DNA of 64,000 bases, taken from contig NZ_BBPQ01000007.1 of the NCBI RefSeq assembly GCF_000787855.1, positions 1-64,000 of the forward strand, read 5' to 3'. This DNA comes from Streptacidiphilus anmyonensis. GTDB taxonomy: Bacteria; Actinomycetota; Actinomycetes; Streptomycetales; Streptomycetaceae. Position numbers and translations under genes: made by a program. Below the pieces are notes generated by a model. That model saw only the letters and a list, made by a program, of their open reading frames with translations. It ran no database searches and was not told where the DNA came from. Of this stretch, positions 1-64,000 are shown one piece after another; the first letter of the stretch is position 1, and every line of letters starts with the position of its first letter.

Positions 1-28
1 CGCTGATCCACGGCAACGCGGCGGTGCG

Positions 29-76
29 GCACACGACGGCGGGCACGAGCGTGCGTTCGTGCCCGCCGTCGTGTGC
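29..76. terminator. Perfect 20-bp hairpin, probable terminator
   Basis: Bases 29-48 pair perfectly with 57-76 around an 8-nt loop. No U-tract follows, which is usual for streptomycete terminators. A TGA at 4-6 could be the stop of a plus-strand gene lying mostly outside the window. Bases 77-294 hold no gene I can support; they are the upstream region of the next gene. Confidence 0.7.
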
Positions 77-294
77 CCAGGACCTCCGACGCCACCGCGT
101 TCCCGCTCTGGGAGGCGTCCACCCCTGCACCGGGCGCGCCCCGTTTCCTCTGCGAAGGATCGAGGAACAGGCCGCGTCGGTCAGTGACCGGCGGGTTGCG
201 GACAATATCCGACACCTCGGCATATGCGGATCCGCGTCGTGCTCAAATGGCCGCTCGGTCATCCGGGATCTGGTTCAACGCAGAAGGCGGCACC

Positions 295-1812
295 GTGGGG
301 ACGACAACGGAGAAGACCTTCCGGGCGCTGCTGGAGGCAGCGCCCGACGCCATGGTCATCTGTGACCGGGAGGGCCGGATCGCCCTGGTCAACGCGCAGA
401 CCGAGGCGCTGTTCGGCTACCGTCGCGAGGAGTTGCTGGGCGCGCCGGTGGAGGTGCTGGTCCCCGAGCGGTTCCGCCGGGCCCACACCGGCCATCGCCG
501 CCGTTACGTCGCCGACCGCCGGGTCCGCCCCATGGGGGCGGGCCTGGACCTTTTCGGCCTGCGGAAGACCGGGGACGAGTTCCCGGTCGAGATCAGCCTG
601 AGCCCGCTGGAGACCGCCGACGGCACGCTGCTGTCCGCCGCGATCCGCGACGTCAGCGACCGCAAGGCCGTCGAGGCGGCCCTGGCCGGCCTCTACGAGC
701 AGCAGCGCCATGTCGCGCTCACCCTGCAGCGGAGCCTGATGGGCTCGCCGCCGCCGGTGCCCGGGGTGGTCACCGCGGCGCGGTGGCTGCCGGCCCGGCA
801 GGGCGCGGGCGTCGGCGGCGACTGGTTCGACCTGGTGCCGCTGGGCGCGGGCCGCGTCGGCATCCTCATCGGGGACGTGATGGGCCGCGGCCTGGAGGCC
901 GCCGCGGTCATGGGCCAACTGCGGTCCGCCGCCCACGCCCTGGCCAAGACCGGGATGGCGCCGTGGCAGCTGATGCAGGCGCTCGACGCCGTCGTCGCGG
1001 AGCTGCCGGACCAGCTGGTCACCTGCTGCTATCTCGTCCTCGACGTCGACGCGGGGGAGCTGACCCTCTGTTCGGCCGGACACCTGCCGGTCCTGCTGCT
1101 GGAGCCGGAGGCGGACGCCCGGATCCTGGAGGTCCCGGTCAGCGTCCCGCTCGGGGTGGGCGAGGTGCCGCACCTCCAGGTGACCCTGCCCGTCCCGGCC
1201 GGTTCCGTGCTCGCCCTCTACACCGACGGGCTGGTGGAGACGCCGTTCGGGGACCTCCAGGCCGCCATCGACGGCCTGGCCCGCAGCCTGGAGAAGCTCC
1301 TGGCCCGGGGCGACGACCTGGAGCGGGCGGCCGACGAGATCCTGACCGCGCTGCTGCCGGCCCCGGACGACTACGGCGACGACGTGACCCTGCTGCTCGC
1401 CCGCATCCCCGAACCCGCCCGCGCCGCGCAGTCGGCGGACCTCCCGGCCGACCCGACGGCGCCGGGAGCGGCCCGGTCCTTCCTGCGGCGTGCCCTGGCC
1501 GGCTGGTCCTGCCCGCCCGACGTCGTCGACGTGGCGGAACTGCTCTGCTCCGAGCTGGTCACCAACGCGGTCCGGCACGCCTGTGGGCCGATCCGGGTCC
1601 GGCTGCGCCTCGCGGACGGCGAGTTGGGGCTGGAGGTCACCGACGGCAGCCCGTTCCTGCCGCGGGCGCGCCACGCGAAGGAGGCGGAGGAGTCGGGGCG
1701 GGGTCTGCGCCTGGTCGACTCGCTCGCCGACCGCTGGGGAACGAGGGCGACGGCCGAGGGCAAGTCGGTCTGGCTCTCCCTCCAGTGCGCCGAAGCGGTC
1801 GCGTGCCACTGA
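295..1812 (+). CDS. PAS / PP2C phosphatase / anti-sigma-type kinase signalling protein
   Basis: Cytoplasmic 505-residue regulator of the RsbU-RsbW type. A PAS sensor domain (about residues 5-125) is followed by a SpoIIE-type PP2C phosphatase (about 140-365, motifs GGDWFD, GDVMGRG, YTDGLVE and DDVTLL supplying the metal-binding aspartates) and a HATPase_c_2 anti-sigma kinase domain (about 385-500, N-box ELVTNAVRH). In this family the phosphatase dephosphorylates an anti-anti-sigma protein and the kinase domain binds a sigma or anti-anti-sigma partner, so one protein carries opposing activities. The open frame extends upstream to 73, but I chose the GTG at 295 because AGAAGG lies just before it and PAS homology begins about five codons later. 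No partner sigma or STAS gene is adjacent. Confidence 0.88.
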
Positions 1813-1831
1813 CGGACGGGTCGTCGGACGG

Positions 1832-1874
1832 GAGGGCCCGGACGGACGGCGCGGTGCCGTCCGTCCGGGCCCTC
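1832..1874. terminator. Perfect 19-bp bidirectional terminator hairpin
   Basis: Bases 1832-1850 are exactly complementary to 1856-1874, with a 5-nt loop. It sits between two convergent genes ending at 1812 and 1912, so it can serve both. Confidence 0.85.
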
Positions 1875-1890
1875 AGGCCGCCCAGCGGTG

Positions 1891-1920
1891 GTCGGCCGTG
1901 GTCGGCCGTGGTCAGCCGGT
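1891..1920. repeat. Three 10-bp tandem units at a stop codon
   Basis: Units gtcggccgtg, gtcggccgtg and gtcagccggt. The last includes the TGA stop (minus strand, 1912-1914) of the secreted protein gene, so the word around the stop codon is repeated downstream of it. Confidence 0.7.
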
Positions 1921-3663
1921 GGTCACCGCGGTGTCGTCGAGGACGAAGGAGGTCTGGTCGACCTTGTCCTCGGCGCCGGTGAACTTGAGGGTGACGGTCT
2001 GGCCGGCGTACGGGGCCAGGCTGAGGGTGTGCTGGGTGTAGCCGGTGTTGTGGTTCAGGTTGGAGTAGGTCGCCAGGGTGCCCAGAACCGTGCCCGAGGC
2101 GTTCAGCACCTGCACCTTGAGGGTGTCGTAGGCGGTGGTGGTGCTGGTCTCGGCGGTGTCGATGTGCAGCCAGAAGGAGAGCGCGGTGTTGGCGCAGCCC
2201 GCCGGGACGGTGACGCTCTGGGCGAGCGTGTCGGTGTGGGTGGTGCCGTAGCCGTCCAGCCAGGCGTCCCAGCTGCCGGAGCGGGCGGGCTCGTTGCTGC
2301 TGTCGTTCACCACGCTGGAGCTCGCGGTCCACGGGGCGGCGCTGCCGGTCTCGAAGCCCGGGTTGCCGAGCAGCTGCGCCGAGGTGCAGCCACCGCCCCC
2401 GCCGGCGGAGTTGACGGTCCAGGTGAACGACGTGGAGCCGGACGCGCCGGTGGAGTCCGTCGCCGTGACCGTCACGTTGGAGGTGCCGGCCGAGGTGGGG
2501 GTGCCGGAGATCAGGCCGGTGGCGGAGATGCCCAGGCCCGCCGGGAGGCCGGTCGCGGTGTAGGTCAGGCCCGCACCCGCCGAGTCGGAGCCGCTGACCT
2601 GGAGCGAGGCCGCGGTGCCGACGGTGCCCGTCTGGTTGCCCGGGTTCGCCACGGTGACGGTGTTGCCGGTGGAGCCGCCGCCGCTGCCGGAGGCGAGCCA
2701 GGCGGTGGCGTTCAGGGCGAGCGCGGCGTCGGTGCCCTTGGGGTCGTCCCAGCCGTCCTCGACGGTGTGGCCCGGCTCGCCGGTGCCGTCGTCGATGGCG
2801 GAGCTGTCGCCCCAGATCGCGACGCGGCCGCTGCCGAAGGTGCTGGTGGTGAAGAACGCGCCGCTGGCGCCGCCGGGGGTCGAGCCGGTCGTGTAGACCA
2901 GGCCCTTCACGTTCGGGTTGTCGGCGGGGTGCAGCGTCTCGGTGGTGCCGTTGTAGATGACGCTGCCGGTGACGTCGCCGAAGGAGCCGTGCAGGACCGG
3001 GTCGGCGGCGTCGCTGATCGCCCTCGGGGCGTCGCTGACGATGTTCTTCAGGTCGACGCTGAAGCCGAACGGGTCGGTGTTGTCGACGCCGTTGTTCGTC
3101 AGCAGGTCGTTGACGATGGCGGGGGAGTCCCAGCCGTTGTTGTTGCGGTCGCTGCCGGTGTGGTCGACCACCAGGAACAGCCCGCCGCCGTTCTGCACGT
3201 AGTGCATCACCGCGGCCTTCTCGGCGGTGGAGAGCTGGTCCTGCGGCTCGGGCAGGACGAAGGTGTCGAAGTGCGACAGGTCCAGCGGGTTGCTGGTGTC
3301 CCCGTAGGTGATGGTGTCGCCCGGGGGCAGGGTGTCCAGGCTGTAGCCGCCGGTCTTCTGCAGGGCGACGCCCCAGGCGGAGATGGCCCCGGTCCAGTCC
3401 GTCTCGGTCTGCGGGTTCGCGTTCTGCTGGAGCGGGTCGGGCATGCTCGTGCTGATGATCCAGTCCGAGTTGCCCGCCGTCTCGGACTTGCTGTCGTCGA
3501 ACAGGATGTGATGGACCGTCGACGCGGCCGCTGCCTGAGGGGCCGCTGACGCGGCGGCGGGGGCGGCGACCGCGCCGGGCGCGGCGGTGACCGCCAGGGC
3601 CGTGGCGAGGACGGCGCCGGCGGCGAGGAGGCCGCTCCTGCCGCTCGGGATTCTTGTGAGCAT
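1912..3663 (-). CDS. Secreted protein with GATase-like, Ig-like and C-terminal beta-sandwich domains
   Basis: 583 residues starting at ATG 3663. An Ala-rich signal peptide (about 1-48) leads into a region of about 280 residues with a DUF4350/glutamine-amidotransferase-like look (FVLPEPQDQLS followed by YVQNGGGLFLVVDHTG), a linker, a putative Ig domain of the He_PIG type (about 335-415, LPAGLGISATGLISGTPTSAG), a Gly/Cys linker, and a domain beginning LLGNPGFETG that resembles carbohydrate-binding jelly rolls. No catalytic residues can be assigned. It is probably an extracellular adhesion or substrate-binding protein. It is divergent from the ABC importer at 3967 and may share its control region. 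Confidence 0.7.
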   Translation of the reverse strand: MLTRIPSGRSGLLAAGAVLATALAVTAAPGAVAAPAAASAAPQAAAASTVHHILFDDSKSETAGNSDWIISTSMPDPLQQNANPQTETDWTGAISAWGVALQKTGGYSLDTLPPGDTITYGDTSNPLDLSHFDTFVLPEPQDQLSTAEKAAVMHYVQNGGGLFLVVDHTGSDRNNNGWDSPAIVNDLLTNNGVDNTDPFGFSVDLKNIVSDAPRAISDAADPVLHGSFGDVTGSVIYNGTTETLHPADNPNVKGLVYTTGSTPGGASGAFFTTSTFGSGRVAIWGDSSAIDDGTGEPGHTVEDGWDDPKGTDAALALNATAWLASGSGGGSTGNTVTVANPGNQTGTVGTAASLQVSGSDSAGAGLTYTATGLPAGLGISATGLISGTPTSAGTSNVTVTATDSTGASGSTSFTWTVNSAGGGGGCTSAQLLGNPGFETGSAAPWTASSSVVNDSSNEPARSGSWDAWLDGYGTTHTDTLAQSVTVPAGCANTALSFWLHIDTAETSTTTAYDTLKVQVLNASGTVLGTLATYSNLNHNTGYTQHTLSLAPYAGQTVTLKFTGAEDKVDQTSFVLDDTAVTTG

Positions 3664-3966
3664 GCGTCAATCTCCTGACTGCCGTTCCCGCTTGTGGCGC
3701 GACGGCGCTCGATGGACCGCTACGCGCGTAGGCGGCGGTTGCCACGAGCATCGGGCCAGGCGGGGAGGGCGAGCCAGTCAAATGGCATGTCCACTACATG
3801 AACGCGAGATGCCGGAATATCGGCGCAGAGGCGGCGCACGGGTGCCGACTTGTAGAAGTGCCGAACATTACAGGATATCTGATGCCGTGGAATGTAGCAC
3901 CCACCGTCGCCGAGTTGTCGCCGATCGTTTGTTTTCACGACACCTTCGGTCGCGACAGTTCCCGCC
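3664..3966. promoter_or_regulatory. Divergent intergenic region
   Basis: 303 bp between the secreted protein (minus) and the ABC permease (plus). It is less GC-rich than its surroundings, especially 3790-3960, as expected for promoters. I see no gene in it, no convincing paired -35/-10 and no clear operator. A short dyad, GCCGgaatatCGGC, lies near 3810. Confidence 0.5.
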
Positions 3967-4920
3967 GTGACCGCAACGACCACGGCCCGGCCGGCCCTCG
4001 TGACCGAAGGCCGCACACGCCGCCGGGCTCCCGCCCGAGACTTCCGCACCACCCGTTGGGGCTGGGCCTACTCCGCCCCCGCGGTGCTGATCTTCTCCGC
4101 CTTCGTCATCGTGCCGACCGGCTACACCTTCTACGTGTCGCTGTGGAAGTGGAACGCCCTCAACCCGGCCATGTCCGTCTACCGGGGGCTGGGCAACTAC
4201 CAGCGGCTGTTCGACGCCACGCAGCCGACCTTCCTGTCCAGCCTGTGGCACTCGCTGTACTTCAGCGCGGCGATGGTGATCGGCGGGACCGCGCTCTCGC
4301 TGGCGCTGGCCCTGCTGCTCCAGCGCGGCGGGGCGCTGCTCAACGCGTCGCGCGTGGCGCTGTTCCTGCCGCACGCCACGCCGATGATCGCGACCTCGAT
4401 GATCTGGGTCTGGATCTTCAACCCCCGCTTCGGCCTGGCCGACTGGATGCTGCACACGCTGCACCTGCCGACGTCGCAGTGGCTCCAGTCCTCGACCTCG
4501 GCGATGCCCGCCGTGATCGTCTACAGCCTGTGGCACGAGGTCGGGTTCACCACAGTCGTGTTCCTCGGCGGGCTCGCCGTGCTGCCGAACGAGCTCAGCG
4601 AGGCCGCGCGCATGGACGGCTGCTCGGCCTGGCAGGAGTTCTGGCACATCACCTGGCACCAGCTGCGGCCGGTCACCGTCTTCGTCGTCGCGATCACGGC
4701 GATCACCTCGCTCCAGGCGTTCACGCAGTTCTACCAGCTCTCCGACGGCGGCCCGGTCTACGCCACGACCACCCTCAGCTACCTGGTCTACCAGGAGGCG
4801 TTCGTCCTCAGCGACACCGGCTACGGCGCGGCACTCGCCGTGGTCCTCTTCGCCGTCACCGTCTTCTTCACCCTCGTCCGGCGCCGCACCGCCGCCGGGG
4901 CGGACTCCGCCCTCGCCTGA
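3967..4920 (+). CDS. Sugar-type ABC transporter permease, MalF/UgpA family
   Basis: 317 residues from GTG 3967. Six hydrophobic segments follow a short basic N-terminus, and the EAA-loop region reads EAARMDGCSAWQEFWHITWHQL. This family forms a heterodimer with a MalG-type partner, here the gene at 6344, and imports carbohydrate or glycerol-phosphate substrates with a shared MsiK-like ATPase encoded elsewhere; no ATPase gene is nearby. No good ribosome binding site precedes the GTG, so the message may be leaderless. First gene of a five-gene run to 9278. Confidence 0.9.
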   Translation: MTATTTARPALVTEGRTRRRAPARDFRTTRWGWAYSAPAVLIFSAFVIVPTGYTFYVSLWKWNALNPAMSVYRGLGNYQRLFDATQPTFLSSLWHSLYFSAAMVIGGTALSLALALLLQRGGALLNASRVALFLPHATPMIATSMIWVWIFNPRFGLADWMLHTLHLPTSQWLQSSTSAMPAVIVYSLWHEVGFTTVVFLGGLAVLPNELSEAARMDGCSAWQEFWHITWHQLRPVTVFVVAITAITSLQAFTQFYQLSDGGPVYATTTLSYLVYQEAFVLSDTGYGAALAVVLFAVTVFFTLVRRRTAAGADSALA

Positions 4921-4980
4921 CCCGCACCGACGGCACCCTCACCGGCGTCACCTGCACCGTCGTCACCCTCACCGTCCGCA
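4921..4980. repeat. Degenerate CACCG/TCACC word repeats after a stop codon
   Basis: Directly after the permease TGA come repeated words such as cctcaccg and cgtcacc (about five imperfect units), the same pattern seen after several other stop codons in this window. The rest of the gap to 5019 holds the CAGGAACGGA ribosome binding region of the next gene. Confidence 0.45.
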
Positions 4981-5019
4981 CCACACGACAGCACCAGACA
5001 CGACAGGAACGGAACAACC

Positions 5020-6339
5020 ATGCGTTACCGCATCGCCGCCGTCGCCGCAGCCGCGGCCCTCAGCCTCTCCGCCTGCGCCGGCGGCGGTACGCCCGCCGCC
5101 ACGACCACGGGCGCGGCCACGGCCTCCGGTCAGGAGCTGGCCGTCCCCACCAAGCCGGTCACCATCACCTTCGAGGAGGCCATGACCATCGGCACCCTCA
5201 AGCCGGCCATGGAGAAGCTGGTCTCCGACTTCCAGGCCAAGTACCCGAACATCACCGTCAAGCTCCAGGGCGACCCGGACTACGCGACGATGTACACCAA
5301 GGAGAAGGCCGAGGTGCAGGCCGGCAACGCGCCGACCCTGGGCCAGGCCTACGAGAGCTGGGCCTCCTACTTCCAGTCCGGCGGCGCGCTCACCCCGATC
5401 AGCGAGCTGGCCGGCAGCGACACCCCCGCGGAGATGTCCACCTTCTACAAGGGCGTCCAGAAGGACCTGGCCCTGGGTGACGGCAAGACCTGGATGTGGC
5501 CCTTCAACAAGAGCGTGCTGATCCTGTTCTCCAACGCCGACATGCTGAAGGCCGACGGCCAGAACGCCCCGAAGACCTGGGACGACTACGCCTCGGTGAT
5601 GAAGGCCGCCTCCAAGGGCGGCGTCACCGGCTCCACCATCGACCCGGGCTCGGCCACCGCCGCCGCCTTCGGCACCCAGTGGTTCGAGATCCTCGACAAG
5701 TCCGACGGCGGCACCCTCTACGACGCCGACGGCACGCCGCACCTGAACGACGCCGGCGCCGTCCAGGCCCTCACCTACATGAAGTCGCTCAAGGACGCGG
5801 GCGCGCTGGCCACGGGCAAGAACTACCCGGGCGAGACGGCGCTCGGCGCCAAGAAGGGCGCGTTCGACATCTCCTCGGCGGCCGGCTACGGCTTCGAGAA
5901 GGCGACCGTCGGCGGCAAGTTCAACCTCGGCATCTCCGCCCTCCCGGCCGGCCCGTCCGGCCCGGTCAACGAGCTGACCGGCACCAACATCGTGGTCTTC
6001 AAGAACGCCACCGCCGACCAGAAGGCCGCCGCCTGGACGTTCCTGAAGTTCATCACCAGCCCCGCCGAGCAGGCCGGCTGGGCCTCCACCTCCGGCTACC
6101 TGCCGGTCACCCCGCAGGCCCTGCCGCTGATGCAGGCCTTCGTCGCCAAGAACCCCTACGAGACCGCCGCCGTCTCCGAGCTCGACACGGCCTTCGCCCT
6201 TCCGCCCTACAGCTGGATCTTCAAGTGCCAGGGCTACGAGGCCACCGCCCTCCAGGACGTGCTGGACAACGGCGCGGCGCCCGCCGCCGCGCTGAACACC
6301 GCGCAGACCGCCTGCACCGCCGCGAAGGCCCAGGGCTGA
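5020..6339 (+). CDS. Extracellular solute-binding lipoprotein, UgpB/MalE type
   Basis: 439 residues. A signal sequence ends in the lipobox LSAC, so Cys19 should be lipidated and the protein anchored outside the membrane. The mature part is a family-1 solute-binding protein (TITFEEAMTIGTLKPAMEKLVSDF near the start, FLKFITSPAEQAGWASTSGYLPV near residue 345). It captures the substrate for the flanking permeases. The tract PVNELTGTNIVVFKNAT is typical of glycerol-3-phosphate and sugar binders, but specificity cannot be read from sequence alone. Confidence 0.9.
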   Translation: MRYRIAAVAAAAALSLSACAGGGTPAATTTGAATASGQELAVPTKPVTITFEEAMTIGTLKPAMEKLVSDFQAKYPNITVKLQGDPDYATMYTKEKAEVQAGNAPTLGQAYESWASYFQSGGALTPISELAGSDTPAEMSTFYKGVQKDLALGDGKTWMWPFNKSVLILFSNADMLKADGQNAPKTWDDYASVMKAASKGGVTGSTIDPGSATAAAFGTQWFEILDKSDGGTLYDADGTPHLNDAGAVQALTYMKSLKDAGALATGKNYPGETALGAKKGAFDISSAAGYGFEKATVGGKFNLGISALPAGPSGPVNELTGTNIVVFKNATADQKAAAWTFLKFITSPAEQAGWASTSGYLPVTPQALPLMQAFVAKNPYETAAVSELDTAFALPPYSWIFKCQGYEATALQDVLDNGAAPAAALNTAQTACTAAKAQG

Positions 6340-6343
6340 ACCG

Positions 6344-7222
6344 ATGAGCACCTCCTCCTCACGGGGGATCCGGTCCGTCACCGGAGCCGGCCGCGCCGGG
6401 CGTATCGCCCGGCGCGTGCTGGCGCTGCTGATCGGTGCCGCGTTCGTCTTCCCGTTCTACTGGACCGTCGTCATCTCGCTCGGGCGGCCCGGGGAGTTCA
6501 GCGACTTCCCGCCGGTGCTGCTGCCGCACTGGGACTGGTCCAACTGGTCCCGCGCCTGGCATGCGGCGCCCTGGGTGCGGCTGTTCGCCAACACCGTCCT
6601 GATCGCGTCCTGCACGGTGCTGCTGTGCCTGGCCACCTCGCTGCTGGCCGGCTTCGCCTTCGGCGTGCTGCGCTTCCGCGGGCGCAAGTTCCTGACGCTG
6701 CTGGTGCTCTCGGTGCTGATGATGCCGGGAACCGTGCTGATCATCCCGGACTACGTCCTGGCCAGTGACCTGCACCTGCTGAACACCTACTGGATCCAGA
6801 TCATCCCCTGGGGCGCCAGCGTCTTCGGCATCTTCCTGGTCCGCCAGTTCTTCCTGGCGATCCCTCAGGAGATCCTCGACGCCGCCGCGCTGGACGGGGC
6901 GTCCCGGCTGCGGGTGCTCTGGTCGATCGGCATCCCGATGGTGCGCCCCGCGCTCGTCATCATCGCCGTCAACGTGTTCCTGGGGTCGTGGAACTCCTTC
7001 CTGTGGCCGGTGATCATGACCAGCAGCAGCATGGACTCCTCCAGCACGGTCCAGCCGGTCGAGGTGGGCCTGTCCACCTTCGCCTCCGCCGAGGGCACCG
7101 ACTTCCCCGGGCTCGCCGCGGCGGTCACCTTCACCACCCTGCCCGTCATGGCGTTCTTCCTGGTGCTGCAACGGCAGTTCATCCGGGGCGCCCTGTCCGC
7201 CGCCGGAGGCGTCCGTGGCTGA
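6344..7222 (+). CDS. Carbohydrate-type ABC transporter permease, MalG/UgpE family
   Basis: 292 residues, six membrane segments, EAA loop AIPQEILDAAALDGASRLRVLWSIGIPMVRP (residues about 177-207). It starts 4 bases after the binding-protein stop, so translation is probably coupled. Partner of the MalF-type permease at 3967. Confidence 0.9.
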   Translation: MSTSSSRGIRSVTGAGRAGRIARRVLALLIGAAFVFPFYWTVVISLGRPGEFSDFPPVLLPHWDWSNWSRAWHAAPWVRLFANTVLIASCTVLLCLATSLLAGFAFGVLRFRGRKFLTLLVLSVLMMPGTVLIIPDYVLASDLHLLNTYWIQIIPWGASVFGIFLVRQFFLAIPQEILDAAALDGASRLRVLWSIGIPMVRPALVIIAVNVFLGSWNSFLWPVIMTSSSMDSSSTVQPVEVGLSTFASAEGTDFPGLAAAVTFTTLPVMAFFLVLQRQFIRGALSAAGGVRG

Positions 7223-7970
7223 CGACCGTTCCACCACCGTGCCGATCCTGGTCACCGACTTCGACGGCACGGTCTACCGGAGCGACGACCCGGTGCGCTT
7301 CTACGCGCGCCGCGTCGCCGCCTCGCTGCCGGCCGCGCGGTCCACCGCCCTCCTCGACACCTTCGAGCGCTTCCTCGCCGAGGGCGTCGCCGCCGCGGCC
7401 GCGGCCGCGGACCCGGCCGAGGCCAGGGCGCTGCTCCAGGCGCAGGACGGCTGGGGCCTCGTGCAGGCGCTCGCCGCCGACCTCGGGCTGGACGACGCGG
7501 TGACGCAACAGGCGTTCCTGGCCAGCCGGGTCCACATGCTCGACGACGCCTGCGCGCTGGAGGTCGTCGAACCGCTGGTGGCCCTGTTCGCCGAACTGCG
7601 CGGTGACGTGCGGATCGTGCTGGCCACCAACAGCCCCGCCGAGGGGCTGGCGCCGCTGCTGGACCGCATGGGCCTGAGCGGCGCCTTCGACCAGGTCGTC
7701 GCCGGGGCGGGAAAACCCGAGGGCCTGCGGACCTGGATGACCCGCGCGCTCGGCGACCGGCCCGCCGAGGAGCTGTTCTCCCTCGGCGACCACTACCGCA
7801 ACGAGATCGAACCGGCGGTCGCCATCGGCGCCGCCACCGGATACATCGACCGCTTCGGCCGCGCCGACGGCCCGGCCACCGCCACGGCCTCGCGCGTCGA
7901 GGACCTGCTGCCGGCCGTCAGATCCTGGGCCCTGTCCCGGACCGTCGACCAGGCACACGCACCGATCTAG
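7215..7970 (+). CDS. HAD-superfamily phosphatase
   Basis: 251 residues. HAD motif I is VTDFDGTVYRSDD (nucleophile and general acid Asp near residue 12), motif II is LATNS, motif III lies around GKPEG and motif IV is SLGDHYRNE. The GTG start overlaps the permease stop by 8 bases, so the phosphatase is coupled to the importer. A cytoplasmic HAD enzyme encoded with a transporter suggests dephosphorylation of the imported substrate, perhaps a sugar or polyol phosphate; this is inference. Confidence 0.85.
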   Translation: MADDRSTTVPILVTDFDGTVYRSDDPVRFYARRVAASLPAARSTALLDTFERFLAEGVAAAAAAADPAEARALLQAQDGWGLVQALAADLGLDDAVTQQAFLASRVHMLDDACALEVVEPLVALFAELRGDVRIVLATNSPAEGLAPLLDRMGLSGAFDQVVAGAGKPEGLRTWMTRALGDRPAEELFSLGDHYRNEIEPAVAIGAATGYIDRFGRADGPATATASRVEDLLPAVRSWALSRTVDQAHAPI

Positions 7971-7973
7971 ACA

Positions 7974-9278
7974 GTGAGCACACATCAACTCATGACAACT
8001 GTGGAATTCTGGGGCGGCGTCGGCCTCATCGGATCCAGCAAGATCCTCGTCAGCGAGGGCTCGCACCGGGTCCTGCTGGACTTCGGCACGGACATCCCCG
8101 CCGAGGCCGACCTGTTCCGCTCCCCGGTCGCGGCCCGACCGGGCCGCGAGCTCGCCCACCGGCTCCGCGTCGGCGCGGCCCCCCGCATCGCGGGCCTGTA
8201 CGACCCGGCCCAGCTGGACGCCGGCGACCCGCTCGGGTCGGCCGGGCCCGGCACCGGGGTCGACACCGAGGTCTTCATCACCCACGGCCACATCGACCAC
8301 TGCGGCCTGGCCGGGTTCGTGGACCCGCGGATCCCGGTCCACGCCTCCCCGGCGACGATCGCCCTGCTGAGCGCGCTGTCAGCGGCCGGCGAGGGCCTCC
8401 CCGGCGGCGACCCCGCCTGGCAGCCGCTGCCGGACGAGACGCCCGTCCAGGTCGGACCCATGACCGTGGAGCGCATCACCGTCGACCACGACACCCCCGG
8501 GGCCAGCGGCTACCTGGTCACCACCGGCGACGGCGTCCTCGCGTTCACCGGCGACATCCGCTTCCACGGCCGCAACCCCGAGCGCTCCTGGCACTTCGCC
8601 GAACGCGCCGCGGGCTGCGACATGCTCGTCACCGAGGGCACCGCCCTGGGCCTGGGCCTGCCGCCCGGCCCGCCGCGCACCGAGGACGACGTCCTCGCCG
8701 ACTTCGCCGCCGCGCTCGCCGCCGCCGGCCGCGACCTGCTGCTGCTCGCGCTGTACCCGCGCGACCTGGAGCGCGTCACCGAGTTCGTCGAGACCGCGGC
8801 CGCGGCCGGCCGCCGCATCGTGTGGGGCGACCGCACCGCCGCGTTCCTGCGCGAGGCGGGAGCGCCGGACCCCCTGTCCTGGAGCTCCGTCGGCCTGGAC
8901 GCGCTGCGCGCCGACCCGGGCGCCTTCGTCTACCAGCCGGACCTGGGCGACCTGAGCGGCATCGCCGACCTCGGCGACCTCCCGGTCGGACCGGGCACGG
9001 TCTGGCTCCACGCGAACGGCGAGCCGCTCGGGCCCTTCGAGTCCCGCTGGCAGCTGTTCACCGAGTGGCTCACGGCTCTCGGGATCCCCCTGCGCCGCAT
9101 CGGCTCCTTCGGCCACGCCACCGCGGACGACCTGCACGCCTTCGTCCACCGCGTCGCCCCCAAGGTCCTGGTCCCGATCCACACCCAGGCCCCGGACCTC
9201 CTCCACCCCCTGCCCCCGACCCTCCGGGTGATCCCCGAGTACGCCACCCCCTACCGCCTCGACGGCCGCAGGGCCTGA
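7974..9278 (+). CDS. Metallo-beta-lactamase-fold hydrolase, RNase J-like architecture
   Basis: 434 residues. The zinc motif is THGHIDHCG (His104, His106, Asp108, His109), a third ligand is in FTGDIRF, and the C-terminal stretch HATADDLHAFVHRVAPKVLVPIHTQ matches the end of the RNase J/beta-CASP group. The usual beta-CASP cap appears shortened. RNase J itself is larger and stands alone; here the gene follows an importer and a HAD phosphatase with a 3-base gap, so it may open a phosphodiester or cyclic phosphate rather than process RNA. GTG 7974 is used; ATG 7992 is an alternative. Confidence 0.8.
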   Translation: MSTHQLMTTVEFWGGVGLIGSSKILVSEGSHRVLLDFGTDIPAEADLFRSPVAARPGRELAHRLRVGAAPRIAGLYDPAQLDAGDPLGSAGPGTGVDTEVFITHGHIDHCGLAGFVDPRIPVHASPATIALLSALSAAGEGLPGGDPAWQPLPDETPVQVGPMTVERITVDHDTPGASGYLVTTGDGVLAFTGDIRFHGRNPERSWHFAERAAGCDMLVTEGTALGLGLPPGPPRTEDDVLADFAAALAAAGRDLLLLALYPRDLERVTEFVETAAAAGRRIVWGDRTAAFLREAGAPDPLSWSSVGLDALRADPGAFVYQPDLGDLSGIADLGDLPVGPGTVWLHANGEPLGPFESRWQLFTEWLTALGIPLRRIGSFGHATADDLHAFVHRVAPKVLVPIHTQAPDLLHPLPPTLRVIPEYATPYRLDGRRA

Positions 9279-9289
9279 CCCCGATCCCA

Positions 9290-9332
9290 CACAGCGGAAG
9301 GGCCTCCGACGGCGAGAGGCCCTTCCACTGTG
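9290..9332. terminator. Terminator hairpin ending the importer operon
   Basis: A 17-bp stem with a single mismatch: 9290-9306 pairs with 9316-9332 around a 9-nt loop, 11 bases after the MBL gene stop. Confidence 0.8.
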
Positions 9333-9339
9333 GCCGGCC

Positions 9340-9560
9340 CGTCACAAGGCTCCCGGGGGCGGCTCATCGGCCGCCCCCGGGACCCACTGGGCGGGGTCGA
9401 CGGGCGGCGTCTACGTCTCCTCCGAGCGCAACGTCGACTCCTCCGGCACCAGCCGCCTGTCCGTGCTGCGCTACGACGTCAGCGGCACCGGGACCACGCT
9501 GAACGCCACTCAGGAGTGGAACCCCACCGCCGATCTGCCGCCGACCGGCGCCAACCTCGG
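9340..9560 (+). pseudogene. Internal fragment of an esterase-like (phytase-like beta-propeller) protein
   Basis: The frame of 9463 reads, without a start of its own, GVYVSSERNVDSSGTSRL, then SVLRYDVSGTGTTLNAT, then QEWNPTADLPPTGANLGL. This resembles the conserved core of secreted esterase-like-activity-of-phytase proteins of streptomycetes. Both ends are missing: the match stops at about 9560, where the sequence becomes the antisense of a sigma-factor gene. I recognise the family from memory, without an alignment. Confidence 0.55.
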
Positions 9561-9873
9561 GCTGGCTCCGGGACGCGACCGAGCGGCGCAGGTGCGCGTG
9601 CAGCACATGGCGGGCCACGCCGAAGAGCCAGCCCCGGGCGGTCCCGAGCGTCGCGTCGAAGCTGCGCCGGGTCGAGAAGGCCTGGAGCCAGGTCTCGGCG
9701 AGCAGGTCGTCGGCCGCCTGCGGGGCCCGGCGCGCGAGGTGGCCGTGCAAGGCGGTGGAGTGCTCCTCCACCAGCGGCGCGAACATCGCCGCGTCGACAG
9801 CGGACCGCGCCAGCTGGGCCTCCCCGCTCAGCCGGCCGCCGCGTTCGCCGCTCTCGCGGTGCTCCGTTTCCAC
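9560..9873 (-). pseudogene. Truncated ECF sigma factor (region 2 only)
   Basis: It starts at GTG 9873 with an AAGGAG ribosome binding site 7 nt upstream. The protein reads through sigma region 2 (AAMFAPLVEEHSTALHGHL, DDLLAETWLQAFSTRRSFD, ARGWLFGVARHVLHAHLRR) and then loses similarity at about residue 105, just where the phytase-like fragment begins on the other strand. Region 4, needed for -35 recognition, is absent; the frame runs on to 9364 as unrelated sequence. A deletion has probably fused the remains of two genes. Confidence 0.7.
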
Positions 9874-10192
9874 GGAATCTCCTTCTGTGACCGCCCGGCG
9901 GCGGTCTCACCTTCTACTTGTCGGACGCGCCACGAGCGTTCGCATGTCACGCCGCGTGACGTCCCGGCGAGTGGCGGGAGGCGTGGGACGCCGCCGGACA
10001 GCGGGTCCGGTGCCCGGCGGCGACGGAGTGTGACCAGGTCAGCGGCCCTGCGGGGGGTGTTCGCCGGGGTGCGGGGCGAGGCGGCACGGTATAGCGTGGT
10101 GTCTCGTACCGTCGCAGCCGCAACTGTCTGCGACACCCGCGTCACATCACACCCCACACCGCCTGGTCCACGCATGCGCGGGAGGTGGAGCC
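9874..10192. promoter_or_regulatory. 319-bp control region upstream of the cyclic-di-GMP gene
   Basis: No gene is supported here. It contains a BldD-like palindrome at 9946-9960 and a second dyad, GTCGCAG (10111-10117) with CTGCGAC (10128-10134). Outside these I see nothing distinct. Confidence 0.5.
9946..9960. promoter_or_regulatory. BldD-box-like palindrome
   Basis: GTCACGCCGCGTGAC is a perfect 7+1+7 palindrome. Its core TCACGC-C-GCGTGA fits the published BldD pattern of TNAC and GTNA half sites. BldD bound to cyclic-di-GMP represses developmental and cyclic-di-GMP genes in Streptomyces, so a site upstream of a GGDEF-EAL gene makes sense. It is 233 bp from that start, and also 73 bp upstream of the broken sigma-factor gene. 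Confidence 0.5.
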
Positions 10193-13100
10193 GTGACGAC
10201 CGCTACCAGGTGGCGACCGGACCTCCCGGTGACCGTCTTCTGTGTGTGGACGACTGCGCTCGTCTGTCTGTACTACGCCTTCTCGGCCCAGAGATTCATC
10301 TTCGTCGCGGTCGGCCTCAGCGGCGTCGCGGGCATCGTGCTGGGCCTGGTGCGCAACCGCCCGTCCCACCCGCTGCCCTGGCTGCTGCTGGCGGCCGCCA
10401 ACCTGACGTTCACGCTGGGGGAGCTCGCGCAGATCGTTCTGATCCAGTACGAGCACGAGGACCCTGTCACGTCCATCGCGGACGCGTTCTACCTTGTCAC
10501 GTACGTCCTGTACGCGGCGGGGCTGCTCGGCTTCATCCGCTGGCGGTCCTCGCGGCAGGACCGGGCCAGCCTGGTCGACGCGCTGACCCTCACCGCGGCC
10601 CTGGCTCTGCTGTCCTGGGTCTACGTGATCGTCCCCTACGCCCACACCCCGGGCCAGACGTGGTTCCAGCGGGCCGTCTCCATCACCTACCCCCTCGGGG
10701 ACATCCTGGTGCTGGCGATGCTGCTGCGGCTGCTGGCCCCGCGCGGCGGCAAGAGCCTCTCCCTGGTCCTGCTCACCATCGGCACCGTCGGGCTGCTGGC
10801 GGCCGACGTCGCCTACGCACAGCTCCAACTGCACGGCGTGTGGCGCACCGGCACGCCCGTGGACCTCGGCTGGGCGGTCTTCTACGGGGCGTGGGGCGCG
10901 GCCGCCCTGCACCCGTCCATGAGATCCCTGACCGAGCCGGTGGCGGTGCGGCACGAGAGCGTCCACGGCTGGCGGCTCGGTCTGCTGGCCGTCGCCTCGC
11001 TGACGGCTCCGGTGATGCTGCTGATCGCCGCCGCGCGGGGGGACAACGGCAACGCCGGCGTGATCGGGGCGTTCTCGGCGGTGCTGTTCCTGCTCGTCCT
11101 GCACCGGCTCTCCGGCGTCGCGGCGACCCACCGTCAGGCGCTCGCGCGCGAGCGCGTGCTGCGGGCGGCGGCGACCGGCCTGGGCGACGCCGAGTCCGTC
11201 GCGGACGTCGCCCTGACCGTGACCGGCGCGGCCCGGGTGCTGCTGGACGGGGGCCACGGGCGCAGCATCCTGTTCGCGGTCAGGGACGAGCGCGGCTCCT
11301 GGTGCGTAAGGACGCAGGACGGTGATCCGGAGGACAAGGTGATCCCGTCCTTCGCCGCGCGTGACGACCTGGCGGCGGTCGCGAGCGGCAGCACGAGGGA
11401 GGTGCGCGTCGCGGAGCTGCCCGGACCGTTGCGGGAGCACTTCTCGGGCGGACATCCGGTGCTGGTCTGCCCCCTCGCCGCCCAGGACCGGGCGGCCAAG
11501 GACCCACCCGAGCTCGGCGCGCTGCTGGCCGAGAGCGACGAGTGGGGCCTGGCGTCGCGCCGCGACAGCCTGGCCACCCTGGCGACCCAGGCGGCGCTCG
11601 CCGTGCAGCGGATCCTGCTGAGTCGGGAGGTCAGCAGGCGCAAGAGCGAGGCGTACTTCCGCACCCTGGTGCAGAACGCCTCGGACGTGATCCTGATCCT
11701 CGGGGACGACGACACCGTCCGCTACGCCAGCCCGTCCGCCGCCCAGGTGCTGGGGTCCACCCGGTTGACGGGGTCCCGCTTCCCGGAGCTGGTGGTGCCG
11801 CAGGAGCGCCGGATCGTCCGTGACGCGCTGGCCCAGATGCGGGTGCGCGACAGCGACAGCCGCCGCGACCACTGGCGGATGCGCCGGGCCGACGAGGGCG
11901 CCGTCGAGGTCGAGGTGCGCTGCAGCGACCTGCGCGCGGACCCCACGGTCGGCGGCCTGGTGCTGACCCTGCGCGATGTCACCGAACAGCGCAACCTCGA
12001 ACGGGAACTGACGCACCGTGCCTTCCACGACCCGCTGACGGGCCTGGCGAACCGGCTGCTCTTCCAGGAGCGGGTGTCCCACGCGCTCGCCCAGAGCCAC
12101 CGCGAGGGCACCGTGGTCGGCGTGCTCTTCGTCGACGTGGACGACTTCAAGATCGTCAACGACGTCCAGGGCCATGGGGTCGGCGACGAACTCCTGGTGG
12201 CGCTCGCGCTGCGGCTCTCCACCACCGTCCGGGCCTCGGACACCGCCGCGCGCATCGGCGGCGACGAGTTCGCGCTGCTGATCGAGGACCCGATGACGCC
12301 CGCCGACGTGGAGGCCTTCGCCGACCACGTGCTGGAGGTGTTCGGCGAGCCGTTCCAGCTGAGCGTCGGGCCGGTGAGCGCCTACGTCAGCGTCGGCATC
12401 GCCACCACCGAGGACAGCTACGACTCGGTGGAACTGCTGACGCACGCGGACCTGGCGCTGTACGAGGCCAAGACCGCCGGCAAGCGGCAGTGGCGGCACT
12501 ACCACCCCTCGCTCCAGAGCGGCATGCTGGAGCGCCACGAGCTCCAGGACAGCCTCAACCGCGCCGAGGTCGATTCCTTCCAGGTCCTCTACCAGCCCAT
12601 CGTGGAGCTGGCGAGCGGCAAGGTGGACGGGTTCGAGGCGCTGCTGCGTTGGCCGCACTCCACCCGCGGCGTGGTGATGCCCGAGCAGTTCATCTCGCTG
12701 GCCGAGGAGAGCGGGCAGATCGTGCCGCTCGGCGGCTGGGTCCTGGACCTGGCCACCACCGAGGCGGTGGGCTGGCACCGCCTGCTGCGCGAACGGCACG
12801 CCCCGGGCGGCGCGCCGGTGTGGCCGTACGTCAGCATCAACGTCTCGCCGCGTCAGTTCCACGACCCCGGCTTCCTCGGCGTCATGCACCACGCGCTGGA
12901 GCAGTCGGGCATCGCCCCGTCCTCGGTCGTCCTGGAACTGACGGAGAGCCTGCTCATCCGGCGCGACGAGCGGATCCTGGCCCAGATGCAGGACCTGACC
13001 GACCTCGGGATCCGCATCGCGATCGACGACTTCGGGACGGGCTACTCCTCGCTGAGCTACCTGCGCGAGTTCCCCATCTCGATTCTGAAGATCGACCGCA

Positions 13101-13366
13101 CGTTCATCGACGAACTCGGCCGGTCCCCCCAGCAGTACGCGCTGGTCGAAGGCATCACGCATCTCGCCGACACCCTGGGCGTCGCCGTGATCGCCGAAGG
13201 AGTGGAGACCTCCCGCCAGCAGGAGCTGCTGATCGCGCTGGGATGCCAGCGCGGCCAGGGCTACCTGTTCGCGCAGCCGATGGACGCGGCGTCCGCCCGT
13301 CAGCTGCTCCTCGAATCGCCGACCGGCGCCTTCAAACCCAGCGCGCTCAGACCCGGAGTCGCCTGA
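10193..13366 (+). CDS. Membrane GGDEF-EAL cyclic-di-GMP synthase/phosphodiesterase
   Basis: 1057 residues from GTG 10193 with GGAGG just upstream. Order: about 8-9 membrane segments (residues 10-310), a GAF-like region (about 320-470), PAS (about 485-605), GGDEF (about 605-775) and EAL (about 785-1040). The active-site motif GGDEF is intact near residue 690, and an inhibitory-site RASD lies five residues before it, so feedback inhibition by cyclic-di-GMP is expected. The EAL domain keeps FEALLRW, ELTES, DDFGTG, LKIDR and AEGVE, so hydrolysis is also likely. Membrane-bound RmdB-type proteins of Streptomyces share this plan and control development. Which activity dominates cannot be told. Confidence 0.92.
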   Translation: MTTATRWRPDLPVTVFCVWTTALVCLYYAFSAQRFIFVAVGLSGVAGIVLGLVRNRPSHPLPWLLLAAANLTFTLGELAQIVLIQYEHEDPVTSIADAFYLVTYVLYAAGLLGFIRWRSSRQDRASLVDALTLTAALALLSWVYVIVPYAHTPGQTWFQRAVSITYPLGDILVLAMLLRLLAPRGGKSLSLVLLTIGTVGLLAADVAYAQLQLHGVWRTGTPVDLGWAVFYGAWGAAALHPSMRSLTEPVAVRHESVHGWRLGLLAVASLTAPVMLLIAAARGDNGNAGVIGAFSAVLFLLVLHRLSGVAATHRQALARERVLRAAATGLGDAESVADVALTVTGAARVLLDGGHGRSILFAVRDERGSWCVRTQDGDPEDKVIPSFAARDDLAAVASGSTREVRVAELPGPLREHFSGGHPVLVCPLAAQDRAAKDPPELGALLAESDEWGLASRRDSLATLATQAALAVQRILLSREVSRRKSEAYFRTLVQNASDVILILGDDDTVRYASPSAAQVLGSTRLTGSRFPELVVPQERRIVRDALAQMRVRDSDSRRDHWRMRRADEGAVEVEVRCSDLRADPTVGGLVLTLRDVTEQRNLERELTHRAFHDPLTGLANRLLFQERVSHALAQSHREGTVVGVLFVDVDDFKIVNDVQGHGVGDELLVALALRLSTTVRASDTAARIGGDEFALLIEDPMTPADVEAFADHVLEVFGEPFQLSVGPVSAYVSVGIATTEDSYDSVELLTHADLALYEAKTAGKRQWRHYHPSLQSGMLERHELQDSLNRAEVDSFQVLYQPIVELASGKVDGFEALLRWPHSTRGVVMPEQFISLAEESGQIVPLGGWVLDLATTEAVGWHRLLRERHAPGGAPVWPYVSINVSPRQFHDPGFLGVMHHALEQSGIAPSSVVLELTESLLIRRDERILAQMQDLTDLGIRIAIDDFGTGYSSLSYLREFPISILKIDRTFIDELGRSPQQYALVEGITHLADTLGVAVIAEGVETSRQQELLIALGCQRGQGYLFAQPMDAASARQLLLESPTGAFKPSALRPGVA

Positions 13367-13412
13367 GCCGGCCGCTGCCGGCTCCGGAATCCCTGGAAGA
13401 CCCTGGAAGGCG

Positions 13413-16400
13413 ATGCCACAGCGACCGTTGCCCACACCACCGCCCGGCCGGTACCTGCTGCTCCGGAACGATCAGGGGCAGTTCGGCGTCTGGCCGGCGG
13501 AGCTCGCGGCCCCGGACGGCTGGCGTCCGGCCGGGCCCGAGCCCGCGGACTCCGCCCAGGAGTGCGCCGCCGTGCTCCGCGCCGGCCCCCCGTACCTGTG
13601 GCCCAAGCTCCGTCCCGGGCACCGGCGCACCACGGCCGCGTCGACGACCGGCCGGGCCGCCGGCCCCGAGGCCCGCGGCGACCCGGTGCCGACCGTGTCC
13701 GCGCTGGTCCGCACGCAGGCGCACCGGACGCCGCTCGCCCCGGCGTTGCTGTGGACCGGCGGCGCGCTCAGCTACGGCGCCCTGGACACGCGTGCCGACG
13801 TGACCGCCGCGGCGCTCCAGGAGCGCGGCTGCGGGCCGGGCGAGGTGGCGGCGGTCTGCCTGGACCGCACCGCCGACCTGGTGGTCTGCCTGCTGGCGAT
13901 CCTGCGCACCGGGGCGACGCTGCTGCCCCTCGACCCCGAGATGCCTCCTGCCCGCCTGGCCCACCTGCTGGGCGACGCGCGGGCCCGTCTGGTGGTCACC
14001 GGGGAGGACCACCGGCGGATGTGCGAGTCCGCCGCGTCGGCCGGCCACGCGGAGACGGGCCGCGGGGAGACGGGCCGTGCCGGCTGCGGGGCCGCGGCCA
14101 CGGCGGTCGTGGCGGTGGACGAGGTGACCGGGGAGGTCCCGCCGGAGGAGAGGCCGCGGCCGGACGAGCCCGACCCGGACGACGTCGCGTACCTCATCTA
14201 CACCTCCGGCTCCACCGGCGCGCCCAAGGGCATCGCGGTCACCCACCGTTCCCTGGCGGGTTCCCTGGCCGCGTCCGCCGCCTCCTACGGCTGGCATCCC
14301 GGCGACCGCGCCCTGCACCTGGCCGCGGTCAGCTTCGACACCTCGCTGGAGCAGATCTTCGGCCCCCTGATCACCGGAGCCGCCACCGTGCTGACCGGAG
14401 GGCCGCCGTGGGCTCCCAGCGAGGTGTTGGAGGCCGTGGCCCGCCACCGCATCTCGACCCTGGACCTGACGCCCGCCTACTCCCGCCACCTCCTCAGCCT
14501 CCTGCGGGCCGGCCGGTACCCGCTCGACACGGTGCGGCTGGTGGTCGTCGGCGGGGAGATCGTCCGCGCGAAGGACTGCCGCGGCTGGCTGGAGCACGCG
14601 CCCGGAGCCCGGCTGGTCAACGCCTACGGACTGACCGAGACCACGATCACCTCCACCACCTGCGATCTCGGCGCCTGGGCCGCCACGGCCGACGGCGGCG
14701 CGCCGGCCCCCGTGGGTCGTCCGCTCCCCGGCACCCGCGTCCACCTCCTCGACGCGCGACTGCGGCCGGTGCCGCCGGGCGAACGGGGCCAGGTCCACAT
14801 CGGCGGCGACCATGTGGCCGAGGGCATCTGGCGGCAGCCCGACCGCACGGCGCAGGAGTTCCTGCCGGATCCCTACGGCGACCGCCCCGGCGCGCGGATG
14901 TACCGCACCGGCGACATCGGGGTGTTCCTTCCCGACGGGTCGCTGTCGATCGTCGGCCGGTTCGACGACCAGATCAAGATCCGCGGGCACCGCATCGACC
15001 CCGCCGAGATCGAGGCCGTCCTGCGGGCCCATCCATCCGTCGACGACGTCGCCGTCGTGGCGCGGCACCGCGGCGAGCACGACCAGCAGCAACTGGCCGC
15101 CTTCTACCGTCCCGCGCCTGGGACTTCGCCCGGCGCGAACGGAGGCGACGGAGGGGACGGAGGCGACGGCGCGGACGGAGGGAACGGAGGGAACAGCGGG
15201 ACGGCGGACCAGTTGCGCCGCGCGCTCGCCCGGGCCCTGCCCGGCTACATGATGCCCGCCTCGTTCACGGCGCTGGAGCACCTGCCGGTCACCCCGCACG
15301 GGAAGATCGACCGGCGGGCGCTGGCGCGGAGCGCGCTCCAGGCCCCGCCCGCGCCCCACGCCGCCGCGCCACCCGCCGGCGCCCCGGCGCTCCCGCAGCC
15401 GTCCGCCCGGGCGGACGCCGTCCCCGCCGCACCAGCAACGCCCGCCGAAGCCGCGCAAGCCGCCACATCCGCCGGGCCTGCCGGGTCCGACGGGGCCGCC
15501 CCGGCGGCCTGGGCGACGCCGACCCGACCGCACGCCGTCATGGCGCATCTGTGGGCGCAGATCCTGGGTGTCGCGCACGTCCGCCCGGACGACGACTTCT
15601 TCCACCTCGGCGGCAACTCGCTGCTCGCCATGGAGATGCTGGCGCGGGCGCGCGTCATCTTCGGCATCGACATCACCCAGGTCCGCGAACTCTCCCGCGC
15701 CCTCCTGCTGCACCCCACGCTCGCCGACTTCGCCGAGCAGGCGACGCTGGCCCGGCGCGGGCGGCTGACCGGGACCGACCGGCCACCGGTCGACTTCACC
15801 GCCGAGGCGGAGCTGAGCCTGCGGGCCGCAGGCACCGGCGACCCCGCCCCCGACCCCCGCCGACCCAAGGACATCCTGCTCACCGGAGCGACCGGGCTGT
15901 GCGGCACGCACATGCTGGGCGAACTCCTGGAGCACACCCAGGCCCGGATCCACTGCCTGGTGCGCGCCCCCGATCCGGCCCAGGCCTTCGAGCGCCTGCG
16001 CGCCGCCCACCTGCGCTACCTGCGCCGGGATCTCGCCGCCGACCCGCGCCGCGACCGCATCGTGCCGACCGTCGGCGACCTCGCCGCGCCGCGCCTGGGA
16101 CTCGCCCCCGACACCGCCGCCATGCTGGAGCGGACCGTCGACCTGATCTACCACTTCGGCGCGCAGGTCAACTTCATCTACCCCTACCAGGCCCTGCGCG
16201 CCGCCAACGTCGAGTCCGTGCGCGCGCTCGTGGAGCTGGCCGCCCCCAGGTCCGTGCCGCTCCACTACACCTCCAGCCTGGCCGTCATGGCCGGGTACGG
16301 CGCCGCGGGCGTGCGCGCGGTCACCGAGCGGACGCCCCTCGCCCACGCCGACTACCTCTCGGTCGGCTACGTCGAGTCCAAGTGGGTGGCGGAGCTGATG

Positions 16401-17855
16401 CTGCGTCACGCGGCCGAGGCGGGCGTCCCGGTCAGCGTGTACCGGCTCCAGGACGTCACCGGCTCGCTGGCCACGGGTGTCCTCAACACCGGCACGGAGA
16501 TCTGCGCCCTCGTCAAGTTCCTCGCCGACTCCGGTCTATGCCCCGCCGTCGACCTGCCGCTTGACCTCCTGCCGGCCGACTGCTTCGCGCAGGCGGTACG
16601 CCACATCTCCACCGTCGGCCCCTCCGCCACCGCCCCCGGCGGTGGCGTCTACCATCTGACCAATCCCCGCCCCGCGCTGGTGGACGTGCTGGCCGACAGT
16701 CTGCGCGGGCGCGGCTTCGCGGTCCGCGAGATCCCGTACCAGGAGTGGGTGAGCGCGCTGATCCGGTTCGCGGCCGAGCATCCGGCCCACCCGGTCAGCC
16801 CGTTCGTGCCGCTCTTCGTCGACCGCTGCAACCACGCCGACATGAGCGTCAGCGAGATGTACCTGCAGAGCGTCTTCCCGCGCTTCCGCCGCGACCACGC
16901 GGAGCGCGCCCTGGCCGGCAGCGGCGTGCTTATCCCCCCGGTGGACCTGGAGATGCTCGGCCGCTACGTGGACAGCCTCGAACGCGACGGCTATCTCTCA
17001 CCCGCGCAGGACACGGCCCCGCGCCCGGCGGAGCCGCGCCGCACGTCCTGGGCGCGGCTGGACCTCGCCCACGCTCCGGCGGACGCCCCGGTGGCCTTCG
17101 GCGGCAGCCTCACCCCCGACGAGGTGGGCGCCGCCTACGCCGCGGGCGCCTACCCGATGCCCGCCGCGGACGACCGCGCCCGCGGGACGGCGATGTCCCT
17201 GTACGGCGCGGAGGTGCACTCCGGGCGGATTCCCGTGGTCGGGTCGGGCGACCCCTGGGCCCTCGCCTGGTGGTCTCCGGACCCCCGACCGGTGATCCCG
17301 GTCGCCGACGTCCACCTCAGCCGCAGCCTCGTCCGCCGCCTGGACCGCCGGGTCCGCTGGACCACCAGCGCGGACCGGGCCTTCGCGGAGGTCCTGCACG
17401 CCTGCCGGGTGGGACGCCGACCCCGGTGGCTCACCGACGAGCTGATGCGCTGTCTGCTCGCGCTGCACGCAACGGGCCAGGCCCACAGCGCCGAGGTGTG
17501 GGAGGGCGACCAGCTGATCGGCGGGGTGTTCGGCGTGCGCGTCGGCCGGGTCCTCAGCATGGACTCGATGTTCGGGACACGCCCCGGCTCCGGCCTGGTC
17601 GCGGTGGCCGACCTCGCCCTCCGCTTCGCCGAGGCGGGCGGCGAGTTCCTGGACGCCCAACGCGACAGCCCCCACGTGCGGGCCATGGGAGCGATACTGA
17701 CGCCGCGTCAGGACTATCTGTCGCTGCTCGGGCGAGCCGAGCAGCCCCGTCCGGACGGCGACCGGCCCCTGCCGACCGCCGCCGAGGAAGCCCGACGGCT
17801 CACCCGGGGCCGGGGCGGGCGTTGCCCTGTTCGGCCGGTCCGTCCTGCGCGCTGA
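13413..17855 (+). CDS. Fused MbtH-A-T-reductase-Aat synthetase (NRPS with tRNA-dependent aminoacyltransferase domain)
   Basis: 1480 residues from ATG 13413 (GGAAGG upstream). Residues about 12-72 resemble a degenerate MbtH domain (GQFGVWPAELAAPDGW). The adenylation domain (about 92-655) has YLIYTSGSTGAPKG, NAYGLTETT, YRTGDIG, GHRIDPAEIE and HGKIDR. The carrier domain has FFHLGGNSLL (Ser about 734). The thioester-reductase domain (about 815-1195) has LTGATGLCG and YVESK. The C-terminal domain (about 1225-1440) is a leucyl/phenylalanyl-tRNA-protein transferase: FGGSLTPDEVGAAYAAGAYPMP, WWSPDPRPVIP, HSAEVW, DAQ. There is no condensation domain. I infer that Aat transfers an amino acid from aminoacyl-tRNA to the amine of the carrier-bound residue and the reductase releases an aldehyde. 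Long Gly- and Ala/Pro-rich linkers separate the domains. The substrate is unknown. Confidence 0.9.
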   Translation: MPQRPLPTPPPGRYLLLRNDQGQFGVWPAELAAPDGWRPAGPEPADSAQECAAVLRAGPPYLWPKLRPGHRRTTAASTTGRAAGPEARGDPVPTVSALVRTQAHRTPLAPALLWTGGALSYGALDTRADVTAAALQERGCGPGEVAAVCLDRTADLVVCLLAILRTGATLLPLDPEMPPARLAHLLGDARARLVVTGEDHRRMCESAASAGHAETGRGETGRAGCGAAATAVVAVDEVTGEVPPEERPRPDEPDPDDVAYLIYTSGSTGAPKGIAVTHRSLAGSLAASAASYGWHPGDRALHLAAVSFDTSLEQIFGPLITGAATVLTGGPPWAPSEVLEAVARHRISTLDLTPAYSRHLLSLLRAGRYPLDTVRLVVVGGEIVRAKDCRGWLEHAPGARLVNAYGLTETTITSTTCDLGAWAATADGGAPAPVGRPLPGTRVHLLDARLRPVPPGERGQVHIGGDHVAEGIWRQPDRTAQEFLPDPYGDRPGARMYRTGDIGVFLPDGSLSIVGRFDDQIKIRGHRIDPAEIEAVLRAHPSVDDVAVVARHRGEHDQQQLAAFYRPAPGTSPGANGGDGGDGGDGADGGNGGNSGTADQLRRALARALPGYMMPASFTALEHLPVTPHGKIDRRALARSALQAPPAPHAAAPPAGAPALPQPSARADAVPAAPATPAEAAQAATSAGPAGSDGAAPAAWATPTRPHAVMAHLWAQILGVAHVRPDDDFFHLGGNSLLAMEMLARARVIFGIDITQVRELSRALLLHPTLADFAEQATLARRGRLTGTDRPPVDFTAEAELSLRAAGTGDPAPDPRRPKDILLTGATGLCGTHMLGELLEHTQARIHCLVRAPDPAQAFERLRAAHLRYLRRDLAADPRRDRIVPTVGDLAAPRLGLAPDTAAMLERTVDLIYHFGAQVNFIYPYQALRAANVESVRALVELAAPRSVPLHYTSSLAVMAGYGAAGVRAVTERTPLAHADYLSVGYVESKWVAELMLRHAAEAGVPVSVYRLQDVTGSLATGVLNTGTEICALVKFLADSGLCPAVDLPLDLLPADCFAQAVRHISTVGPSATAPGGGVYHLTNPRPALVDVLADSLRGRGFAVREIPYQEWVSALIRFAAEHPAHPVSPFVPLFVDRCNHADMSVSEMYLQSVFPRFRRDHAERALAGSGVLIPPVDLEMLGRYVDSLERDGYLSPAQDTAPRPAEPRRTSWARLDLAHAPADAPVAFGGSLTPDEVGAAYAAGAYPMPAADDRARGTAMSLYGAEVHSGRIPVVGSGDPWALAWWSPDPRPVIPVADVHLSRSLVRRLDRRVRWTTSADRAFAEVLHACRVGRRPRWLTDELMRCLLALHATGQAHSAEVWEGDQLIGGVFGVRVGRVLSMDSMFGTRPGSGLVAVADLALRFAEAGGEFLDAQRDSPHVRAMGAILTPRQDYLSLLGRAEQPRPDGDRPLPTAAEEARRLTRGRGGRCPVRPVRPAR

Positions 17856-17913
17856 CCTGCGCCGACCTAGTGTGGTGCAGGTAGGGGGCCCTGACCTGGA
17901 AGGACGCCGTCCC

Positions 17914-18177
17914 ATGGCGCGCATCACCCGTACCCGGGCAGCAGCCCACCGCGTCGAGGTGTACCGCCTCGACCTCGACGAGGGCGAGCGGGCGGCGCTC
18001 CGCTCCGCGCCCGGTGACTACCTGCGCACGCTGCTGGAGAACGAGGGCCACACGGTCGACGCCGTCCTGGTCGACTCCGCGCTCGACGCCCCCGGCGCCG
18101 TCGCCACGGAGGTGGTCCACCTCCAGGGCGGCTTCATGTCCCGCACGTGGGCGGTGCGCTCCGTCGCGCGGGAGTGA
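17914..18177 (+). CDS. Small unrecognised protein downstream of the MbtH-A-T-R-Aat gene
   Basis: 87 residues from ATG 17914, with GGAAGGAC a little upstream. I do not recognise a family. The N-terminus is basic (MARITRTRAAAHRVEVYRLD), followed by an acidic, probably helical stretch (LDEGERAALRSAPGDYLRTLL) and a Val/Ala-rich end. No signal peptide, membrane segment or cysteine. It lies 58 bp after the synthetase and ends inside the terminator hairpin, so it may be the last gene of that transcript and act with the synthetase, as an accessory or self-protection protein. This is inference from position. Confidence 0.6.
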   Translation: MARITRTRAAAHRVEVYRLDLDEGERAALRSAPGDYLRTLLENEGHTVDAVLVDSALDAPGAVATEVVHLQGGFMSRTWAVRSVARE

Positions 18178-18216
18178 GACGGCCCCGCTGCCCGTCGCGG
18201 GCAGCGGGACCGTCTC
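18176..18216. terminator. 18-bp hairpin overlapping a stop codon
   Basis: 18176-18193 pairs with 18199-18216 with one mismatch and a 5-nt loop. Its first bases are the last two of the TGA of the 87-residue gene. It also lies downstream of the 46-residue gene on the other strand. Confidence 0.8.
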
Positions 18217-18249
18217 GGCGCGGGCTCGCGGACGTCCGTCCGCCCGTGG

Positions 18250-18390
18250 CTATTCGTCCGTCAGCACGGCGTCCAGGTCGTCGAGGAACTCCTCGTCCGA
18301 CCAGTCGGGCTCCGCGTCGGGGTCGTCGTCGACCATGGCGAGGTCGTCGTAGCCGTCCTGGTCGGGTTCGTTGATGCCGCTGTTCGGCAT
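18250..18390 (-). CDS. Very acidic 46-residue protein
   Basis: ATG 18390 to TAG 18250. An AAGGAG ribosome binding site sits 6 nt before the ATG, which is strong support for such a short gene. It begins MPNSGINEPDQDGYDD and ends SDEEFLDDLDAVLTDE; about 40 percent of residues are Asp or Glu, and there is no Lys, Arg or Cys. The C-terminal third could form an amphipathic acidic helix. It is not Pup: the Gly-Gly-Glu/Gln ending is missing. I recognise no family. It converges on the synthetase operon and is separated from it by the hairpin. Confidence 0.65.
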   Translation of the reverse strand: MPNSGINEPDQDGYDDLAMVDDDPDAEPDWSDEEFLDDLDAVLTDE

Positions 18391-18510
18391 GGCGCACTCC
18401 TTCGCTTTTGGTTCACGGGCGCCAGCCCAGCACAGCAGCGGCGGCGAAGCGCTGCGCGTCGAAGCGTCCGATCGGGTGGGTCACCCACCGTCGCCGGGGA
18501 GGCCGCCCGC
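18391..18510. other. Spacer, no feature seen
   Basis: 120 bp upstream of the acidic small gene and downstream of the MBL gene ending at 18511. It carries the small gene's ribosome binding site and presumably its promoter. No clear hairpin or box is visible. Confidence 0.4.
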
Positions 18511-19584
18511 TCAGGCGTGCACCTGGGAGCCGATGCCGAGGTCGAGACGGACGGACTCGAGCAGCACGAACGCGGTGCTCTCGGTGTAGACGTCGGCGGC
18601 TGCCAGCACCCCGGTGTACTTCCTCACGACCGGATCGGCGGCGTATTTGGTCTGCGCCGCCTGGTACTCCTTGACCGCCGCCCACTCGTTGTCGCCGTAC
18701 TTGGCGAAGAACGGGGCGGGGTCGACGTCGACGAGCGCCGCCTTCACCCCGGTGATCAGGTCCGCGACGTACTGCTGGTAGAGCGTCATGTCCGCGCGGG
18801 TGCCGAGCCGCCCCATGTGCCCGCCGATGTAGTGGCTCCACGGGTAGGCGAGGGCCTTGTCCGGGGCGGCCACGGAGCCGGGGACGTCCTCGTTGAGGTT
18901 GAAGCTGTCGAAGGGGACCCAGCCGGGCAGGTTGACGTCGACCAGCATCAGCGTGTCGTGGTCGGGGAAGTGGATGTAGATGTTGTCGGGCGTGTGGTTG
19001 GTGCCCAGATGGGCCAGCTCGACGCGCTCCCCGCCGACGTGCAGCGTCCTGCGGTCGGTGAAGGTGGTGTCCGGGACGGGCCGGGCCGGGTCGTCGTCGC
19101 GCAGCAGCAGGCGGCGGGTGTCGACGTGGCCGATGCGTTCGACGTCGGAGCCGAAGAGGAACGAGCCGCCGAGGTGGTCGGCGTGGTGGTGGGAGTAGAC
19201 GAGGTGGGTCACCTTGTTCGACACCCCGTTCGCCGCCGCGATCTCGTCGATCGCGCGCTGGAGGTTGTGGCCGATGGTCGGGGGCGCGTCGAAGAGCACG
19301 ACACCGTCCTCGGTGGCGAGGAAAGCGGCCTGGTAGGTGCCGTCGGTGACCCAGTAGAGGTTCCGCTCGACCCGTCCGACGTAGTAGCCCTGCTCGTTGA
19401 CGGCCGGGCCGAGTGCGCCGGGCGGGATCGGGGCGTAGTCCGGGAGGTCGGTCGTCGCCGCCGAGGCGGGGGAGGGGGCGGCGAGGACACCGCCGAGCGC
19501 CGCGGCCAGGGCCGGGACGGCCGCCGCCTTCGCGGAGCGGGTGAGGAACGAGCGGCGGCCGGTCGCGGAATCGAGCACGGACAT
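18511..19584 (-). CDS. Tat-exported metallo-beta-lactamase-fold hydrolase
   Basis: 357 residues from ATG 19584. The N-terminus GRRSFLTRSAKAAAVPALAAALGGVL is a twin-arginine signal peptide (RRSFL near residue 10), so the protein should be exported folded. The zinc-binding motif is YSHHHADHLGG near residue 155, followed by LAHLGTNHTPDNIYIHFP. This is the class-B beta-lactamase/glyoxalase-II superfamily; the sequence resembles quinoprotein-relay or lactonase-like members rather than true beta-lactamases. Substrate unknown. It could modify a secreted metabolite, but there is no operon link to the synthetase. Confidence 0.82.
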   Translation of the reverse strand: MSVLDSATGRRSFLTRSAKAAAVPALAAALGGVLAAPSPASAATTDLPDYAPIPPGALGPAVNEQGYYVGRVERNLYWVTDGTYQAAFLATEDGVVLFDAPPTIGHNLQRAIDEIAAANGVSNKVTHLVYSHHHADHLGGSFLFGSDVERIGHVDTRRLLLRDDDPARPVPDTTFTDRRTLHVGGERVELAHLGTNHTPDNIYIHFPDHDTLMLVDVNLPGWVPFDSFNLNEDVPGSVAAPDKALAYPWSHYIGGHMGRLGTRADMTLYQQYVADLITGVKAALVDVDPAPFFAKYGDNEWAAVKEYQAAQTKYAADPVVRKYTGVLAAADVYTESTAFVLLESVRLDLGIGSQVHA

Positions 19585-19618
19585 GGTCTCAACTGCCTTT
19601 CGTGACGGGTCGATGGAT

Positions 19619-19664
19619 CAGGTCGTGCAAGGTCGTGCAAGGTCGCGCGGTGAGCGGTGAGCGG
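19619..19664. repeat. Two sets of short tandem repeats after a stop codon
   Basis: Three copies of a 10-bp word (aggtcgtgca) followed by about three copies of a 7-bp word (gtgagcg). On the minus strand the 7-bp word repeats the stop-codon context of the gene ending at 19665. Confidence 0.6.
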
Positions 19665-19883
19665 TCAGCGGGGCGGGTCGCAGGAGCGGCTGAGCTCGAC
19701 GAGGTCGAGGCCGAGCATCTCCAACTGCGCCAGCACCCCGTACAGCCCCGAGCGGTCCAGGTATCCGACCAGCACGGTCTGCGCGGCCCGGTGCTCGGCC
19801 GTCAGCGTCGGGAACGCGGACAGGGCGGTCGCGCCGAGGAGGCCGTCGACGCGGATCGTGTACAGGGCTGGTTCGGTGCTCAT
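19665..19883 (-). CDS. Small conserved hypothetical protein
   Basis: 72 residues from ATG 19883. It begins MSTEPALYTIRVDGLLGATA, continues to the core SGLYGVLAQLEMLGLDLVELSR and ends in a CDPPR tail. It resembles small actinobacterial proteins found next to regulators or MBL-fold genes, with a beta-alpha-beta ferredoxin-like look. No catalytic residue or signal sequence. It lies just downstream of the LuxR-type gene on the same strand. Function unknown. Confidence 0.6.
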   Translation of the reverse strand: MSTEPALYTIRVDGLLGATALSAFPTLTAEHRAAQTVLVGYLDRSGLYGVLAQLEMLGLDLVELSRSCDPPR

Positions 19884-19965
19884 ACCCGAGATGCTCGGGC
19901 TCCGGCTGGTGATCCGGCATCGCCGGGATCAGGTGAGCGACCGCGACGCTGCCGAGAGGGGACCG

Positions 19966-22215
19966 CTACCGCGCGGAGCCCGCCAGCAGGTGCAGTTCCC
20001 TGGCCCGGCGCACGGCCGAGGACCGGTCGGTCGCGTGGAGCTTGGCGTAGATGTTGCGCACGTGCGTGTTGACGGTGTTGACCGAGACCGACAGCTCGTC
20101 GGCGATCTCCGGCCGGGAGAGGTTGGTCGGCAGGTAGCGCAGAACCCGCAGCTCGGTGGGGCTGAGCTCCTCGGCGGTCGGCAGCGGTGGCGCGCCTGCG
20201 TCGGGCGCCGCGCCGTGGAGGCGGTCGAGCAGGTCGGTGAGCAGCGCGGCGTGGGACGACCGCCGCCGTGGCGTCGCCCGGAGCACGTCCCCGGCGTCGG
20301 ACATCAGGAACGGCAGCAGCAGCCGCTGCGGCTCGGCGAGTGCGAGGGCGCGCTCGACGGCCTGCTCGGCCGCCTGCTGCTCCCCGCGGGCGCGGTGCGC
20401 GAGCGCGGCCAGGGCATGGCCCTCGACGACGCTCGCGACGTGGACCGCGGGCGCGGTCGCGTCGAGGACGGGCGCGAGCGCGGCCAGCGCCGCCGCCGGG
20501 TCGCCGTCGGCCAGGTGGGCGACGGCCCTGGCGTCGTGGATCTCGGCGGAGCCGGACAGCTCGGCGTCGACGGCGTCCAGGATCGTGTGCGCCTCGGCGG
20601 TCGCGCCGAGCCGGGCACGGGCGGAGGCCAGCCACCCGGTCACGTACCCGGACAGGGCGTGCGGGCGCGAAAGGCGCGACTGGAGCGCCTGCGCCTCGGC
20701 GAACTCCCGTGCAGCCTCAGGTACTTGGCGGCGACCCGCGTGGAGCATGCCCTTGACCAGGTGGACCAGTGTGCCGATGCCCGGCCCGCTGTCCGCGCGC
20801 AGCGCGACGTCGAGGCGGGCCAGCATCTCCTCCGCGGGGTCGAACCGGCCCTCGAAGACCATCGAGCAGGCCAGGGTGACCAGCGCCGGCGCGAGGACCG
20901 GGGCCGTGTCCCACCCGTGCTCCTCGGCGAGACGGAGGGCCTGCTCGCAACGCTCGCGGGCATAGGCGAAGTCGGGCAGCTTCGAGGCGAACCCGAGCTG
21001 GGCCAGGCACGCCACCTCCAGATACGGGCGGCCGATCTTGCGCGCCAGCTCGGCGCCCTCCTGGAGGTGGCGCTGCCCGTCGGAGGTCCGCAGCGCCCAG
21101 GCCTCGACGGTGCCCAGGTTCAACAGCGCCATGACGCGCAGCTCGCTGCCGAGCGCGGGGTCGTCCGCGTCGGCCTCCCCCGGGGACGGTGACGGGGACC
21201 GAGACGGGGACGGCGAGGGGGAGTCGAGGAACTCCGCGTACCGCAGCACGTCCTCCAGGTCCCCGCGGCGTCGGGCCAGCGACAGGTGCAGCGCGGCGAC
21301 GGTCGTCCGCAGCCGTGGCCGGCTCGGCGCGGGCGCGTCCGGCGAGCAGGCGTCCGCGGCGGCGAGGTGGGCCGCGGCCTCGTCGAGGCGGCCGTGGACC
21401 AGGTCGACCATCGCGCGCACGACGCCCAGCTCCGGGTAGGCCGCGGCGGAACCCTGGACGAGGCCGGGACGCTGGGGGAACGCGTCCAGCAGCGTCTGCA
21501 TGGTCTCCTCCTGGCCGTCGAGCATCAGGCCGAGGGAGCGGTCGGCGAGGAGCACCGCGGCCTCGGGCCAGTCCACGGCCGCCTGGAGGTGCCGGACGGC
21601 CGGGACGGTCATGCCCCGGTCGGCGAACCAGGCGGCGGCCTTGCGGTGCAGGCCCGGCAGCTCGTCGGGCAGGAGGCGGCGCAGCTCCAGCCGGAGCAGG
21701 TCGGCCAGGAGGTGGTGGTAGCGGAACCAGGTCCGCTCCGGATCGAGGGAGACGACGAACGCGTTGGCGTCCTCCAGGTCGAGCAGGATGCCCTCGGAGC
21801 CGGGACGCCCGGTCAGCAGGTCGGCCAGCTCGCCGTTGACGCGTTGCAGCACGGAGGTCCGCAGCAGCAGGTCCTGCACGTCCTGCGGCTGCCGTTCCAG
21901 CATCTCCGCCACCAGGTACTCCGCGACGGTACGGCTGCTGCCGCCGAACTGGGCGACGAAGCCCTCCGGGTCCGGGTGGCCCGCCAGCGAGAGCACCGCC
22001 AGCCGCAGGCCCGCGGCCCAGCCCTCGGTGCGCTCGTGGAGCCGCGCCACGGCGCCGTCCGAGAGGGCGATCCCCTCGGCGGTGAGCAGCGCGCGGGTCT
22101 CCTCCAGGCTGAAGCGCAGGTCCGCCGCCCGCAGCTCGGTCAGCCCTCCGGCCAAGCGCAGCTGGTGCAGCCGCAGCGGCAGGTCCCTCCGGGTCGCCAG
22201 GACGGCAACGCTCAC
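19966..22215 (-). pseudogene. LuxR/MalT-family (LAL) regulator missing its N-terminal ATPase
   Basis: 749 residues from a possible GTG at 22215 with no ribosome binding site. The C-terminus is a complete LuxR helix-turn-helix (SPTELRVLRYLPTNLSRPEIADELSVSVNTVNTHVRNIYAKL), preceded by TPR-like helical repeats. The N-terminus starts abruptly at VLATRRDLPLRLHQLRLAGG, which in MalT-type proteins follows the Walker A and B motifs; about 150-250 residues of the ATPase are missing. A low-complexity SPSPSPSRSPSPSPG tract is inserted near residue 340. A hairpin and tandem repeats lie just beyond the break. It is probably inactive, or acts without ATP control. Confidence 0.7.
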
Positions 22216-22237
22216 CTGCCTGCGGACGAGTCTGGCA

Positions 22238-22265
22238 CCGCGCGTCCCGTGACGGGGACGCGCGG
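22238..22265. terminator. 11-bp perfect hairpin at the broken end of the LAL gene
   Basis: 22238-22248 pairs exactly with 22255-22265 around a 6-nt loop, 23 bp outside the last codon of the truncated regulator. Possibly the terminator of a lost neighbour. Confidence 0.55.
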
Positions 22266-22300
22266 CGAGGAACCGCAGCGAGGAACCGCAGCGAGGAACG
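22266..22300. repeat. 13-bp tandem repeat before the first SDR gene
   Basis: Unit cgaggaaccgcag, two full copies (22266-22278, 22279-22291) and a partial third that merges into the GGAACGGAG ribosome binding region. Confidence 0.75.
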
Positions 22301-22310
22301 GAGCCGGACG

Positions 22311-22991
22311 ATGAGTGATCGAGTGGCCCTGGTGGCCGGAGCAGGCGGCGTGCTCGGCCGCGCCGTCGCGGTGAGGCTGGCCGACGCCGGCTTCACCGTG
22401 GTGGGGATCGACCGCAACGCGGACGGTCTCGGCGAACTGCCCGAGGGCGTCCACCGGGTGCCCGGTGACGTGACCGATCCGGCGGTCCCGAAGGGGCTCG
22501 TCGACCGGATCGCCGCCGAGGTCGGCGCGCCCGACGTGCTGGTGAACACGATCGGCGCGTTCGTCCTCGGCGACGCGCTCTCGGCGACGCCCGACCAACT
22601 GCGCCTGATGATGGACGTCAACCTGGGCTCCGCGCTCTGGCTGACCCAGGCCGTCGCGCCCTTCATGCGCGAACGCGGCTCCGGCTCCGTCGTCCACGTC
22701 TCGGCCCGCCCGGCGGCCGAACCGACCGCGGGCATGGCCGCCTACTCCCTCAGCAAGGCCGCGCTGAGCCATCTGGTCCGGGTCCTGGATCTGGAGCTGC
22801 GTCCCGCGGGCATCCGGGTGAACGCGGTCGCCCCGCAACTGATCGACACCCCGAGGAACCGGGCCTTCCTCCCCGCGGACGCGCTGGAGCACGCCGTGAC
22901 GCCGGAGTCGGTCGCCGAGCTGATCGCCTTCCTGGCCGGCGACGCCTCCGCGCCCGTCAGCGGCGCGATCCTGCCCGCCTACGGAGCCTGA
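22311..22991 (+). CDS. Short-chain dehydrogenase/reductase
   Basis: 226 residues from ATG 22311. The cofactor-binding loop is VAGAGGVLGRAV, and the catalytic residues are Ser in VHVSARPA and Tyr/Lys in YSLSK. Length and motifs fit the classical SDR family (NAD(P)H-dependent oxidation or reduction of alcohols and ketones). First of three plus-strand genes with short gaps (33 and 52 bp), with a second SDR and a SnoaL-like protein. Substrate unknown. Confidence 0.87.
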   Translation: MSDRVALVAGAGGVLGRAVAVRLADAGFTVVGIDRNADGLGELPEGVHRVPGDVTDPAVPKGLVDRIAAEVGAPDVLVNTIGAFVLGDALSATPDQLRLMMDVNLGSALWLTQAVAPFMRERGSGSVVHVSARPAAEPTAGMAAYSLSKAALSHLVRVLDLELRPAGIRVNAVAPQLIDTPRNRAFLPADALEHAVTPESVAELIAFLAGDASAPVSGAILPAYGA

Positions 22992-23024
22992 GGCACGGGG
23001 CCTGAGGGGAAGGGAGACCGTGGG

Positions 23025-23786
23025 ATGACGGGTCGTCTGGCCGGAAAGGTCTGCGTGATCACCGGCACCGGCGGGAGCATGGGCCGCGCCTCGGCACTGG
23101 CGTTCGCCCGCGAGGGCGGTCTGGTCGTCGGATGCGACGTGGCGGTCGACTCGGCCCAGGAGACGGTCGAGCTGGTCCGCGCCGCGGGCGGTGCGATGGT
23201 GTCGCTCCAGCCGTGCGTCCTGTCCGACCCGGCGCAGTGCGCGCGGCTCGTCGACTTCGCGGTACGCGAGTTCGGCCGGATCGACGTGCTGTTCAACCTC
23301 GCGGCCCGCAACCGCTTCGCCTGGATCGAGGACGTCACCGACGAGGACTGGGACGGCGCCCGCCGGGACGAGGTCGACCTGGTCTTCTACCTCACCCGCG
23401 CCGCCTGGCCGCAGCTGAAGGCCAGCCGTGGCGTGGTGGTGAACATGGCGTCCCTGAACGGCTCCCTCAGCTTCAAGCTGATCCCGTCGCTGTCCCACAC
23501 CACGAACAAGGCCGCGGTCATCGGGATGACCCGTCAGCTCGCCCTGGAGGGCGGCGACCACGGCATCCGCGTCAACTCGATCTCGCCCGGCCTGATCGAG
23601 AGCAACGCCACCCGGGGGGACCTGGCCGACGGCGAGTGGGCCCGCCGGATGAGCGAGCGGACCCTCCTCGGGCGCTTCGGCCGCCCCGAGGAGGTGGCGA
23701 ACGTCGCTCTCTTCCTCGCCTGCGACGAGAGCTCCTACGTCACCGGCGTCGACCTCGTCGTCGACGGCGGCATGAAGGTCTGGTGA
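23025..23786 (+). CDS. Short-chain dehydrogenase/reductase with His at the catalytic Tyr position
   Basis: 253 residues from ATG 23025. The glycine-rich loop is ITGTGGSMGRASA, NMASLNG supplies the catalytic Ser, and the end VTGVDLVVDGGMKVW is typical. The usual YxxxK is replaced by HTTNK (His codon CAC), so the general acid/base is changed. An SDR subgroup with His here does exist as far as I recall, so the enzyme may still be active. It is presumably co-transcribed with its neighbours and acts in the same small pathway. Confidence 0.85.
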   Translation: MTGRLAGKVCVITGTGGSMGRASALAFAREGGLVVGCDVAVDSAQETVELVRAAGGAMVSLQPCVLSDPAQCARLVDFAVREFGRIDVLFNLAARNRFAWIEDVTDEDWDGARRDEVDLVFYLTRAAWPQLKASRGVVVNMASLNGSLSFKLIPSLSHTTNKAAVIGMTRQLALEGGDHGIRVNSISPGLIESNATRGDLADGEWARRMSERTLLGRFGRPEEVANVALFLACDESSYVTGVDLVVDGGMKVW

Positions 23787-23838
23787 CGGACCCCCCCGTG
23801 GCCGGCCACACCGTTCAGCGCGACCCGAAGGAGCACCG

Positions 23839-24210
23839 ATGCCCCGCACCGTAGCCGACCTGATGCGTGCCAACCTGCTGGAGGTCTTCAACGAGCCGGA
23901 CCCCGAGCGGCGTGCCGCCACCGTCAAGGAGATCTACTCCGACGACGTCGTGTGGCACGAGCCCGACCGCCTCGTGCGGGGGCGCGAGGCGCTCGCGCGA
24001 CGCGCGCTGGAGATGCGGGAGGAGACGCCGGACTGGGTCTTCCGCCCGAACGGCCCCGTCTCCGTCAACGACGACCTCGGGCACCTGGGCTTCCTGTGCG
24101 GCCCCGCCGATCAGCCGCCCGTCGTGAGTGGTATGGACATCGCCCGCTGCAAGGACGGCGTCATCGTCGAGCTCTACACCTTCGTGACGGAGTTTCAGCC
24201 GCCGGCCTGA
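23839..24210 (+). CDS. SnoaL/NTF2-like protein
   Basis: 123 residues from ATG 23839 (AAGGAG upstream). Features NEPDPERRAATVKEIYSDDVVWHEPDRLVRGREAL, the typical NTF2-fold opening, ending in VIVELYTFVTEFQ. Such proteins are ketosteroid-isomerase-like or polyketide-cyclase-like enzymes, or small-molecule binders. Third gene of the SDR run. Its last 16 bases overlap the end of the convergent cupin gene. Confidence 0.82.
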   Translation: MPRTVADLMRANLLEVFNEPDPERRAATVKEIYSDDVVWHEPDRLVRGREALARRALEMREETPDWVFRPNGPVSVNDDLGHLGFLCGPADQPPVVSGMDIARCKDGVIVELYTFVTEFQPPA

Positions 24211-24662
24211 GGCTCGGCGACGGTCGTCGCGTAGCGGGGCATGACCTGGGCGGCGGCCTCCTGCATCGTCGCCCCCGCGTCCATCGCCTCGCGCACGTCG
24301 CCGAAGTACCGGACGTAGTGGTCCGGGGTGAAGGTGTTGACCATGACCAGGGGTTCGTCCCCGGGGTTGGCGAAGGTGTGCGGTGCGCCGGGCGGGACCA
24401 TCACCAGGGTGCCCGGCGGGGCGTCGTAGTCGGTCGTCCCGACGGTGAAGCGCGCCGTGCCGGAGACGACGTAGAAGCCCTCGTCGTGTTCGGCGTGCCG
24501 GTGCTGGGGCGGGCCGGGGCTGCGCGGAGCGAGGGTGACCTCCGCGATGCCGAGCCGGTGGCCGGTGGTGGCGCCGTCCTCGACGACGCGGATCCGGGCC
24601 GCGCCCAGCCGGATGAGCTCGCCGCCGTCCGGGGCGACGACGGAGACCTGGGGCGTGGACAT
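24195..24662 (-). CDS. Cupin-domain protein
   Basis: 155 residues from ATG 24662, chosen for the GGAGG ribosome binding site just upstream; the frame itself is open further. A single cupin barrel has motif 1 PQHRHAEHDEGFYVVSGTARF and motif 2 PPGAPHTFANPGDEP, so metal-binding His and Glu are present. It could be a dioxygenase, an isomerase or a binding protein. It is divergent from a TetR regulator and may be its target. Confidence 0.83.
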   Translation of the reverse strand: MSTPQVSVVAPDGGELIRLGAARIRVVEDGATTGHRLGIAEVTLAPRSPGPPQHRHAEHDEGFYVVSGTARFTVGTTDYDAPPGTLVMVPPGAPHTFANPGDEPLVMVNTFTPDHYVRYFGDVREAMDAGATMQEAAAQVMPRYATTVAEPQAGG

Positions 24663-24813
24663 GGGTCCTCCCGCGTTGCGAGGCGTCTTCGGTGAGAGCC
24701 GACTCCTCCGAGCGTAGGAGGGTGGCTGGCCATTATGCAAGCGGACTCTTATGATGGTGGCGAACTCGCTGGAGCAAGCCAGCGTAGGTCCGTGCCCCGC
24801 AGGAGGTTCCCGC
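24663..24813. promoter_or_regulatory. Divergent cupin/TetR control region
   Basis: 151 bp. It contains CTCCT (24703-24707) facing AGGAG (24716-24720) and an imperfect dyad, CCATTATG (24730-24737) with TATGATGG (24750-24757), in a locally AT-richer stretch. Either could be the TetR operator. Confidence 0.4.
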
Positions 24814-25509
24814 ATGACCACGACGACGCCCCAGGGCGGCGCGACCGGCCGCGTGAACCAGAAGCGGCGCACGCATGCCGCGATCGTCGCGGCGGCGGTC
24901 GAACTGATGGCCACCGGCGGCGAGGTGACGATGCCCGAGGTGGCCAGGGCGGCGCTCGTCTCGGAGGCGACCGCCTACCGCTACTTCCCCGACCTCGCCA
25001 GCCTGCTCGCGGAGGCGATGGCGGACACCCTGCCCGGTCCGGCCGAGGCGTTCGCCGGTGTCGCGGACTCCGCCGACCCGGCCGAGCGCGTCGCCGCCGC
25101 CGCGGAGTACCTGGCCCGGCACGTGCTCGCCCGGGCCGGCGCGGTGCGGGCGATGATCGCCGCCACCATCGTGCGGCCCGGCGGTGGCCCGGCCCGGCCG
25201 GGGCTGCGGTTCGCCCTCATCGACGAGGCGCTGCGGCCCTGGTCCGACCCCACGCCGGGCGGCGCGGCCGACGACGCAGTCGCTGACGCGGACGGCGACG
25301 CGGACGGCGGCGTCGACCCGCAGGCGTTGGCCGAGCTCAAGCGCGATCTGGCGATCGTCATGGGCGCGGAGGCGCTGTTCTCGCTGATCGACCTGGCCGG
25401 CCTGGAGCCGGAGGAGGCGATCGCCGGCGTCGTCCGCACCGCGACCACCCTCACCAGGGCCGCCCTGCCGCACCCGCCCGCGCGGGCGGGCCGGGGCCGG
25501 AAGGGCTGA
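24814..25509 (+). CDS. TetR-family transcriptional regulator
   Basis: 231 residues from ATG 24814 (AGGAGG at 24801-24806). The N-terminal helix-turn-helix reads NQKRRTHAAIVAAAVELMATGGEVTMPEVARAALVSEATAYRYFPDLASLL. The ligand-binding half contains an Asp-rich insert (DDAVADADGDADGG, residues about 151-164) made of short repeats. It probably represses its own gene and the divergent cupin, or the neighbouring oxidoreductases. Confidence 0.88.
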   Translation: MTTTTPQGGATGRVNQKRRTHAAIVAAAVELMATGGEVTMPEVARAALVSEATAYRYFPDLASLLAEAMADTLPGPAEAFAGVADSADPAERVAAAAEYLARHVLARAGAVRAMIAATIVRPGGGPARPGLRFALIDEALRPWSDPTPGGAADDAVADADGDADGGVDPQALAELKRDLAIVMGAEALFSLIDLAGLEPEEAIAGVVRTATTLTRAALPHPPARAGRGRKG

Positions 25510-25521
25510 GCCTTCGCTCAG
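25506..25521. terminator. Small bidirectional hairpin
   Basis: CTGAGC (25506-25511) pairs with GCTCAG (25516-25521) around a CTTC loop, between convergent stops at 25509 and 25523. Confidence 0.45.
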
Positions 25522-25522
25522 A

Positions 25523-26506
25523 TCAGGAGCCCAGGGCGGCGAGCCAACCGGTCAGCAGCCGGTTGACCTCGTCCGGGCGCTCCTGCTGGATCCAGTGGCC
25601 GACCCCGTCCAGAAGGTGCGAGGACACCAGACCGGGCAGCGTGGCGGGGAACGCCTCGATCGCGTCGGCCAGCCACACGGTGGAGGCGTCGAGGCCGCCC
25701 CCGACGAAGAGCGACGGCTGCGTGATCGGCGCGCCGTCGAACTCGGCGAGATCCTCCCAGTCCCGGTCCATGGCGCGGTAGCGGTTGAGCGCGCCGCCCA
25801 GTCCGGTCCGCTCGAACTCGCCCGCGTAGAAGTCGAGATCGCGCTCGCTGAGCCACGAGGGCAGCGGCCCCGCCGGAAAACGGTCGCGCAGCGTCCCGCC
25901 CGCGCCGACGAAGTGCGGGTCCGGCGCGCCGGGCCTCGGCATGGTGTCGGGGGACAGCGCCGCGTAGAAGCCGGCGAGCCAGCCGCGCACGTCGGGTTCG
26001 ATCTCGGCCTCGGCCCGTCCGGGCTCCTGGAAGTAGGAGACGTAGAACTCCTGCTCCCCGCCGGCCATCTTCGCGAACACCTCGCTCGGGCGAGGCCCGC
26101 CGCGCGGCACGTAGGGCACGCTGAGCAGGGCGACCGCCCGGAAGACCTCCGGGTGCAGCAGCGCGCAGTTCGCGGCGATCGTCGCGCCCCAGTCGTGCCC
26201 GACGATCACGGCGGTCTGCTCGCCGAGGGCGCGGACCACGGCGACGCTGTCCGCCACGAGCTCCCGCATCCGGTAGGCGGCCACGCCGTCGGGCCGGGAG
26301 GACCGGCCGTACCCCCGGACGTCGACGGCGACCGCGCGGTACCCGGCGGCGGCGAGGGCGGGCAGCTGGCGCCGCCAGGAGTACCAGGACTCGGGGAACC
26401 CGTGCACCAACAGCACCAGGGGCCCGGTCCCCTGCTCCACCAGGTGGATCCGTCCCGCCGGTGCGGGGATCATCCGATGGGTGACGTCCGAGGTCTGCGG
26501 CGACAT
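25523..26506 (-). CDS. Alpha/beta hydrolase, epoxide-hydrolase-like
   Basis: 327 residues from ATG 26506 (AGGAG upstream). The oxyanion motif HGFPESWYSW, the nucleophile elbow GHDWGA (Asp nucleophile, as in epoxide hydrolases and dehalogenases) and the catalytic His in DGVGHWIQQERPDEVN are all present. The lid region carries FYVSYFQEPG and FYAGEFERTG, which may supply the activating tyrosines. It fits the soluble epoxide hydrolase family that opens epoxides to diols. Surrounding genes suggest detoxification or catabolism. Confidence 0.87.
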   Translation of the reverse strand: MSPQTSDVTHRMIPAPAGRIHLVEQGTGPLVLLVHGFPESWYSWRRQLPALAAAGYRAVAVDVRGYGRSSRPDGVAAYRMRELVADSVAVVRALGEQTAVIVGHDWGATIAANCALLHPEVFRAVALLSVPYVPRGGPRPSEVFAKMAGGEQEFYVSYFQEPGRAEAEIEPDVRGWLAGFYAALSPDTMPRPGAPDPHFVGAGGTLRDRFPAGPLPSWLSERDLDFYAGEFERTGLGGALNRYRAMDRDWEDLAEFDGAPITQPSLFVGGGLDASTVWLADAIEAFPATLPGLVSSHLLDGVGHWIQQERPDEVNRLLTGWLAALGS

Positions 26507-26596
26507 GCGGTCTCCTGGGGTGCGTCCGGCGGGGTAGGGGCGGCGGTGCGACGGCCGTTCCCCGATCATGCGTCACCCGCCGCTCCACCGGAGCCT

Positions 26597-26619
26597 GTTG
26601 TTGCCGGTTCGGCAACAAC
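26597..26619. promoter_or_regulatory. Perfect 10-bp inverted repeat upstream of the hydrolase
   Basis: GTTGTTGCCG (26597-26606) and CGGCAACAAC (26610-26619) flank a 3-nt spacer, 90 bp from the hydrolase start. It could be an operator for a TetR/MarR-type protein or, as RNA, a stable hairpin. Confidence 0.6.
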
Positions 26620-26629
26620 CGTCCGGGGC

Positions 26630-26746
26630 TCAGCCCCAGGTCGGCCAGGCCAGCCCCCGGGGGCAGCACCTGCGCGAGCGGGCGGGAACCCGTCCGGGCT
26701 GCCGCCGGCGACGGTCACGCGGCCGGTCACCCACGGCGTTCGTCAT
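26630..26746 (-). CDS. Possible 38-residue Arg-rich leader peptide
   Basis: ATG 26746 with an AGGAAGGG ribosome binding site 6 nt away; TGA at 26630-26632. The product begins MTNAVGDRPRDRRRRQPG and contains about 12 Arg. It ends 11 bp before the inverted repeat at 26597-26619 and upstream of the hydrolase on the same strand, an arrangement like a leader-peptide attenuator. GC-rich DNA gives Arg-rich chance frames, so this is tentative. Confidence 0.3.
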   Translation of the reverse strand: MTNAVGDRPRDRRRRQPGRVPARSRRCCPRGLAWPTWG

Positions 26747-26963
26747 CAGTCGCCCTTCCTGCCGCTCATGCCGATCCGACGGCGGGGAGGACCGGCGACG
26801 GAATCCACCGCCAGTCTGCGGGACGCCCGCCCTCGGGGAGTGTCGACCACGGGACAGCTGAGGACGCGTACGGAGGCGCTGCGGGGGCGTGCGGGCAGCC
26901 GGTTGCGGGCTCCTGGGACCGATGGTCTGATGCAGGTGGTCTCTTGCTCCAGGAGGGAGCCGC
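26747..26963. other. Intergenic, no further feature seen
   Basis: Between the possible leader ORF (or the hydrolase, counting from 26507) and the SnoaL-like gene at 26964. It must hold the promoter of the latter, but I see no convincing boxes. Confidence 0.4.
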
Positions 26964-27440
26964 ATGTCCTCCCGCGTCCCGATGTCACCGATGTCGCCCC
27001 AGGAGGCCGCCGACCGGCTGGCCATCCGCGCGCTCGTCGACGCCTACGCGCACTGCGCCGACCGGCGCGACGCCGAGGGGCAGATGGCCCTGTTCACCGA
27101 GGACACCCGGTTCCTGGTCTTCATGGACGCCACCGCGGCCGAGCCGACCCAGGAACTGCACGGTCGCGAGGCGCTCCGCCCGGTCTTCGAGAACCTGAAC
27201 AGCTACCGGGCCACCACCCACTTCAACGGCCAGAGCACGGTGTCACTGGACGGCGACCGGGCGAGCGGCGAGAGCTACTGCCTGGCCCACCACATCTCGT
27301 TCGGCGCGGACTCCGAACGCACCATCATGATCGCGTCCATCCGCTACCTCGACGAGTTCGTCAAGTGGGACGGGCGGTGGCTCTTCGCTGAACGGCGGCT
27401 GCTCGTCGACTGGACCGAGACCCGCCCCTGCGCTCCCTGA
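26964..27440 (+). CDS. SnoaL/NTF2-like protein
   Basis: 158 residues from ATG 26964 (CAGGAGGGAG upstream). It shows LAIRALVDAYAHCADRRDAEGQMALFTEDTRFLVFMD and LHGREALRPVFENLNSY, the hallmarks of SnoaL_4-type NTF2 folds; DRRD matches the ligand-pocket Asp region of this group. Members act as hydroxylating-dioxygenase beta-subunit-like proteins, dehydratases or cyclases. It is followed by a Ddn-like protein. Confidence 0.82.
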   Translation: MSSRVPMSPMSPQEAADRLAIRALVDAYAHCADRRDAEGQMALFTEDTRFLVFMDATAAEPTQELHGREALRPVFENLNSYRATTHFNGQSTVSLDGDRASGESYCLAHHISFGADSERTIMIASIRYLDEFVKWDGRWLFAERRLLVDWTETRPCAP

Positions 27441-27523
27441 TCCGCCGAATCACCTTCATCCGGTGATGCCTGCTCACCAGCCCCACGGCCACGCTCGCAG
27501 TAGCCGGCAGACAGGAGTCCGAC

Positions 27524-27955
27524 ATGAACGAGGCGCTCGACTGGAACGCGAAGACCATCGCGGAGTTCCGCGCGAACGAGGGAAGGGTCGGCGGGCCGTT
27601 CGAGGGCGCGCCACTGGTCCTGCTGCACCACCGGGGCCGCAGGAGCGGGCGGGAGTACGTCACCCCGATGATGTACCTCCCGCACGAGTCCGCGCCGCAC
27701 GAGGTGGTCTACGTGTTCGCCACCAAGAGCGGTGCGCCCACCGACCCGGACTGGTACCGGAATCTGACCGCCGCCGGCGAAGGCGCCGTCGAACGGGGGA
27801 CGGAGACGTACGAGGTGTCCGTCCACGAGCTGACGGGCGCCGACCGCGACCGCGTCTACGCCGAGCAGGCGCGGCGCTACCCGGGCTTCGCCGAGTACGA
27901 GCGCAAGACGGCCGGCGTCCGCACCATTCCGGTGCTCGAACTCCGGCGCGCGTAG
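27524..27955 (+). CDS. Deazaflavin (F420)-dependent nitroreductase-family protein, Ddn-like
   Basis: 143 residues from ATG 27524 (AGGAG upstream). The pattern FRANEGRVGGPFEGAPLVLLHHRGRRSGREYVTPMMY, with YVFATKSGAPTDPDWYRNL, is diagnostic of the F420H2-dependent Ddn/FDOR-A family. These reduce quinones or nitro and enone compounds. It probably contributes to redox protection together with the adjacent quinone-reductase-like gene. Confidence 0.88.
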   Translation: MNEALDWNAKTIAEFRANEGRVGGPFEGAPLVLLHHRGRRSGREYVTPMMYLPHESAPHEVVYVFATKSGAPTDPDWYRNLTAAGEGAVERGTETYEVSVHELTGADRDRVYAEQARRYPGFAEYERKTAGVRTIPVLELRRA

Positions 27956-27999
27956 CCCCGCGCAGCCCCGGGAGCTGAACGAGCAGAAGGAGAGGGATC

Positions 28000-28923
28000 A
28001 TGCCGAAGGCGGTCAGGTACGACGGGTTCGGCGGGGTCGACGTGCTGCGGGTCGACGAGGTGGAACGCCCGGCGCCCGGGAGCGGGCAGGTCCTGGTGCG
28101 GGTGAAGGCGGCCGGTATCAACCCGGGCGAGGCCCTCATCCGCACCGGCGCGCTGGCGGAGATGTTCCCCTCGACGTTCCCGTCCGGGCAGGGCAGCGAT
28201 CTGGCCGGGGTCGTCGAGGAGGTCGGTCCCGGAGTCGCCGGACACGCGCCCGGCGACGAGGTGATCGGGTTCAGCAACAACCGGGCCTCGCACGCCGAGC
28301 TGGTGCTGGTCGAGGCCGACGACCTCACGCACAAGCCGGCCGAGGTCCCCTGGGAGGTCGCCGGCGGGCTGTACGTCGTCGGCGTGACGGCGTGGGGCGC
28401 GGTGCACTCCGTTCACCCCGGGGAGGGCGAGACCGTCGTCGTCTCCGGCGCCGCCGGAGGGGTCGGCTCGCTCGCCGTCCAGCTCGCGCGCCGTACCGGC
28501 GCCACGGTCATCGGCCTGGCGGGCGAGGGCAACCACGCCTGGCTGCGGAGCCACGGCGTGATCCCCGTCGCGTACGGCGACGGCGTCGCGGACCGGATCA
28601 GGGCGGCCGCGCCCGACGGCGTGGACGCGTTCGTCGACACCCACGGCGACGGGTACGTGGAACTGGCCCTCGCCCTCGGCGTCCCGGTCGAACGGATCGA
28701 CACCATCGCCGACTACGCGGCCGCCGCGAAGTACGGCGTGCGGACCGACGGCGGAACCGCGGCCGGGCCGGGCGCCGAGGTGCTCGCCGAGCTCGCCCGT
28801 CTGATCGCCGCGGGGCAGCTCGAACTGCCGGTCGCGAACGTCTATCCGCTGTCGGAGGTCCGCGCGGCCTACACCGAGCTCGAACGCCGGCACACCCGCG
28901 GCAAGATCGTCCTTCGGCCGTAG
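28000..28923 (+). CDS. NADP-dependent zinc-free MDR oxidoreductase, quinone-reductase-like
   Basis: 307 residues from ATG 28000 (GAAGGAGAG upstream). The GroES-like N-terminal half (VKAAGINPGEALIRTG, QGSDLAGVVEEVG) is followed by a Rossmann domain with SGAAGGVGSLAVQLARRTGA. The structural-zinc cysteines of alcohol dehydrogenases are absent, as in quinone oxidoreductases. Likely reduces quinones or enones with NADPH. 44 bp after the Ddn-like gene; probably one transcript. Confidence 0.88.
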   Translation: MPKAVRYDGFGGVDVLRVDEVERPAPGSGQVLVRVKAAGINPGEALIRTGALAEMFPSTFPSGQGSDLAGVVEEVGPGVAGHAPGDEVIGFSNNRASHAELVLVEADDLTHKPAEVPWEVAGGLYVVGVTAWGAVHSVHPGEGETVVVSGAAGGVGSLAVQLARRTGATVIGLAGEGNHAWLRSHGVIPVAYGDGVADRIRAAAPDGVDAFVDTHGDGYVELALALGVPVERIDTIADYAAAAKYGVRTDGGTAAGPGAEVLAELARLIAAGQLELPVANVYPLSEVRAAYTELERRHTRGKIVLRP

Positions 28924-28930
28924 GAGGACC

Positions 28931-28980
28931 ACCGGTTCAGGCGGGTTCAGGCGGGCTCAGGTAGGTCCAGGTGGGCTCAG
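28931..28980. repeat. Five 10-bp tandem repeats embracing a stop codon
   Basis: Consensus gcgggctcag, five units (28931-28980). On the minus strand the first unit contains the TGA of the FAD monooxygenase (28977-28979), and most later units again contain TGA. It lies between convergent genes. Confidence 0.85.
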
Positions 28981-30647
28981 GCGAAGGCGCGTCGCAGCAG
29001 CGCGGTCAGCCGGTCCGGGTCGGCCGGGTGGAACCGGCCGGCGAGGTAGCCGTCGGGGCGGACCAGGAAGACCTCGCCGTCCCGCGCGCCGTAGGCGCGC
29101 GCGAAGCCGCCCGCCAGGTCGCGGACGCGCGGCGGACGCAGCCCCGCCGGGCGCGCGTCGTCGGGGACGTCCTGAGCGAGGACCACGTAGGCGGTGAGCA
29201 GCCCGTGCGCGGTTCGGTCTGCCGCGGCGGCGCACTCCTGGAGCCGTTCGGCGCCGCAGCCCGTCGCGTGGCCCGGTCCCGCGTACAGCAGCAGCGTGTG
29301 GTCGGGGCTGCGGAGCAGGTCGAAGAGCCGCTGCGGGTACGCGGCGAGGTCGCGGACCAGGCCGGGGCAGTCGGGGGCCCGGTCTCCCGCAGCGGGCCCG
29401 CCCGCCGCCAGGTCCTCGGGCCCGCCCGGTTCGACCAGCGGACTGTCCGGGTAGCCGACCAGCAGTTGCGCCTCGCGCAGCAGGACCGCCTCCATGCCGT
29501 CCTCGCCGCTGTCCCCGTAGCCCGCGCGGGCGTGGCGGACCGTGCGGCCGACGACCTCCTCGCCGACCGGGTGGCGTTCGGCGTCGTAGCTGTCCAGCAG
29601 GCCGCCGGCGGCCACGCCACGAACCGTCAGGGCCAGCTTCCAGGCGAGGTTGTAGGCGTCCTGCACGCCGGTGTTCATGCCCTGCGCGCCCGTGGGCGGG
29701 TGGATGTGCGCGGCGTCCCCGGCGAGCAGGAGGCGGCCCTCGCGGTAGCGGTCCGCCAGCCGGTGGCTGATCCGGAACGTGGACGACCAGCGCAGCGCCG
29801 ACGCGGTCGTGGGCTCCGGGGAGAGCCGGTCGAGCACGGCCTGGATCTGCGCGAGGTCCGGACCGCGGCCGCTGCCCAGCCCGTGGGCCACCCGGTCGGC
29901 GGCGCCCACCGCCGCACCGTCCTGAGCCAGGGTCAGCTCCGGCGGGACCATCATGGACATCCGGTACCGGCGGTCGCCCGGCAGCGGGATGCACACCAGC
30001 AGGTCGCCGATCTTGCCGTCCCCGTCCAGACGGGTGGACCGCACGGCGTAGCCGGGGGGCAGCCTCCAGTCGACCTCCACGTCCCCGAGCATGTACTGCT
30101 CGGGGAAGGCGTCGCCGTCGAAACCGATCCCGGCCGACTTGCGGACCAGGCTGTGCGCGCCGTCGCAGCCCACGAGGTACCGTGCGCGCACCCGTTCCGT
30201 CCGCCCGTCGCCAGCGAGCGTGGCCTCGACCCCGTCCGGGCCCTGGGCCACGGCCTCGAGCCGGGTTCCGCGCTCGACCACCGTCCCGAAGCGCTCCAGG
30301 TGCTCGGTGAGCAGCTGCTCGGTCACGTACTGGGGGAGGGCGGCGAAGGCGTACGGGACCTCGGGCGGCAGCCGCAGCTCCATCCGGGGCCCGGGGCGGC
30401 CGTCGACGAACGTCAACTGGCCGAGCAGCGGGACCGCCTCGTCCAGCGCCGGGCGGATCAGCCCCATGGCGTCCCAGACCTCCAGCGTGCGCGGCTGGAC
30501 GCCGACGGCCTTGGCGTAGGGCAGCGGCGCGGGCAGGGCGTCGACGATCCGGCATTCGACGCCGTGACGCCGCAGTTCCGCCGCCGCCGTCAGACCCACC
30601 GGACCCGCCCCGACCACCAGAACGTCGACATCGATCATGACGTCCAC
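28977..30647 (-). CDS. FAD-dependent aromatic hydroxylase (PheA/TfdB family)
   Basis: 556 residues; GTG 30647 or ATG 30638. The FAD dinucleotide fold is VLVVGAGPVGLTAAAELRR, the DG motif is YLVGCDGAHSLVRK, and the GD motif is LLAGDAAHIHPPTGAQGMNTGVQD. The C-terminal 150 residues resemble the thioredoxin-like domain of this family. Such NAD(P)H-dependent monooxygenases hydroxylate phenols or polyketides, or inactivate rifamycins; the substrate here is unknown. Convergent with the MDR reductase. Confidence 0.9.
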   Translation of the reverse strand: MDVMIDVDVLVVGAGPVGLTAAAELRRHGVECRIVDALPAPLPYAKAVGVQPRTLEVWDAMGLIRPALDEAVPLLGQLTFVDGRPGPRMELRLPPEVPYAFAALPQYVTEQLLTEHLERFGTVVERGTRLEAVAQGPDGVEATLAGDGRTERVRARYLVGCDGAHSLVRKSAGIGFDGDAFPEQYMLGDVEVDWRLPPGYAVRSTRLDGDGKIGDLLVCIPLPGDRRYRMSMMVPPELTLAQDGAAVGAADRVAHGLGSGRGPDLAQIQAVLDRLSPEPTTASALRWSSTFRISHRLADRYREGRLLLAGDAAHIHPPTGAQGMNTGVQDAYNLAWKLALTVRGVAAGGLLDSYDAERHPVGEEVVGRTVRHARAGYGDSGEDGMEAVLLREAQLLVGYPDSPLVEPGGPEDLAAGGPAAGDRAPDCPGLVRDLAAYPQRLFDLLRSPDHTLLLYAGPGHATGCGAERLQECAAAADRTAHGLLTAYVVLAQDVPDDARPAGLRPPRVRDLAGGFARAYGARDGEVFLVRPDGYLAGRFHPADPDRLTALLRRAFA

Positions 30648-30709
30648 GCTAAGCCCGGTCCCCTGGGCCCGCCTCCCGCCGGGGCCAGGCGCAGCAGGGC
30701 AGGGCCAGG

Positions 30710-30754
30710 CAGGGCACGGCAGAGCAGGGCACGGCAGAGCAGGGCGCGGCAGCG
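30710..30754. repeat. Three 15-bp tandem repeats downstream of the glycosylase gene
   Basis: Unit cagggcacggcagag at 30710-30724 and 30725-30739, then a variant at 30740-30754. Degenerate copies extend back to about 30686. Confidence 0.75.
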
Positions 30755-30772
30755 TGCGTCAGTGACGGCGGC

Positions 30773-31693
30773 TCAGTCCAGCGGCCGGGCGCGCGGGGCG
30801 CGCGGTGCGTGGCGCGGGGCGGAGTGCGGCGTGAGCTCGATCAGGCGGATGACACGGTAGCGGTGGGGGCGGAACGGCTCGTAGAAGGGCTCGATCTCGG
30901 CGTCGGCGAGAGGACGCCCGAGAAGCGCGACGCCGGTCGCCTGGCCGAGGTGGTAGTCGCCCAGGGGCAGGGCGTCCGCGTCGCCGAGGGCGCGGTGACC
31001 GACCTGGGCTGAGGTCCAGCGTCCGACGCCGGGGAGCGACGCGAGCAGGGCGTAGGCGCGGTCGGGGTCCCCGGCCCGGGCGGCCCGCTCCAGACGCGCG
31101 GCCTGGCGGGCGGCCTCGATGACCGCCCGGGAGCGGTGCAGGTCGACGCCTGCGCGTCGCCAGTCCCAGCTCGGGATGCGCATCCAGGTCTCCGCCGTCG
31201 GAGGGACGCGCATGCCGCGCGGCGCGGGGCCGGGCGGCGTGGTGCCGTGGCTGCGGACGAGACGCGTGAAGGCCGCCTGGGCGTCCAGGCCGACCACGCG
31301 CTGCTCGATGATCGCGGGGACCAGCGCTTCGAGGACCCGTCCGGTGTGCGGGACGCGCAGGCCGGGCAGGCGGCGCAAGGCCTGTCGCAGGAAGGGATGC
31401 TCGGGGCGGAACTCCTCGGGGTGGTCGAGGGCGCCGAGCTCGCGCGGGGCTCCCTCGACCCACTCGGCCGCGCCGGGACCCCAGGCGTCGATCAGCAGGT
31501 CGTCGAGACGCTGCTGCCGGATGCGGTAACTGACCGCCCCGGAGGCGGTGAGCGCGGTGCGCCACAGGGCGCCGTCGCGTTCGAGCCGGTGCGTCGGGTC
31601 GTGGTGCCCGCGCCGCAGGTCCGACAGGGTGAGCCGGGCGTCGACGGGAAAGCCGGGCCGCCAGTGCAGAGTGCGGTCGGGAGGCTGGTTCAT
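30773..31693 (-). CDS. DNA-3-methyladenine glycosylase II-like (AlkA, HhH-GPD)
   Basis: 306 residues from ATG 31693. The helix-hairpin-helix LASLPGVGRWTSAQVGHRALGD is followed by the catalytic Asp in ALPLGDYHLG (near residue 255), the arrangement of HhH-GPD base-excision glycosylases. An N-terminal region (about 1-100) corresponds to the AlkA-type beta domain. It excises alkylated bases. The frame is open further upstream to 31948, but homology begins close to the chosen ATG. An Arg/Ala/Pro-rich tail ends the protein. Confidence 0.82.
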   Translation of the reverse strand: MNQPPDRTLHWRPGFPVDARLTLSDLRRGHHDPTHRLERDGALWRTALTASGAVSYRIRQQRLDDLLIDAWGPGAAEWVEGAPRELGALDHPEEFRPEHPFLRQALRRLPGLRVPHTGRVLEALVPAIIEQRVVGLDAQAAFTRLVRSHGTTPPGPAPRGMRVPPTAETWMRIPSWDWRRAGVDLHRSRAVIEAARQAARLERAARAGDPDRAYALLASLPGVGRWTSAQVGHRALGDADALPLGDYHLGQATGVALLGRPLADAEIEPFYEPFRPHRYRVIRLIELTPHSAPRHAPRAPRARPLD

Positions 31694-31974
31694 CGCTGCG
31701 ATCCGTGGCGGGTCGGGTCCACACCCCATGGTGGCGGGGACGCCGCCCCGTTCCGCGCATTTCCGCGGCCCCGTCGGCACGCGGGCCGCGCCGTCGCCAG
31801 GCCGCCGCCCTCGCGTCCCGGACGCGAGCGGCGGTGCCGGGGTCCCCGGCGGGACTCCGGCACCGTAGGCGCAGCGAAGCAAAGCGCAGCGTGGCGTGCT
31901 GTGGCACGGCGTGGCGCGCCAGGGCGTGGACAAGCAGCGCGGGCACACGGGACGCGGCCGCGCCCCTCCCGCGC
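31694..31974. other. Intergenic with terminator hairpins
   Basis: 281 bp between the beta-galactosidase end and the glycosylase start (both minus strand). It holds two adjacent dyads at about 31801-31864 and a tandem-word stretch of gcgcagcg/gtggcg units at about 31868-31920. No gene seen. Confidence 0.5.
31833..31864. terminator. 13-bp hairpin downstream of the beta-galactosidase
   Basis: 31833-31845 pairs with 31852-31864 with one mismatch and a 6-nt loop. Likely terminator of the galactan operon on the minus strand. Confidence 0.65.
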
Positions 31975-34038
31975 CTACTTCGGCCGGCGCAGGACGAGGA
32001 CGCCGCGCGGAGCCAGGTGTGCGGCGGCGTCGTCCTCCATCGGCCAGGAGGCCGCGAGGGGCTCACCGTCGAGGCCGGAGAGGCCGGAGAGGTCGATCGG
32101 TTCGGCCGTCCGGTTGGTGAGGAACCAGTACTCCGCGCCGTCGTCCTCGCGGACCGCGAGGTCGACGCGTCCCCGCGCCTGGGCGGGGAGCTCGCTGTCG
32201 AGGCCGGCGGCGGCCAGCAGCGGGGCGAGCACCTCGGGCAGCTGCGCGGCGCCGAGCCGGGTGGAGACGTAGGCGGCCGTGCCCGGGCCGACCCGGCGGT
32301 GGGTGATCGCGGCGCGTCCGGCCTGCGGGCCGTCGCTGTAGCCGGCCAGGATCAGCACGGACGGGTCGGTGACGGTGACGGCCTCCGTCCACAGGGTGCC
32401 GGTGCAGCCGTTGTCCAGGCGGACGCTCGCGTCCTCGGGCAGCGGGGCGAACTCCTCGACGCGGATGCCCAGCAGGCTCCGCAGCGCGCCCGGGTAGCCG
32501 CCGAGGTGGACGTGGTCGTTCTCGTCGACGATCCCGGAGAAGTAGGTGGCCACCAGATGCCCGCCGCCCTCGACGAAATCGGTGAGCCGCTTGGCCAGCT
32601 CGGCCGGGACGACGTGCAGGACCGGCGTCACGAGCAGGTCGTAGCCGGAGAGGTCCGCGCGGGCGGGGACGACGTCGGCGCGCACGCCGAGGGCGAGGAA
32701 GGCGGAGTACCAGTCCAGCGCCTCCTGCCGGTAGCGCAGCAGCTCGGTCGGGTGCGAGTCGTGCTCGCTGGCCCACCAGGAGTCCCAGTCGAAGACGATC
32801 GCCGCCCGCGCGGGCCTGCGTGTGCTCCCGGCGACGGGGGCCAGTGCCGCGAGCGTGCGGCCGAGTGCGGTCACCGCGCGGAAGACCTCGCTGTCGGCGC
32901 CCGCGTGGGGCACCATCGCGGAGTGGTACTTCTCCGCGCCCGCCGCGGACTGGCGCCACTGGAAGAAGGCGACGACGTCCGCTCCGTGGCCCACGTGCAG
33001 CAGTGAGTCGCGGGCCAGCTCGCCGGGCAGCTTGGCCCGGTTGACGGGCTGCCAGTTGACCGCGCTGGTCGAGTGCTCCATCAGGTACCAGGGCCGGTGC
33101 GCCGCGATGCCGCTGACGAGGTTGGCGGAGAAGGACAGCTCGTCGAGCGCCTGCGGGCCGGGGTGCACGTAGTGGTCGTTGGAGACGAAGTCGACGTCCT
33201 CGGCCCAACTCGCGTAGTCCATGCCCTTGGTCTCGCCCATCACCATGAAGTTGGTGGTGACCGGCACCTCCGGCGTGATCCGCCGCAGCACCTCGCGCTC
33301 GGCGCACAGGTGGTCGCGCAGGGCGTCGGAGGAGAAGCGCTTGAAGTCCAGCTGCTGGGTGGGGTTGGGGTGCGAGGCGGCCAGCCGCGGCGGCAGGATC
33401 TGCTCCCAGGCGCTGTAGTGCTGGGACCAGAAGGAGGTGCCCCAGGCGTGGTTGAGCGCGTCCAGGGTCTGGTAGCGGTCGCGCAGCCACAGCCGGAACG
33501 CGCCGGCCGCGTCGTCGGAGTAGTCGTAGACGTTGTGGCAGCCCAGCTCGTTGGAGACGTGCCAGGCGGCGAGGGCGGGGTGGCGGCCGTAGCGGGCGGC
33601 CAACTCCTCCACCAGCCGCAGCGCGTGGGAGCGGAAGACGGGCGAGGTGGGACGCCAGTGCTGCCGCGCGCCCGGCCACAGCGTCTCGCCGGTGCGGGTG
33701 ACGGGGAGGATCTCGGGATGCAGGGCGGTCAGCCACGGCGGCGGGGAGGCGGTGGCGGTCGCCAGGTCGACGGCGATCCCGCCCTCGTGGAGCAGTTCCA
33801 TGACCTCGTCGAGCCAGCCGAAGTCCCAGGTGTCCTTCGTGGGTTGGAGTCGGGCCCAGGAGAAGATCGCCAGCGAGACGATGTTCACGCCCGCCTCGCG
33901 CATCAGCCGGACGTCCTCCGCCCAGACCTCGCGCGGCCACTGCTCCGGGTTGTAGTCGGCGCCGTAGCCCAGGCGGGGAGAGCGGTCGCCCTCGGGCCAG
34001 CGGATCCAGCGCGGCGCGGGGGAGGGAGACGTGGTCAT
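31975..34038 (-). CDS. GH42 beta-galactosidase
   Basis: 687 residues from ATG 34038, no signal peptide, so cytoplasmic. The TIM-barrel start is LGYGADYNPEQWPREVWAEDVRLM, the acid/base Glu is in WHVSNELGCHN (near residue 165), and the nucleophile Glu is in WYLMEHSTSAVNWQP (near residue 325). A trimerisation/Rossmann-like domain and a small C-terminal beta domain follow, as in the family. It releases galactose from imported galacto-oligosaccharides. Last gene of the permease/binding-protein operon. Confidence 0.94.
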   Translation of the reverse strand: MTTSPSPAPRWIRWPEGDRSPRLGYGADYNPEQWPREVWAEDVRLMREAGVNIVSLAIFSWARLQPTKDTWDFGWLDEVMELLHEGGIAVDLATATASPPPWLTALHPEILPVTRTGETLWPGARQHWRPTSPVFRSHALRLVEELAARYGRHPALAAWHVSNELGCHNVYDYSDDAAGAFRLWLRDRYQTLDALNHAWGTSFWSQHYSAWEQILPPRLAASHPNPTQQLDFKRFSSDALRDHLCAEREVLRRITPEVPVTTNFMVMGETKGMDYASWAEDVDFVSNDHYVHPGPQALDELSFSANLVSGIAAHRPWYLMEHSTSAVNWQPVNRAKLPGELARDSLLHVGHGADVVAFFQWRQSAAGAEKYHSAMVPHAGADSEVFRAVTALGRTLAALAPVAGSTRRPARAAIVFDWDSWWASEHDSHPTELLRYRQEALDWYSAFLALGVRADVVPARADLSGYDLLVTPVLHVVPAELAKRLTDFVEGGGHLVATYFSGIVDENDHVHLGGYPGALRSLLGIRVEEFAPLPEDASVRLDNGCTGTLWTEAVTVTDPSVLILAGYSDGPQAGRAAITHRRVGPGTAAYVSTRLGAAQLPEVLAPLLAAAGLDSELPAQARGRVDLAVREDDGAEYWFLTNRTAEPIDLSGLSGLDGEPLAASWPMEDDAAAHLAPRGVLVLRRPK

Positions 34039-34060
34039 GGTGATCCTCTCGGATGCGGGC

Positions 34061-34083
34061 GGTGCGCTCGGGGGGAGCGCACC
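34061..34083. promoter_or_regulatory. 9-bp hairpin in the GH42 leader
   Basis: GGTGCGCTC (34061-34069) pairs with GAGCGCACC (34075-34083), 22 nt upstream of the GH42 start. With the next hairpin it forms two structures in the binding-protein/GH42 spacer. Confidence 0.55.
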
Positions 34084-34097
34084 GGGCGGAACAGGGC

Positions 34098-34138
34098 CCG
34101 GCGGCGGCGCGGGGATCCGGGCGTCGCGCCGCCGCCGG
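34098..34138. terminator. 13-bp hairpin between binding protein and GH42
   Basis: 34098-34110 is perfectly complementary to 34126-34138 with a 15-nt loop, 21 bp after the binding-protein stop. Intra-operon hairpins here often make transcription of the binding protein exceed that of downstream genes or protect its mRNA 3' end. Confidence 0.65.
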
Positions 34139-34159
34139 AGTGCGGGAGGGCAGCCGGTG

Positions 34160-35506
34160 TCAGCCGGTCGTGAAGCCCTGCTGGCTGCCGTACCTGAGCG
34201 AGGCGTCCTGCCAGTTCTTCAGCCCCTGGGCCAGCGTGGTGCTGGAGACGTACGCCTTGCCGACGTTGTCGTTGAAGATCGAGTTGGCGTAGACCTGGAA
34301 GGGCAGGTACTGCCAGCCCTTGACGACGTTCTTCGCCGACTGGGCGAAGATCTGGTTGGCCTGCTGGCCGCCGAAGTAGGGGAAGGCGGTGTTCAGGAAG
34401 GCGGGGGAGTTCAGGTCCGCGGTGGTGGCCGGGAACGCGCCGCCCTTGATGCGGTCCTGGACGCCGGGGCCGGCGTCGGCGAACTTGAGGAAGGCGTAGG
34501 CCAGGTCCTGGTTCGCGCTGGCCTTCATCACCGCCAGCGAGCTGCCGCCGTTCTCCGCGCTGGCGTTCTGACCGGCCTGCCACTGCGGCAGGGGCGCGAC
34601 GCGCCAGTCACCGGAGGCGCCGGGGACGCCGGAGACGAAGTTGGCCGGCATCCAGGCGCCGGTGGCCAGGGTGGCGATGGTGCCGTCGCCGAGGCCCTTG
34701 TACCACTGGTCGCTCCAGGAGTTGATCGGCGCGACGAGCTTGCCGGAGACCAACTGCTGCCAGGTGGAGGTGAACGCGGTGCTGCCGGCGTCGGAGAAGT
34801 CGACGGACACCTTCGTGCCGTCCACCTTGTACGGGTGGCCGCCGGCCTGCCAGATCAGGGAGGTGGTGAAGCCCGCGTCGCCGGTGTCGTTGGTGATGTA
34901 GGCGTTGGGGTTCGCCGCGTGCAGCTTCCTGGCGTCGTCGAGGTACTCTGCCCAGGTGCTGGGGACCGTCAGCTTGTACTGGTCGAAGACCTTCTTGTTG
35001 TAGAACAGCGCCATGGGACCGGAGTCCATCGGCAGCGCGTACACGCCGCCGGCGATGTCGACGGAGCTCCACGGGCCGGGCGAGAAGGTCCCGTTCAGCG
35101 AGGCCGCGCCGAACTGCGTCAGGTCCTGCACGGACTTGCCGAGCGCGAACTGCCCGAGCGCGTAGTACTCGATCTGCGCCACGTCCGGTCCGCCGCTGCC
35201 CGCGGAGACGGCGTTCTGCAGCGCGGTGTACTGCTTGTCGCCGGTGCCCGCGTTCACGAGGTTGACGTGCACCTTGGGGTACTTGGCCTCGAAGTCGGTG
35301 ACGACCTGCTTGAGGGTCGGCTCCCAGGCCCAGACGGTGATGGTGCCGCCCTTGGCGAGGGCCGCCTGGACCGCGGAGGCCCCGGCCGAGGCGTCGCCGG
35401 ACCCGGAGGCGGCGGTGGAGCCGGAGGAGGAGCAGGCGGTCAGGCTCAGGGCGGCGGCGCACAGCAGCCCGAGACCTCTGACGACGCGGCGTGCGGGGAC
35501 GTGCAT
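34160..35506 (-). CDS. Extracellular sugar-binding lipoprotein
   Basis: 448 residues from ATG 35506, preferred over GTG 35515 because the ACGGAG ribosome binding site overlaps the GTG and lies 8 nt from the ATG. The signal peptide ends in lipobox LTAC (Cys25 from this start). Family-1 solute-binding features: TVWAWEPTLKQVVTDFEAKYPKVHVNLVNAGTG and the repeated aromatic-rich face. Likely ligand: galacto-oligosaccharides, judged from the GH42 and GH30 neighbours. Confidence 0.9.
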   Translation of the reverse strand: MHVPARRVVRGLGLLCAAALSLTACSSSGSTAASGSGDASAGASAVQAALAKGGTITVWAWEPTLKQVVTDFEAKYPKVHVNLVNAGTGDKQYTALQNAVSAGSGGPDVAQIEYYALGQFALGKSVQDLTQFGAASLNGTFSPGPWSSVDIAGGVYALPMDSGPMALFYNKKVFDQYKLTVPSTWAEYLDDARKLHAANPNAYITNDTGDAGFTTSLIWQAGGHPYKVDGTKVSVDFSDAGSTAFTSTWQQLVSGKLVAPINSWSDQWYKGLGDGTIATLATGAWMPANFVSGVPGASGDWRVAPLPQWQAGQNASAENGGSSLAVMKASANQDLAYAFLKFADAGPGVQDRIKGGAFPATTADLNSPAFLNTAFPYFGGQQANQIFAQSAKNVVKGWQYLPFQVYANSIFNDNVGKAYVSSTTLAQGLKNWQDASLRYGSQQGFTTG

Positions 35507-35575
35507 GGTGTTCACTCCGTTGTGCTCAGGTGAGGGTGGGTGTGGGGCGAGCAGTGGTGCAGAGCGAGGGGAGGG

Positions 35576-36520
35576 CTACTCCTTGACGCTCCCGGCGGCC
35601 AGCCCTGACTGCCAGTAGCGCTGGAGCAGCAGGAAGGCGGCGACGAGCGGCACGATCGTCAGCAGCGAACCGGTGATGACGAGGTTGAACACGGGCTGTC
35701 CTCCGGCCGTGGCGGCCTGGGCGTTCCAGGCGTTGAGGCCGAGGGTGAGCGGGTACCAGTTCGGGTCCTTGATCATGATCAGCGGCAGGAAGTAGTTGTT
35801 CCAGGTCGCGACCACGGTGAAGAGCAGGACCGTCACGATGCCGGGCGACAGCAGCGGCAGGGCGATGGTGAAGAAGGTGCGCACCTCGCCGGACCCGTCG
35901 ACCCGGGCCGCCTCCAGCAGTTCGGCGGGGACGGCCTCGGAGGCGAAGACCCACATCAGGTAGAGGCCGAACGGCGAGACCAGGGAGGGGATGATCACCG
36001 CCCAGGGCGTGTTGGTCAGCCCCATCGTGCTGAACATCAGGAAGGTCGGCACCGCGAGGGCGGTGGCGGGCACGGCGACGGCGCCGATGACGACGGCGAA
36101 GACCGTCTTCTTGCCGCGGAAGTCGAACTTGGCCAGCCCGTAGCCGGCCAGCACCGCGAGCAGCGTCGCCCCGCCCGCGCCGAGGACGACGTAGAGGAGG
36201 GTGTTGAGCAGCCAGCGCAGGAAGACGTGGTGGTCGTAGGTCAGGGTCTGGGAGATGTTGTCCCACAGGGCGAACCTGCCGCTGAACCACAGGCCGGGGG
36301 AGCCGAGCAGGTTCGCCTGGGTCTTGGTGGCGCTGACGACCAGCCAGGCCAGCGGCACCAGCGTGTAGAGCACGATCAGGCTCGACAGCGCCGTCAGGGT
36401 CCTGCTGCGGCGCGGCCTGTCGACCGAGTACGCGCGGCGCGGCCGCGAGGAGGCCGTCCGCAGGCGCGGGGAGCGGCCGGGGCCGGAGGTCTTCGTCGGA
36501 GCGGGCGTCGTGGCGGTCAT
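35576..36520 (-). CDS. Carbohydrate ABC permease, MalG family
   Basis: 314 residues from ATG 36520 (GGAGG inside the end of the upstream gene). Six membrane segments after a basic, Arg/Ser-rich N-terminus; EAA loop AVPAELLEAARVDGSGEVRTFFTIALPLLSPG. Starts 3 bp after the MalF-type stop, hence coupled. Ends with a typical QSGLAAGSVKE tail. No ATPase is encoded nearby, so MsiK is the likely energiser. Confidence 0.92.
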   Translation of the reverse strand: MTATTPAPTKTSGPGRSPRLRTASSRPRRAYSVDRPRRSRTLTALSSLIVLYTLVPLAWLVVSATKTQANLLGSPGLWFSGRFALWDNISQTLTYDHHVFLRWLLNTLLYVVLGAGGATLLAVLAGYGLAKFDFRGKKTVFAVVIGAVAVPATALAVPTFLMFSTMGLTNTPWAVIIPSLVSPFGLYLMWVFASEAVPAELLEAARVDGSGEVRTFFTIALPLLSPGIVTVLLFTVVATWNNYFLPLIMIKDPNWYPLTLGLNAWNAQAATAGGQPVFNLVITGSLLTIVPLVAAFLLLQRYWQSGLAAGSVKE

Positions 36521-36523
36521 CGC

Positions 36524-37429
36524 TCACGCCTCCTTTCGCATGCCGCGCAGCTGGAAGGCGTAGGCGACGATCATGGTGAGGACGCCCATGATGATCGCGA
36601 CCGTGGCGGCGTAGTCCTCCTGCTGGCCGGAGAAGGCCAGCGAGTAGGTGTAGAGGTTCGGGGTGTACGAGGTGGTCACGGAGTCCGGCACCAGCGGCCG
36701 CAGGATGCTCGGCTCGTTGAACAGCTGGAAGCTGCCGATGATCGAGAAGATCGTGGCGATCACGACCGCGCCGCGGATCGCGGGCAGCTTGACGGCGGCG
36801 ACGATCCGCCACTGCCCGGCGCCGTCGATCGCCGCCGCCTCGTAGAGGGAGTGCGGGATCACGCGCAGCGCGGAGTAGAAGATCAGCATGTTGTAGCCGA
36901 TGAACTCCCAGGTCACGATGTTGCCGATGCTGGCGAGGATCAGGTGCGGGGAGAGCGGGTCGGGCAGGGTGACGCCGAAGGCGTGGTTCAGGTCGGCGAC
37001 CAGACCGAAGCGCGTGCCGTACATGAAGCCCCACATCAGCGTCGCCACGACGGCCGGGACGGCGTAGGGCAGGAAGACCGTGATCCGGAAGAAGTCCCGC
37101 CCGTAGAGCCGGCCGCTGTCCAGGGCGAGCGCCACCAGCAGGGCGATGCCGAGCATCACGGGCACCTGCACGGCGAGGAAGAGCGCGACCCGGCCGAGAC
37201 CGTCCCAGAACTGCGGATCGGCGATCGCCTGCCGGTAGTTGGCGATCCCGACGAAGGTGGTGCCGCCGATCAGCCGGTCCTGGAACAGGCTGAGGTAGAT
37301 CGAGTAGGCGATCGGCGCCAGGAAGACCAGGGCGAACACGGCCAGGAACGGCGCGGTGAACCCGAACCCGGCCCAGCCGCGCGCGGAGCGCCTGGGTCGT
37401 GAACGGGCGGGTGGGTCGGCAACCGTCAT
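36524..37429 (-). CDS. Sugar ABC permease, MalF family
   Basis: 301 residues from ATG 37429 (AAGGGA upstream). Six membrane segments; EAA loop VIPHSLYEAAAIDGAGQWRIVAAVKLPAI. First gene of the minus-strand galactan operon; its upstream region carries two LacI-type palindromes. Confidence 0.92.
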   Translation of the reverse strand: MTVADPPARSRPRRSARGWAGFGFTAPFLAVFALVFLAPIAYSIYLSLFQDRLIGGTTFVGIANYRQAIADPQFWDGLGRVALFLAVQVPVMLGIALLVALALDSGRLYGRDFFRITVFLPYAVPAVVATLMWGFMYGTRFGLVADLNHAFGVTLPDPLSPHLILASIGNIVTWEFIGYNMLIFYSALRVIPHSLYEAAAIDGAGQWRIVAAVKLPAIRGAVVIATIFSIIGSFQLFNEPSILRPLVPDSVTTSYTPNLYTYSLAFSGQQEDYAATVAIIMGVLTMIVAYAFQLRGMRKEA

Positions 37430-37477
37430 GTGGCTATCCCTTGTTCCTCGGTGCTGCGGTCCCTCGATGTTGCGGAG

Positions 37478-37495
37478 GATGGTTGCGCAAACATC
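37478..37495. promoter_or_regulatory. LacI-type operator 1
   Basis: GATGGTTGCGCAAACATC, one base off the perfect GATGTTTGCGCAAACATC palindrome; CG-centred as LacI-family sites are. It is 49 bp upstream of the permease operon start. Confidence 0.8.
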
Positions 37496-37522
37496 ACCCT
37501 GCTGGCAAGCCCCTCGGAGCTG

Positions 37523-37540
37523 GATGTTTGCGTAAACATC
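37523..37540. promoter_or_regulatory. LacI-type operator 2
   Basis: GATGTTTGCGTAAACATC, symmetric 7-bp arms. 28 bp from operator 1, in the divergent region between the permease operon and lacI. Confidence 0.82.
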
Positions 37541-37645
37541 ACGTAGGGTGATGCTGACATCGGGGGTCGAAGGCCGTCAAGGGACGGCTCGGATCGTGTT
37601 TGATCTGAGGCTGGGCACGGCTCGGACGAACGCAGGAGGATGCTC

Positions 37646-38686
37646 GTGAAGGACAACGCCGTAGGGGTGGCCCCGCCCGCGCGACGGCGCCGCGGCGCCT
37701 CGATGGCGGACGTCGCCCGTGTCGCGGGGGTCTCCGCGCAGACGGTCTCCCGGGTCTCCAATGGCAGTCCGGACGTCGTCGAGGAGACCCGCGCCCGGGT
37801 CCTGGCCGCCATGAAGGAGCTCGGCTACCGGCCCAACAGCGCCGCCCGGGCGCTCAAGCACGGCGAGTTCCGCACGCTCGGCGTCATCCTGTTCAACCTC
37901 TCCTCCACCGGCAACGTCCGCACCCTGGAGGCCATCGCCGAGTCCGCGGCCCTGGAGGGCTACGCGATCACCCTGCTGCCGGCCGTCCCCACGCAGACGG
38001 GCGTGAACGGGGCGTTCACCCGGCTCGGCGAGCTCGCGGTCGACGGCGTCATCGTCATCATGGAGGTCCACCTGCTGGACTCCGCCACCCTCTCGCTGCC
38101 CCCGCACGTCCAGGTCGTCGTGGTCGACTCCGACGCGGGCGACCGCTACGCCGTCGTCGACACCGACCAGCGCGGCGGGGCCCGCGCCGCCGTGGAGCAC
38201 CTGCTCGAACTCGGCCACCGCACCGTGTGGCACCTGGCCGGCCCGCCGGACTCCTTCGCCGCGCAGCGCCGTACGGACGCCTGGCTCGCGGTGCTCAGGG
38301 AGGCCGGACGCACGGTCCCGCCGCTGCTCTTCGGCGACTGGTCGGCCGAGTCCGGCTACATGGCCGGCCGACTCGTCCCCGAGGACTGCACCGCGGTGTT
38401 CGCGGCGAACGACCAGATGGCCCTCGGACTGCTGCGCGCCCTGCACGAGCGCGGACGGCGCGTGCCGGAGGACGTCAGCGTGGTGGGCTTCGACGACATC
38501 TCCGAGGCCGCGTCCTTCATCCCGCCGCTGACGACCGTGCACCAGGACTTCGGCGAGGTGGGCCGCCGCTGCGTCGAGGGCGTGCTGCGGCAGATCCGCC
38601 ACCAGTCCGCCGAGCACGGCACCGCACTGGTCCCCACCACGCTGGTGCGGCGGGCCAGCACCGCCCCGCCGCGTCAGCCGCGGTGA
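37646..38686 (+). CDS. LacI-family regulator of galactan use
   Basis: 346 residues. I chose GTG 37646 because AGGAGG (37634-37639) is 6 nt away; the ATG at 37640 touches that site. The N-terminal helix-turn-helix reads SMADVARVAGVSAQTVSRVSNGSPDVVEETRARVLAAMKELGYRPN, followed by a periplasmic-binding-like effector domain ending in PTTLVRRAS. It probably represses the divergent transporter/GH42 operon and the downstream GH30 gene through the three GATGTTTGCGCAAACATC-like sites, and is released by galactose or a galacto-oligosaccharide. Confidence 0.92.
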   Translation: MKDNAVGVAPPARRRRGASMADVARVAGVSAQTVSRVSNGSPDVVEETRARVLAAMKELGYRPNSAARALKHGEFRTLGVILFNLSSTGNVRTLEAIAESAALEGYAITLLPAVPTQTGVNGAFTRLGELAVDGVIVIMEVHLLDSATLSLPPHVQVVVVDSDAGDRYAVVDTDQRGGARAAVEHLLELGHRTVWHLAGPPDSFAAQRRTDAWLAVLREAGRTVPPLLFGDWSAESGYMAGRLVPEDCTAVFAANDQMALGLLRALHERGRRVPEDVSVVGFDDISEAASFIPPLTTVHQDFGEVGRRCVEGVLRQIRHQSAEHGTALVPTTLVRRASTAPPRQPR

Positions 38687-38700
38687 CCTTTCGTCACCGC

Positions 38701-38760
38701 TGAGGCTCCCGGCCGCTGAAGGGCGCGGCCGCTGAGGCGCGCGGCCGTTGAGGCGGCGGC
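38701..38760. repeat. 16-bp tandem repeats each starting with TGA
   Basis: TGA recurs at 38701, 38717, 38733 and 38749, exactly 16 bp apart, each in a variant of tgaggcgcgcggccgc. The array starts 15 bp after the lacI stop codon. Confidence 0.85.
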
Positions 38761-38835
38761 GGTGATCGGGGCCGGTCGCCGCCAAGGGCCTTGACTTCCT
38801 GCCGACAAGGGCACCACACTCGCTGCCCAGCCCGC

Positions 38836-38853
38836 CGTGTTTGCGCAAACATC
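38836..38853. promoter_or_regulatory. LacI-type operator 3
   Basis: CGTGTTTGCGCAAACATC, two bases off the consensus, 160 bp upstream of the GH30 start. It links the secreted glycanase to the same regulator. Confidence 0.8.
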
Positions 38854-38910
38854 GTCTCGTGCGGGCCGCGTCGACGAGCGGTCAACTCGTGGGCGCTCCA
38901 TGTCATGTGA

Positions 38911-40985
<2,075 letters not shown>

Positions 40986-41004
40986 CTCAACTGTGCGGCG
41001 GTGA

Positions 41005-41048
41005 CGCCCGGTTCCGGCGGGCCCCTGACGGCTCGTCGGAACCGGGCG
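41005..41048. terminator. 12-bp perfect hairpin, bidirectional terminator
   Basis: CGCCCGGTTCCG (41005-41016) pairs with CGGAACCGGGCG (41037-41048), 20-nt loop, between convergent genes ending at 40935 and 41061. Confidence 0.75.
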
Positions 41049-41060
41049 CGTCCCGCCCGC

Positions 41061-42092
41061 TCAGGCCACGGGCGAGCCCGCGCAAGCGGGCCGGGACTCC
41101 TCCGGGCGCCCGTCCGGCGCCGGTTCGGGGGCGGACCCGACCGGATGGGCCGGGCCCTGCCCGGCCGCCGCGACCGGACGCCGCCGGAGTCGGGAAAGCC
41201 GCGAAAGCCGCGGCGGTCGGGCCTCGCTGACGAAGACGCCGAGGACGATGAGTGCCGCGCCGAGGATCGCCGGGCCGGGGAGGCGGTCGCCGGCCAGGCG
41301 GCCGACGAGGCCGCCCCAGACGGGCTCACCGGAGTAGATCACCGTCGCCCGCATCGGAGGCACGGACTGCTGCGCCCAGTTCATGGTCAGCTGGATGATC
41401 GCGCTGGCCGAGCCCAGCCCCACGGCGGCGGTGAGCCAGACCCAGGAGAAGGCCGGGACCGACTCGCCGGTCGCGGGCATGGCGAGGAAGCACAGGATGC
41501 TCGCGGTGAGCAGTTGCACGACGGTGGCCCGGCGCAGGTCCACCCGCCCGGCGAACCGGCTGATCAGTACGATCTCGGCCGCGCCGGCCACCGCCGAGCC
41601 CAGCGTGGCCAGTTCGCCCGTGCCCAGGGCCGTGCCGCCGGCCCCCGGGCCGGCCAGGAGGACGAGCCCGGCGGCGGCGCAGGCGATGCCGAGCAGACCC
41701 GCGGGCTTGGGCGGCTTGCGCAGGATCAGCCACTGGAAGAGGGGCACCAGGGGGACGTAGAGCGCCGTGATGAAGGCGACCGTGCTGCTGCTGACGGTCT
41801 GCAGCCCGTAGGTCTGGAGTGCGTAGCCGAGGGCGATGGTCACGCCGACGCACACCCCGGCCACCAGGTCCCGCCGGGTCGTCCCCCGCAACGTCTTCCG
41901 GAAGACCAGTAGGCTGAGCAGCCCGGCGGTGGCGAAACGGAAGCCGACGAAGAAGAGAGGACCGCTGTGGCGCATGGCGGTGTGCACGATCAGGAAGGTC
42001 GTGCCCCAGAACATGGTGATGGCGACCAGAGCCAGGTCGTGGCGGCCCAGGCCCAGGAGGCGGCCGCTGCGGAGCGCGCGGGAGTGCAGCAT
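41061..42092 (-). CDS. EamA/DMT-family transporter
   Basis: 343 residues from ATG 42092. Ten membrane segments in two EamA halves (FWGTTFLIVHTAMRHSGPLFFVGFRFA; SSTVAFITALYVPLVPLFQW; MRATVIYSGEPVWGGLVGRLAGDRLPGP). The group exports amino acids or other metabolites. The Arg/Pro/Ala-rich cytoplasmic tail is about 50 residues. I prefer ATG 42092 to 42104 because a -10-like TATGCT lies 7 nt before it, so the message would be leaderless. Confidence 0.87.
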   Translation of the reverse strand: MLHSRALRSGRLLGLGRHDLALVAITMFWGTTFLIVHTAMRHSGPLFFVGFRFATAGLLSLLVFRKTLRGTTRRDLVAGVCVGVTIALGYALQTYGLQTVSSSTVAFITALYVPLVPLFQWLILRKPPKPAGLLGIACAAAGLVLLAGPGAGGTALGTGELATLGSAVAGAAEIVLISRFAGRVDLRRATVVQLLTASILCFLAMPATGESVPAFSWVWLTAAVGLGSASAIIQLTMNWAQQSVPPMRATVIYSGEPVWGGLVGRLAGDRLPGPAILGAALIVLGVFVSEARPPRLSRLSRLRRRPVAAAGQGPAHPVGSAPEPAPDGRPEESRPACAGSPVA

Positions 42093-42130
42093 AGTGCACA
42101 GCATAAGGGCAACATAGTGCGCAGTGGCAA
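42093..42130. promoter_or_regulatory. Compact divergent EamA/XRE promoter
   Basis: For EamA (minus strand): TTGCCA at 42130-42125 and TATGCT at 42105-42100, spacing 19, with 7 nt to ATG. The XRE start GTG 42117 lies within this promoter. Repeated catagtgc/cagcataa words could be the XRE binding site. Confidence 0.55.
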
Positions 42131-42692
42131 GGGTGCCAAGGGCGGCGAGGGGCGCTCCGACGTCCTGGCGTTCGTCGGGGAGAACCTGCGCCGGCTGCGC
42201 CGCGAGGCGGGGATGAGCCAGGCCGCGCTCGCGGAGACGTCGGGGGTCAGTCGCCGGATGATCGTCAACCTGGAGGGCGGCGACACCAACATCAGCCTCT
42301 CCAGCCTCGACCGTCTGGCCGAGGCGCTCGGGGTGACCTTCGTCGAGGTCGTCAGCGACCCCGCCGCGCAGAGCCGGCGCATCGACGCGGTCGCCTGGCG
42401 CGGTGCCCACCCCGCCAGCGAGGCGGTCCTGCTGGGCAGCGTGCCCGCGCGCAGCGAGGCCCAGTTGTGGCGTTGGACGCTCGGCCCCGGCGACCGCTAC
42501 GTCGCCGAACCCGACCCCGAGGGCTGGCACGAGATGATCGCCGTGACCGAGGGGCGGGTGCTGATCGACCTGGCCGAGGGGCCGGTGGTCGTCGAGACCG
42601 GCGGCTACGCCATCTACAGCAGCGCCCAGAGCTACGCCTACGCCAACGTCGGCGACGGCGTCGCCCGGTTCGTGCGCACGGCGGTCATGTGA
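42117..42692 (+). CDS. XRE-family regulator with cupin domain
   Basis: 191 residues from GTG 42117, with no ribosome binding site, so probably leaderless or nearly so. Helix-turn-helix LRRLRREAGMSQAALAETSGVSRRMIVNLEGGDTNISLSSLDRLAEALG, then a cupin (about 110-190, LWRWTLGPGDRYVAEPDPEGWHEMIAVTEGRVLIDL). This class senses a small molecule with the cupin and controls a neighbouring exporter or catabolic gene; the divergent EamA gene is the obvious target. Confidence 0.88.
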   Translation: MRSGKGAKGGEGRSDVLAFVGENLRRLRREAGMSQAALAETSGVSRRMIVNLEGGDTNISLSSLDRLAEALGVTFVEVVSDPAAQSRRIDAVAWRGAHPASEAVLLGSVPARSEAQLWRWTLGPGDRYVAEPDPEGWHEMIAVTEGRVLIDLAEGPVVVETGGYAIYSSAQSYAYANVGDGVARFVRTAVM

Positions 42693-42708
42693 CCGGCGGC
42701 CGGCAGCC

Positions 42709-43686
42709 TCAGGCGGAGGCCCGGCGGACCAGCAGCGGCCGGGAGATGCTGTCCTGGGTCGAGGGCTTCGCGCCCGCCAGGCCGTCCAGGACCGTCTGCG
42801 CGAGGTCACGGCCCGTCAGCTCGTAGTCGAAACCGACGGTGGTGAGCGGCGGGATGCTGACGGGGGCGGCGGGGATGTCCCCGACGCCGATCACGGCGAT
42901 GTCGTCCGGGGCGCGCAGGCCGCGCAGATGCATCCCGGCGAGCACGGCCATGGCCGTCTCGTCGTTGTACGCGCACACGCCCGTCACCCCCGCGCGGACC
43001 CACTCGTCCACGGCCAGGGCGGCCGGGGCGGGGTCCAGGTCGACGGCCAGCGGCAGGAGTTCGCCGAGACCGCGCTCCGCGCAGGTCATGGCGACCCCGC
43101 GCAGGCGCTCCTGCACCCGCCACTGCGAGGCGTGCTCGGCCGGAAGGGCGTAACCGAGACGGCCGCGTCCCAGGCCGACGAGGTGCTCCGCCTGGAGCCG
43201 CCCGATCTCCTGCAGCTCTGCTCTGGCCTGCTGCCCGGTGCCGAGCACGACCTGCGCGCCCGCGCGGTGCAGCGCCTCGGTCGTCTCCTCGTCGAACGGG
43301 ATGAGACTGATCACGGCCGAGGCGTCCACCGCGGCGCACAGGTCGGGCAGCTGCCGACCGTGCCCCTCCGCGAGGTGCGTGACCAGCGACAGGCCGTGAC
43401 CGGCGAGCGCGGCGGCCAACTGCTCGATGAAGCGGGAGAGGTTCGCGGAGATCGGCAGGCCGGGAAGGGCGAGCAGCACCACGTCGCTGCGCCCGGCTGC
43501 CAGGGACCGCGCGGAGGCGCGCGGACGGTAGTCCAGTCGCTTCGCCGCGTCCAGGACGCGCCGCCGGGTCTCCTCGGGGATCGTCTGCCCGCGCGTGTCG
43601 TTGAGCACGAAGCTGACCGTGGTCTGCGAGACCCCGGCCTCCCGCGCCACGTCGGCGCTGGTGACCCGCCTCGAGGGTGTTCTCAT
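42709..43686 (-). CDS. LacI-family transcriptional regulator
   Basis: 325 residues from ATG 43686 (GGAGGAGG upstream). Helix-turn-helix VTSADVAREAGVSQTTVSFVLNDTRGQTIPEETRRRVLDAAKRLDYRP, then an effector domain ending ISRPLLVRRAS. No transporter or glycosidase lies next to it, so its regulon is elsewhere or autoregulatory. Its end is 16 bp from the XRE gene end, convergent. Confidence 0.9.
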   Translation of the reverse strand: MRTPSRRVTSADVAREAGVSQTTVSFVLNDTRGQTIPEETRRRVLDAAKRLDYRPRASARSLAAGRSDVVLLALPGLPISANLSRFIEQLAAALAGHGLSLVTHLAEGHGRQLPDLCAAVDASAVISLIPFDEETTEALHRAGAQVVLGTGQQARAELQEIGRLQAEHLVGLGRGRLGYALPAEHASQWRVQERLRGVAMTCAERGLGELLPLAVDLDPAPAALAVDEWVRAGVTGVCAYNDETAMAVLAGMHLRGLRAPDDIAVIGVGDIPAAPVSIPPLTTVGFDYELTGRDLAQTVLDGLAGAKPSTQDSISRPLLVRRASA

Positions 43687-43816
43687 CGGCCTCCTCCGTC
43701 GGGGCCCCACTCTAGTGCCGCGACGGGGGTGGCCGGTGGCGGGCAGCGGACCGCCGACTGCCGCGGGAGGTGGCGGACCGTCAGTTCGACGATCCTGCGG
43801 CAGCCGGCGGAGCACG

Positions 43817-44926
43817 TCAGCCGACCAGGAGCTTCGCGCGCAGCTTGGCGATCGTCTGCGGGCGGAGGCCCAGGCCGTGCACGGCGTAGTCGTACATCGA
43901 GCCGTAGCTGGCGCTCACCTGCGCGAAGCCGGCCTGGAGGTAGGAGGCCTGCACCTGGAGCATCGGGGTGTAGACGGCGGCCTCGCCGGCCGGCATCGCC
44001 TTCAACATGCCCTGCACCGCGGGGGAGTCGAAGTAGTAGGTGTTGCTCAGCAGGTAGTCCTGCATGACGGTGTCCTGCGGCACGCCGAGCAGGGTGAGCA
44101 GCACGGCCGTGGCCCAGCCGGTCCGGTCCTTGCCCGCGGTGCAGTGGTAGAGCGCCGCGCCGTGGCCGTCGGCGATGCCGGTCAGCAGCTTGCCGAACGC
44201 GGCGCGGGCGGTGGCGTCGGTGACGAAGTCCTGCTCGATCTGCTGCATGTACTGCTCGGCCGCCGCCGGGCTGGTCAGCGTCGGGGTGAGCGTGACGTCG
44301 GCGAGGACGTTGAGGTTGGTGTAGCCGGCACCGGCCGGCACGACGTCGGGGGCTTGGGCGATCTCGGAGGTCGTCCGCAGGTCGTAGTCGGCGGTCACGC
44401 CGAGGGTGTTCACCACGCCGAGGTCGGCCGGGGTGAGCGAGAGCGCCTGGGAGCGGTACACCGCGCCCATGCGCACCCAGCGGCCGTCGGCCGTGCGGTA
44501 GCCGCCGACGTCGCGCAGGTTCGGGTCGCTGGCCAGGCCGCGGTCGCGGAGGCTCAGCACGAGGGGCCGGCCCGTCGAGGGCACGAGCCGGATCCAGTCG
44601 CCGTGGGCGGCCGTCACGGTGAGCGAGTCGTCGGCGGTGCCGAACCCGACGAAGTGCGGCTGGGCGGTCGCGGTCGAGCCGGCGAAGACGGCCACGCCGA
44701 GACGCTGGTGCGGGGCGGACCAGGTGACCTTCAGGGTTCCCGCGGTGGCGCCCGCGACCACGGTGGCGGAGGCGAACGGGACGGCGCGGTGGTCGGCGCG
44801 GTGCGCGGAGGCGTGCGTGGCCGTCGGGGCGGCCGAGGCCGTCGCGGTGCCGGCTGCGGCGGTCGCGACGAGGGTCGCGGCCGCGAGCACGGCGGCGCTT
44901 CGGGACAGGTGGGATGAGAGGCTCAT
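43817..44926 (-). CDS. Secreted tyrosine-protein phosphatase
   Basis: 369 residues from ATG 44926. Signal peptide about 1-32 (SRSAAVLAAATLVATAAAGTATA). A beta-rich region of about 100 residues precedes the phosphatase, whose domain contains NLRDVGGYRTADGRWVRMGAVYRSQAL and the P-loop YHCTAGKDRTG (Cys nucleophile near residue 255). This is the Tyr-phosphatase-3 family, which includes PtpB-like enzymes active on phosphoproteins and phosphoinositides. It should act outside the cell. Its promoter and operator are clear (see 44934-44962), and no ribosome binding site exists, so the message is leaderless. Confidence 0.9.
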   Translation of the reverse strand: MSLSSHLSRSAAVLAAATLVATAAAGTATASAAPTATHASAHRADHRAVPFASATVVAGATAGTLKVTWSAPHQRLGVAVFAGSTATAQPHFVGFGTADDSLTVTAAHGDWIRLVPSTGRPLVLSLRDRGLASDPNLRDVGGYRTADGRWVRMGAVYRSQALSLTPADLGVVNTLGVTADYDLRTTSEIAQAPDVVPAGAGYTNLNVLADVTLTPTLTSPAAAEQYMQQIEQDFVTDATARAAFGKLLTGIADGHGAALYHCTAGKDRTGWATAVLLTLLGVPQDTVMQDYLLSNTYYFDSPAVQGMLKAMPAGEAAVYTPMLQVQASYLQAGFAQVSASYGSMYDYAVHGLGLRPQTIAKLRAKLLVG

Positions 44927-44933
44927 GGCCGGG

Positions 44934-44962
44934 AAACTAAAGAACTAATGCGAATTAGTGAA
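44934..44962 (-). promoter_or_regulatory. Leaderless promoter with palindromic operator
   Basis: Reading the minus strand: -35 TTCACT (44962-44957), a 17-nt spacer, -10 TAGTTT (44939-44934), then 7 nt to the A of the ATG. The 16-bp palindrome ACTAATgcgaATTAGT (44944-44959) covers the end of the -35 box and the spacer, a classic repressor position. Confidence 0.75.
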
Positions 44963-44999
44963 GCCTCGTGCATGGCCGGTTGGTGGCGTCGGGATGAAG

Positions 45000-45135
45000 C
45001 CGGGGCGGACCTCGCTCCGCGACTCGGGCGGTACTGCGACTCAGGTGAGGCGGGGCTCAAGCCCGTGCGCGGTGGTGCTGCGACTCAGGCGGTGCCGGCA
45101 TCAGGCGGTACCCGGCTCAGGCGGTGTCGGGGTTC
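45000..45135. repeat. Degenerate gactcaggcggtgc-type repeats around the ArsR stop
   Basis: Several imperfect copies of ctcaggcggt/catcaggcggt follow and cover the ArsR-family stop at 45101; on the minus strand each reads accgcctgag with a TGA inside. Confidence 0.6.
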
Positions 45136-45535
45136 CGGCGGTGCCGTCGCCCGCCTCGGGCGTTCCGCTCCCGGGTGCGGGCCGGAGCTGGTCGAGGACC
45201 GGTGCCAGGTGAGGGGCCGTGAGCGCGTAGCGCACGATGCGGCCGTCCTTCGTGCCGGCGACGACGCCCGCCGTGCGCAGCAGGCGCAGGATCTGGGAGA
45301 CGGCCGGGTCGGCGATGCCGGTCGCCGTCGCGAGGTCGGTGACGGCGATCGGTCCCGCGTGGTGCAGAGCCAGCAGCACGGCGAGGCGGTGGGGCTCGCC
45401 GAGCAGGGCGAAGCGGTCGGCCCAGGCGGCGAGACGGTCGGCGTCGCCGATGCTCTCGATGGCGGCGCACACCGTGTGGCCGTCGATGACCCTGCGGTCG
45501 GCCCGCTCGGCGGGAACACGATGCATGCGGGCCAT
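45101..45535 (-). CDS. ArsR-family winged-helix regulator
   Basis: 144 residues from ATG 45535 (ATG 45526 also possible). The winged helix reads DRFALLGEPHRLAVLLALHHAGPIAVTDLATATGIADPAVSQILRLLRTAGVVAGTKDGRIVRYALTAPHLAPVLDQL. The classical ELCVCDL metal motif is missing; only a few His could bind metal, so it may be a non-metal or nickel/cobalt-type sensor. A Pro/Thr/Gly-rich tail of repeats ends it. Ends 34 bp downstream of the ECF sigma gene, same strand. Confidence 0.85.
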   Translation of the reverse strand: MARMHRVPAERADRRVIDGHTVCAAIESIGDADRLAAWADRFALLGEPHRLAVLLALHHAGPIAVTDLATATGIADPAVSQILRLLRTAGVVAGTKDGRIVRYALTAPHLAPVLDQLRPAPGSGTPEAGDGTAGTPTPPEPGTA

Positions 45536-45569
45536 TGTGGCCTGCCGCGCCGGGTGCCCGTCGCGCTGC

Positions 45570-46607
45570 TCAGCCCATCGTGGCGGGCAGTCCGAACAGC
45601 GGGAACAGACCGGGGTCGAGAAACGAGGTGATCGCGGCGATCCGGTCCTCGCGCAGGTCCAGGACCGCGACGGCCCACGCGTCATGGGGGAGTGCGGGGT
45701 CGACGCCGAGGTAGAACGCGACGGCGGCTTGGCCGTTCGCGCCGGTCACCTGGTACCGCCAGCTCGGACATCGGGTGATCGGCACCTGCACGGCGAAGTC
45801 GAGGACCGCGTCGACGCCCTGGTACCAGTGCGGCAGCGGCGGCATCGACCAGGTGACGTCCTCGGTGAGCAGGGCGATCAGGGCCCGGGTGTCGCCGCGC
45901 TCCAACGCGCCGGCGAATCCGGCCGCGAGGGCCCGCGCCGCAGGGTCGCCGATCGAACGCAGCGTCTGCTGCTGGGTGCGGTCGGGAAGCCGCGACGCGA
46001 GGACGCGACGGGCGCGGGCGAGGGCGGAGTTCACCGAGGCGGTGGAGGTGTCCATCATGGCGGCGATCTCGGCCGCCGGGTAGCCGAGGACGTCGAACAG
46101 CAGCAGCGCCGCCCGCTGGTTGCCCGGCAGATGCTGGCACGCGGCCAGGAACGCCAGCTCGACGCCCTCGCGCTGCTCGTAGCGGGCCTCCGGCCCGGCG
46201 GGTCCCGTCGCGTCGCCGGGGAGAGCGGCGTCGGGGTAGGGTCCGAGCCAGGCGATGTCGGTGCGTGGAAGCTGGTCGAGCACGGCGTGTTCGCTCGACG
46301 GGCCCAGATCCACCGGCAGCGCCCGCCTGGAGCGGGCGTCCACGGCGTCCAGGCAGACGCGGGTGGCCACGGTGTAGAGCCAGGTGCGCAGGGTGCTGCG
46401 GCCCTCGAAGCGGGCCAGCCCGCGCCAGGCGCGGACCAGCGTCTCCTGGAGCGCGTCGTCGGCGTCGTGGACCGAGGCGAGCATCCGGTAGCAGTGGACG
46501 TGCAGCTCCCGGCGCAGCGGCGTCACCAGGCGGGTGAACGCGGCGTCGTCCCCGTGCCGGGCACGGGCCAGGTCGGCGTCCGGGGTGTCGGAGGAAAACT
46601 CGTCCAT
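45570..46607 (-). CDS. ECF sigma factor with SnoaL-like C-terminal domain (SigX5/TIGR02960 type)
   Basis: 345 residues from ATG 46607. Sigma region 2 spans about 15-90 (ELHVHCYRMLASVHDADDALQETLVRAWRGLARFEGRSTLRTWLYTVATRVCLDAV), region 4 about 150-205 (LPGNQRAALLLFDVLGYPAAEIAAMMDTSTASVNSALARARRVL), and an NTF2/SnoaL domain about 215-345. In this group the extra domain is thought to tune sigma activity without a conventional anti-sigma factor. Divergent from a mycothiol-dependent-enzyme-like gene that may be its target. Confidence 0.9.
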   Translation of the reverse strand: MDEFSSDTPDADLARARHGDDAAFTRLVTPLRRELHVHCYRMLASVHDADDALQETLVRAWRGLARFEGRSTLRTWLYTVATRVCLDAVDARSRRALPVDLGPSSEHAVLDQLPRTDIAWLGPYPDAALPGDATGPAGPEARYEQREGVELAFLAACQHLPGNQRAALLLFDVLGYPAAEIAAMMDTSTASVNSALARARRVLASRLPDRTQQQTLRSIGDPAARALAAGFAGALERGDTRALIALLTEDVTWSMPPLPHWYQGVDAVLDFAVQVPITRCPSWRYQVTGANGQAAVAFYLGVDPALPHDAWAVAVLDLREDRIAAITSFLDPGLFPLFGLPATMG

Positions 46608-46680
46608 GAGCGACGATTCTGCTCCACCACGGCAGTCTCACCCGTGAACGCCCACGACCGAGCAGAGGAGCATCGCCCGT

Positions 46681-47391
46681 ATGACACCGCAGACACCGCA
46701 GACACCGCAGGCACAGCCCACACCGCCGACTCCGCCGACGCCGACCGCGGACCGCCGAGCCGCGCCCGTGGACTGGTCCCTGATCCACGCCGAACGGGCC
46801 GCCCTGGCCGCCGACCTCGCGGGGCTGACCGACGAGCGGTGGGCCACCCCGTCGCTGTGCGACGGGCTCAGCGTCCGCGAGGTGCTCGCCCATCTGACGG
46901 CCGGGGCCACGCTCAACCCCGTGCGGTGGATGGCCGGGGTGATCCGCTGCCGTTTCGACTTCGACCGGCAGGTCGCCGTGCGGCTGGCCGAGCAGATGGG
47001 CGCCACCCCGGCGGACACGCTCGCGCGGTTCCGCGGGGCCGTCGCGAGCACGACCAAGCCGCCGCTGCCGAAGGCGGCGATGCTCGGCGAGACGGTCGTG
47101 CACGGGGAGGACATCCGCCGTCCGCTCGGTGTCCGGCGTGATTACCCCGTGGCCACCCTGACCGCGTTGGCCGCCTACTACCAGGGCTCCGACCTGCCCG
47201 TCATGTCCAAGAGGCGTGCCCACGGCCTGCGGCTGACGGCCACCGACGGCCCGTTCGCCGCCGGTGACGGGCCCCTGGTGTCCGGCACCACGCTGGCCCT
47301 CGTCATGGCGATGGCCGGCCGCGCGCGGTACTGCGACGAACTCGACGGCGAGGGCGTCGCCGTGCTGCGCCGGCGGCAGGCGATGACCTGA
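46681..47391 (+). CDS. DinB-like, maleylpyruvate-isomerase-family protein
   Basis: 236 residues from ATG 46681 (GAGGAG upstream). The N-terminus is a low-complexity PQTPQTPQ/TPPTPPTP tract encoded by short DNA repeats. The fold then follows LIHAERAALAADLAGLTDERWATPSLCDGLSVREVLAHLTAG, with VVHGEDIRRPLG providing the second metal-binding His. This is the mycothiol-dependent maleylpyruvate isomerase/DinB superfamily of actinobacteria. Substrate unknown. Divergent from the ECF sigma gene. Confidence 0.84.
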   Translation: MTPQTPQTPQAQPTPPTPPTPTADRRAAPVDWSLIHAERAALAADLAGLTDERWATPSLCDGLSVREVLAHLTAGATLNPVRWMAGVIRCRFDFDRQVAVRLAEQMGATPADTLARFRGAVASTTKPPLPKAAMLGETVVHGEDIRRPLGVRRDYPVATLTALAAYYQGSDLPVMSKRRAHGLRLTATDGPFAAGDGPLVSGTTLALVMAMAGRARYCDELDGEGVAVLRRRQAMT

Positions 47392-47426
47392 CGGCCCGAA
47401 GGGCGTCCGCTGCGCGGCCGGCGGCG

Positions 47427-48188
47427 TCAGCCCTCCGTGCGCCGCAGCAGGTAGGTGTCCATGATCCATCCCTTGGCGTCGCGGGCCTCCTGGCGAAGCC
47501 GGGCGATCTCTTCGGCCTTGTCGGCCAGAGGGCCGGAGACCAGGATCTCGTCCGGGGTGCCGAGGTACGCGCCGTAGTGGATGTGGACGCCCTCGGGGTC
47601 GATCCCGGCGAAGGCGCCCCGGCCGTCGAGCATCACCACCGCGTCCTCCGCTCCGGGCGGGAAGCCCTCGGCGGCCAGGCGGCGGCCGGTGGTGATGCGG
47701 ACCGGCCGTCCGACGCGGTTCAGCGTGGTCCGGTGGCGCGCCGCCAGCACGGAGACGCTGCTGACGCCCGGGACGACGTCGTAGCTGAACTCCGTGCGGC
47801 CCTGCGCCAGGATCTCGTCGAGGACCGCCGTGATGCTGTCGTACAGGCAGGGATCGCCCCAGACCAGCAGCGCGCCCGTGCCGTCCGGCCCGACGTGCTC
47901 GGTGATCAGGCTCTCGACCAGCTCGGAGCGGCGGCGGCGCCAGTCGTCGACCGCCTCCCGGTAGGCCGGGGTGGTGCGGTCGCGCTCGGCGTCCGGGATC
48001 TGGACGACGCGGTGGCCGGGCCGGGCGTGCTCCTCGATCATGCGCAGCCGGAGCTCGACGAGCTCCTGGCGCTGCTCGTTCTTGTCGAGGAGGAGGAAGA
48101 CCTCGGTGCGGGCGAAGGCCTTGACCGCCTGGAGGGTGAGGTGGTCGGGGTCGCCCGCGCCGATGCCGATGACGTTGATGTGCCGCAT
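47427..48188 (-). CDS. cobF: Precorrin-6A synthase (deacetylating)
   Basis: 253 residues from ATG 48188. A tetrapyrrole methylase: VIGIGAGDPDHLTLQAVKAF, LVWGDPCLYDS, VVPGVSSVSVLAARHRTTLNRVGRPVRITTGR. CobF uses S-adenosylmethionine to methylate C1 of precorrin-5 and loses acetate, in the aerobic cobalamin pathway. It ends the mut-meaB-cob gene run, 30 bp after cobK. Confidence 0.93.
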   Translation of the reverse strand: MRHINVIGIGAGDPDHLTLQAVKAFARTEVFLLLDKNEQRQELVELRLRMIEEHARPGHRVVQIPDAERDRTTPAYREAVDDWRRRRSELVESLITEHVGPDGTGALLVWGDPCLYDSITAVLDEILAQGRTEFSYDVVPGVSSVSVLAARHRTTLNRVGRPVRITTGRRLAAEGFPPGAEDAVVMLDGRGAFAGIDPEGVHIHYGAYLGTPDEILVSGPLADKAEEIARLRQEARDAKGWIMDTYLLRRTEG

Positions 48189-48218
48189 GCGTCGATTCTT
48201 TCTGAAGGCGCGGGAAGG

Positions 48219-49022
48219 CTAGGACGGCGGGGTGGCCGTGGCGGCGAGCCAGGCCAGCGCCTGCGGGACGTCGGCGGCCCGCGGCACGCCGGGCGGCGCG
48301 GGGGGCCGTGTCACCACGACGACCGGCAGGCCCAACTGCCTGGCGGCGGTGAGCTTGGGGGCGGTGGCCGCGCCGCCGCTGTCCTTGGTGACCAGCACGT
48401 CGATCCGGTGCCGCCGCAGCAGCGCGAGCTCCGCGTCGAGGGTGAACGGGCCGCGGTCCAGCAGGATGTCGACGTGTCGCGGCAGCGGCGCGTCGGGCGG
48501 GTCGACCGAGCGGACCAGGAACCGGAGCCGGTCCAGCGCGGGCAGCCGGTCCGGACCCGTGAAGGGGCCGAGATCCTTGCGGCCGGTGGTGAGGAGGACC
48601 CGGCAGCCCAACTCCGGCAGCAGGGCGGCCGCTTCGGACAGTGACGCCACCGGGTGCCAGCGGTCGCCCGCGACGCGTCGCCAGCCCGGACGGCGCAGCA
48701 CCAGCAGCGGAACTCCGGCGTCGGCCGCCGCCTGCGCGGCATTGGCGCTGATGCCCGTGGCGAAGGGATGGGTGGCGTCGACGACCGCCGCCACCTCTTC
48801 CGCGCGGAGCCAGGCGGCGAGCCCGAGGGCCCCGCCGAACCCGCCCGTGCGCACCTCCCCGTCGGGCAGGCGGGGCTGCTCCACCCGCCCCGCCAGTGAC
48901 GTGGTCACCCGTACGGCCGCCGCCGGGTCGGCCGCGAGGGCCGCCGCCAGCATCCGTGCCTCGGTGGTGCCGCCGAGGATCAGCACATGACGCCGCGTCA
49001 GCTCAGGGCGGTCCTCGCGCAT
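48219..49022 (-). CDS. cobK: Precorrin-6A reductase
   Basis: 267 residues from ATG 49022. HVLILGGTTEARMLAAAL at the start, ATHPFATGISANAAQAA, LLTTGRKDLGPF and VTKDSGG are family hallmarks. NADPH-dependent reduction of precorrin-6A, the step following CobF. Its ATG shares one base with the meaB stop (TGATG), so translation is coupled to meaB. Confidence 0.93.
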   Translation of the reverse strand: MREDRPELTRRHVLILGGTTEARMLAAALAADPAAAVRVTTSLAGRVEQPRLPDGEVRTGGFGGALGLAAWLRAEEVAAVVDATHPFATGISANAAQAAADAGVPLLVLRRPGWRRVAGDRWHPVASLSEAAALLPELGCRVLLTTGRKDLGPFTGPDRLPALDRLRFLVRSVDPPDAPLPRHVDILLDRGPFTLDAELALLRRHRIDVLVTKDSGGAATAPKLTAARQLGLPVVVVTRPPAPPGVPRAADVPQALAWLAATATPPS

Positions 49023-50056
49023 CAGCTCGCGCCGGGCTCGGCGGCCTGTGCCGAGCCGGGCGCGGAGCCGTGGTCGGAGCCGTGGTCGAAGGCGTGCAGG
49101 ATGCGCTCCGCCGCGAGGGTCGCCGTCAGTTCGCCGCCGCGGACCCGGGCTTCGAGTTCCGGGGCGAGCGCACGGACGACCGGATGGTTGTCGAGGCGGC
49201 CGAGGATCTCGTCGCGGACCATGGTCCAGGCCCACTCGACCTGCTGGTCGCGGCGCTTGGCGGTGAGGCGGCCGGTGGACTCCAGCAGCGTCCGGTGCTG
49301 TTCGAGCCGCTCCCAGACCGTGTCGAGCCCGGCCGACTCGCGCGCGCTGCAGCTGAGGACCGGAGGGGTCCACGCGGCGTCGACGGGGTGCATCAGCCGC
49401 AGTGCGCCCGCGAGTTCGCGGGCGGCGGCGCGGGCGTCGCGCTCGTGCGGACCGTCGGCCTTGTTGACGGCGATGACGTCGGCCAGCTCCAGCACGCCCT
49501 TCTTGATGCCCTGGAGCTGGTCGCCGGTGCGGGCGAGGGAGAGCAGCAGGAAGGAGTCGACCATCCCGGCGACGGCGGTCTCCGACTGGCCGACGCCGAC
49601 GGTCTCGACCAGCACGACGTCGTAGCCCGCCGCCTCCATCACCACCATGGACTCACGCGTGGCCTTGGCGACCCCGCCGAGCGTGCCGGCGCTGGGGGAG
49701 GGCCGCACGAAGGCGGCCGGGTCGACGGACAGGCGCTCCATCCGGGTCTTGTCGCCCAGGATGGAGCCGCCGGTCCGGGTCGAGGAGGGGTCGACGGCGA
49801 GCACCGCGACCCGGTGGCCGAGGCCCGTGAGCATCGTCCCGAAGGCGTCGATGAACGTCGACTTGCCCACCCCGGGCACGCCGCTGATGCCGATCCGCCG
49901 AGCCCGGCCCGCGTGCGGCAGCAGCTGCGTCAGCAACTGCTGGGCCAGGACGCGGTGGTCGGCGCGGGTGGACTCGACGAGCGTGACGGCGCGGGCGATG
50001 AACGCCCGCTTCCCGTCGAGCACACCCTTGGTGTACGCGTCCAGGTCGATGCGCAT
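49022..50056 (-). CDS. meaB: MeaB-type GTPase of methylmalonyl-CoA mutase
   Basis: 344 residues from ATG 50056. A G3E P-loop GTPase: Walker A GVPGVGKST (about residue 60), Walker B region VAVLAVDPSSTRTGGSILGDKTRM, LVETVGVGQSE, base recognition NKADG. MeaB gates loading of adenosylcobalamin into the mutase and removes damaged cofactor. 6 bp after mutB and coupled to cobK. Confidence 0.95.
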   Translation of the reverse strand: MRIDLDAYTKGVLDGKRAFIARAVTLVESTRADHRVLAQQLLTQLLPHAGRARRIGISGVPGVGKSTFIDAFGTMLTGLGHRVAVLAVDPSSTRTGGSILGDKTRMERLSVDPAAFVRPSPSAGTLGGVAKATRESMVVMEAAGYDVVLVETVGVGQSETAVAGMVDSFLLLSLARTGDQLQGIKKGVLELADVIAVNKADGPHERDARAAARELAGALRLMHPVDAAWTPPVLSCSARESAGLDTVWERLEQHRTLLESTGRLTAKRRDQQVEWAWTMVRDEILGRLDNHPVVRALAPELEARVRGGELTATLAAERILHAFDHGSDHGSAPGSAQAAEPGAS

Positions 50057-50062
50057 CCGCGG

Positions 50063-52278
<2,216 letters not shown>

Positions 52279-52282
<4 letters not shown>

Positions 52283-54201
52283 GCCGGGGCTCCGATGAGG
52301 TCGAGGGCGGAGGAGAGGACGGCCGGCGCGTCGCAGCCGGCGAAGACGTAGGCGTCGACGTGCGCGTACTCGGCGGGCCGGCCCGCGAGGAGGACGCGGG
52401 TCGCGCCCGCGGCGTGCAGCGCCTCGGCGACGGCCTCGGCCTGCTCCGCGTACAGCTCGTCACTGGAGCAGAGGCACGCGACCACGGCGCCGGAGGCGGC
52501 GAACGCCTCGGCCGCGGTCGCCGCGTCCACGGACAGCGGGTCGTGGACCGGCTCGATGCCGCCGGCCTGGAACAGGTTGGCGGCGAACGTCGCGCGCGGG
52601 GTGTGCGCCGCCGCCGGGCCGAGCGCGGCGAGGAAGACCCGGGGGCGGGTTCCGGTGGCGGCGAGGTGCGCGTCGGAACGGGCGCGCAGCGCCTCGTACG
52701 CCTCGTCGCGGCGCACCTGCGGCAGGCCCTCGCCGGCCTCGGTGCGCCGCCCGAGCGGACGGACGCCGACCGCGACCGCCTCCTCGCGGACGACGGGCTT
52801 CTCGGCCAGGTTCGGGAACTCGCTGACGCCGGTGACCGGCTCCTTGCGGCGCGCGAGCTTCCTGCCGCGCTCCGCCCAGGTGGCGGCGATCCGGTCGCCC
52901 ACCAGGCCGGAGCGCAGGGCGGCCTCCTGGCCGCCCGCGCGCTCCAGCGCCTGGAAGAACCCCCAGGCGGCGTGGGCGAGTTCGTCGGTCAGCCGCTCCA
53001 CGTACCAGGAGCCGCCCGCCGGGTCGGCGACCCGGCCCAGGTGCGACTCCTCCAGCAGGATGGTCGAGGTGTTGCGGGCGATCCGGCGTGCGAACGCGTC
53101 GGGCTGCCCGAGGTCGTGGTCGAAGGGCAGCACCGTCACCGCGTCCGCACCGCCGACACCGGCCGCGAGGCAGGCGATGGTGGTGCGCAGCATGTTCACG
53201 TAGGGGTCGCGCCGCGTCATCATCACCGGCGAGGTCACCGCGTGCTGGACCTGGGCTGCGGCGGACCCGGCGCCGCGGCCCTCGGCGCCGCGGACCTCTG
53301 CGCCGGAGACGTCGACACCGGAGACCTCGGCGACACGGGACCACAGGCGGCGCGCGGCCCTCAGCTTCGCCACCGTCAGGAACTGGTCGGCCGTGGCCGC
53401 GTAGCGGAACTCCAGCTGGCGGCAGGCCGCGTCCACGGACAGCCCCGCGTCGGTGAGCAGGCGCAGGTAGGCGACACCGGTCGCCAGGGAGGCGCCCAGC
53501 TCCTCGGCCGCGGACGCGCCGGCCTCGTGGTAGGGCAGCGCGTCCACCGTCAGCGCCCGGATGCCGGGGTGGTCCCGCGCGCAGAGCCGGGCCAGTTCCA
53601 CGGCCTCGGCGGTGTCCGCCGGTGCTCCGGTCCGCGCGGCGAGCCCGAGCGGGTCCGCGCCGAGGTTGCCCCGGGCGGCCTCCCGGGCCACGCCCCTGGC
53701 CTCGTAGATCCGCAGCAGCTCCCGCGCGGCGGCGCCGGTCTCGGGGCCCGCGTCGAGCACGACGGGGGCGAGGTCGAGGTAGACGCCGTCCAGCGTGCGG
53801 GCCAGGTCGGCCACGGCGACGCCGGATCCGCCGACGGCCAGCCACAGGGAGGTGACGCCGTTCTCCAGATCGGCGAGCACGGCCTCGTTGGCGCGGTCCG
53901 CCTCCGCCCGCTCGTGGCGCTGCCGCACGTCCCAGCCGCTGCTCGCCGGTCGGCCGCCGCGCACGTAGGGTGCGAACCCCGGGTAGCCGACAGCCGGGAC
54001 GGCCGCGTCGGCGGCGGTGTGGAGCGGACCGACGACGAGCCCGTCCTCCAGCGCCGTGGCCAGCGCCTGCTCGGCCTCCGGTCCGGTCAGGTCCTTGCCT
54101 GACTTGCGCAGCACGCCCGCCACCAGGCTCTGCCAGTGGCTGTGGGAGGCGTCCGGGAACTCGGAAGCGAGCGAGAGCTCGTCGTCAGGCAGGACCGTCA
54201 T
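52279..54201 (-). CDS. mutA: Methylmalonyl-CoA mutase small subunit
   Basis: 640 residues from ATG 54201. Related to mutB, but the B12-binding His motif is missing ([27 protein letters not shown]), as expected of the non-catalytic partner. An insert of short repeats, [17 protein letters not shown], lies near residue 300. No ribosome binding site precedes the ATG; a TAGCAT box 6 nt before it suggests a leaderless transcript for the whole mutAB-meaB-cobK-cobF run. Confidence 0.93.
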
Positions 54202-54213
54202 AGCAGGATGCTA
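54202..54213 (-). promoter_or_regulatory. Possible leaderless -10 box of mutA
   Basis: Minus-strand TAGCAT at 54213-54208, 6 nt before the ATG. The -35 is weak. Confidence 0.4.
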
Positions 54214-54327
54214 GGGCAGATCATCTGCGGCTCAGCGCGAGATGAACTGTGATGTATCCCTCTCCGGCACGCGCTGCTCCCGCCTCGCTCCGCGCGGCGT
54301 CGACGAGACTGGTCGACGAGCACCGGC

Positions 54328-54357
54328 GCGGGCCCGGCGCGGGCAGCGTGGGCCCGC
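54328..54357. terminator. 8-bp hairpin downstream of the Old Yellow Enzyme gene
   Basis: GCGGGCCC (54328-54335) pairs with GGGCCCGC (54350-54357), 14-nt loop, 10 bp past the stop at 54367. A second dyad, GTCGAC repeated around 54299-54317, is close by. Confidence 0.5.
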
Positions 54358-54366
54358 CGCGGCCGG

Positions 54367-55548
54367 TCAGTCGAGGTAGCCGCGGACGCCTCCGGCGTAG
54401 TACGTGCTCGGGTCGCCCGGCGCCGGCTCGCGGCCGAGGGCGAATCGCGTCACCAGGTCCGGGTTGGCGATGAAGTGCCGCGCGAAGGAGACCGCGTCGG
54501 CGACGCCCGACGCGACCGCGGCGTTGGCACTCTCCCGGTCGAAGCCGTTGTTCGCGATCAGCGGACCGGCGAACAGGCGGCGGTAGCGGGCCAGCCGGCT
54601 CAGGTCCGGCGCGGCCCGGTCGGCCGTCGATCCCGCTGTCGCCGATCCCAGTGCCGTGGATCCCGGTGCCGTGGATCCCGCTGCCGTCGGGTGCGGTCCG
54701 GGCAGGTCCGGTCCGAGCAGGTGCAGGTAGGCGATCCGGCGGTCGCCCAGCTCCGCCGTCAACTCGTCGTACTCGGGCAGCAGTTCCACGTCGAAGGCGT
54801 ACGGTCCGCCGCTGTTCCAGTACGGCGCCAGCCGCACCCCGACGCGCGGCGCGCCGTCCCAGACCGCAGTCACCGCGTCGAGGACCTCGAACAGGAAGCG
54901 CCGGCGCCGGAACCGGTCCCCGCCGTAGGCGTCCGTGCGCCGGTTCAACCGGGGGCTCAGGAACTGCGGGAGCAGGTACACGCCGTGGGCGGGCAGCTCG
55001 ACGCCGTCGAAGCCCGCCCGGCGGGCGTTCGCCGCCGCCGTCGCGTAGTCCAGGACCGCCTGGGCGATCTCGGCGAGGCTCATCTCGTGCGGGGTGACGG
55101 TCGCCTTCGGCCCGGTCGGCGTGAACACCGTCTGCTCCGGGTTCACCGCGGACGGGCCGCCGGGCAGGCGTCCGTCGTGGTGGTCGGGGTGCGAGACCGC
55201 GCCCGCGTGCCACAGCTGCATCACGATCCGGCCGCCGAGCGCGTGCACGACGTCGGTGACCCGCCGCCACCCGGCCACCTGCTCCTCGCTGTAGATCCCG
55301 GGCACGTTGACCTGTCCGGTCGCCCGCTCGCTCACGAGCGTGCTCTCGGTGACGATCAGGCCGGCCGTCGCCCGCCGCGCGTAGTGGGCGACGTGCAGGT
55401 CGGTGGGCGCCAGCCCGCTGTTCTCGGCCCGCGCCCGGGTGGTCGGCGCCACCACCACGCGGTTGGGCAGCCGCAGGCCGGCGAGGTCGACCGGGCGCAG
55501 CAGGGGTTGGTCCAGGGCGGTGATGGTGGTCGGGGATGTCGTGGGCAT
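54367..55548 (-). CDS. Old Yellow Enzyme-family alkene reductase
   Basis: 393 residues from ATG 55548 (AAGGAA upstream). FMN barrel: RPVDLAGLRLPNRVVVAPTTRARAENSGLAPTDLHVAHYARRATAGLIVTE, active-site VMQLWHAGAVSHPDH, GFDGVELPAHGVYLLPQFLSP, YYAGGVRGY at the end. The usual HGAHGYL motif reads ELPAHGVYLL. It reduces activated C=C bonds with NAD(P)H. A loop near residues 290-310 has been expanded by 15-bp repeats (see 54623-54682). Divergent from a SigJ-like sigma factor. Confidence 0.9.
   Translation of the reverse strand: MPTTSPTTITALDQPLLRPVDLAGLRLPNRVVVAPTTRARAENSGLAPTDLHVAHYARRATAGLIVTESTLVSERATGQVNVPGIYSEEQVAGWRRVTDVVHALGGRIVMQLWHAGAVSHPDHHDGRLPGGPSAVNPEQTVFTPTGPKATVTPHEMSLAEIAQAVLDYATAAANARRAGFDGVELPAHGVYLLPQFLSPRLNRRTDAYGGDRFRRRRFLFEVLDAVTAVWDGAPRVGVRLAPYWNSGGPYAFDVELLPEYDELTAELGDRRIAYLHLLGPDLPGPHPTAAGSTAPGSTALGSATAGSTADRAAPDLSRLARYRRLFAGPLIANNGFDRESANAAVASGVADAVSFARHFIANPDLVTRFALGREPAPGDPSTYYAGGVRGYLD
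54623..54682. repeat. Four in-frame 15-bp tandem repeats inside the OYE gene
   Basis: Units of gccgtggatcccgct type at 54623, 54638, 54653 and 54668 encode the loop motif (A/P/L)GS(T/A)A about four times. No frame is lost. Confidence 0.85.
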
Positions 55549-55630
55549 CGTCGGTTCCTTCCGGTGGCTTCTGGTTCTCGTGGGCCTCGTAGGATCGACG
55601 TGGGGCGCGCGGCGAAGGTGACCGGAGACG

Positions 55631-56515
55631 ATGGACGAACTGGCTCAGCGGTTCGAGACGCAGCGCGGGGCGCTGCGGGCGCTCGCCTTCCGGATGCTCG
55701 GCTCGCTCACCGAGGCCGAGGACGCGGTGCAGGAGGCATGGCTCAAGCTGAGCCGTGTCGACGCCGACGAGATCCGCACCCTGGACGCGTGGCTCCGCAC
55801 GGTCGTCTCGCGGATCTGCCTGGACGCGCTGCGCTCCCGTGCCTCCCGGCCGGAGGAGCCCGTCGGGGAGCTTCTCGACGGGCGGCTGAACGACGGTCAG
55901 CGGCCCGCCGACGGGGCGGACCCGGAGCAGGAGGCCCTGCTCGTCGACGCGGTCGGCCGGGCGATGCTCGTCGTGCTCGACACGCTGACGCCGCCCGAAC
56001 GTGTCGCGTTCGTGCTGCACGACCTGTTCGCCGTGCCCTTCGACGAGATCGCGCCGATCGTGGACCGGACCCCGGTGGCCGCGAAGAAGCTCGCCAGCCG
56101 GGCCCGGCAGCGGGTGCACGGCGCACCGGCGCTGCCCGCGACGCAGCTCGCCCGGCAGCGACGCGTGGTCGAGGCGTTCCTGGCGGCCTCGCGCACCGGC
56201 GACCTGGCCGCGCTCCTGCACCTGCTCACCACCGACGTGGTGCGCCGCGCCGACGCGGCCGCCCTCCCGCCCGGCGCGCCCACCGAGGCCCGCGGCGTCC
56301 GGGACGTGGCCGAGGGGGTCCTGGCCTTCGGCCGCCGCGCCCGGCTCGCGGCCCCGGCGCTGGTCGACGGCGTCGTCGGCGCGGTCGTGGCCCCGCACGG
56401 CCGGCTGGCCATGGTGATCCGCTTCACCGTCGTGGGCGAGCAGGTCGCCGCCTACGACGTGCTCGCGGACCCCGCCCGCCTGCGCGCCCTGGAGCTCGCC
56501 GTCCTCGACGCCTGA
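55631..56515 (+). CDS. SigJ/ECF41-like sigma factor
   Basis: 294 residues from ATG 55631 (CCGGAGACG upstream). Region 2 QRGALRALAFRMLGSLTEAEDAVQEAWLKLSRVDADEIRTLDAWLRTVVSRICLDALRSRASR, region 4 LTPPERVAFVLHDLFAVPFDEIAPIVDRTPVAAKKLASRARQRV, then a SnoaL-like extension (about 180-294) that regulates activity in this group. The ECF41 linker WLPEP and the C-terminal DGGGR signature are not seen, so I call it SigJ-like. ECF41 genes sit beside an oxidoreductase target; the divergent OYE gene may play that part. Confidence 0.88.
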   Translation: MDELAQRFETQRGALRALAFRMLGSLTEAEDAVQEAWLKLSRVDADEIRTLDAWLRTVVSRICLDALRSRASRPEEPVGELLDGRLNDGQRPADGADPEQEALLVDAVGRAMLVVLDTLTPPERVAFVLHDLFAVPFDEIAPIVDRTPVAAKKLASRARQRVHGAPALPATQLARQRRVVEAFLAASRTGDLAALLHLLTTDVVRRADAAALPPGAPTEARGVRDVAEGVLAFGRRARLAAPALVDGVVGAVVAPHGRLAMVIRFTVVGEQVAAYDVLADPARLRALELAVLDA

Positions 56516-56532
56516 CGACCACCGCCTGCCGG

Positions 56533-56862
56533 TCAGGTCCGGCGGGGCTCCCAGCGGTAGAACTCCCGCGCCATCGCGTCCTTCGGCTCGCGCCAGGTCA
56601 GCGGGTCGTAGGCGTGCACGTACGCCGAGAGCCGCTCGCTGACGTCGCGGAACTCGGGGTGGTCCTTGAACCGGTCCACCTGCGGACCCGGCGGCCGGTC
56701 GGACTCGATCAGGTGCAGGTACACGTCGCCGAACTGGAACAGGCTGCGGCCGGTGACGCCGACGAGGCCGGGAAGCTCGCCCCGGTCGGAGTCCGCGAAC
56801 GCGGCGGCGATGTCCTTGGCCGATCCGGGCTTCATCCGGGCGACGATCAGAGCGCGGTGCAT
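56533..56862 (-). CDS. whiE-ORFVII: TcmI-family polyketide cyclase (whiE VII type)
   Basis: 109 residues from ATG 56862. MHRALIVARMKPGSAKDIAAAFADSD, then LFQFGDVYLHLIE, and the FKDHPEFRDVSERLSAYV core are typical of TcmI-like ferredoxin-fold cyclases, which close a late ring in aromatic polyketides. Last gene of the minus-strand spore-pigment cluster, 28 bp after the aromatase. Confidence 0.92.
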   Translation of the reverse strand: MHRALIVARMKPGSAKDIAAAFADSDRGELPGLVGVTGRSLFQFGDVYLHLIESDRPPGPQVDRFKDHPEFRDVSERLSAYVHAYDPLTWREPKDAMAREFYRWEPRRT

Positions 56863-56890
56863 GGCGTTGTCGGGTCCTCTCGTGTCGATC

Positions 56891-57638
<748 letters not shown>

Positions 57639-57661
57639 CGGTGCTCCTCGCTCTCGTACGG

Positions 57662-58915
57662 TCAGGTCCGGGGTTCGTCGTCGCGGCGCAGCACCAGCGC
57701 CGAGTTGCAGCCCATCAGGCCGCGGCTGAGGACCAGGGCGGTCCGCAGCGCAGTGGTGCGGGCGCGGCCGGTGACCACGTCGAGGTCGACGCGGACGTCG
57801 GCGACGTTGGGGGTCGGCGGGACGGTGTCGTGCTCCAGTGCCAGGACGGCGGCGGCGACGTCGAGCGCGGCGGCGGCCGAGAACGCCCGGCCGAACCCGG
57901 CCTTCGGCGCGGTGACCGGGACGTCGGCGGCCCGCGCCCCCAGGGCGTCGGCGAGGGCGAGCGCTTCGGCGTGGTCGGCCGCCGGGACGCCGAGGGCGTC
58001 GGCGAACACCACGTCCACCTCGTCCGGGGTGCAGTCGGCCTCCGCCAGAGCGCCCCGGATCGCGCGGGCGAGCCCCTCGCGGGAGTGTTCCCAGCCGCGC
58101 GTGCCGGTGAAGGTCGCGGCGTGGCCGGCGATCCGCGCGCGCACCGCGGCCCCCCTGCGGCGGGCGGACTCCTCCCGCTCGACGACGAACATCGCACCGC
58201 CCTCGGCCGGGGAGAAGCCGCAGGCGTGCTCGGTGAAGGGCTGGTAGGCCCGGCGCGGGTCCTGCGCCAGGCTCAGCTCCGGGTAGCCCAGCTGGCAGAC
58301 CATCGCGTAGGGAGCCAGCGGGGCCTCGGTCGCGCCGGTCACGACCGCGCGGGCGCCGTTCCTGAGGGCCCGGCAGGAGTGGGCGAGCACGTCCAGCCCG
58401 CCGGCCTCGTCGTTGGCGAGGACGGCGCACGGCCCGCAGAAGCCGCCCCGGATCGAGATCTGACCCGTGCTCGCGGCGTAGAACCAGGCGATCGACTGGT
58501 AGGGACCGACGAAGCGCGGCCCGCGCCCCCACAGCTCCTGCATCTCGCGCTGCCCGAAGGTGACGCCCCCGCAGCCGGCGGCGGTGGCGACGCCGATGTC
58601 GAAGGGCGCCTCGGGGTCGGCGGTGAGTCGGGCGTCCCGCACCGCCATGTCGGCGGCGGCCATGGCGAAGTGGGTGAAGCGGTCGGTCTGCACCAGGAGG
58701 CGGTTCTCCACCAGCGTCTGCGGGTCGAAGTCGCGCACCTGGCCCGCCACGCGCAACGGCAGGTCGGTGCATCCCTCGAGGTCGACCCGGTCGAGGGAGA
58801 CGTCGCCCCGCAGGAGGGACTTCCAGTAGGCGTCGCAGCCGATGCCGCCGGGTGCGATCACGCCGACGCCCGTCACGACGCCCGACCGCGCGACGACGTC
58901 GCCGCCGAAGGTCAC
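57662..58915 (-). CDS. whiE-ORFIV: Ketosynthase beta / chain-length factor (whiE IV type)
   Basis: 417 residues from GTG 58915, overlapping the KS-alpha stop by 4 bases (GTGA). KS fold with [27 protein letters not shown] at the start and VLRRDD at the end. The active-site Cys of KS-alpha is replaced: the stretch reads [12 protein letters not shown], where most chain-length factors have a Gln (EQAGGLD). Here the residue is Glu. It pairs with KS-alpha and sets the chain length, probably a dodecaketide as in other spore pigments. Confidence 0.94.
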
Positions 58916-60180
58916 GGCCGGGCCTGGTCGGGGCGGCTGAGCACCACCGCGGACTGGAACCCGCCGAATCCGCTGCCGACTGACAGCACGTGGCGCAGCG
59001 GTCGGCGGCGCGCCCTGCCCGGCACGTAGTCCAGGTCGCATTCCGGGTCGGGCGTCCGGTAGTTGGCCGTGGGCGGCACCACCCCGTCGGCGATGGCGAG
59101 GACGCAGGCCAGCAGCTCGATCGCGCCGATCGCGCCGAGGGAGTGGCCGACCATCGACTTGATGGAGCTCATCGGCGCCGCGTAGGCGTGCTCGCCCAGC
59201 GAGCGTTTGACGGCGGCCGTCTCGTGCCGGTCGTTCTGGCGCGTGCCCGAGCCGTGGGCGTTGACGTAGTCGACCTCGGTGGGCAGCACCCCGGCCTGCG
59301 CGAGGGCGCGGTCGACGGCCTCCGACAGCTCGCGGCCCTCGGCGGTCAGTCCGGTCATGTGGTGGGCGTTGCCGAAGGTCGCGAATCCGCTGATCTCGCA
59401 GTAGACCCGGGCCCCGCGGGCCAGGGCGTGCTCGCGCTCCTCAAGGAGCAGCACGGCCGCGCCCTCGCCGAGAACGAAGCCGTCGCGTTCCGCGTCGAAG
59501 GGCCGGGAGGCGTGGGCCGGGTCGTCGTTGCGGGTCGAGGTCGCCTTGATGGCGTCGAAGCAGGCGACGGTGATGGGGGAGATCGGCGACTCCGACGCAC
59601 CGGCGGCGACGATGTCGGCCTTGCCCTCCGCGATGGTCTCGAAGGCGTGTCCGACGGCGTCCAGGCCGGATGTGCAGCCCGTCGACACCGTCTGCACCGG
59701 TCCACGTGCCTGAAGGAACTCGGCGACCTCGGAGGCCAGCGTGCTGGGCGAGAAGGCCCGGTGCAGGTGCGGGCCTGCGGCCTCGGGGTTCACGTCCCAG
59801 CGGCGGCCGTGGTCGCTGATGGCGACGTAGTCGCGTTCGAGCCGGGTGGTGGCGCCCACGGCGCTCCCCAGGGAGACGCCCGTGCGCCAAGGGTCCGGCC
59901 AGGACGTGCCGAGCCCGGCGTCGCGCAGCGCCTCCACGGCGGCGACGAGCGCGAACTGGATGTAGCGGTCGCAGCGCCGGACGGTCTCCGGATCCAGGCC
60001 CGAAGCGAGCGGATCGAAGTCGCACTCCGCCGCGATGCGGGAGCGGAACGCCGCCGCGTCGAAGAGGGTGATCTCGCGGGTCGCGGTGCGTCCCTCGGTC
60101 AGCAGCCTCCAGAACGGCGCGACGCCGATGCCGCCCGGTGCCACGACGCCCAGGCCCGTCACGGCTACTCGTCGCCTCAT
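58912..60180 (-). CDS. whiE-ORFIII: Ketosynthase alpha of the spore-pigment PKS (whiE III type)
   Basis: 422 residues from ATG 60180 (ATGA overlap with the cupin gene). [17 protein letters not shown] at the start; catalytic Cys in [15 protein letters not shown], His in [12 protein letters not shown] and [12 protein letters not shown]. It catalyses the decarboxylative condensations of the type II PKS. Confidence 0.96.
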
Positions 60181-60599
60181 CTGCTCGCCACGGGTGCGCC
60201 GTCCGAAGGGGCGGGTTCGCACTCCGTGTCCACGTGACCGAGCTCGGGACTCGGCGCGAGCGGACCCAGGTGGAAGACCAGGCGCGCCTGCGAGCCGCCG
60301 ACGTTCCGGAAGCGGTGCCGCACGCCCTGAGGGATCATCAGGCCCTGTTCCGGGCGCAGCGGATGCGTCTCCCCGTCGAGATCCACCTCGAGGTCCCCGG
60401 CGACGACGAACACGAACTCCTCGGAGTACGGGTGGTAGTGCTCGCCGACGCGCTCGCCGGGCCCGATCAGGGCGACGCCCATGAAGCCGCTGGTCGATCC
60501 GACCGTCGCGGGAGAGAGCACGGCCCGCAGATCGCCGCCGCGCCGTCGGTTGGGCGTGATCTCCGCGAGGCTGACGATTCGGGCGGGTGCGGTGGTCAT
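60177..60599 (-). CDS. whiE-ORFII: Cupin protein of the spore-pigment cluster (whiE II type)
   Basis: 140 residues from ATG 60599. Cupin motifs [29 protein letters not shown] and [13 protein letters not shown]. WhiE ORFII-like cupins are conserved in spore-pigment clusters; their precise role (cyclase helper or stabiliser) is not settled. Its stop overlaps KS-alpha. Confidence 0.92.
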
Positions 60600-60620
60600 G
60601 TGCGACTCCCGGGACCTGGA

Positions 60621-60656
60621 GGACTGCGGGCAGGACTGCGGGCAGGGCTGCGGACA
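60621..60656. repeat. Three 12-bp tandem repeats between whiE I and II
   Basis: Units ggactgcgggca at 60621 and 60633, and gggctgcggaca at 60645. The remainder of the 60600-60735 gap shows no other feature. Confidence 0.8.
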
Positions 60657-60735
60657 GCGGGCGGGCGGCGTCAGGACGACGGGGCGGCTGTCCGGTCGGT
60701 GACAAGGCTCCTCGCGCACCCGGTCAGGAAGCGCG

Positions 60736-61137
60736 TCAGGCCGGGCTCGTCGGCGGTGAAGGCCGGGTCTGGCCCGTCTCGGGGGTTTGGCGGGTGACGG
60801 CGAACCGCAGCGACCGCTCGTAGGAGACGCAGTCGCGCAGCGGCCGCACCACGGCGCGGTGGTCGGCGCTGCCCACCCACTGCAGGAACGGTTCGGCGCT
60901 CTCCCACTCACTGGTGATCAGCCACTGGGAGGGCTCGCCGAGCGACTGGCACAGCTGGTCGCTCACATGGCCCGGGACATTGGCCACCTGATGGCGGATC
61001 CGGTCGTAGGCGGCCAGGAAGTCCTGGTCCCGGCCCTCGTGGACGTCGAGCAGCAGGACGACCCGCAGCCGCTGCCCGATCGTTTCGGACGCGTCGGTTC
61101 GGGGGGCGTGGATGAGGGTGTCGTCGGTGGTCACCAC
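60736..61137 (-). CDS. whiE-ORFI: ABM-fold monooxygenase-like protein of the spore-pigment cluster (whiE I type)
   Basis: 133 residues from GTG 61137, chosen because GGAG lies 8 nt upstream. [67 protein letters not shown] matches antibiotic-biosynthesis-monooxygenase ferredoxin folds. In whiE clusters this gene heads the operon and precedes the cupin; it may oxidise or help cyclise the pigment. A low-complexity tail (about 20 residues) ends it. Confidence 0.88.
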
Positions 61138-61382
61138 TGTGGTTTCTCCGTCTCGTCCGCGGCGGCCACGGCGCCTCGGCTCGCGATCGACCGACGGCCC
61201 GTGCCGAAGCCACCATACGTGCACGATCCTGCGACGCTCCGTAGGCGAGGGCGCGGCACCCGGGTGAAGAACCGGTCGAGTCGGCCGCGTCGGGGAATGG
61301 ACAGCAGCAGGCTTCCGCCGGCCCATGGCCGTGCCCCGTTGAGGCCGTGCCAGCGTGCGGTCCCCCGAACCGGAGAGCATCG
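61138..61382. promoter_or_regulatory. Divergent whiE I / whiE VIII promoter region
   Basis: 245 bp. In S. coelicolor whiE has two divergent sporulation-specific promoters, one needing sigma-F. Here a stretch near 61268-61300 (GAACCGG, then GGGGAATGG) could be the ORFVIII promoter, but the match is weak. Confidence 0.45.
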
Positions 61383-63017
61383 ATGACGTCCGACGCCGAC
61401 GAGTACGTGCCAGTCCTGATCGCGGGCGGTTCCCTTGTGGGGCTGTCCGCCTCTCTCTTCCTCGGCCGCCTCGGCGTGCCGCACCTTCTGATGGAGCGTC
61501 ACACCGACACCTCCCGCCATCCTCGCGGTCGTGGCAACAACGTCCGCACGATGGAGCTCTACCGCACCGCCGGCGTCGAGCCGCGGATTCGCGCGGCCGC
61601 CTCTCTGCTGGCGGAGAACCACGGCATCCTTCGGGCGGACTCGCTGCTCGGCGCGGAGCAGGAGTGGCTCTTCCGTGAGATCGACCCCGGCGGCGAGCTG
61701 CCCGGACTCAGCCCCTCCGGCTGGTGCCTGTGCTCCCAGAACGACCTCGAACCGGTCCTGCTGGACGCGGCGCGGGAGCTGGGCGCGGACATCCGCTTCG
61801 GCACCGAGCTGGACTCCTTCGAACAGGACCCGGACGGCGTCACGGCCGTCGTGACGGAGCGCGGGAGCGGCCGGAGCCGGACCGTGCGGGCCCGCTACCT
61901 GCTGGCCGCCGACGGCCCGCGCAGCCCCGTCCGGGAGCGGCTTGGCATCGGCCGGAGCGGCAGGGGCGACCTGTTCCACAACGTCAGCATCACCTTCCGC
62001 GCCAAGCGTCTGGCCGACGCGGTGGGGGACCGGCGCTTCATCGTCTGCTATCTGAGCAACCCCGACGGGACCGGTGCGCTGCTGCCCGTCGACAACCAGG
62101 AGGCGTGGATCTTCCACGCACCCTGGCGGCCCGACTCGGGCGAGACCCTGGAGGACTTCACCGACGACCGCTGCGCCGAACTGATCCGCGCGGCCACCGG
62201 GGTGGTGGACCTGGAGGTCGAGATCACCGGCAAGGCGCCCTGGCACGCGGCCGAGCGGGTGGCGGAGGGCTACGGTCGCGGACGGGTCTTCCTGGCCGGG
62301 GACTCCGCGCACGAGATGTCCCCCACGGGCGCGTTCGGTTCCAACACCGGCATCCAGGACGCCCACAACCTGGCCTGGAAGCTGGCCGCCGTCCTTCAGG
62401 GCTGGGCCGGGCCGGAGCTGCTGCGCAGCTACGAGGCGGAGCGCCGCCCGGTCGCGTTGGCGATCGCCGCCCGGGCCTCGGCCCGGTCGGTCGAGCACCG
62501 GCACCCCGGATACGACGTCAGTTTCCGCGCCGGCCGCCAGCCGGACACCATGTCGGCGGTGCTCGGCTACCGCTACCGGTCCGGCGCGGTACACGGCGGC
62601 GACCCTGAGGGGCCCGCCGTGCCGGAGCGGTTCCTGCCCGGGGCCGAGCCCGGCGCCCGGGCACCGCACCTGTGGCTGCGCCGCGACGGAGTCCGCCTGT
62701 CGACGCTCGACCTCTACGAGCGCCACCCGGTGCTGCTGACCGGCCCGGCGGGCAGGGCCTGGCACGACGCCGGCCTGCGGGCCGGCGCCGCGCTCGGCGT
62801 ACCGCTGGATTGCCACCGGATCGGCGGCGACCCCGGACACGGGCCGGTCCTTCGCCCGGAGGAGGGGACCCACTGGGCCGAGGCGCACGGCGTGGGCGAG
62901 GACGGCGCGGTCCTCGTGCGCCCCGACGGCTTCGTGGCCTGGCGCGCCACCGGAGCGGACGACCGGCCGGTCCCCGTCCTGACCAGGGTGCTGGAGGCGA
63001 TCCTGGGCCGCGCCTGA
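61383..63017 (+). CDS. whiE-ORFVIII: FAD-dependent hydroxylase of the spore pigment (whiE VIII type)
   Basis: 544 residues from ATG 61383 (GGAGAG upstream; the frame is open from 61347). FAD-binding IAGGSLVGLSASLFLGRLG, DG motif LAADGPRSPVRERLGIG, GD motif VFLAGDSAHEMSPTGAFGSNTGIQDAHNLAWKLA, thioredoxin-like C-terminus. Hydroxylates the aromatic polyketide late in pigment formation. Divergent from the core operon as in whiE. Confidence 0.93.
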   Translation: MTSDADEYVPVLIAGGSLVGLSASLFLGRLGVPHLLMERHTDTSRHPRGRGNNVRTMELYRTAGVEPRIRAAASLLAENHGILRADSLLGAEQEWLFREIDPGGELPGLSPSGWCLCSQNDLEPVLLDAARELGADIRFGTELDSFEQDPDGVTAVVTERGSGRSRTVRARYLLAADGPRSPVRERLGIGRSGRGDLFHNVSITFRAKRLADAVGDRRFIVCYLSNPDGTGALLPVDNQEAWIFHAPWRPDSGETLEDFTDDRCAELIRAATGVVDLEVEITGKAPWHAAERVAEGYGRGRVFLAGDSAHEMSPTGAFGSNTGIQDAHNLAWKLAAVLQGWAGPELLRSYEAERRPVALAIAARASARSVEHRHPGYDVSFRAGRQPDTMSAVLGYRYRSGAVHGGDPEGPAVPERFLPGAEPGARAPHLWLRRDGVRLSTLDLYERHPVLLTGPAGRAWHDAGLRAGAALGVPLDCHRIGGDPGHGPVLRPEEGTHWAEAHGVGEDGAVLVRPDGFVAWRATGADDRPVPVLTRVLEAILGRA

Positions 63018-63048
63018 CGCGCGGACCGGCCTGCCTGCGGGGCAAGCC

Positions 63049-63573
63049 CTACCGGGTCGGGACCTGCACCTCGACCGTCGTCCAGTGGTAGGCCGGGCCG
63101 CCGTGGTCCTTGTCCCTGCACGGGACAAGGCCCGCCTGGTCCATGCCGACGATCCCGATGCAACCGCCGAGGACGTTCATCACGTGGTCCCTGGAGATTC
63201 GCCACTTCGTGGACGGAACGCCGCACGCGCCCGTCCAGCCGAGCTGGTCCGTCCCCGGACGGCCGGGGCGCAGGCACCACGAGGGGTTCCAGTCGGGGCG
63301 GAGCTCCGTGGTGCCCTTGCCGGACTCGGGGGTCTTCCACAGCAGCAGCTCGGTCCCCAGCGAGCACGGCAGCAGGTCCAGGTGCTGCGAGTGCAGGCCC
63401 AGGTAGTTGGACAGGCACCGCGCGTCCGAGCCGTGGCCGACGATGCGGATCTGCACGTAGGTGTCGTGCGGGTGGGAGCCGCGGGCCTGCGCGGGAGCGG
63501 CCCCCAGGGAGAGCGCGACGGTCACCGAGGCGGCGACGGCGGAGAACCACCGGGCCTTTCCGTTTCGAATCAT
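63049..63573 (-). CDS. Secreted Cys-rich protein, possible beta-trefoil (ricin-B-like) fold
   Basis: 174 residues from ATG 63573; the open frame to 63678 is ignored because the signal peptide starts here. Signal peptide about 1-30 (FSAVAASVTVALSLGAAPAQA). Mature protein of about 143 residues with six Cys in three similar blocks (RCLSNYLG...LLPC...LLWK; WCLRPG...GACG...KWRI; GCIGIVG...LVPC...YHW), the C-C-W spacing of a three-lobed ricin-type trefoil. May bind glycans on the outside. Convergent with whiE VIII. Confidence 0.6.
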   Translation of the reverse strand: MIRNGKARWFSAVAASVTVALSLGAAPAQARGSHPHDTYVQIRIVGHGSDARCLSNYLGLHSQHLDLLPCSLGTELLLWKTPESGKGTTELRPDWNPSWCLRPGRPGTDQLGWTGACGVPSTKWRISRDHVMNVLGGCIGIVGMDQAGLVPCRDKDHGGPAYHWTTVEVQVPTR

Positions 63574-63770
63574 GTCTGACTGGACCTCTCTTCGTGGGCG
63601 AGGCGCGTGGCGTGGCAGCGTCCAAGGCTGCGCCCCGGTATCGAAACCGACGGCCGGTGCGGCCCCACGCAATGTCACTCGCGCGTGGGCGCGTCACCGG
63701 CCGCGGGATCGGTCGAGTGGCCCAGAGGGGTACCGAATCCGCGGTCAGGCGGACCTCGGGTGCGGCGGTC
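63574..63770. other. Intergenic, no feature seen
   Basis: 197 bp upstream of the secreted protein and downstream of the truncated membrane gene (both minus strand). No hairpin or promoter box stands out. Confidence 0.4.
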
Positions 63771-64000
63771 TCACCGCACGGCCCACTGGGTGGGAGCCGT
63801 GCTGGGCGCCTTGCTCGGGGGCATGGGGGGAGCGGTGACCAGGATCCGTCCGTAGACCCCGAAGGCCGCCACCATGACGAAGGCGATCACCAGCCAGCGC
63901 ACACCCAGGCGCGCCGGCAGCGTGAGCAGCCGGCGCACCAGGTGTGGGCGGGTGAGTGAGCGCACCGCCCGACGGGCGCGCCGGCGGTTGGAATGGTACG
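63771..64000 (-). CDS. C-terminal end of a membrane protein, cut by the window edge
   Basis: Open to the end of the window on the minus strand, stop at 63771. The visible 76 residues include a basic stretch (YHSNRRRARRAVRSLTRPHLVRRLL), one clear membrane segment (VRWLVIAFVMVAAFGVYGRILV) and a Pro/Ser/Thr tail. An internal GTG at 63965 could start a 64-residue protein, but the frame is open upstream and looks like a longer gene. Function unknown. Confidence 0.55.
   Translation of the reverse strand, partial: YHSNRRRARRAVRSLTRPHLVRRLLTLPARLGVRWLVIAFVMVAAFGVYGRILVTAPPMPPSKAPSTAPTQWAVR

Follow-up and report, generated by a model that had tools for sequence, protein, structure and literature searches.

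Introduction

The closest described system to the one analysed here is livipeptin (Sli0883-Sli0885) of Streptomyces lividans 66, a split pair of nonribosomal peptide synthetase (NRPS) and leucyl/phenylalanyl-tRNA-protein transferase (Aat, or L/F transferase) that the original prediction for our locus had also named (Aguilar et al., 2023, PMC10548850). In the sections of that paper drawn on here, an NRPS without condensation domain (C-minus), an L/F transferase and an N-acyltransferase together give a protease-inhibiting fraction. Only mixtures of the three genes were active and RNase suppressed the activity, although the legend of its Figure 4, with effects of about 87% for trypsin and 37% for papain, is less clear-cut than the text. 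Activity required the N-acyltransferase Sli0885, and the structure of the product was never obtained. The cluster also holds an O-methyltransferase and a butyryl-CoA dehydrogenase. The same sections state that known small peptide aldehydes are N-capped, and describe 'potentially translational fusions' of L/F transferase and C-minus NRPS, within a clade to which Streptacidiphilus contributes six entries; MbtH, GGDEF, diguanylate and c-di-GMP are all absent from the main text.

A second group of relevant enzymes is formed by the NRPSs of the aureusimine/phevalin type, which also release a dipeptide aldehyde reductively, the aldehyde then cyclising to a pyrazinone (PMC4210894, PMC12144821, in the passages concerned). 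These are described as dimodular, with a C domain, whereas the synthase described below is a single module plus Aat. Arglecin and argvalin of Streptomyces are likewise pyrazinones, and no dedicated gene is named for them in the passages of PMC4210894, PMC12144821 and PMC11212599 that we used.

Domain architecture of the synthase

The window, by which we mean the whole stretch of 64 kb of Streptacidiphilus anmyonensis DNA that was analysed, contains on its forward strand an uninterrupted frame of 1480 amino acids, from an ATG at 13413 to a stop ending at 17855, with the following parts:

13413..17855, + strand: five-domain synthase, MbtH-A-T-R-Aat, 1480 aa (ORF list, Pfam, NCBIfam)
13446..13628, + strand: MbtH-like domain, residues 12-72, partly degenerate (PF03621, 4gr5 alignment, motifs)
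13710..15332, + strand: adenylation (A) domain, residues 100-640, letters D-T-E-A-V-V-A-I-T-K (Pfam, NCBIfam)
15546..15737, + strand: carrier (T) domain, residues 712-775, with the GGNS serine (PP-binding 41 bits; GGNS at 733)
15873..16994, + strand: thioester reductase (R) domain, residues 821-1194 (TIGR01746, 252 bits, cut-off 213)
16998..17096, + strand: R-Aat linker, the fusion joint, residues 1196-1228 (dN/dS comparison)
17097..17732, + strand: Aat domain, residues 1229-1440 (PF03588, 2z3k, model)

The claim that one frame holds all five domains is borne out by Pfam and NCBIfam: MbtH, AMP-binding, AMP-binding_C, PP-binding, NAD_binding_4 and Leu_Phe_trans follow each other in this order, each above its curated cut-off and with no internal stop, and the motifs that had been listed (GGNS, TGATGLCG, YxxxK in the form YVESK, WWSPDPR, HSAEVW and DAQ) are all present. 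The synthase is overlapped by other ORFs, among them one of 1020 aa on the opposite strand (13347-16409, -); we read all of these as high-GC shadow frames.

Members of the MbtH family follow the pattern N..EGQ..LWP..P.GW..WTDxRP. The N-terminal part of the synthase, rightly described as degenerate, retains the core NDQGQFGVWP...PDGW and has the tail WPKLRP, which corresponds to WTDMRP in several Streptomyces relatives; PF03621 matches residues 12-53 with 35 bits (cut-off 27). An MbtH part ahead of an A domain in one chain is also found in the structure 4gr5, which we take to be SlgN1 and which aligns over residues 12-640 of the synthase, but that chain of 570 residues has neither R nor Aat. 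The A domain is matched by AMP-binding over residues 100-473 (268 bits in Pfam; AA-adenyl-dom, 383 bits in NCBIfam) and by AMP-binding_C over 532-631. In the R domain NAD_binding_4 covers residues 823-1062, TGATGLCG starts at 824 and YVESK at 986, and there is a match to the MxaA structure 4u7w. No Condensation or thioesterase family appears among the ten Pfam matches of the synthase listed up to E 1, in agreement with the predicted absence of a condensation domain.

The C-terminal region, on whose identity the original prediction had staked itself, is an Aat by profile, motifs and predicted fold. PF03588 (Leu_Phe_trans) matches residues 1283-1428 with 127 bits (cut-off 22.7), and WWSPDPR, HSAEVW and LDAQRDS start at residues 1286, 1358 and 1413. 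By sequence the domain matches the E. coli enzyme (2z3k) at E 1.2e-29, and the nine best PDB matches of its AlphaFold model (pLDDT 86) are all structures of that enzyme (2z3l and 2dps at E about 3e-18, TM 0.75-0.77). Fold and motifs are thus shared with E. coli Aat (2z3k, 2cxa), while the two are about 30% identical and the acceptor would differ: a protein N-terminus for the E. coli enzyme, a carrier-bound amino acid for this one.

All the domains are under purifying selection when the synthase is compared with the related locus L041, with dN/dS of 0.22-0.41 across domains (0.41 for the MbtH part) and 0.56 for the R-Aat linker. Directly after the synthase lies an ORF of 101 aa (17872-18177, +), which has no Pfam match and to which no gene called at 60 other loci is related; we discarded it as a sixth part. 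Farther neighbours in the window include, by Pfam and leaving aside a 72-aa ORF (19665-19883), a sigma-70-like gene, a LuxR-type regulator and a metallo-beta-lactamase-fold protein (18511-19584, -) that by eye has an apparent twin-arginine signal peptide.

Proposed substrates and mechanism

The specificity letters of the A domain, DTEAVVAITK, were placed by motif and by GrsA numbering, and they point to a basic residue without differentiating Arg from Lys. The third letter, at a position like 239, is Glu in 106 of 108 aligned rows drawn from two overlapping locus sets (L078 and L210 have a gap or X), and an acidic residue there suits Arg and Lys alike. Basic residues are also the natural acceptors of Aat.

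From the architecture we infer the following order of steps. The MbtH-like part would steady the A domain, which would adenylate a basic amino acid (Arg, possibly Lys) and load the carrier. The Aat domain would draw Leu or Phe (perhaps Met) from an aminoacyl-tRNA and transfer it onto the free alpha-amine of the carrier-bound residue, standing in for a C domain; this is the simplest reading of how the peptide bond is made, because the synthase has no C domain. The R domain would then free the dipeptide as an aldehyde using NAD(P)H, and the end product would likely be a cyclised imine and then a 2(1H)-pyrazinone. R domains may also reduce twice, yielding an alcohol. Finally, the gene would probably be co-expressed with that of an upstream membrane GGDEF-EAL protein, to which the output of the synthase would be tied. 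Taken together, we find it quite probable that the frame encodes a one-chain, tRNA-dependent dipeptide-aldehyde synthase joining Leu or Phe to a basic residue, with a pyrazinone as the likely product and a link to the GGDEF-EAL protein. For the chemistry, the reading that fits best is a dipeptide aldehyde of Leu or Phe and a basic residue. The replacement of the C domain by Aat with reductive release of an aldehyde, as originally proposed, fits the sequence evidence and the livipeptin work and is well supported, but it was already known.

Two other uses of the same domains have to be weighed. The A-T-R part could by itself make an amino aldehyde, as aminoadipate reductases do with A-T-R and no C domain (the synthase has a match to their family TIGR03443, below its cut-off), and Aat could later act on the free amino aldehyde. 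The presence of Aat in cis, beside the carrier, favours instead an action on the carrier-bound residue, and no livipeptin activity was seen without the Aat gene in the work covered by PMC10548850, although this does not fix the order of the steps; we judge this route decidedly improbable. The second possibility is that the Aat domain still adds Leu or Phe to the N-terminal Arg or Lys of proteins, the NRPS part being a separate activity of the same chain. The domain is the sole PF03588 match in its own genome and keeps the family residues, as such a role would have it. Against this, Aat stands beside or is fused to A-T-R at 56 of the 63 loci of our family sample (the window, 60 loci from PF03588 matches and two added later, with some matches such as G164, G231, G077, G083, G038 and G200 left out), and the livipeptin product needed both the NRPS and the Aat genes (PMC10548850, as far as used here), so that we lend this possibility hardly any credence.

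Origin of the fusion

PF03588 is present in eight of 14 Streptacidiphilus genomes, that of the window included. The search for the same fusion in other genomes, which the original prediction had called for, added five loci, from four other genomes of the genus (L035, L036, L039, L040 and L041), so that with the window six loci carry A-T-R and Aat in a single open frame. All five domains share the frame in five of these six; in L039 the MbtH part lies in a different frame, close to a stretch of unread bases. L035, L036 and L040 give weak MbtH matches (24-36 bits). In two more loci of the genus, L037 and L038, Aat is a separate gene that begins near the point where the NRPS gene ends, and by eye the second half of the R-Aat linker resembles the first residues of this separate Aat.

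In a tree of R plus Aat from 39 chosen loci, the six fused loci form one group (100/99) adjoining the two split ones, a topology that fits a single fusion of two previously abutting genes. An artefact, be it an assembly join of two genes or a frameshift, was considered and rejected: the repeated finding of A-T-R and Aat as a single frame, at those five additional loci in four different genomes, makes a join very unlikely, and a tree compatible with one origin also speaks against it.

The window synthase shares with livipeptin a C-minus A-T-R NRPS and an L/F transferase, an A domain predicted to take a basic residue and a predicted reductive release, and it has the marks of the published clade, A-T-R without C or thioesterase domains and a fused L/F-transferase homologue. 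It differs in being one frame where S. lividans has split genes (PMC10548850, in the sections used). The original remark on the lack of a described five-domain fusion has been overtaken: Aat/C-minus-NRPS fusions are reported there. The MbtH part goes unmentioned in the main text, so that the count of five domains is new detail. A plasmid collection yielded no S. lividans SLP3 copy: none of its records spans 80% of the query, and every match is under 60% identity.

Capping and probable fate of the product

The original prediction did not comment on the apparent absence of an N-acyltransferase near the synthase, an important point because known small peptide aldehydes are N-capped. Acetyltransf_1 (PF00583) has 102 matches in the genome and none of them falls inside the 64-kb window, the nearest being C147:77754. 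Among these matches and the window neighbours scanned by Pfam, no counterpart was found of the N-acyltransferase, the O-methyltransferase or the butyryl-CoA dehydrogenase that are linked in the livipeptin cluster. Pfam likewise gave no acyltransferase at six other loci of the genus, where ten neighbour proteins covering part of each neighbourhood were scanned, and by eye none was recognised among 16 neighbour-cluster representatives.

Since no linked amine-capping enzyme was found, an uncapped dipeptide aldehyde turning into a pyrazinone is the likely outcome. For Leu-Arg we compute a pyrazinone of C12H21N5O (m/z 252.182), which is presumably arglecin. Free-amine dipeptide aldehydes made by other NRPSs do cyclise and oxidise to pyrazinones (PMC4210894, PMC11212599, passages concerned). 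The alternative is an N-capped inhibitor like leupeptin or livipeptin, in which an acyltransferase encoded elsewhere would acetylate the dipeptide and the linear aldehyde would inhibit trypsin- and papain-like proteases. The many acetyltransferase matches of the genome speak for it, as does the need for Sli0885 in livipeptin inhibition as published (PMC10548850), a need that makes an uncapped product in this family putative; an acyltransferase that is unlinked, or that belongs to a family other than PF00583, could act on the product. Against it stands the lack of a PF00583 match in the window and of an acyltransferase among the neighbours that were scanned or inspected, and we place the N-capped inhibitor on the unlikely side, though as the most serious competitor of the pyrazinone.

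Antipain-type inhibitors are a rival source of arglecin- and argvalin-like pyrazinones: PMC11212599, in the passage used, explains both compounds as by-products of antipain-type NRPS inhibitors. Argvalin carries a putative mass annotation in S. noursei (PMC10742013, in part), and L171 is a synthase-type cluster in S. noursei B-3066. We consider this link weak: the two strains are possibly not the same, and Val instead of Leu or Phe would be required for argvalin.

The upstream GGDEF-EAL partner

The gene ahead of the synthase, also passed over by the original prediction, ends 46 bp before the synthase ATG:

10193..13366, + strand: membrane protein, PAS-GGDEF-EAL, likely cyclic-di-GMP enzyme (Pfam, hydropathy, motifs)

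Its product, of 1057 aa, has EAL (230 bits), GGDEF (141 bits) and PAS_4 (33 bits) domains in Pfam, about nine TM-like stretches by crude hydropathy and a weak GAF-like region. The catalytic motifs GGDEF, EALLRW and DDFGTGYSS are intact, so that the protein is likely both a maker and a breaker of cyclic-di-GMP, judging from its sequence. A model of its N-terminal part, of middling quality (pLDDT 76), has no PDB match at E <0.001; weak matches to GAF and LuxR-type ligand domains (E 0.01-0.03) are a lead only.

The pairing of this gene with the synthase is conserved. In the family sample, 55 of the 56 loci that pair Aat with A-T-R have it immediately ahead of the synthase (the exception is L078), co-directional in 10 and divergent, and hence not in one operon, in 45. 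A named scan of 78 loci, which overlaps the first sample, gave 54 qualifying loci, 52 of them with the GGDEF-EAL gene (26 co-directional, 26 divergent); L195, from a MAG, lacks it and L210 has only part of it. In the tree, the gene is co-directional in a clade of Streptacidiphilus and 13 Streptomyces rows, divergent in the other clade (Kitasatospora, Streptomyces-named records grouping with it, and G336), and absent in rows L195 and L078. Across the tree, orientation has changed while adjacency to the synthase stayed.

The two genes also go together across genomes. Among 394 genomes of the family, a close GGDEF-EAL orthologue (56% identity or above, E no higher than 1e-200, partial in four cases) is found together with PF03588 in 61. 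The orthologue without PF03588 occurs once, on a 3.6-kb contig of G130, PF03588 without the orthologue in seven genomes, and neither of them in 325; Aat thus accompanies 61 of 62 close orthologues, with the caveat that kinship among genomes inflates the Fisher value. Of the seven genomes with PF03588 alone we fetched five: four of them (G003, G029, G131, G244) have Aat in the vicinity of other NRPS genes, and the fifth, G024, is the source of L078. G010 and G013, the two genomes of the genus with a distant relative and no close orthologue, both lack PF03588.

Cyclic-di-GMP is a messenger governing Streptomyces development. A contact between the GGDEF-EAL protein and the synthase or its product is putative, and one may imagine a pair of signal synthase and receptor in which the pyrazinone would report charged Leu/Phe-tRNA and arginine supply and the GGDEF-EAL protein would convert this report into cyclic-di-GMP, a scheme that we regard as speculative and unlikely. 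Our literature search found no publication joining GGDEF-EAL with Aat-NRPSs or with oxoamine-synthase-like enzymes.

Relatives of the GGDEF-EAL protein that are about 50% identical to it are found fused or adjacent to a PLP enzyme (Aminotran_1_2 in Pfam, labelled alpha-oxoamine-synthase-like by eye) with a methyltransferase-like gene near (L095, L096, L134-L138, L140-L142, L145, L154; the frames of L096 are broken, and the single methyltransferase scanned gave a sub-threshold Pfam match only). The fusions, of about 1450-1640 aa, occur in L134 (6900-11384, -), L135, L138, L140-L142, L145 and L154, and they are a candidate second signal system. This branch of GGDEF-EAL proteins is repeatedly, not always, tied to small-molecule synthases. 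That every member has one beside it can be rejected: none was seen at L130-L133, second copies 65-66% identical to that of the window in four genomes that also hold an Aat-linked copy, and the neighbour of the relatives at L139, L143, L144 and L146, as at L158 and L178, is by eye a UDP-glucose-4-epimerase-like gene.

Aat is also seen in other NRPS neighbourhoods. In L203, L204, L206, L207 and L208, from Streptomyces, Dactylosporangium, Catellatospora, Actinomadura and Actinoplanes records, a separate Aat has an MbtH frame and an A-T NRPS in its vicinity; the only one of these NRPSs that was scanned, that of L204, is C-A-T by Pfam, an Aat-NRPS arrangement with a condensation domain. In L042, L043, L066 and L094, Aat is near multi-module or short A-T NRPSs without an R domain of the synthase type.

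Discussion

Fusions of Aat with C-minus NRPSs and the tRNA-dependent logic that they embody are already known from the parts of PMC10548850 on which we rely. What is new relative to its text is the count of five domains with MbtH, the lack of an acyltransferase match nearby and the partnership with a cyclic-di-GMP protein; together with the fusion itself, these features set the locus apart from livipeptin as published.

With aminoacyl-tRNA in place of a C domain and everything in one chain, such a synthase would be about the smallest plausible factory of peptide aldehydes. It could readily serve to produce dipeptide aldehydes or pyrazinones, with NRPS and transferase purifiable together as one protein in the fused form. 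For pyrazinones that contain arginine, arglecin among them, it is a candidate source next to antipain-type NRPSs. Orphan synthases of this family would gain a physiological role from their near-constant GGDEF-EAL neighbour. If the signal reading were true, the GGDEF-EAL subfamily would act as a socket into which different signals fit, given that an alpha-oxoamine-synthase-like enzyme is fused to relatives of about 50% identity.
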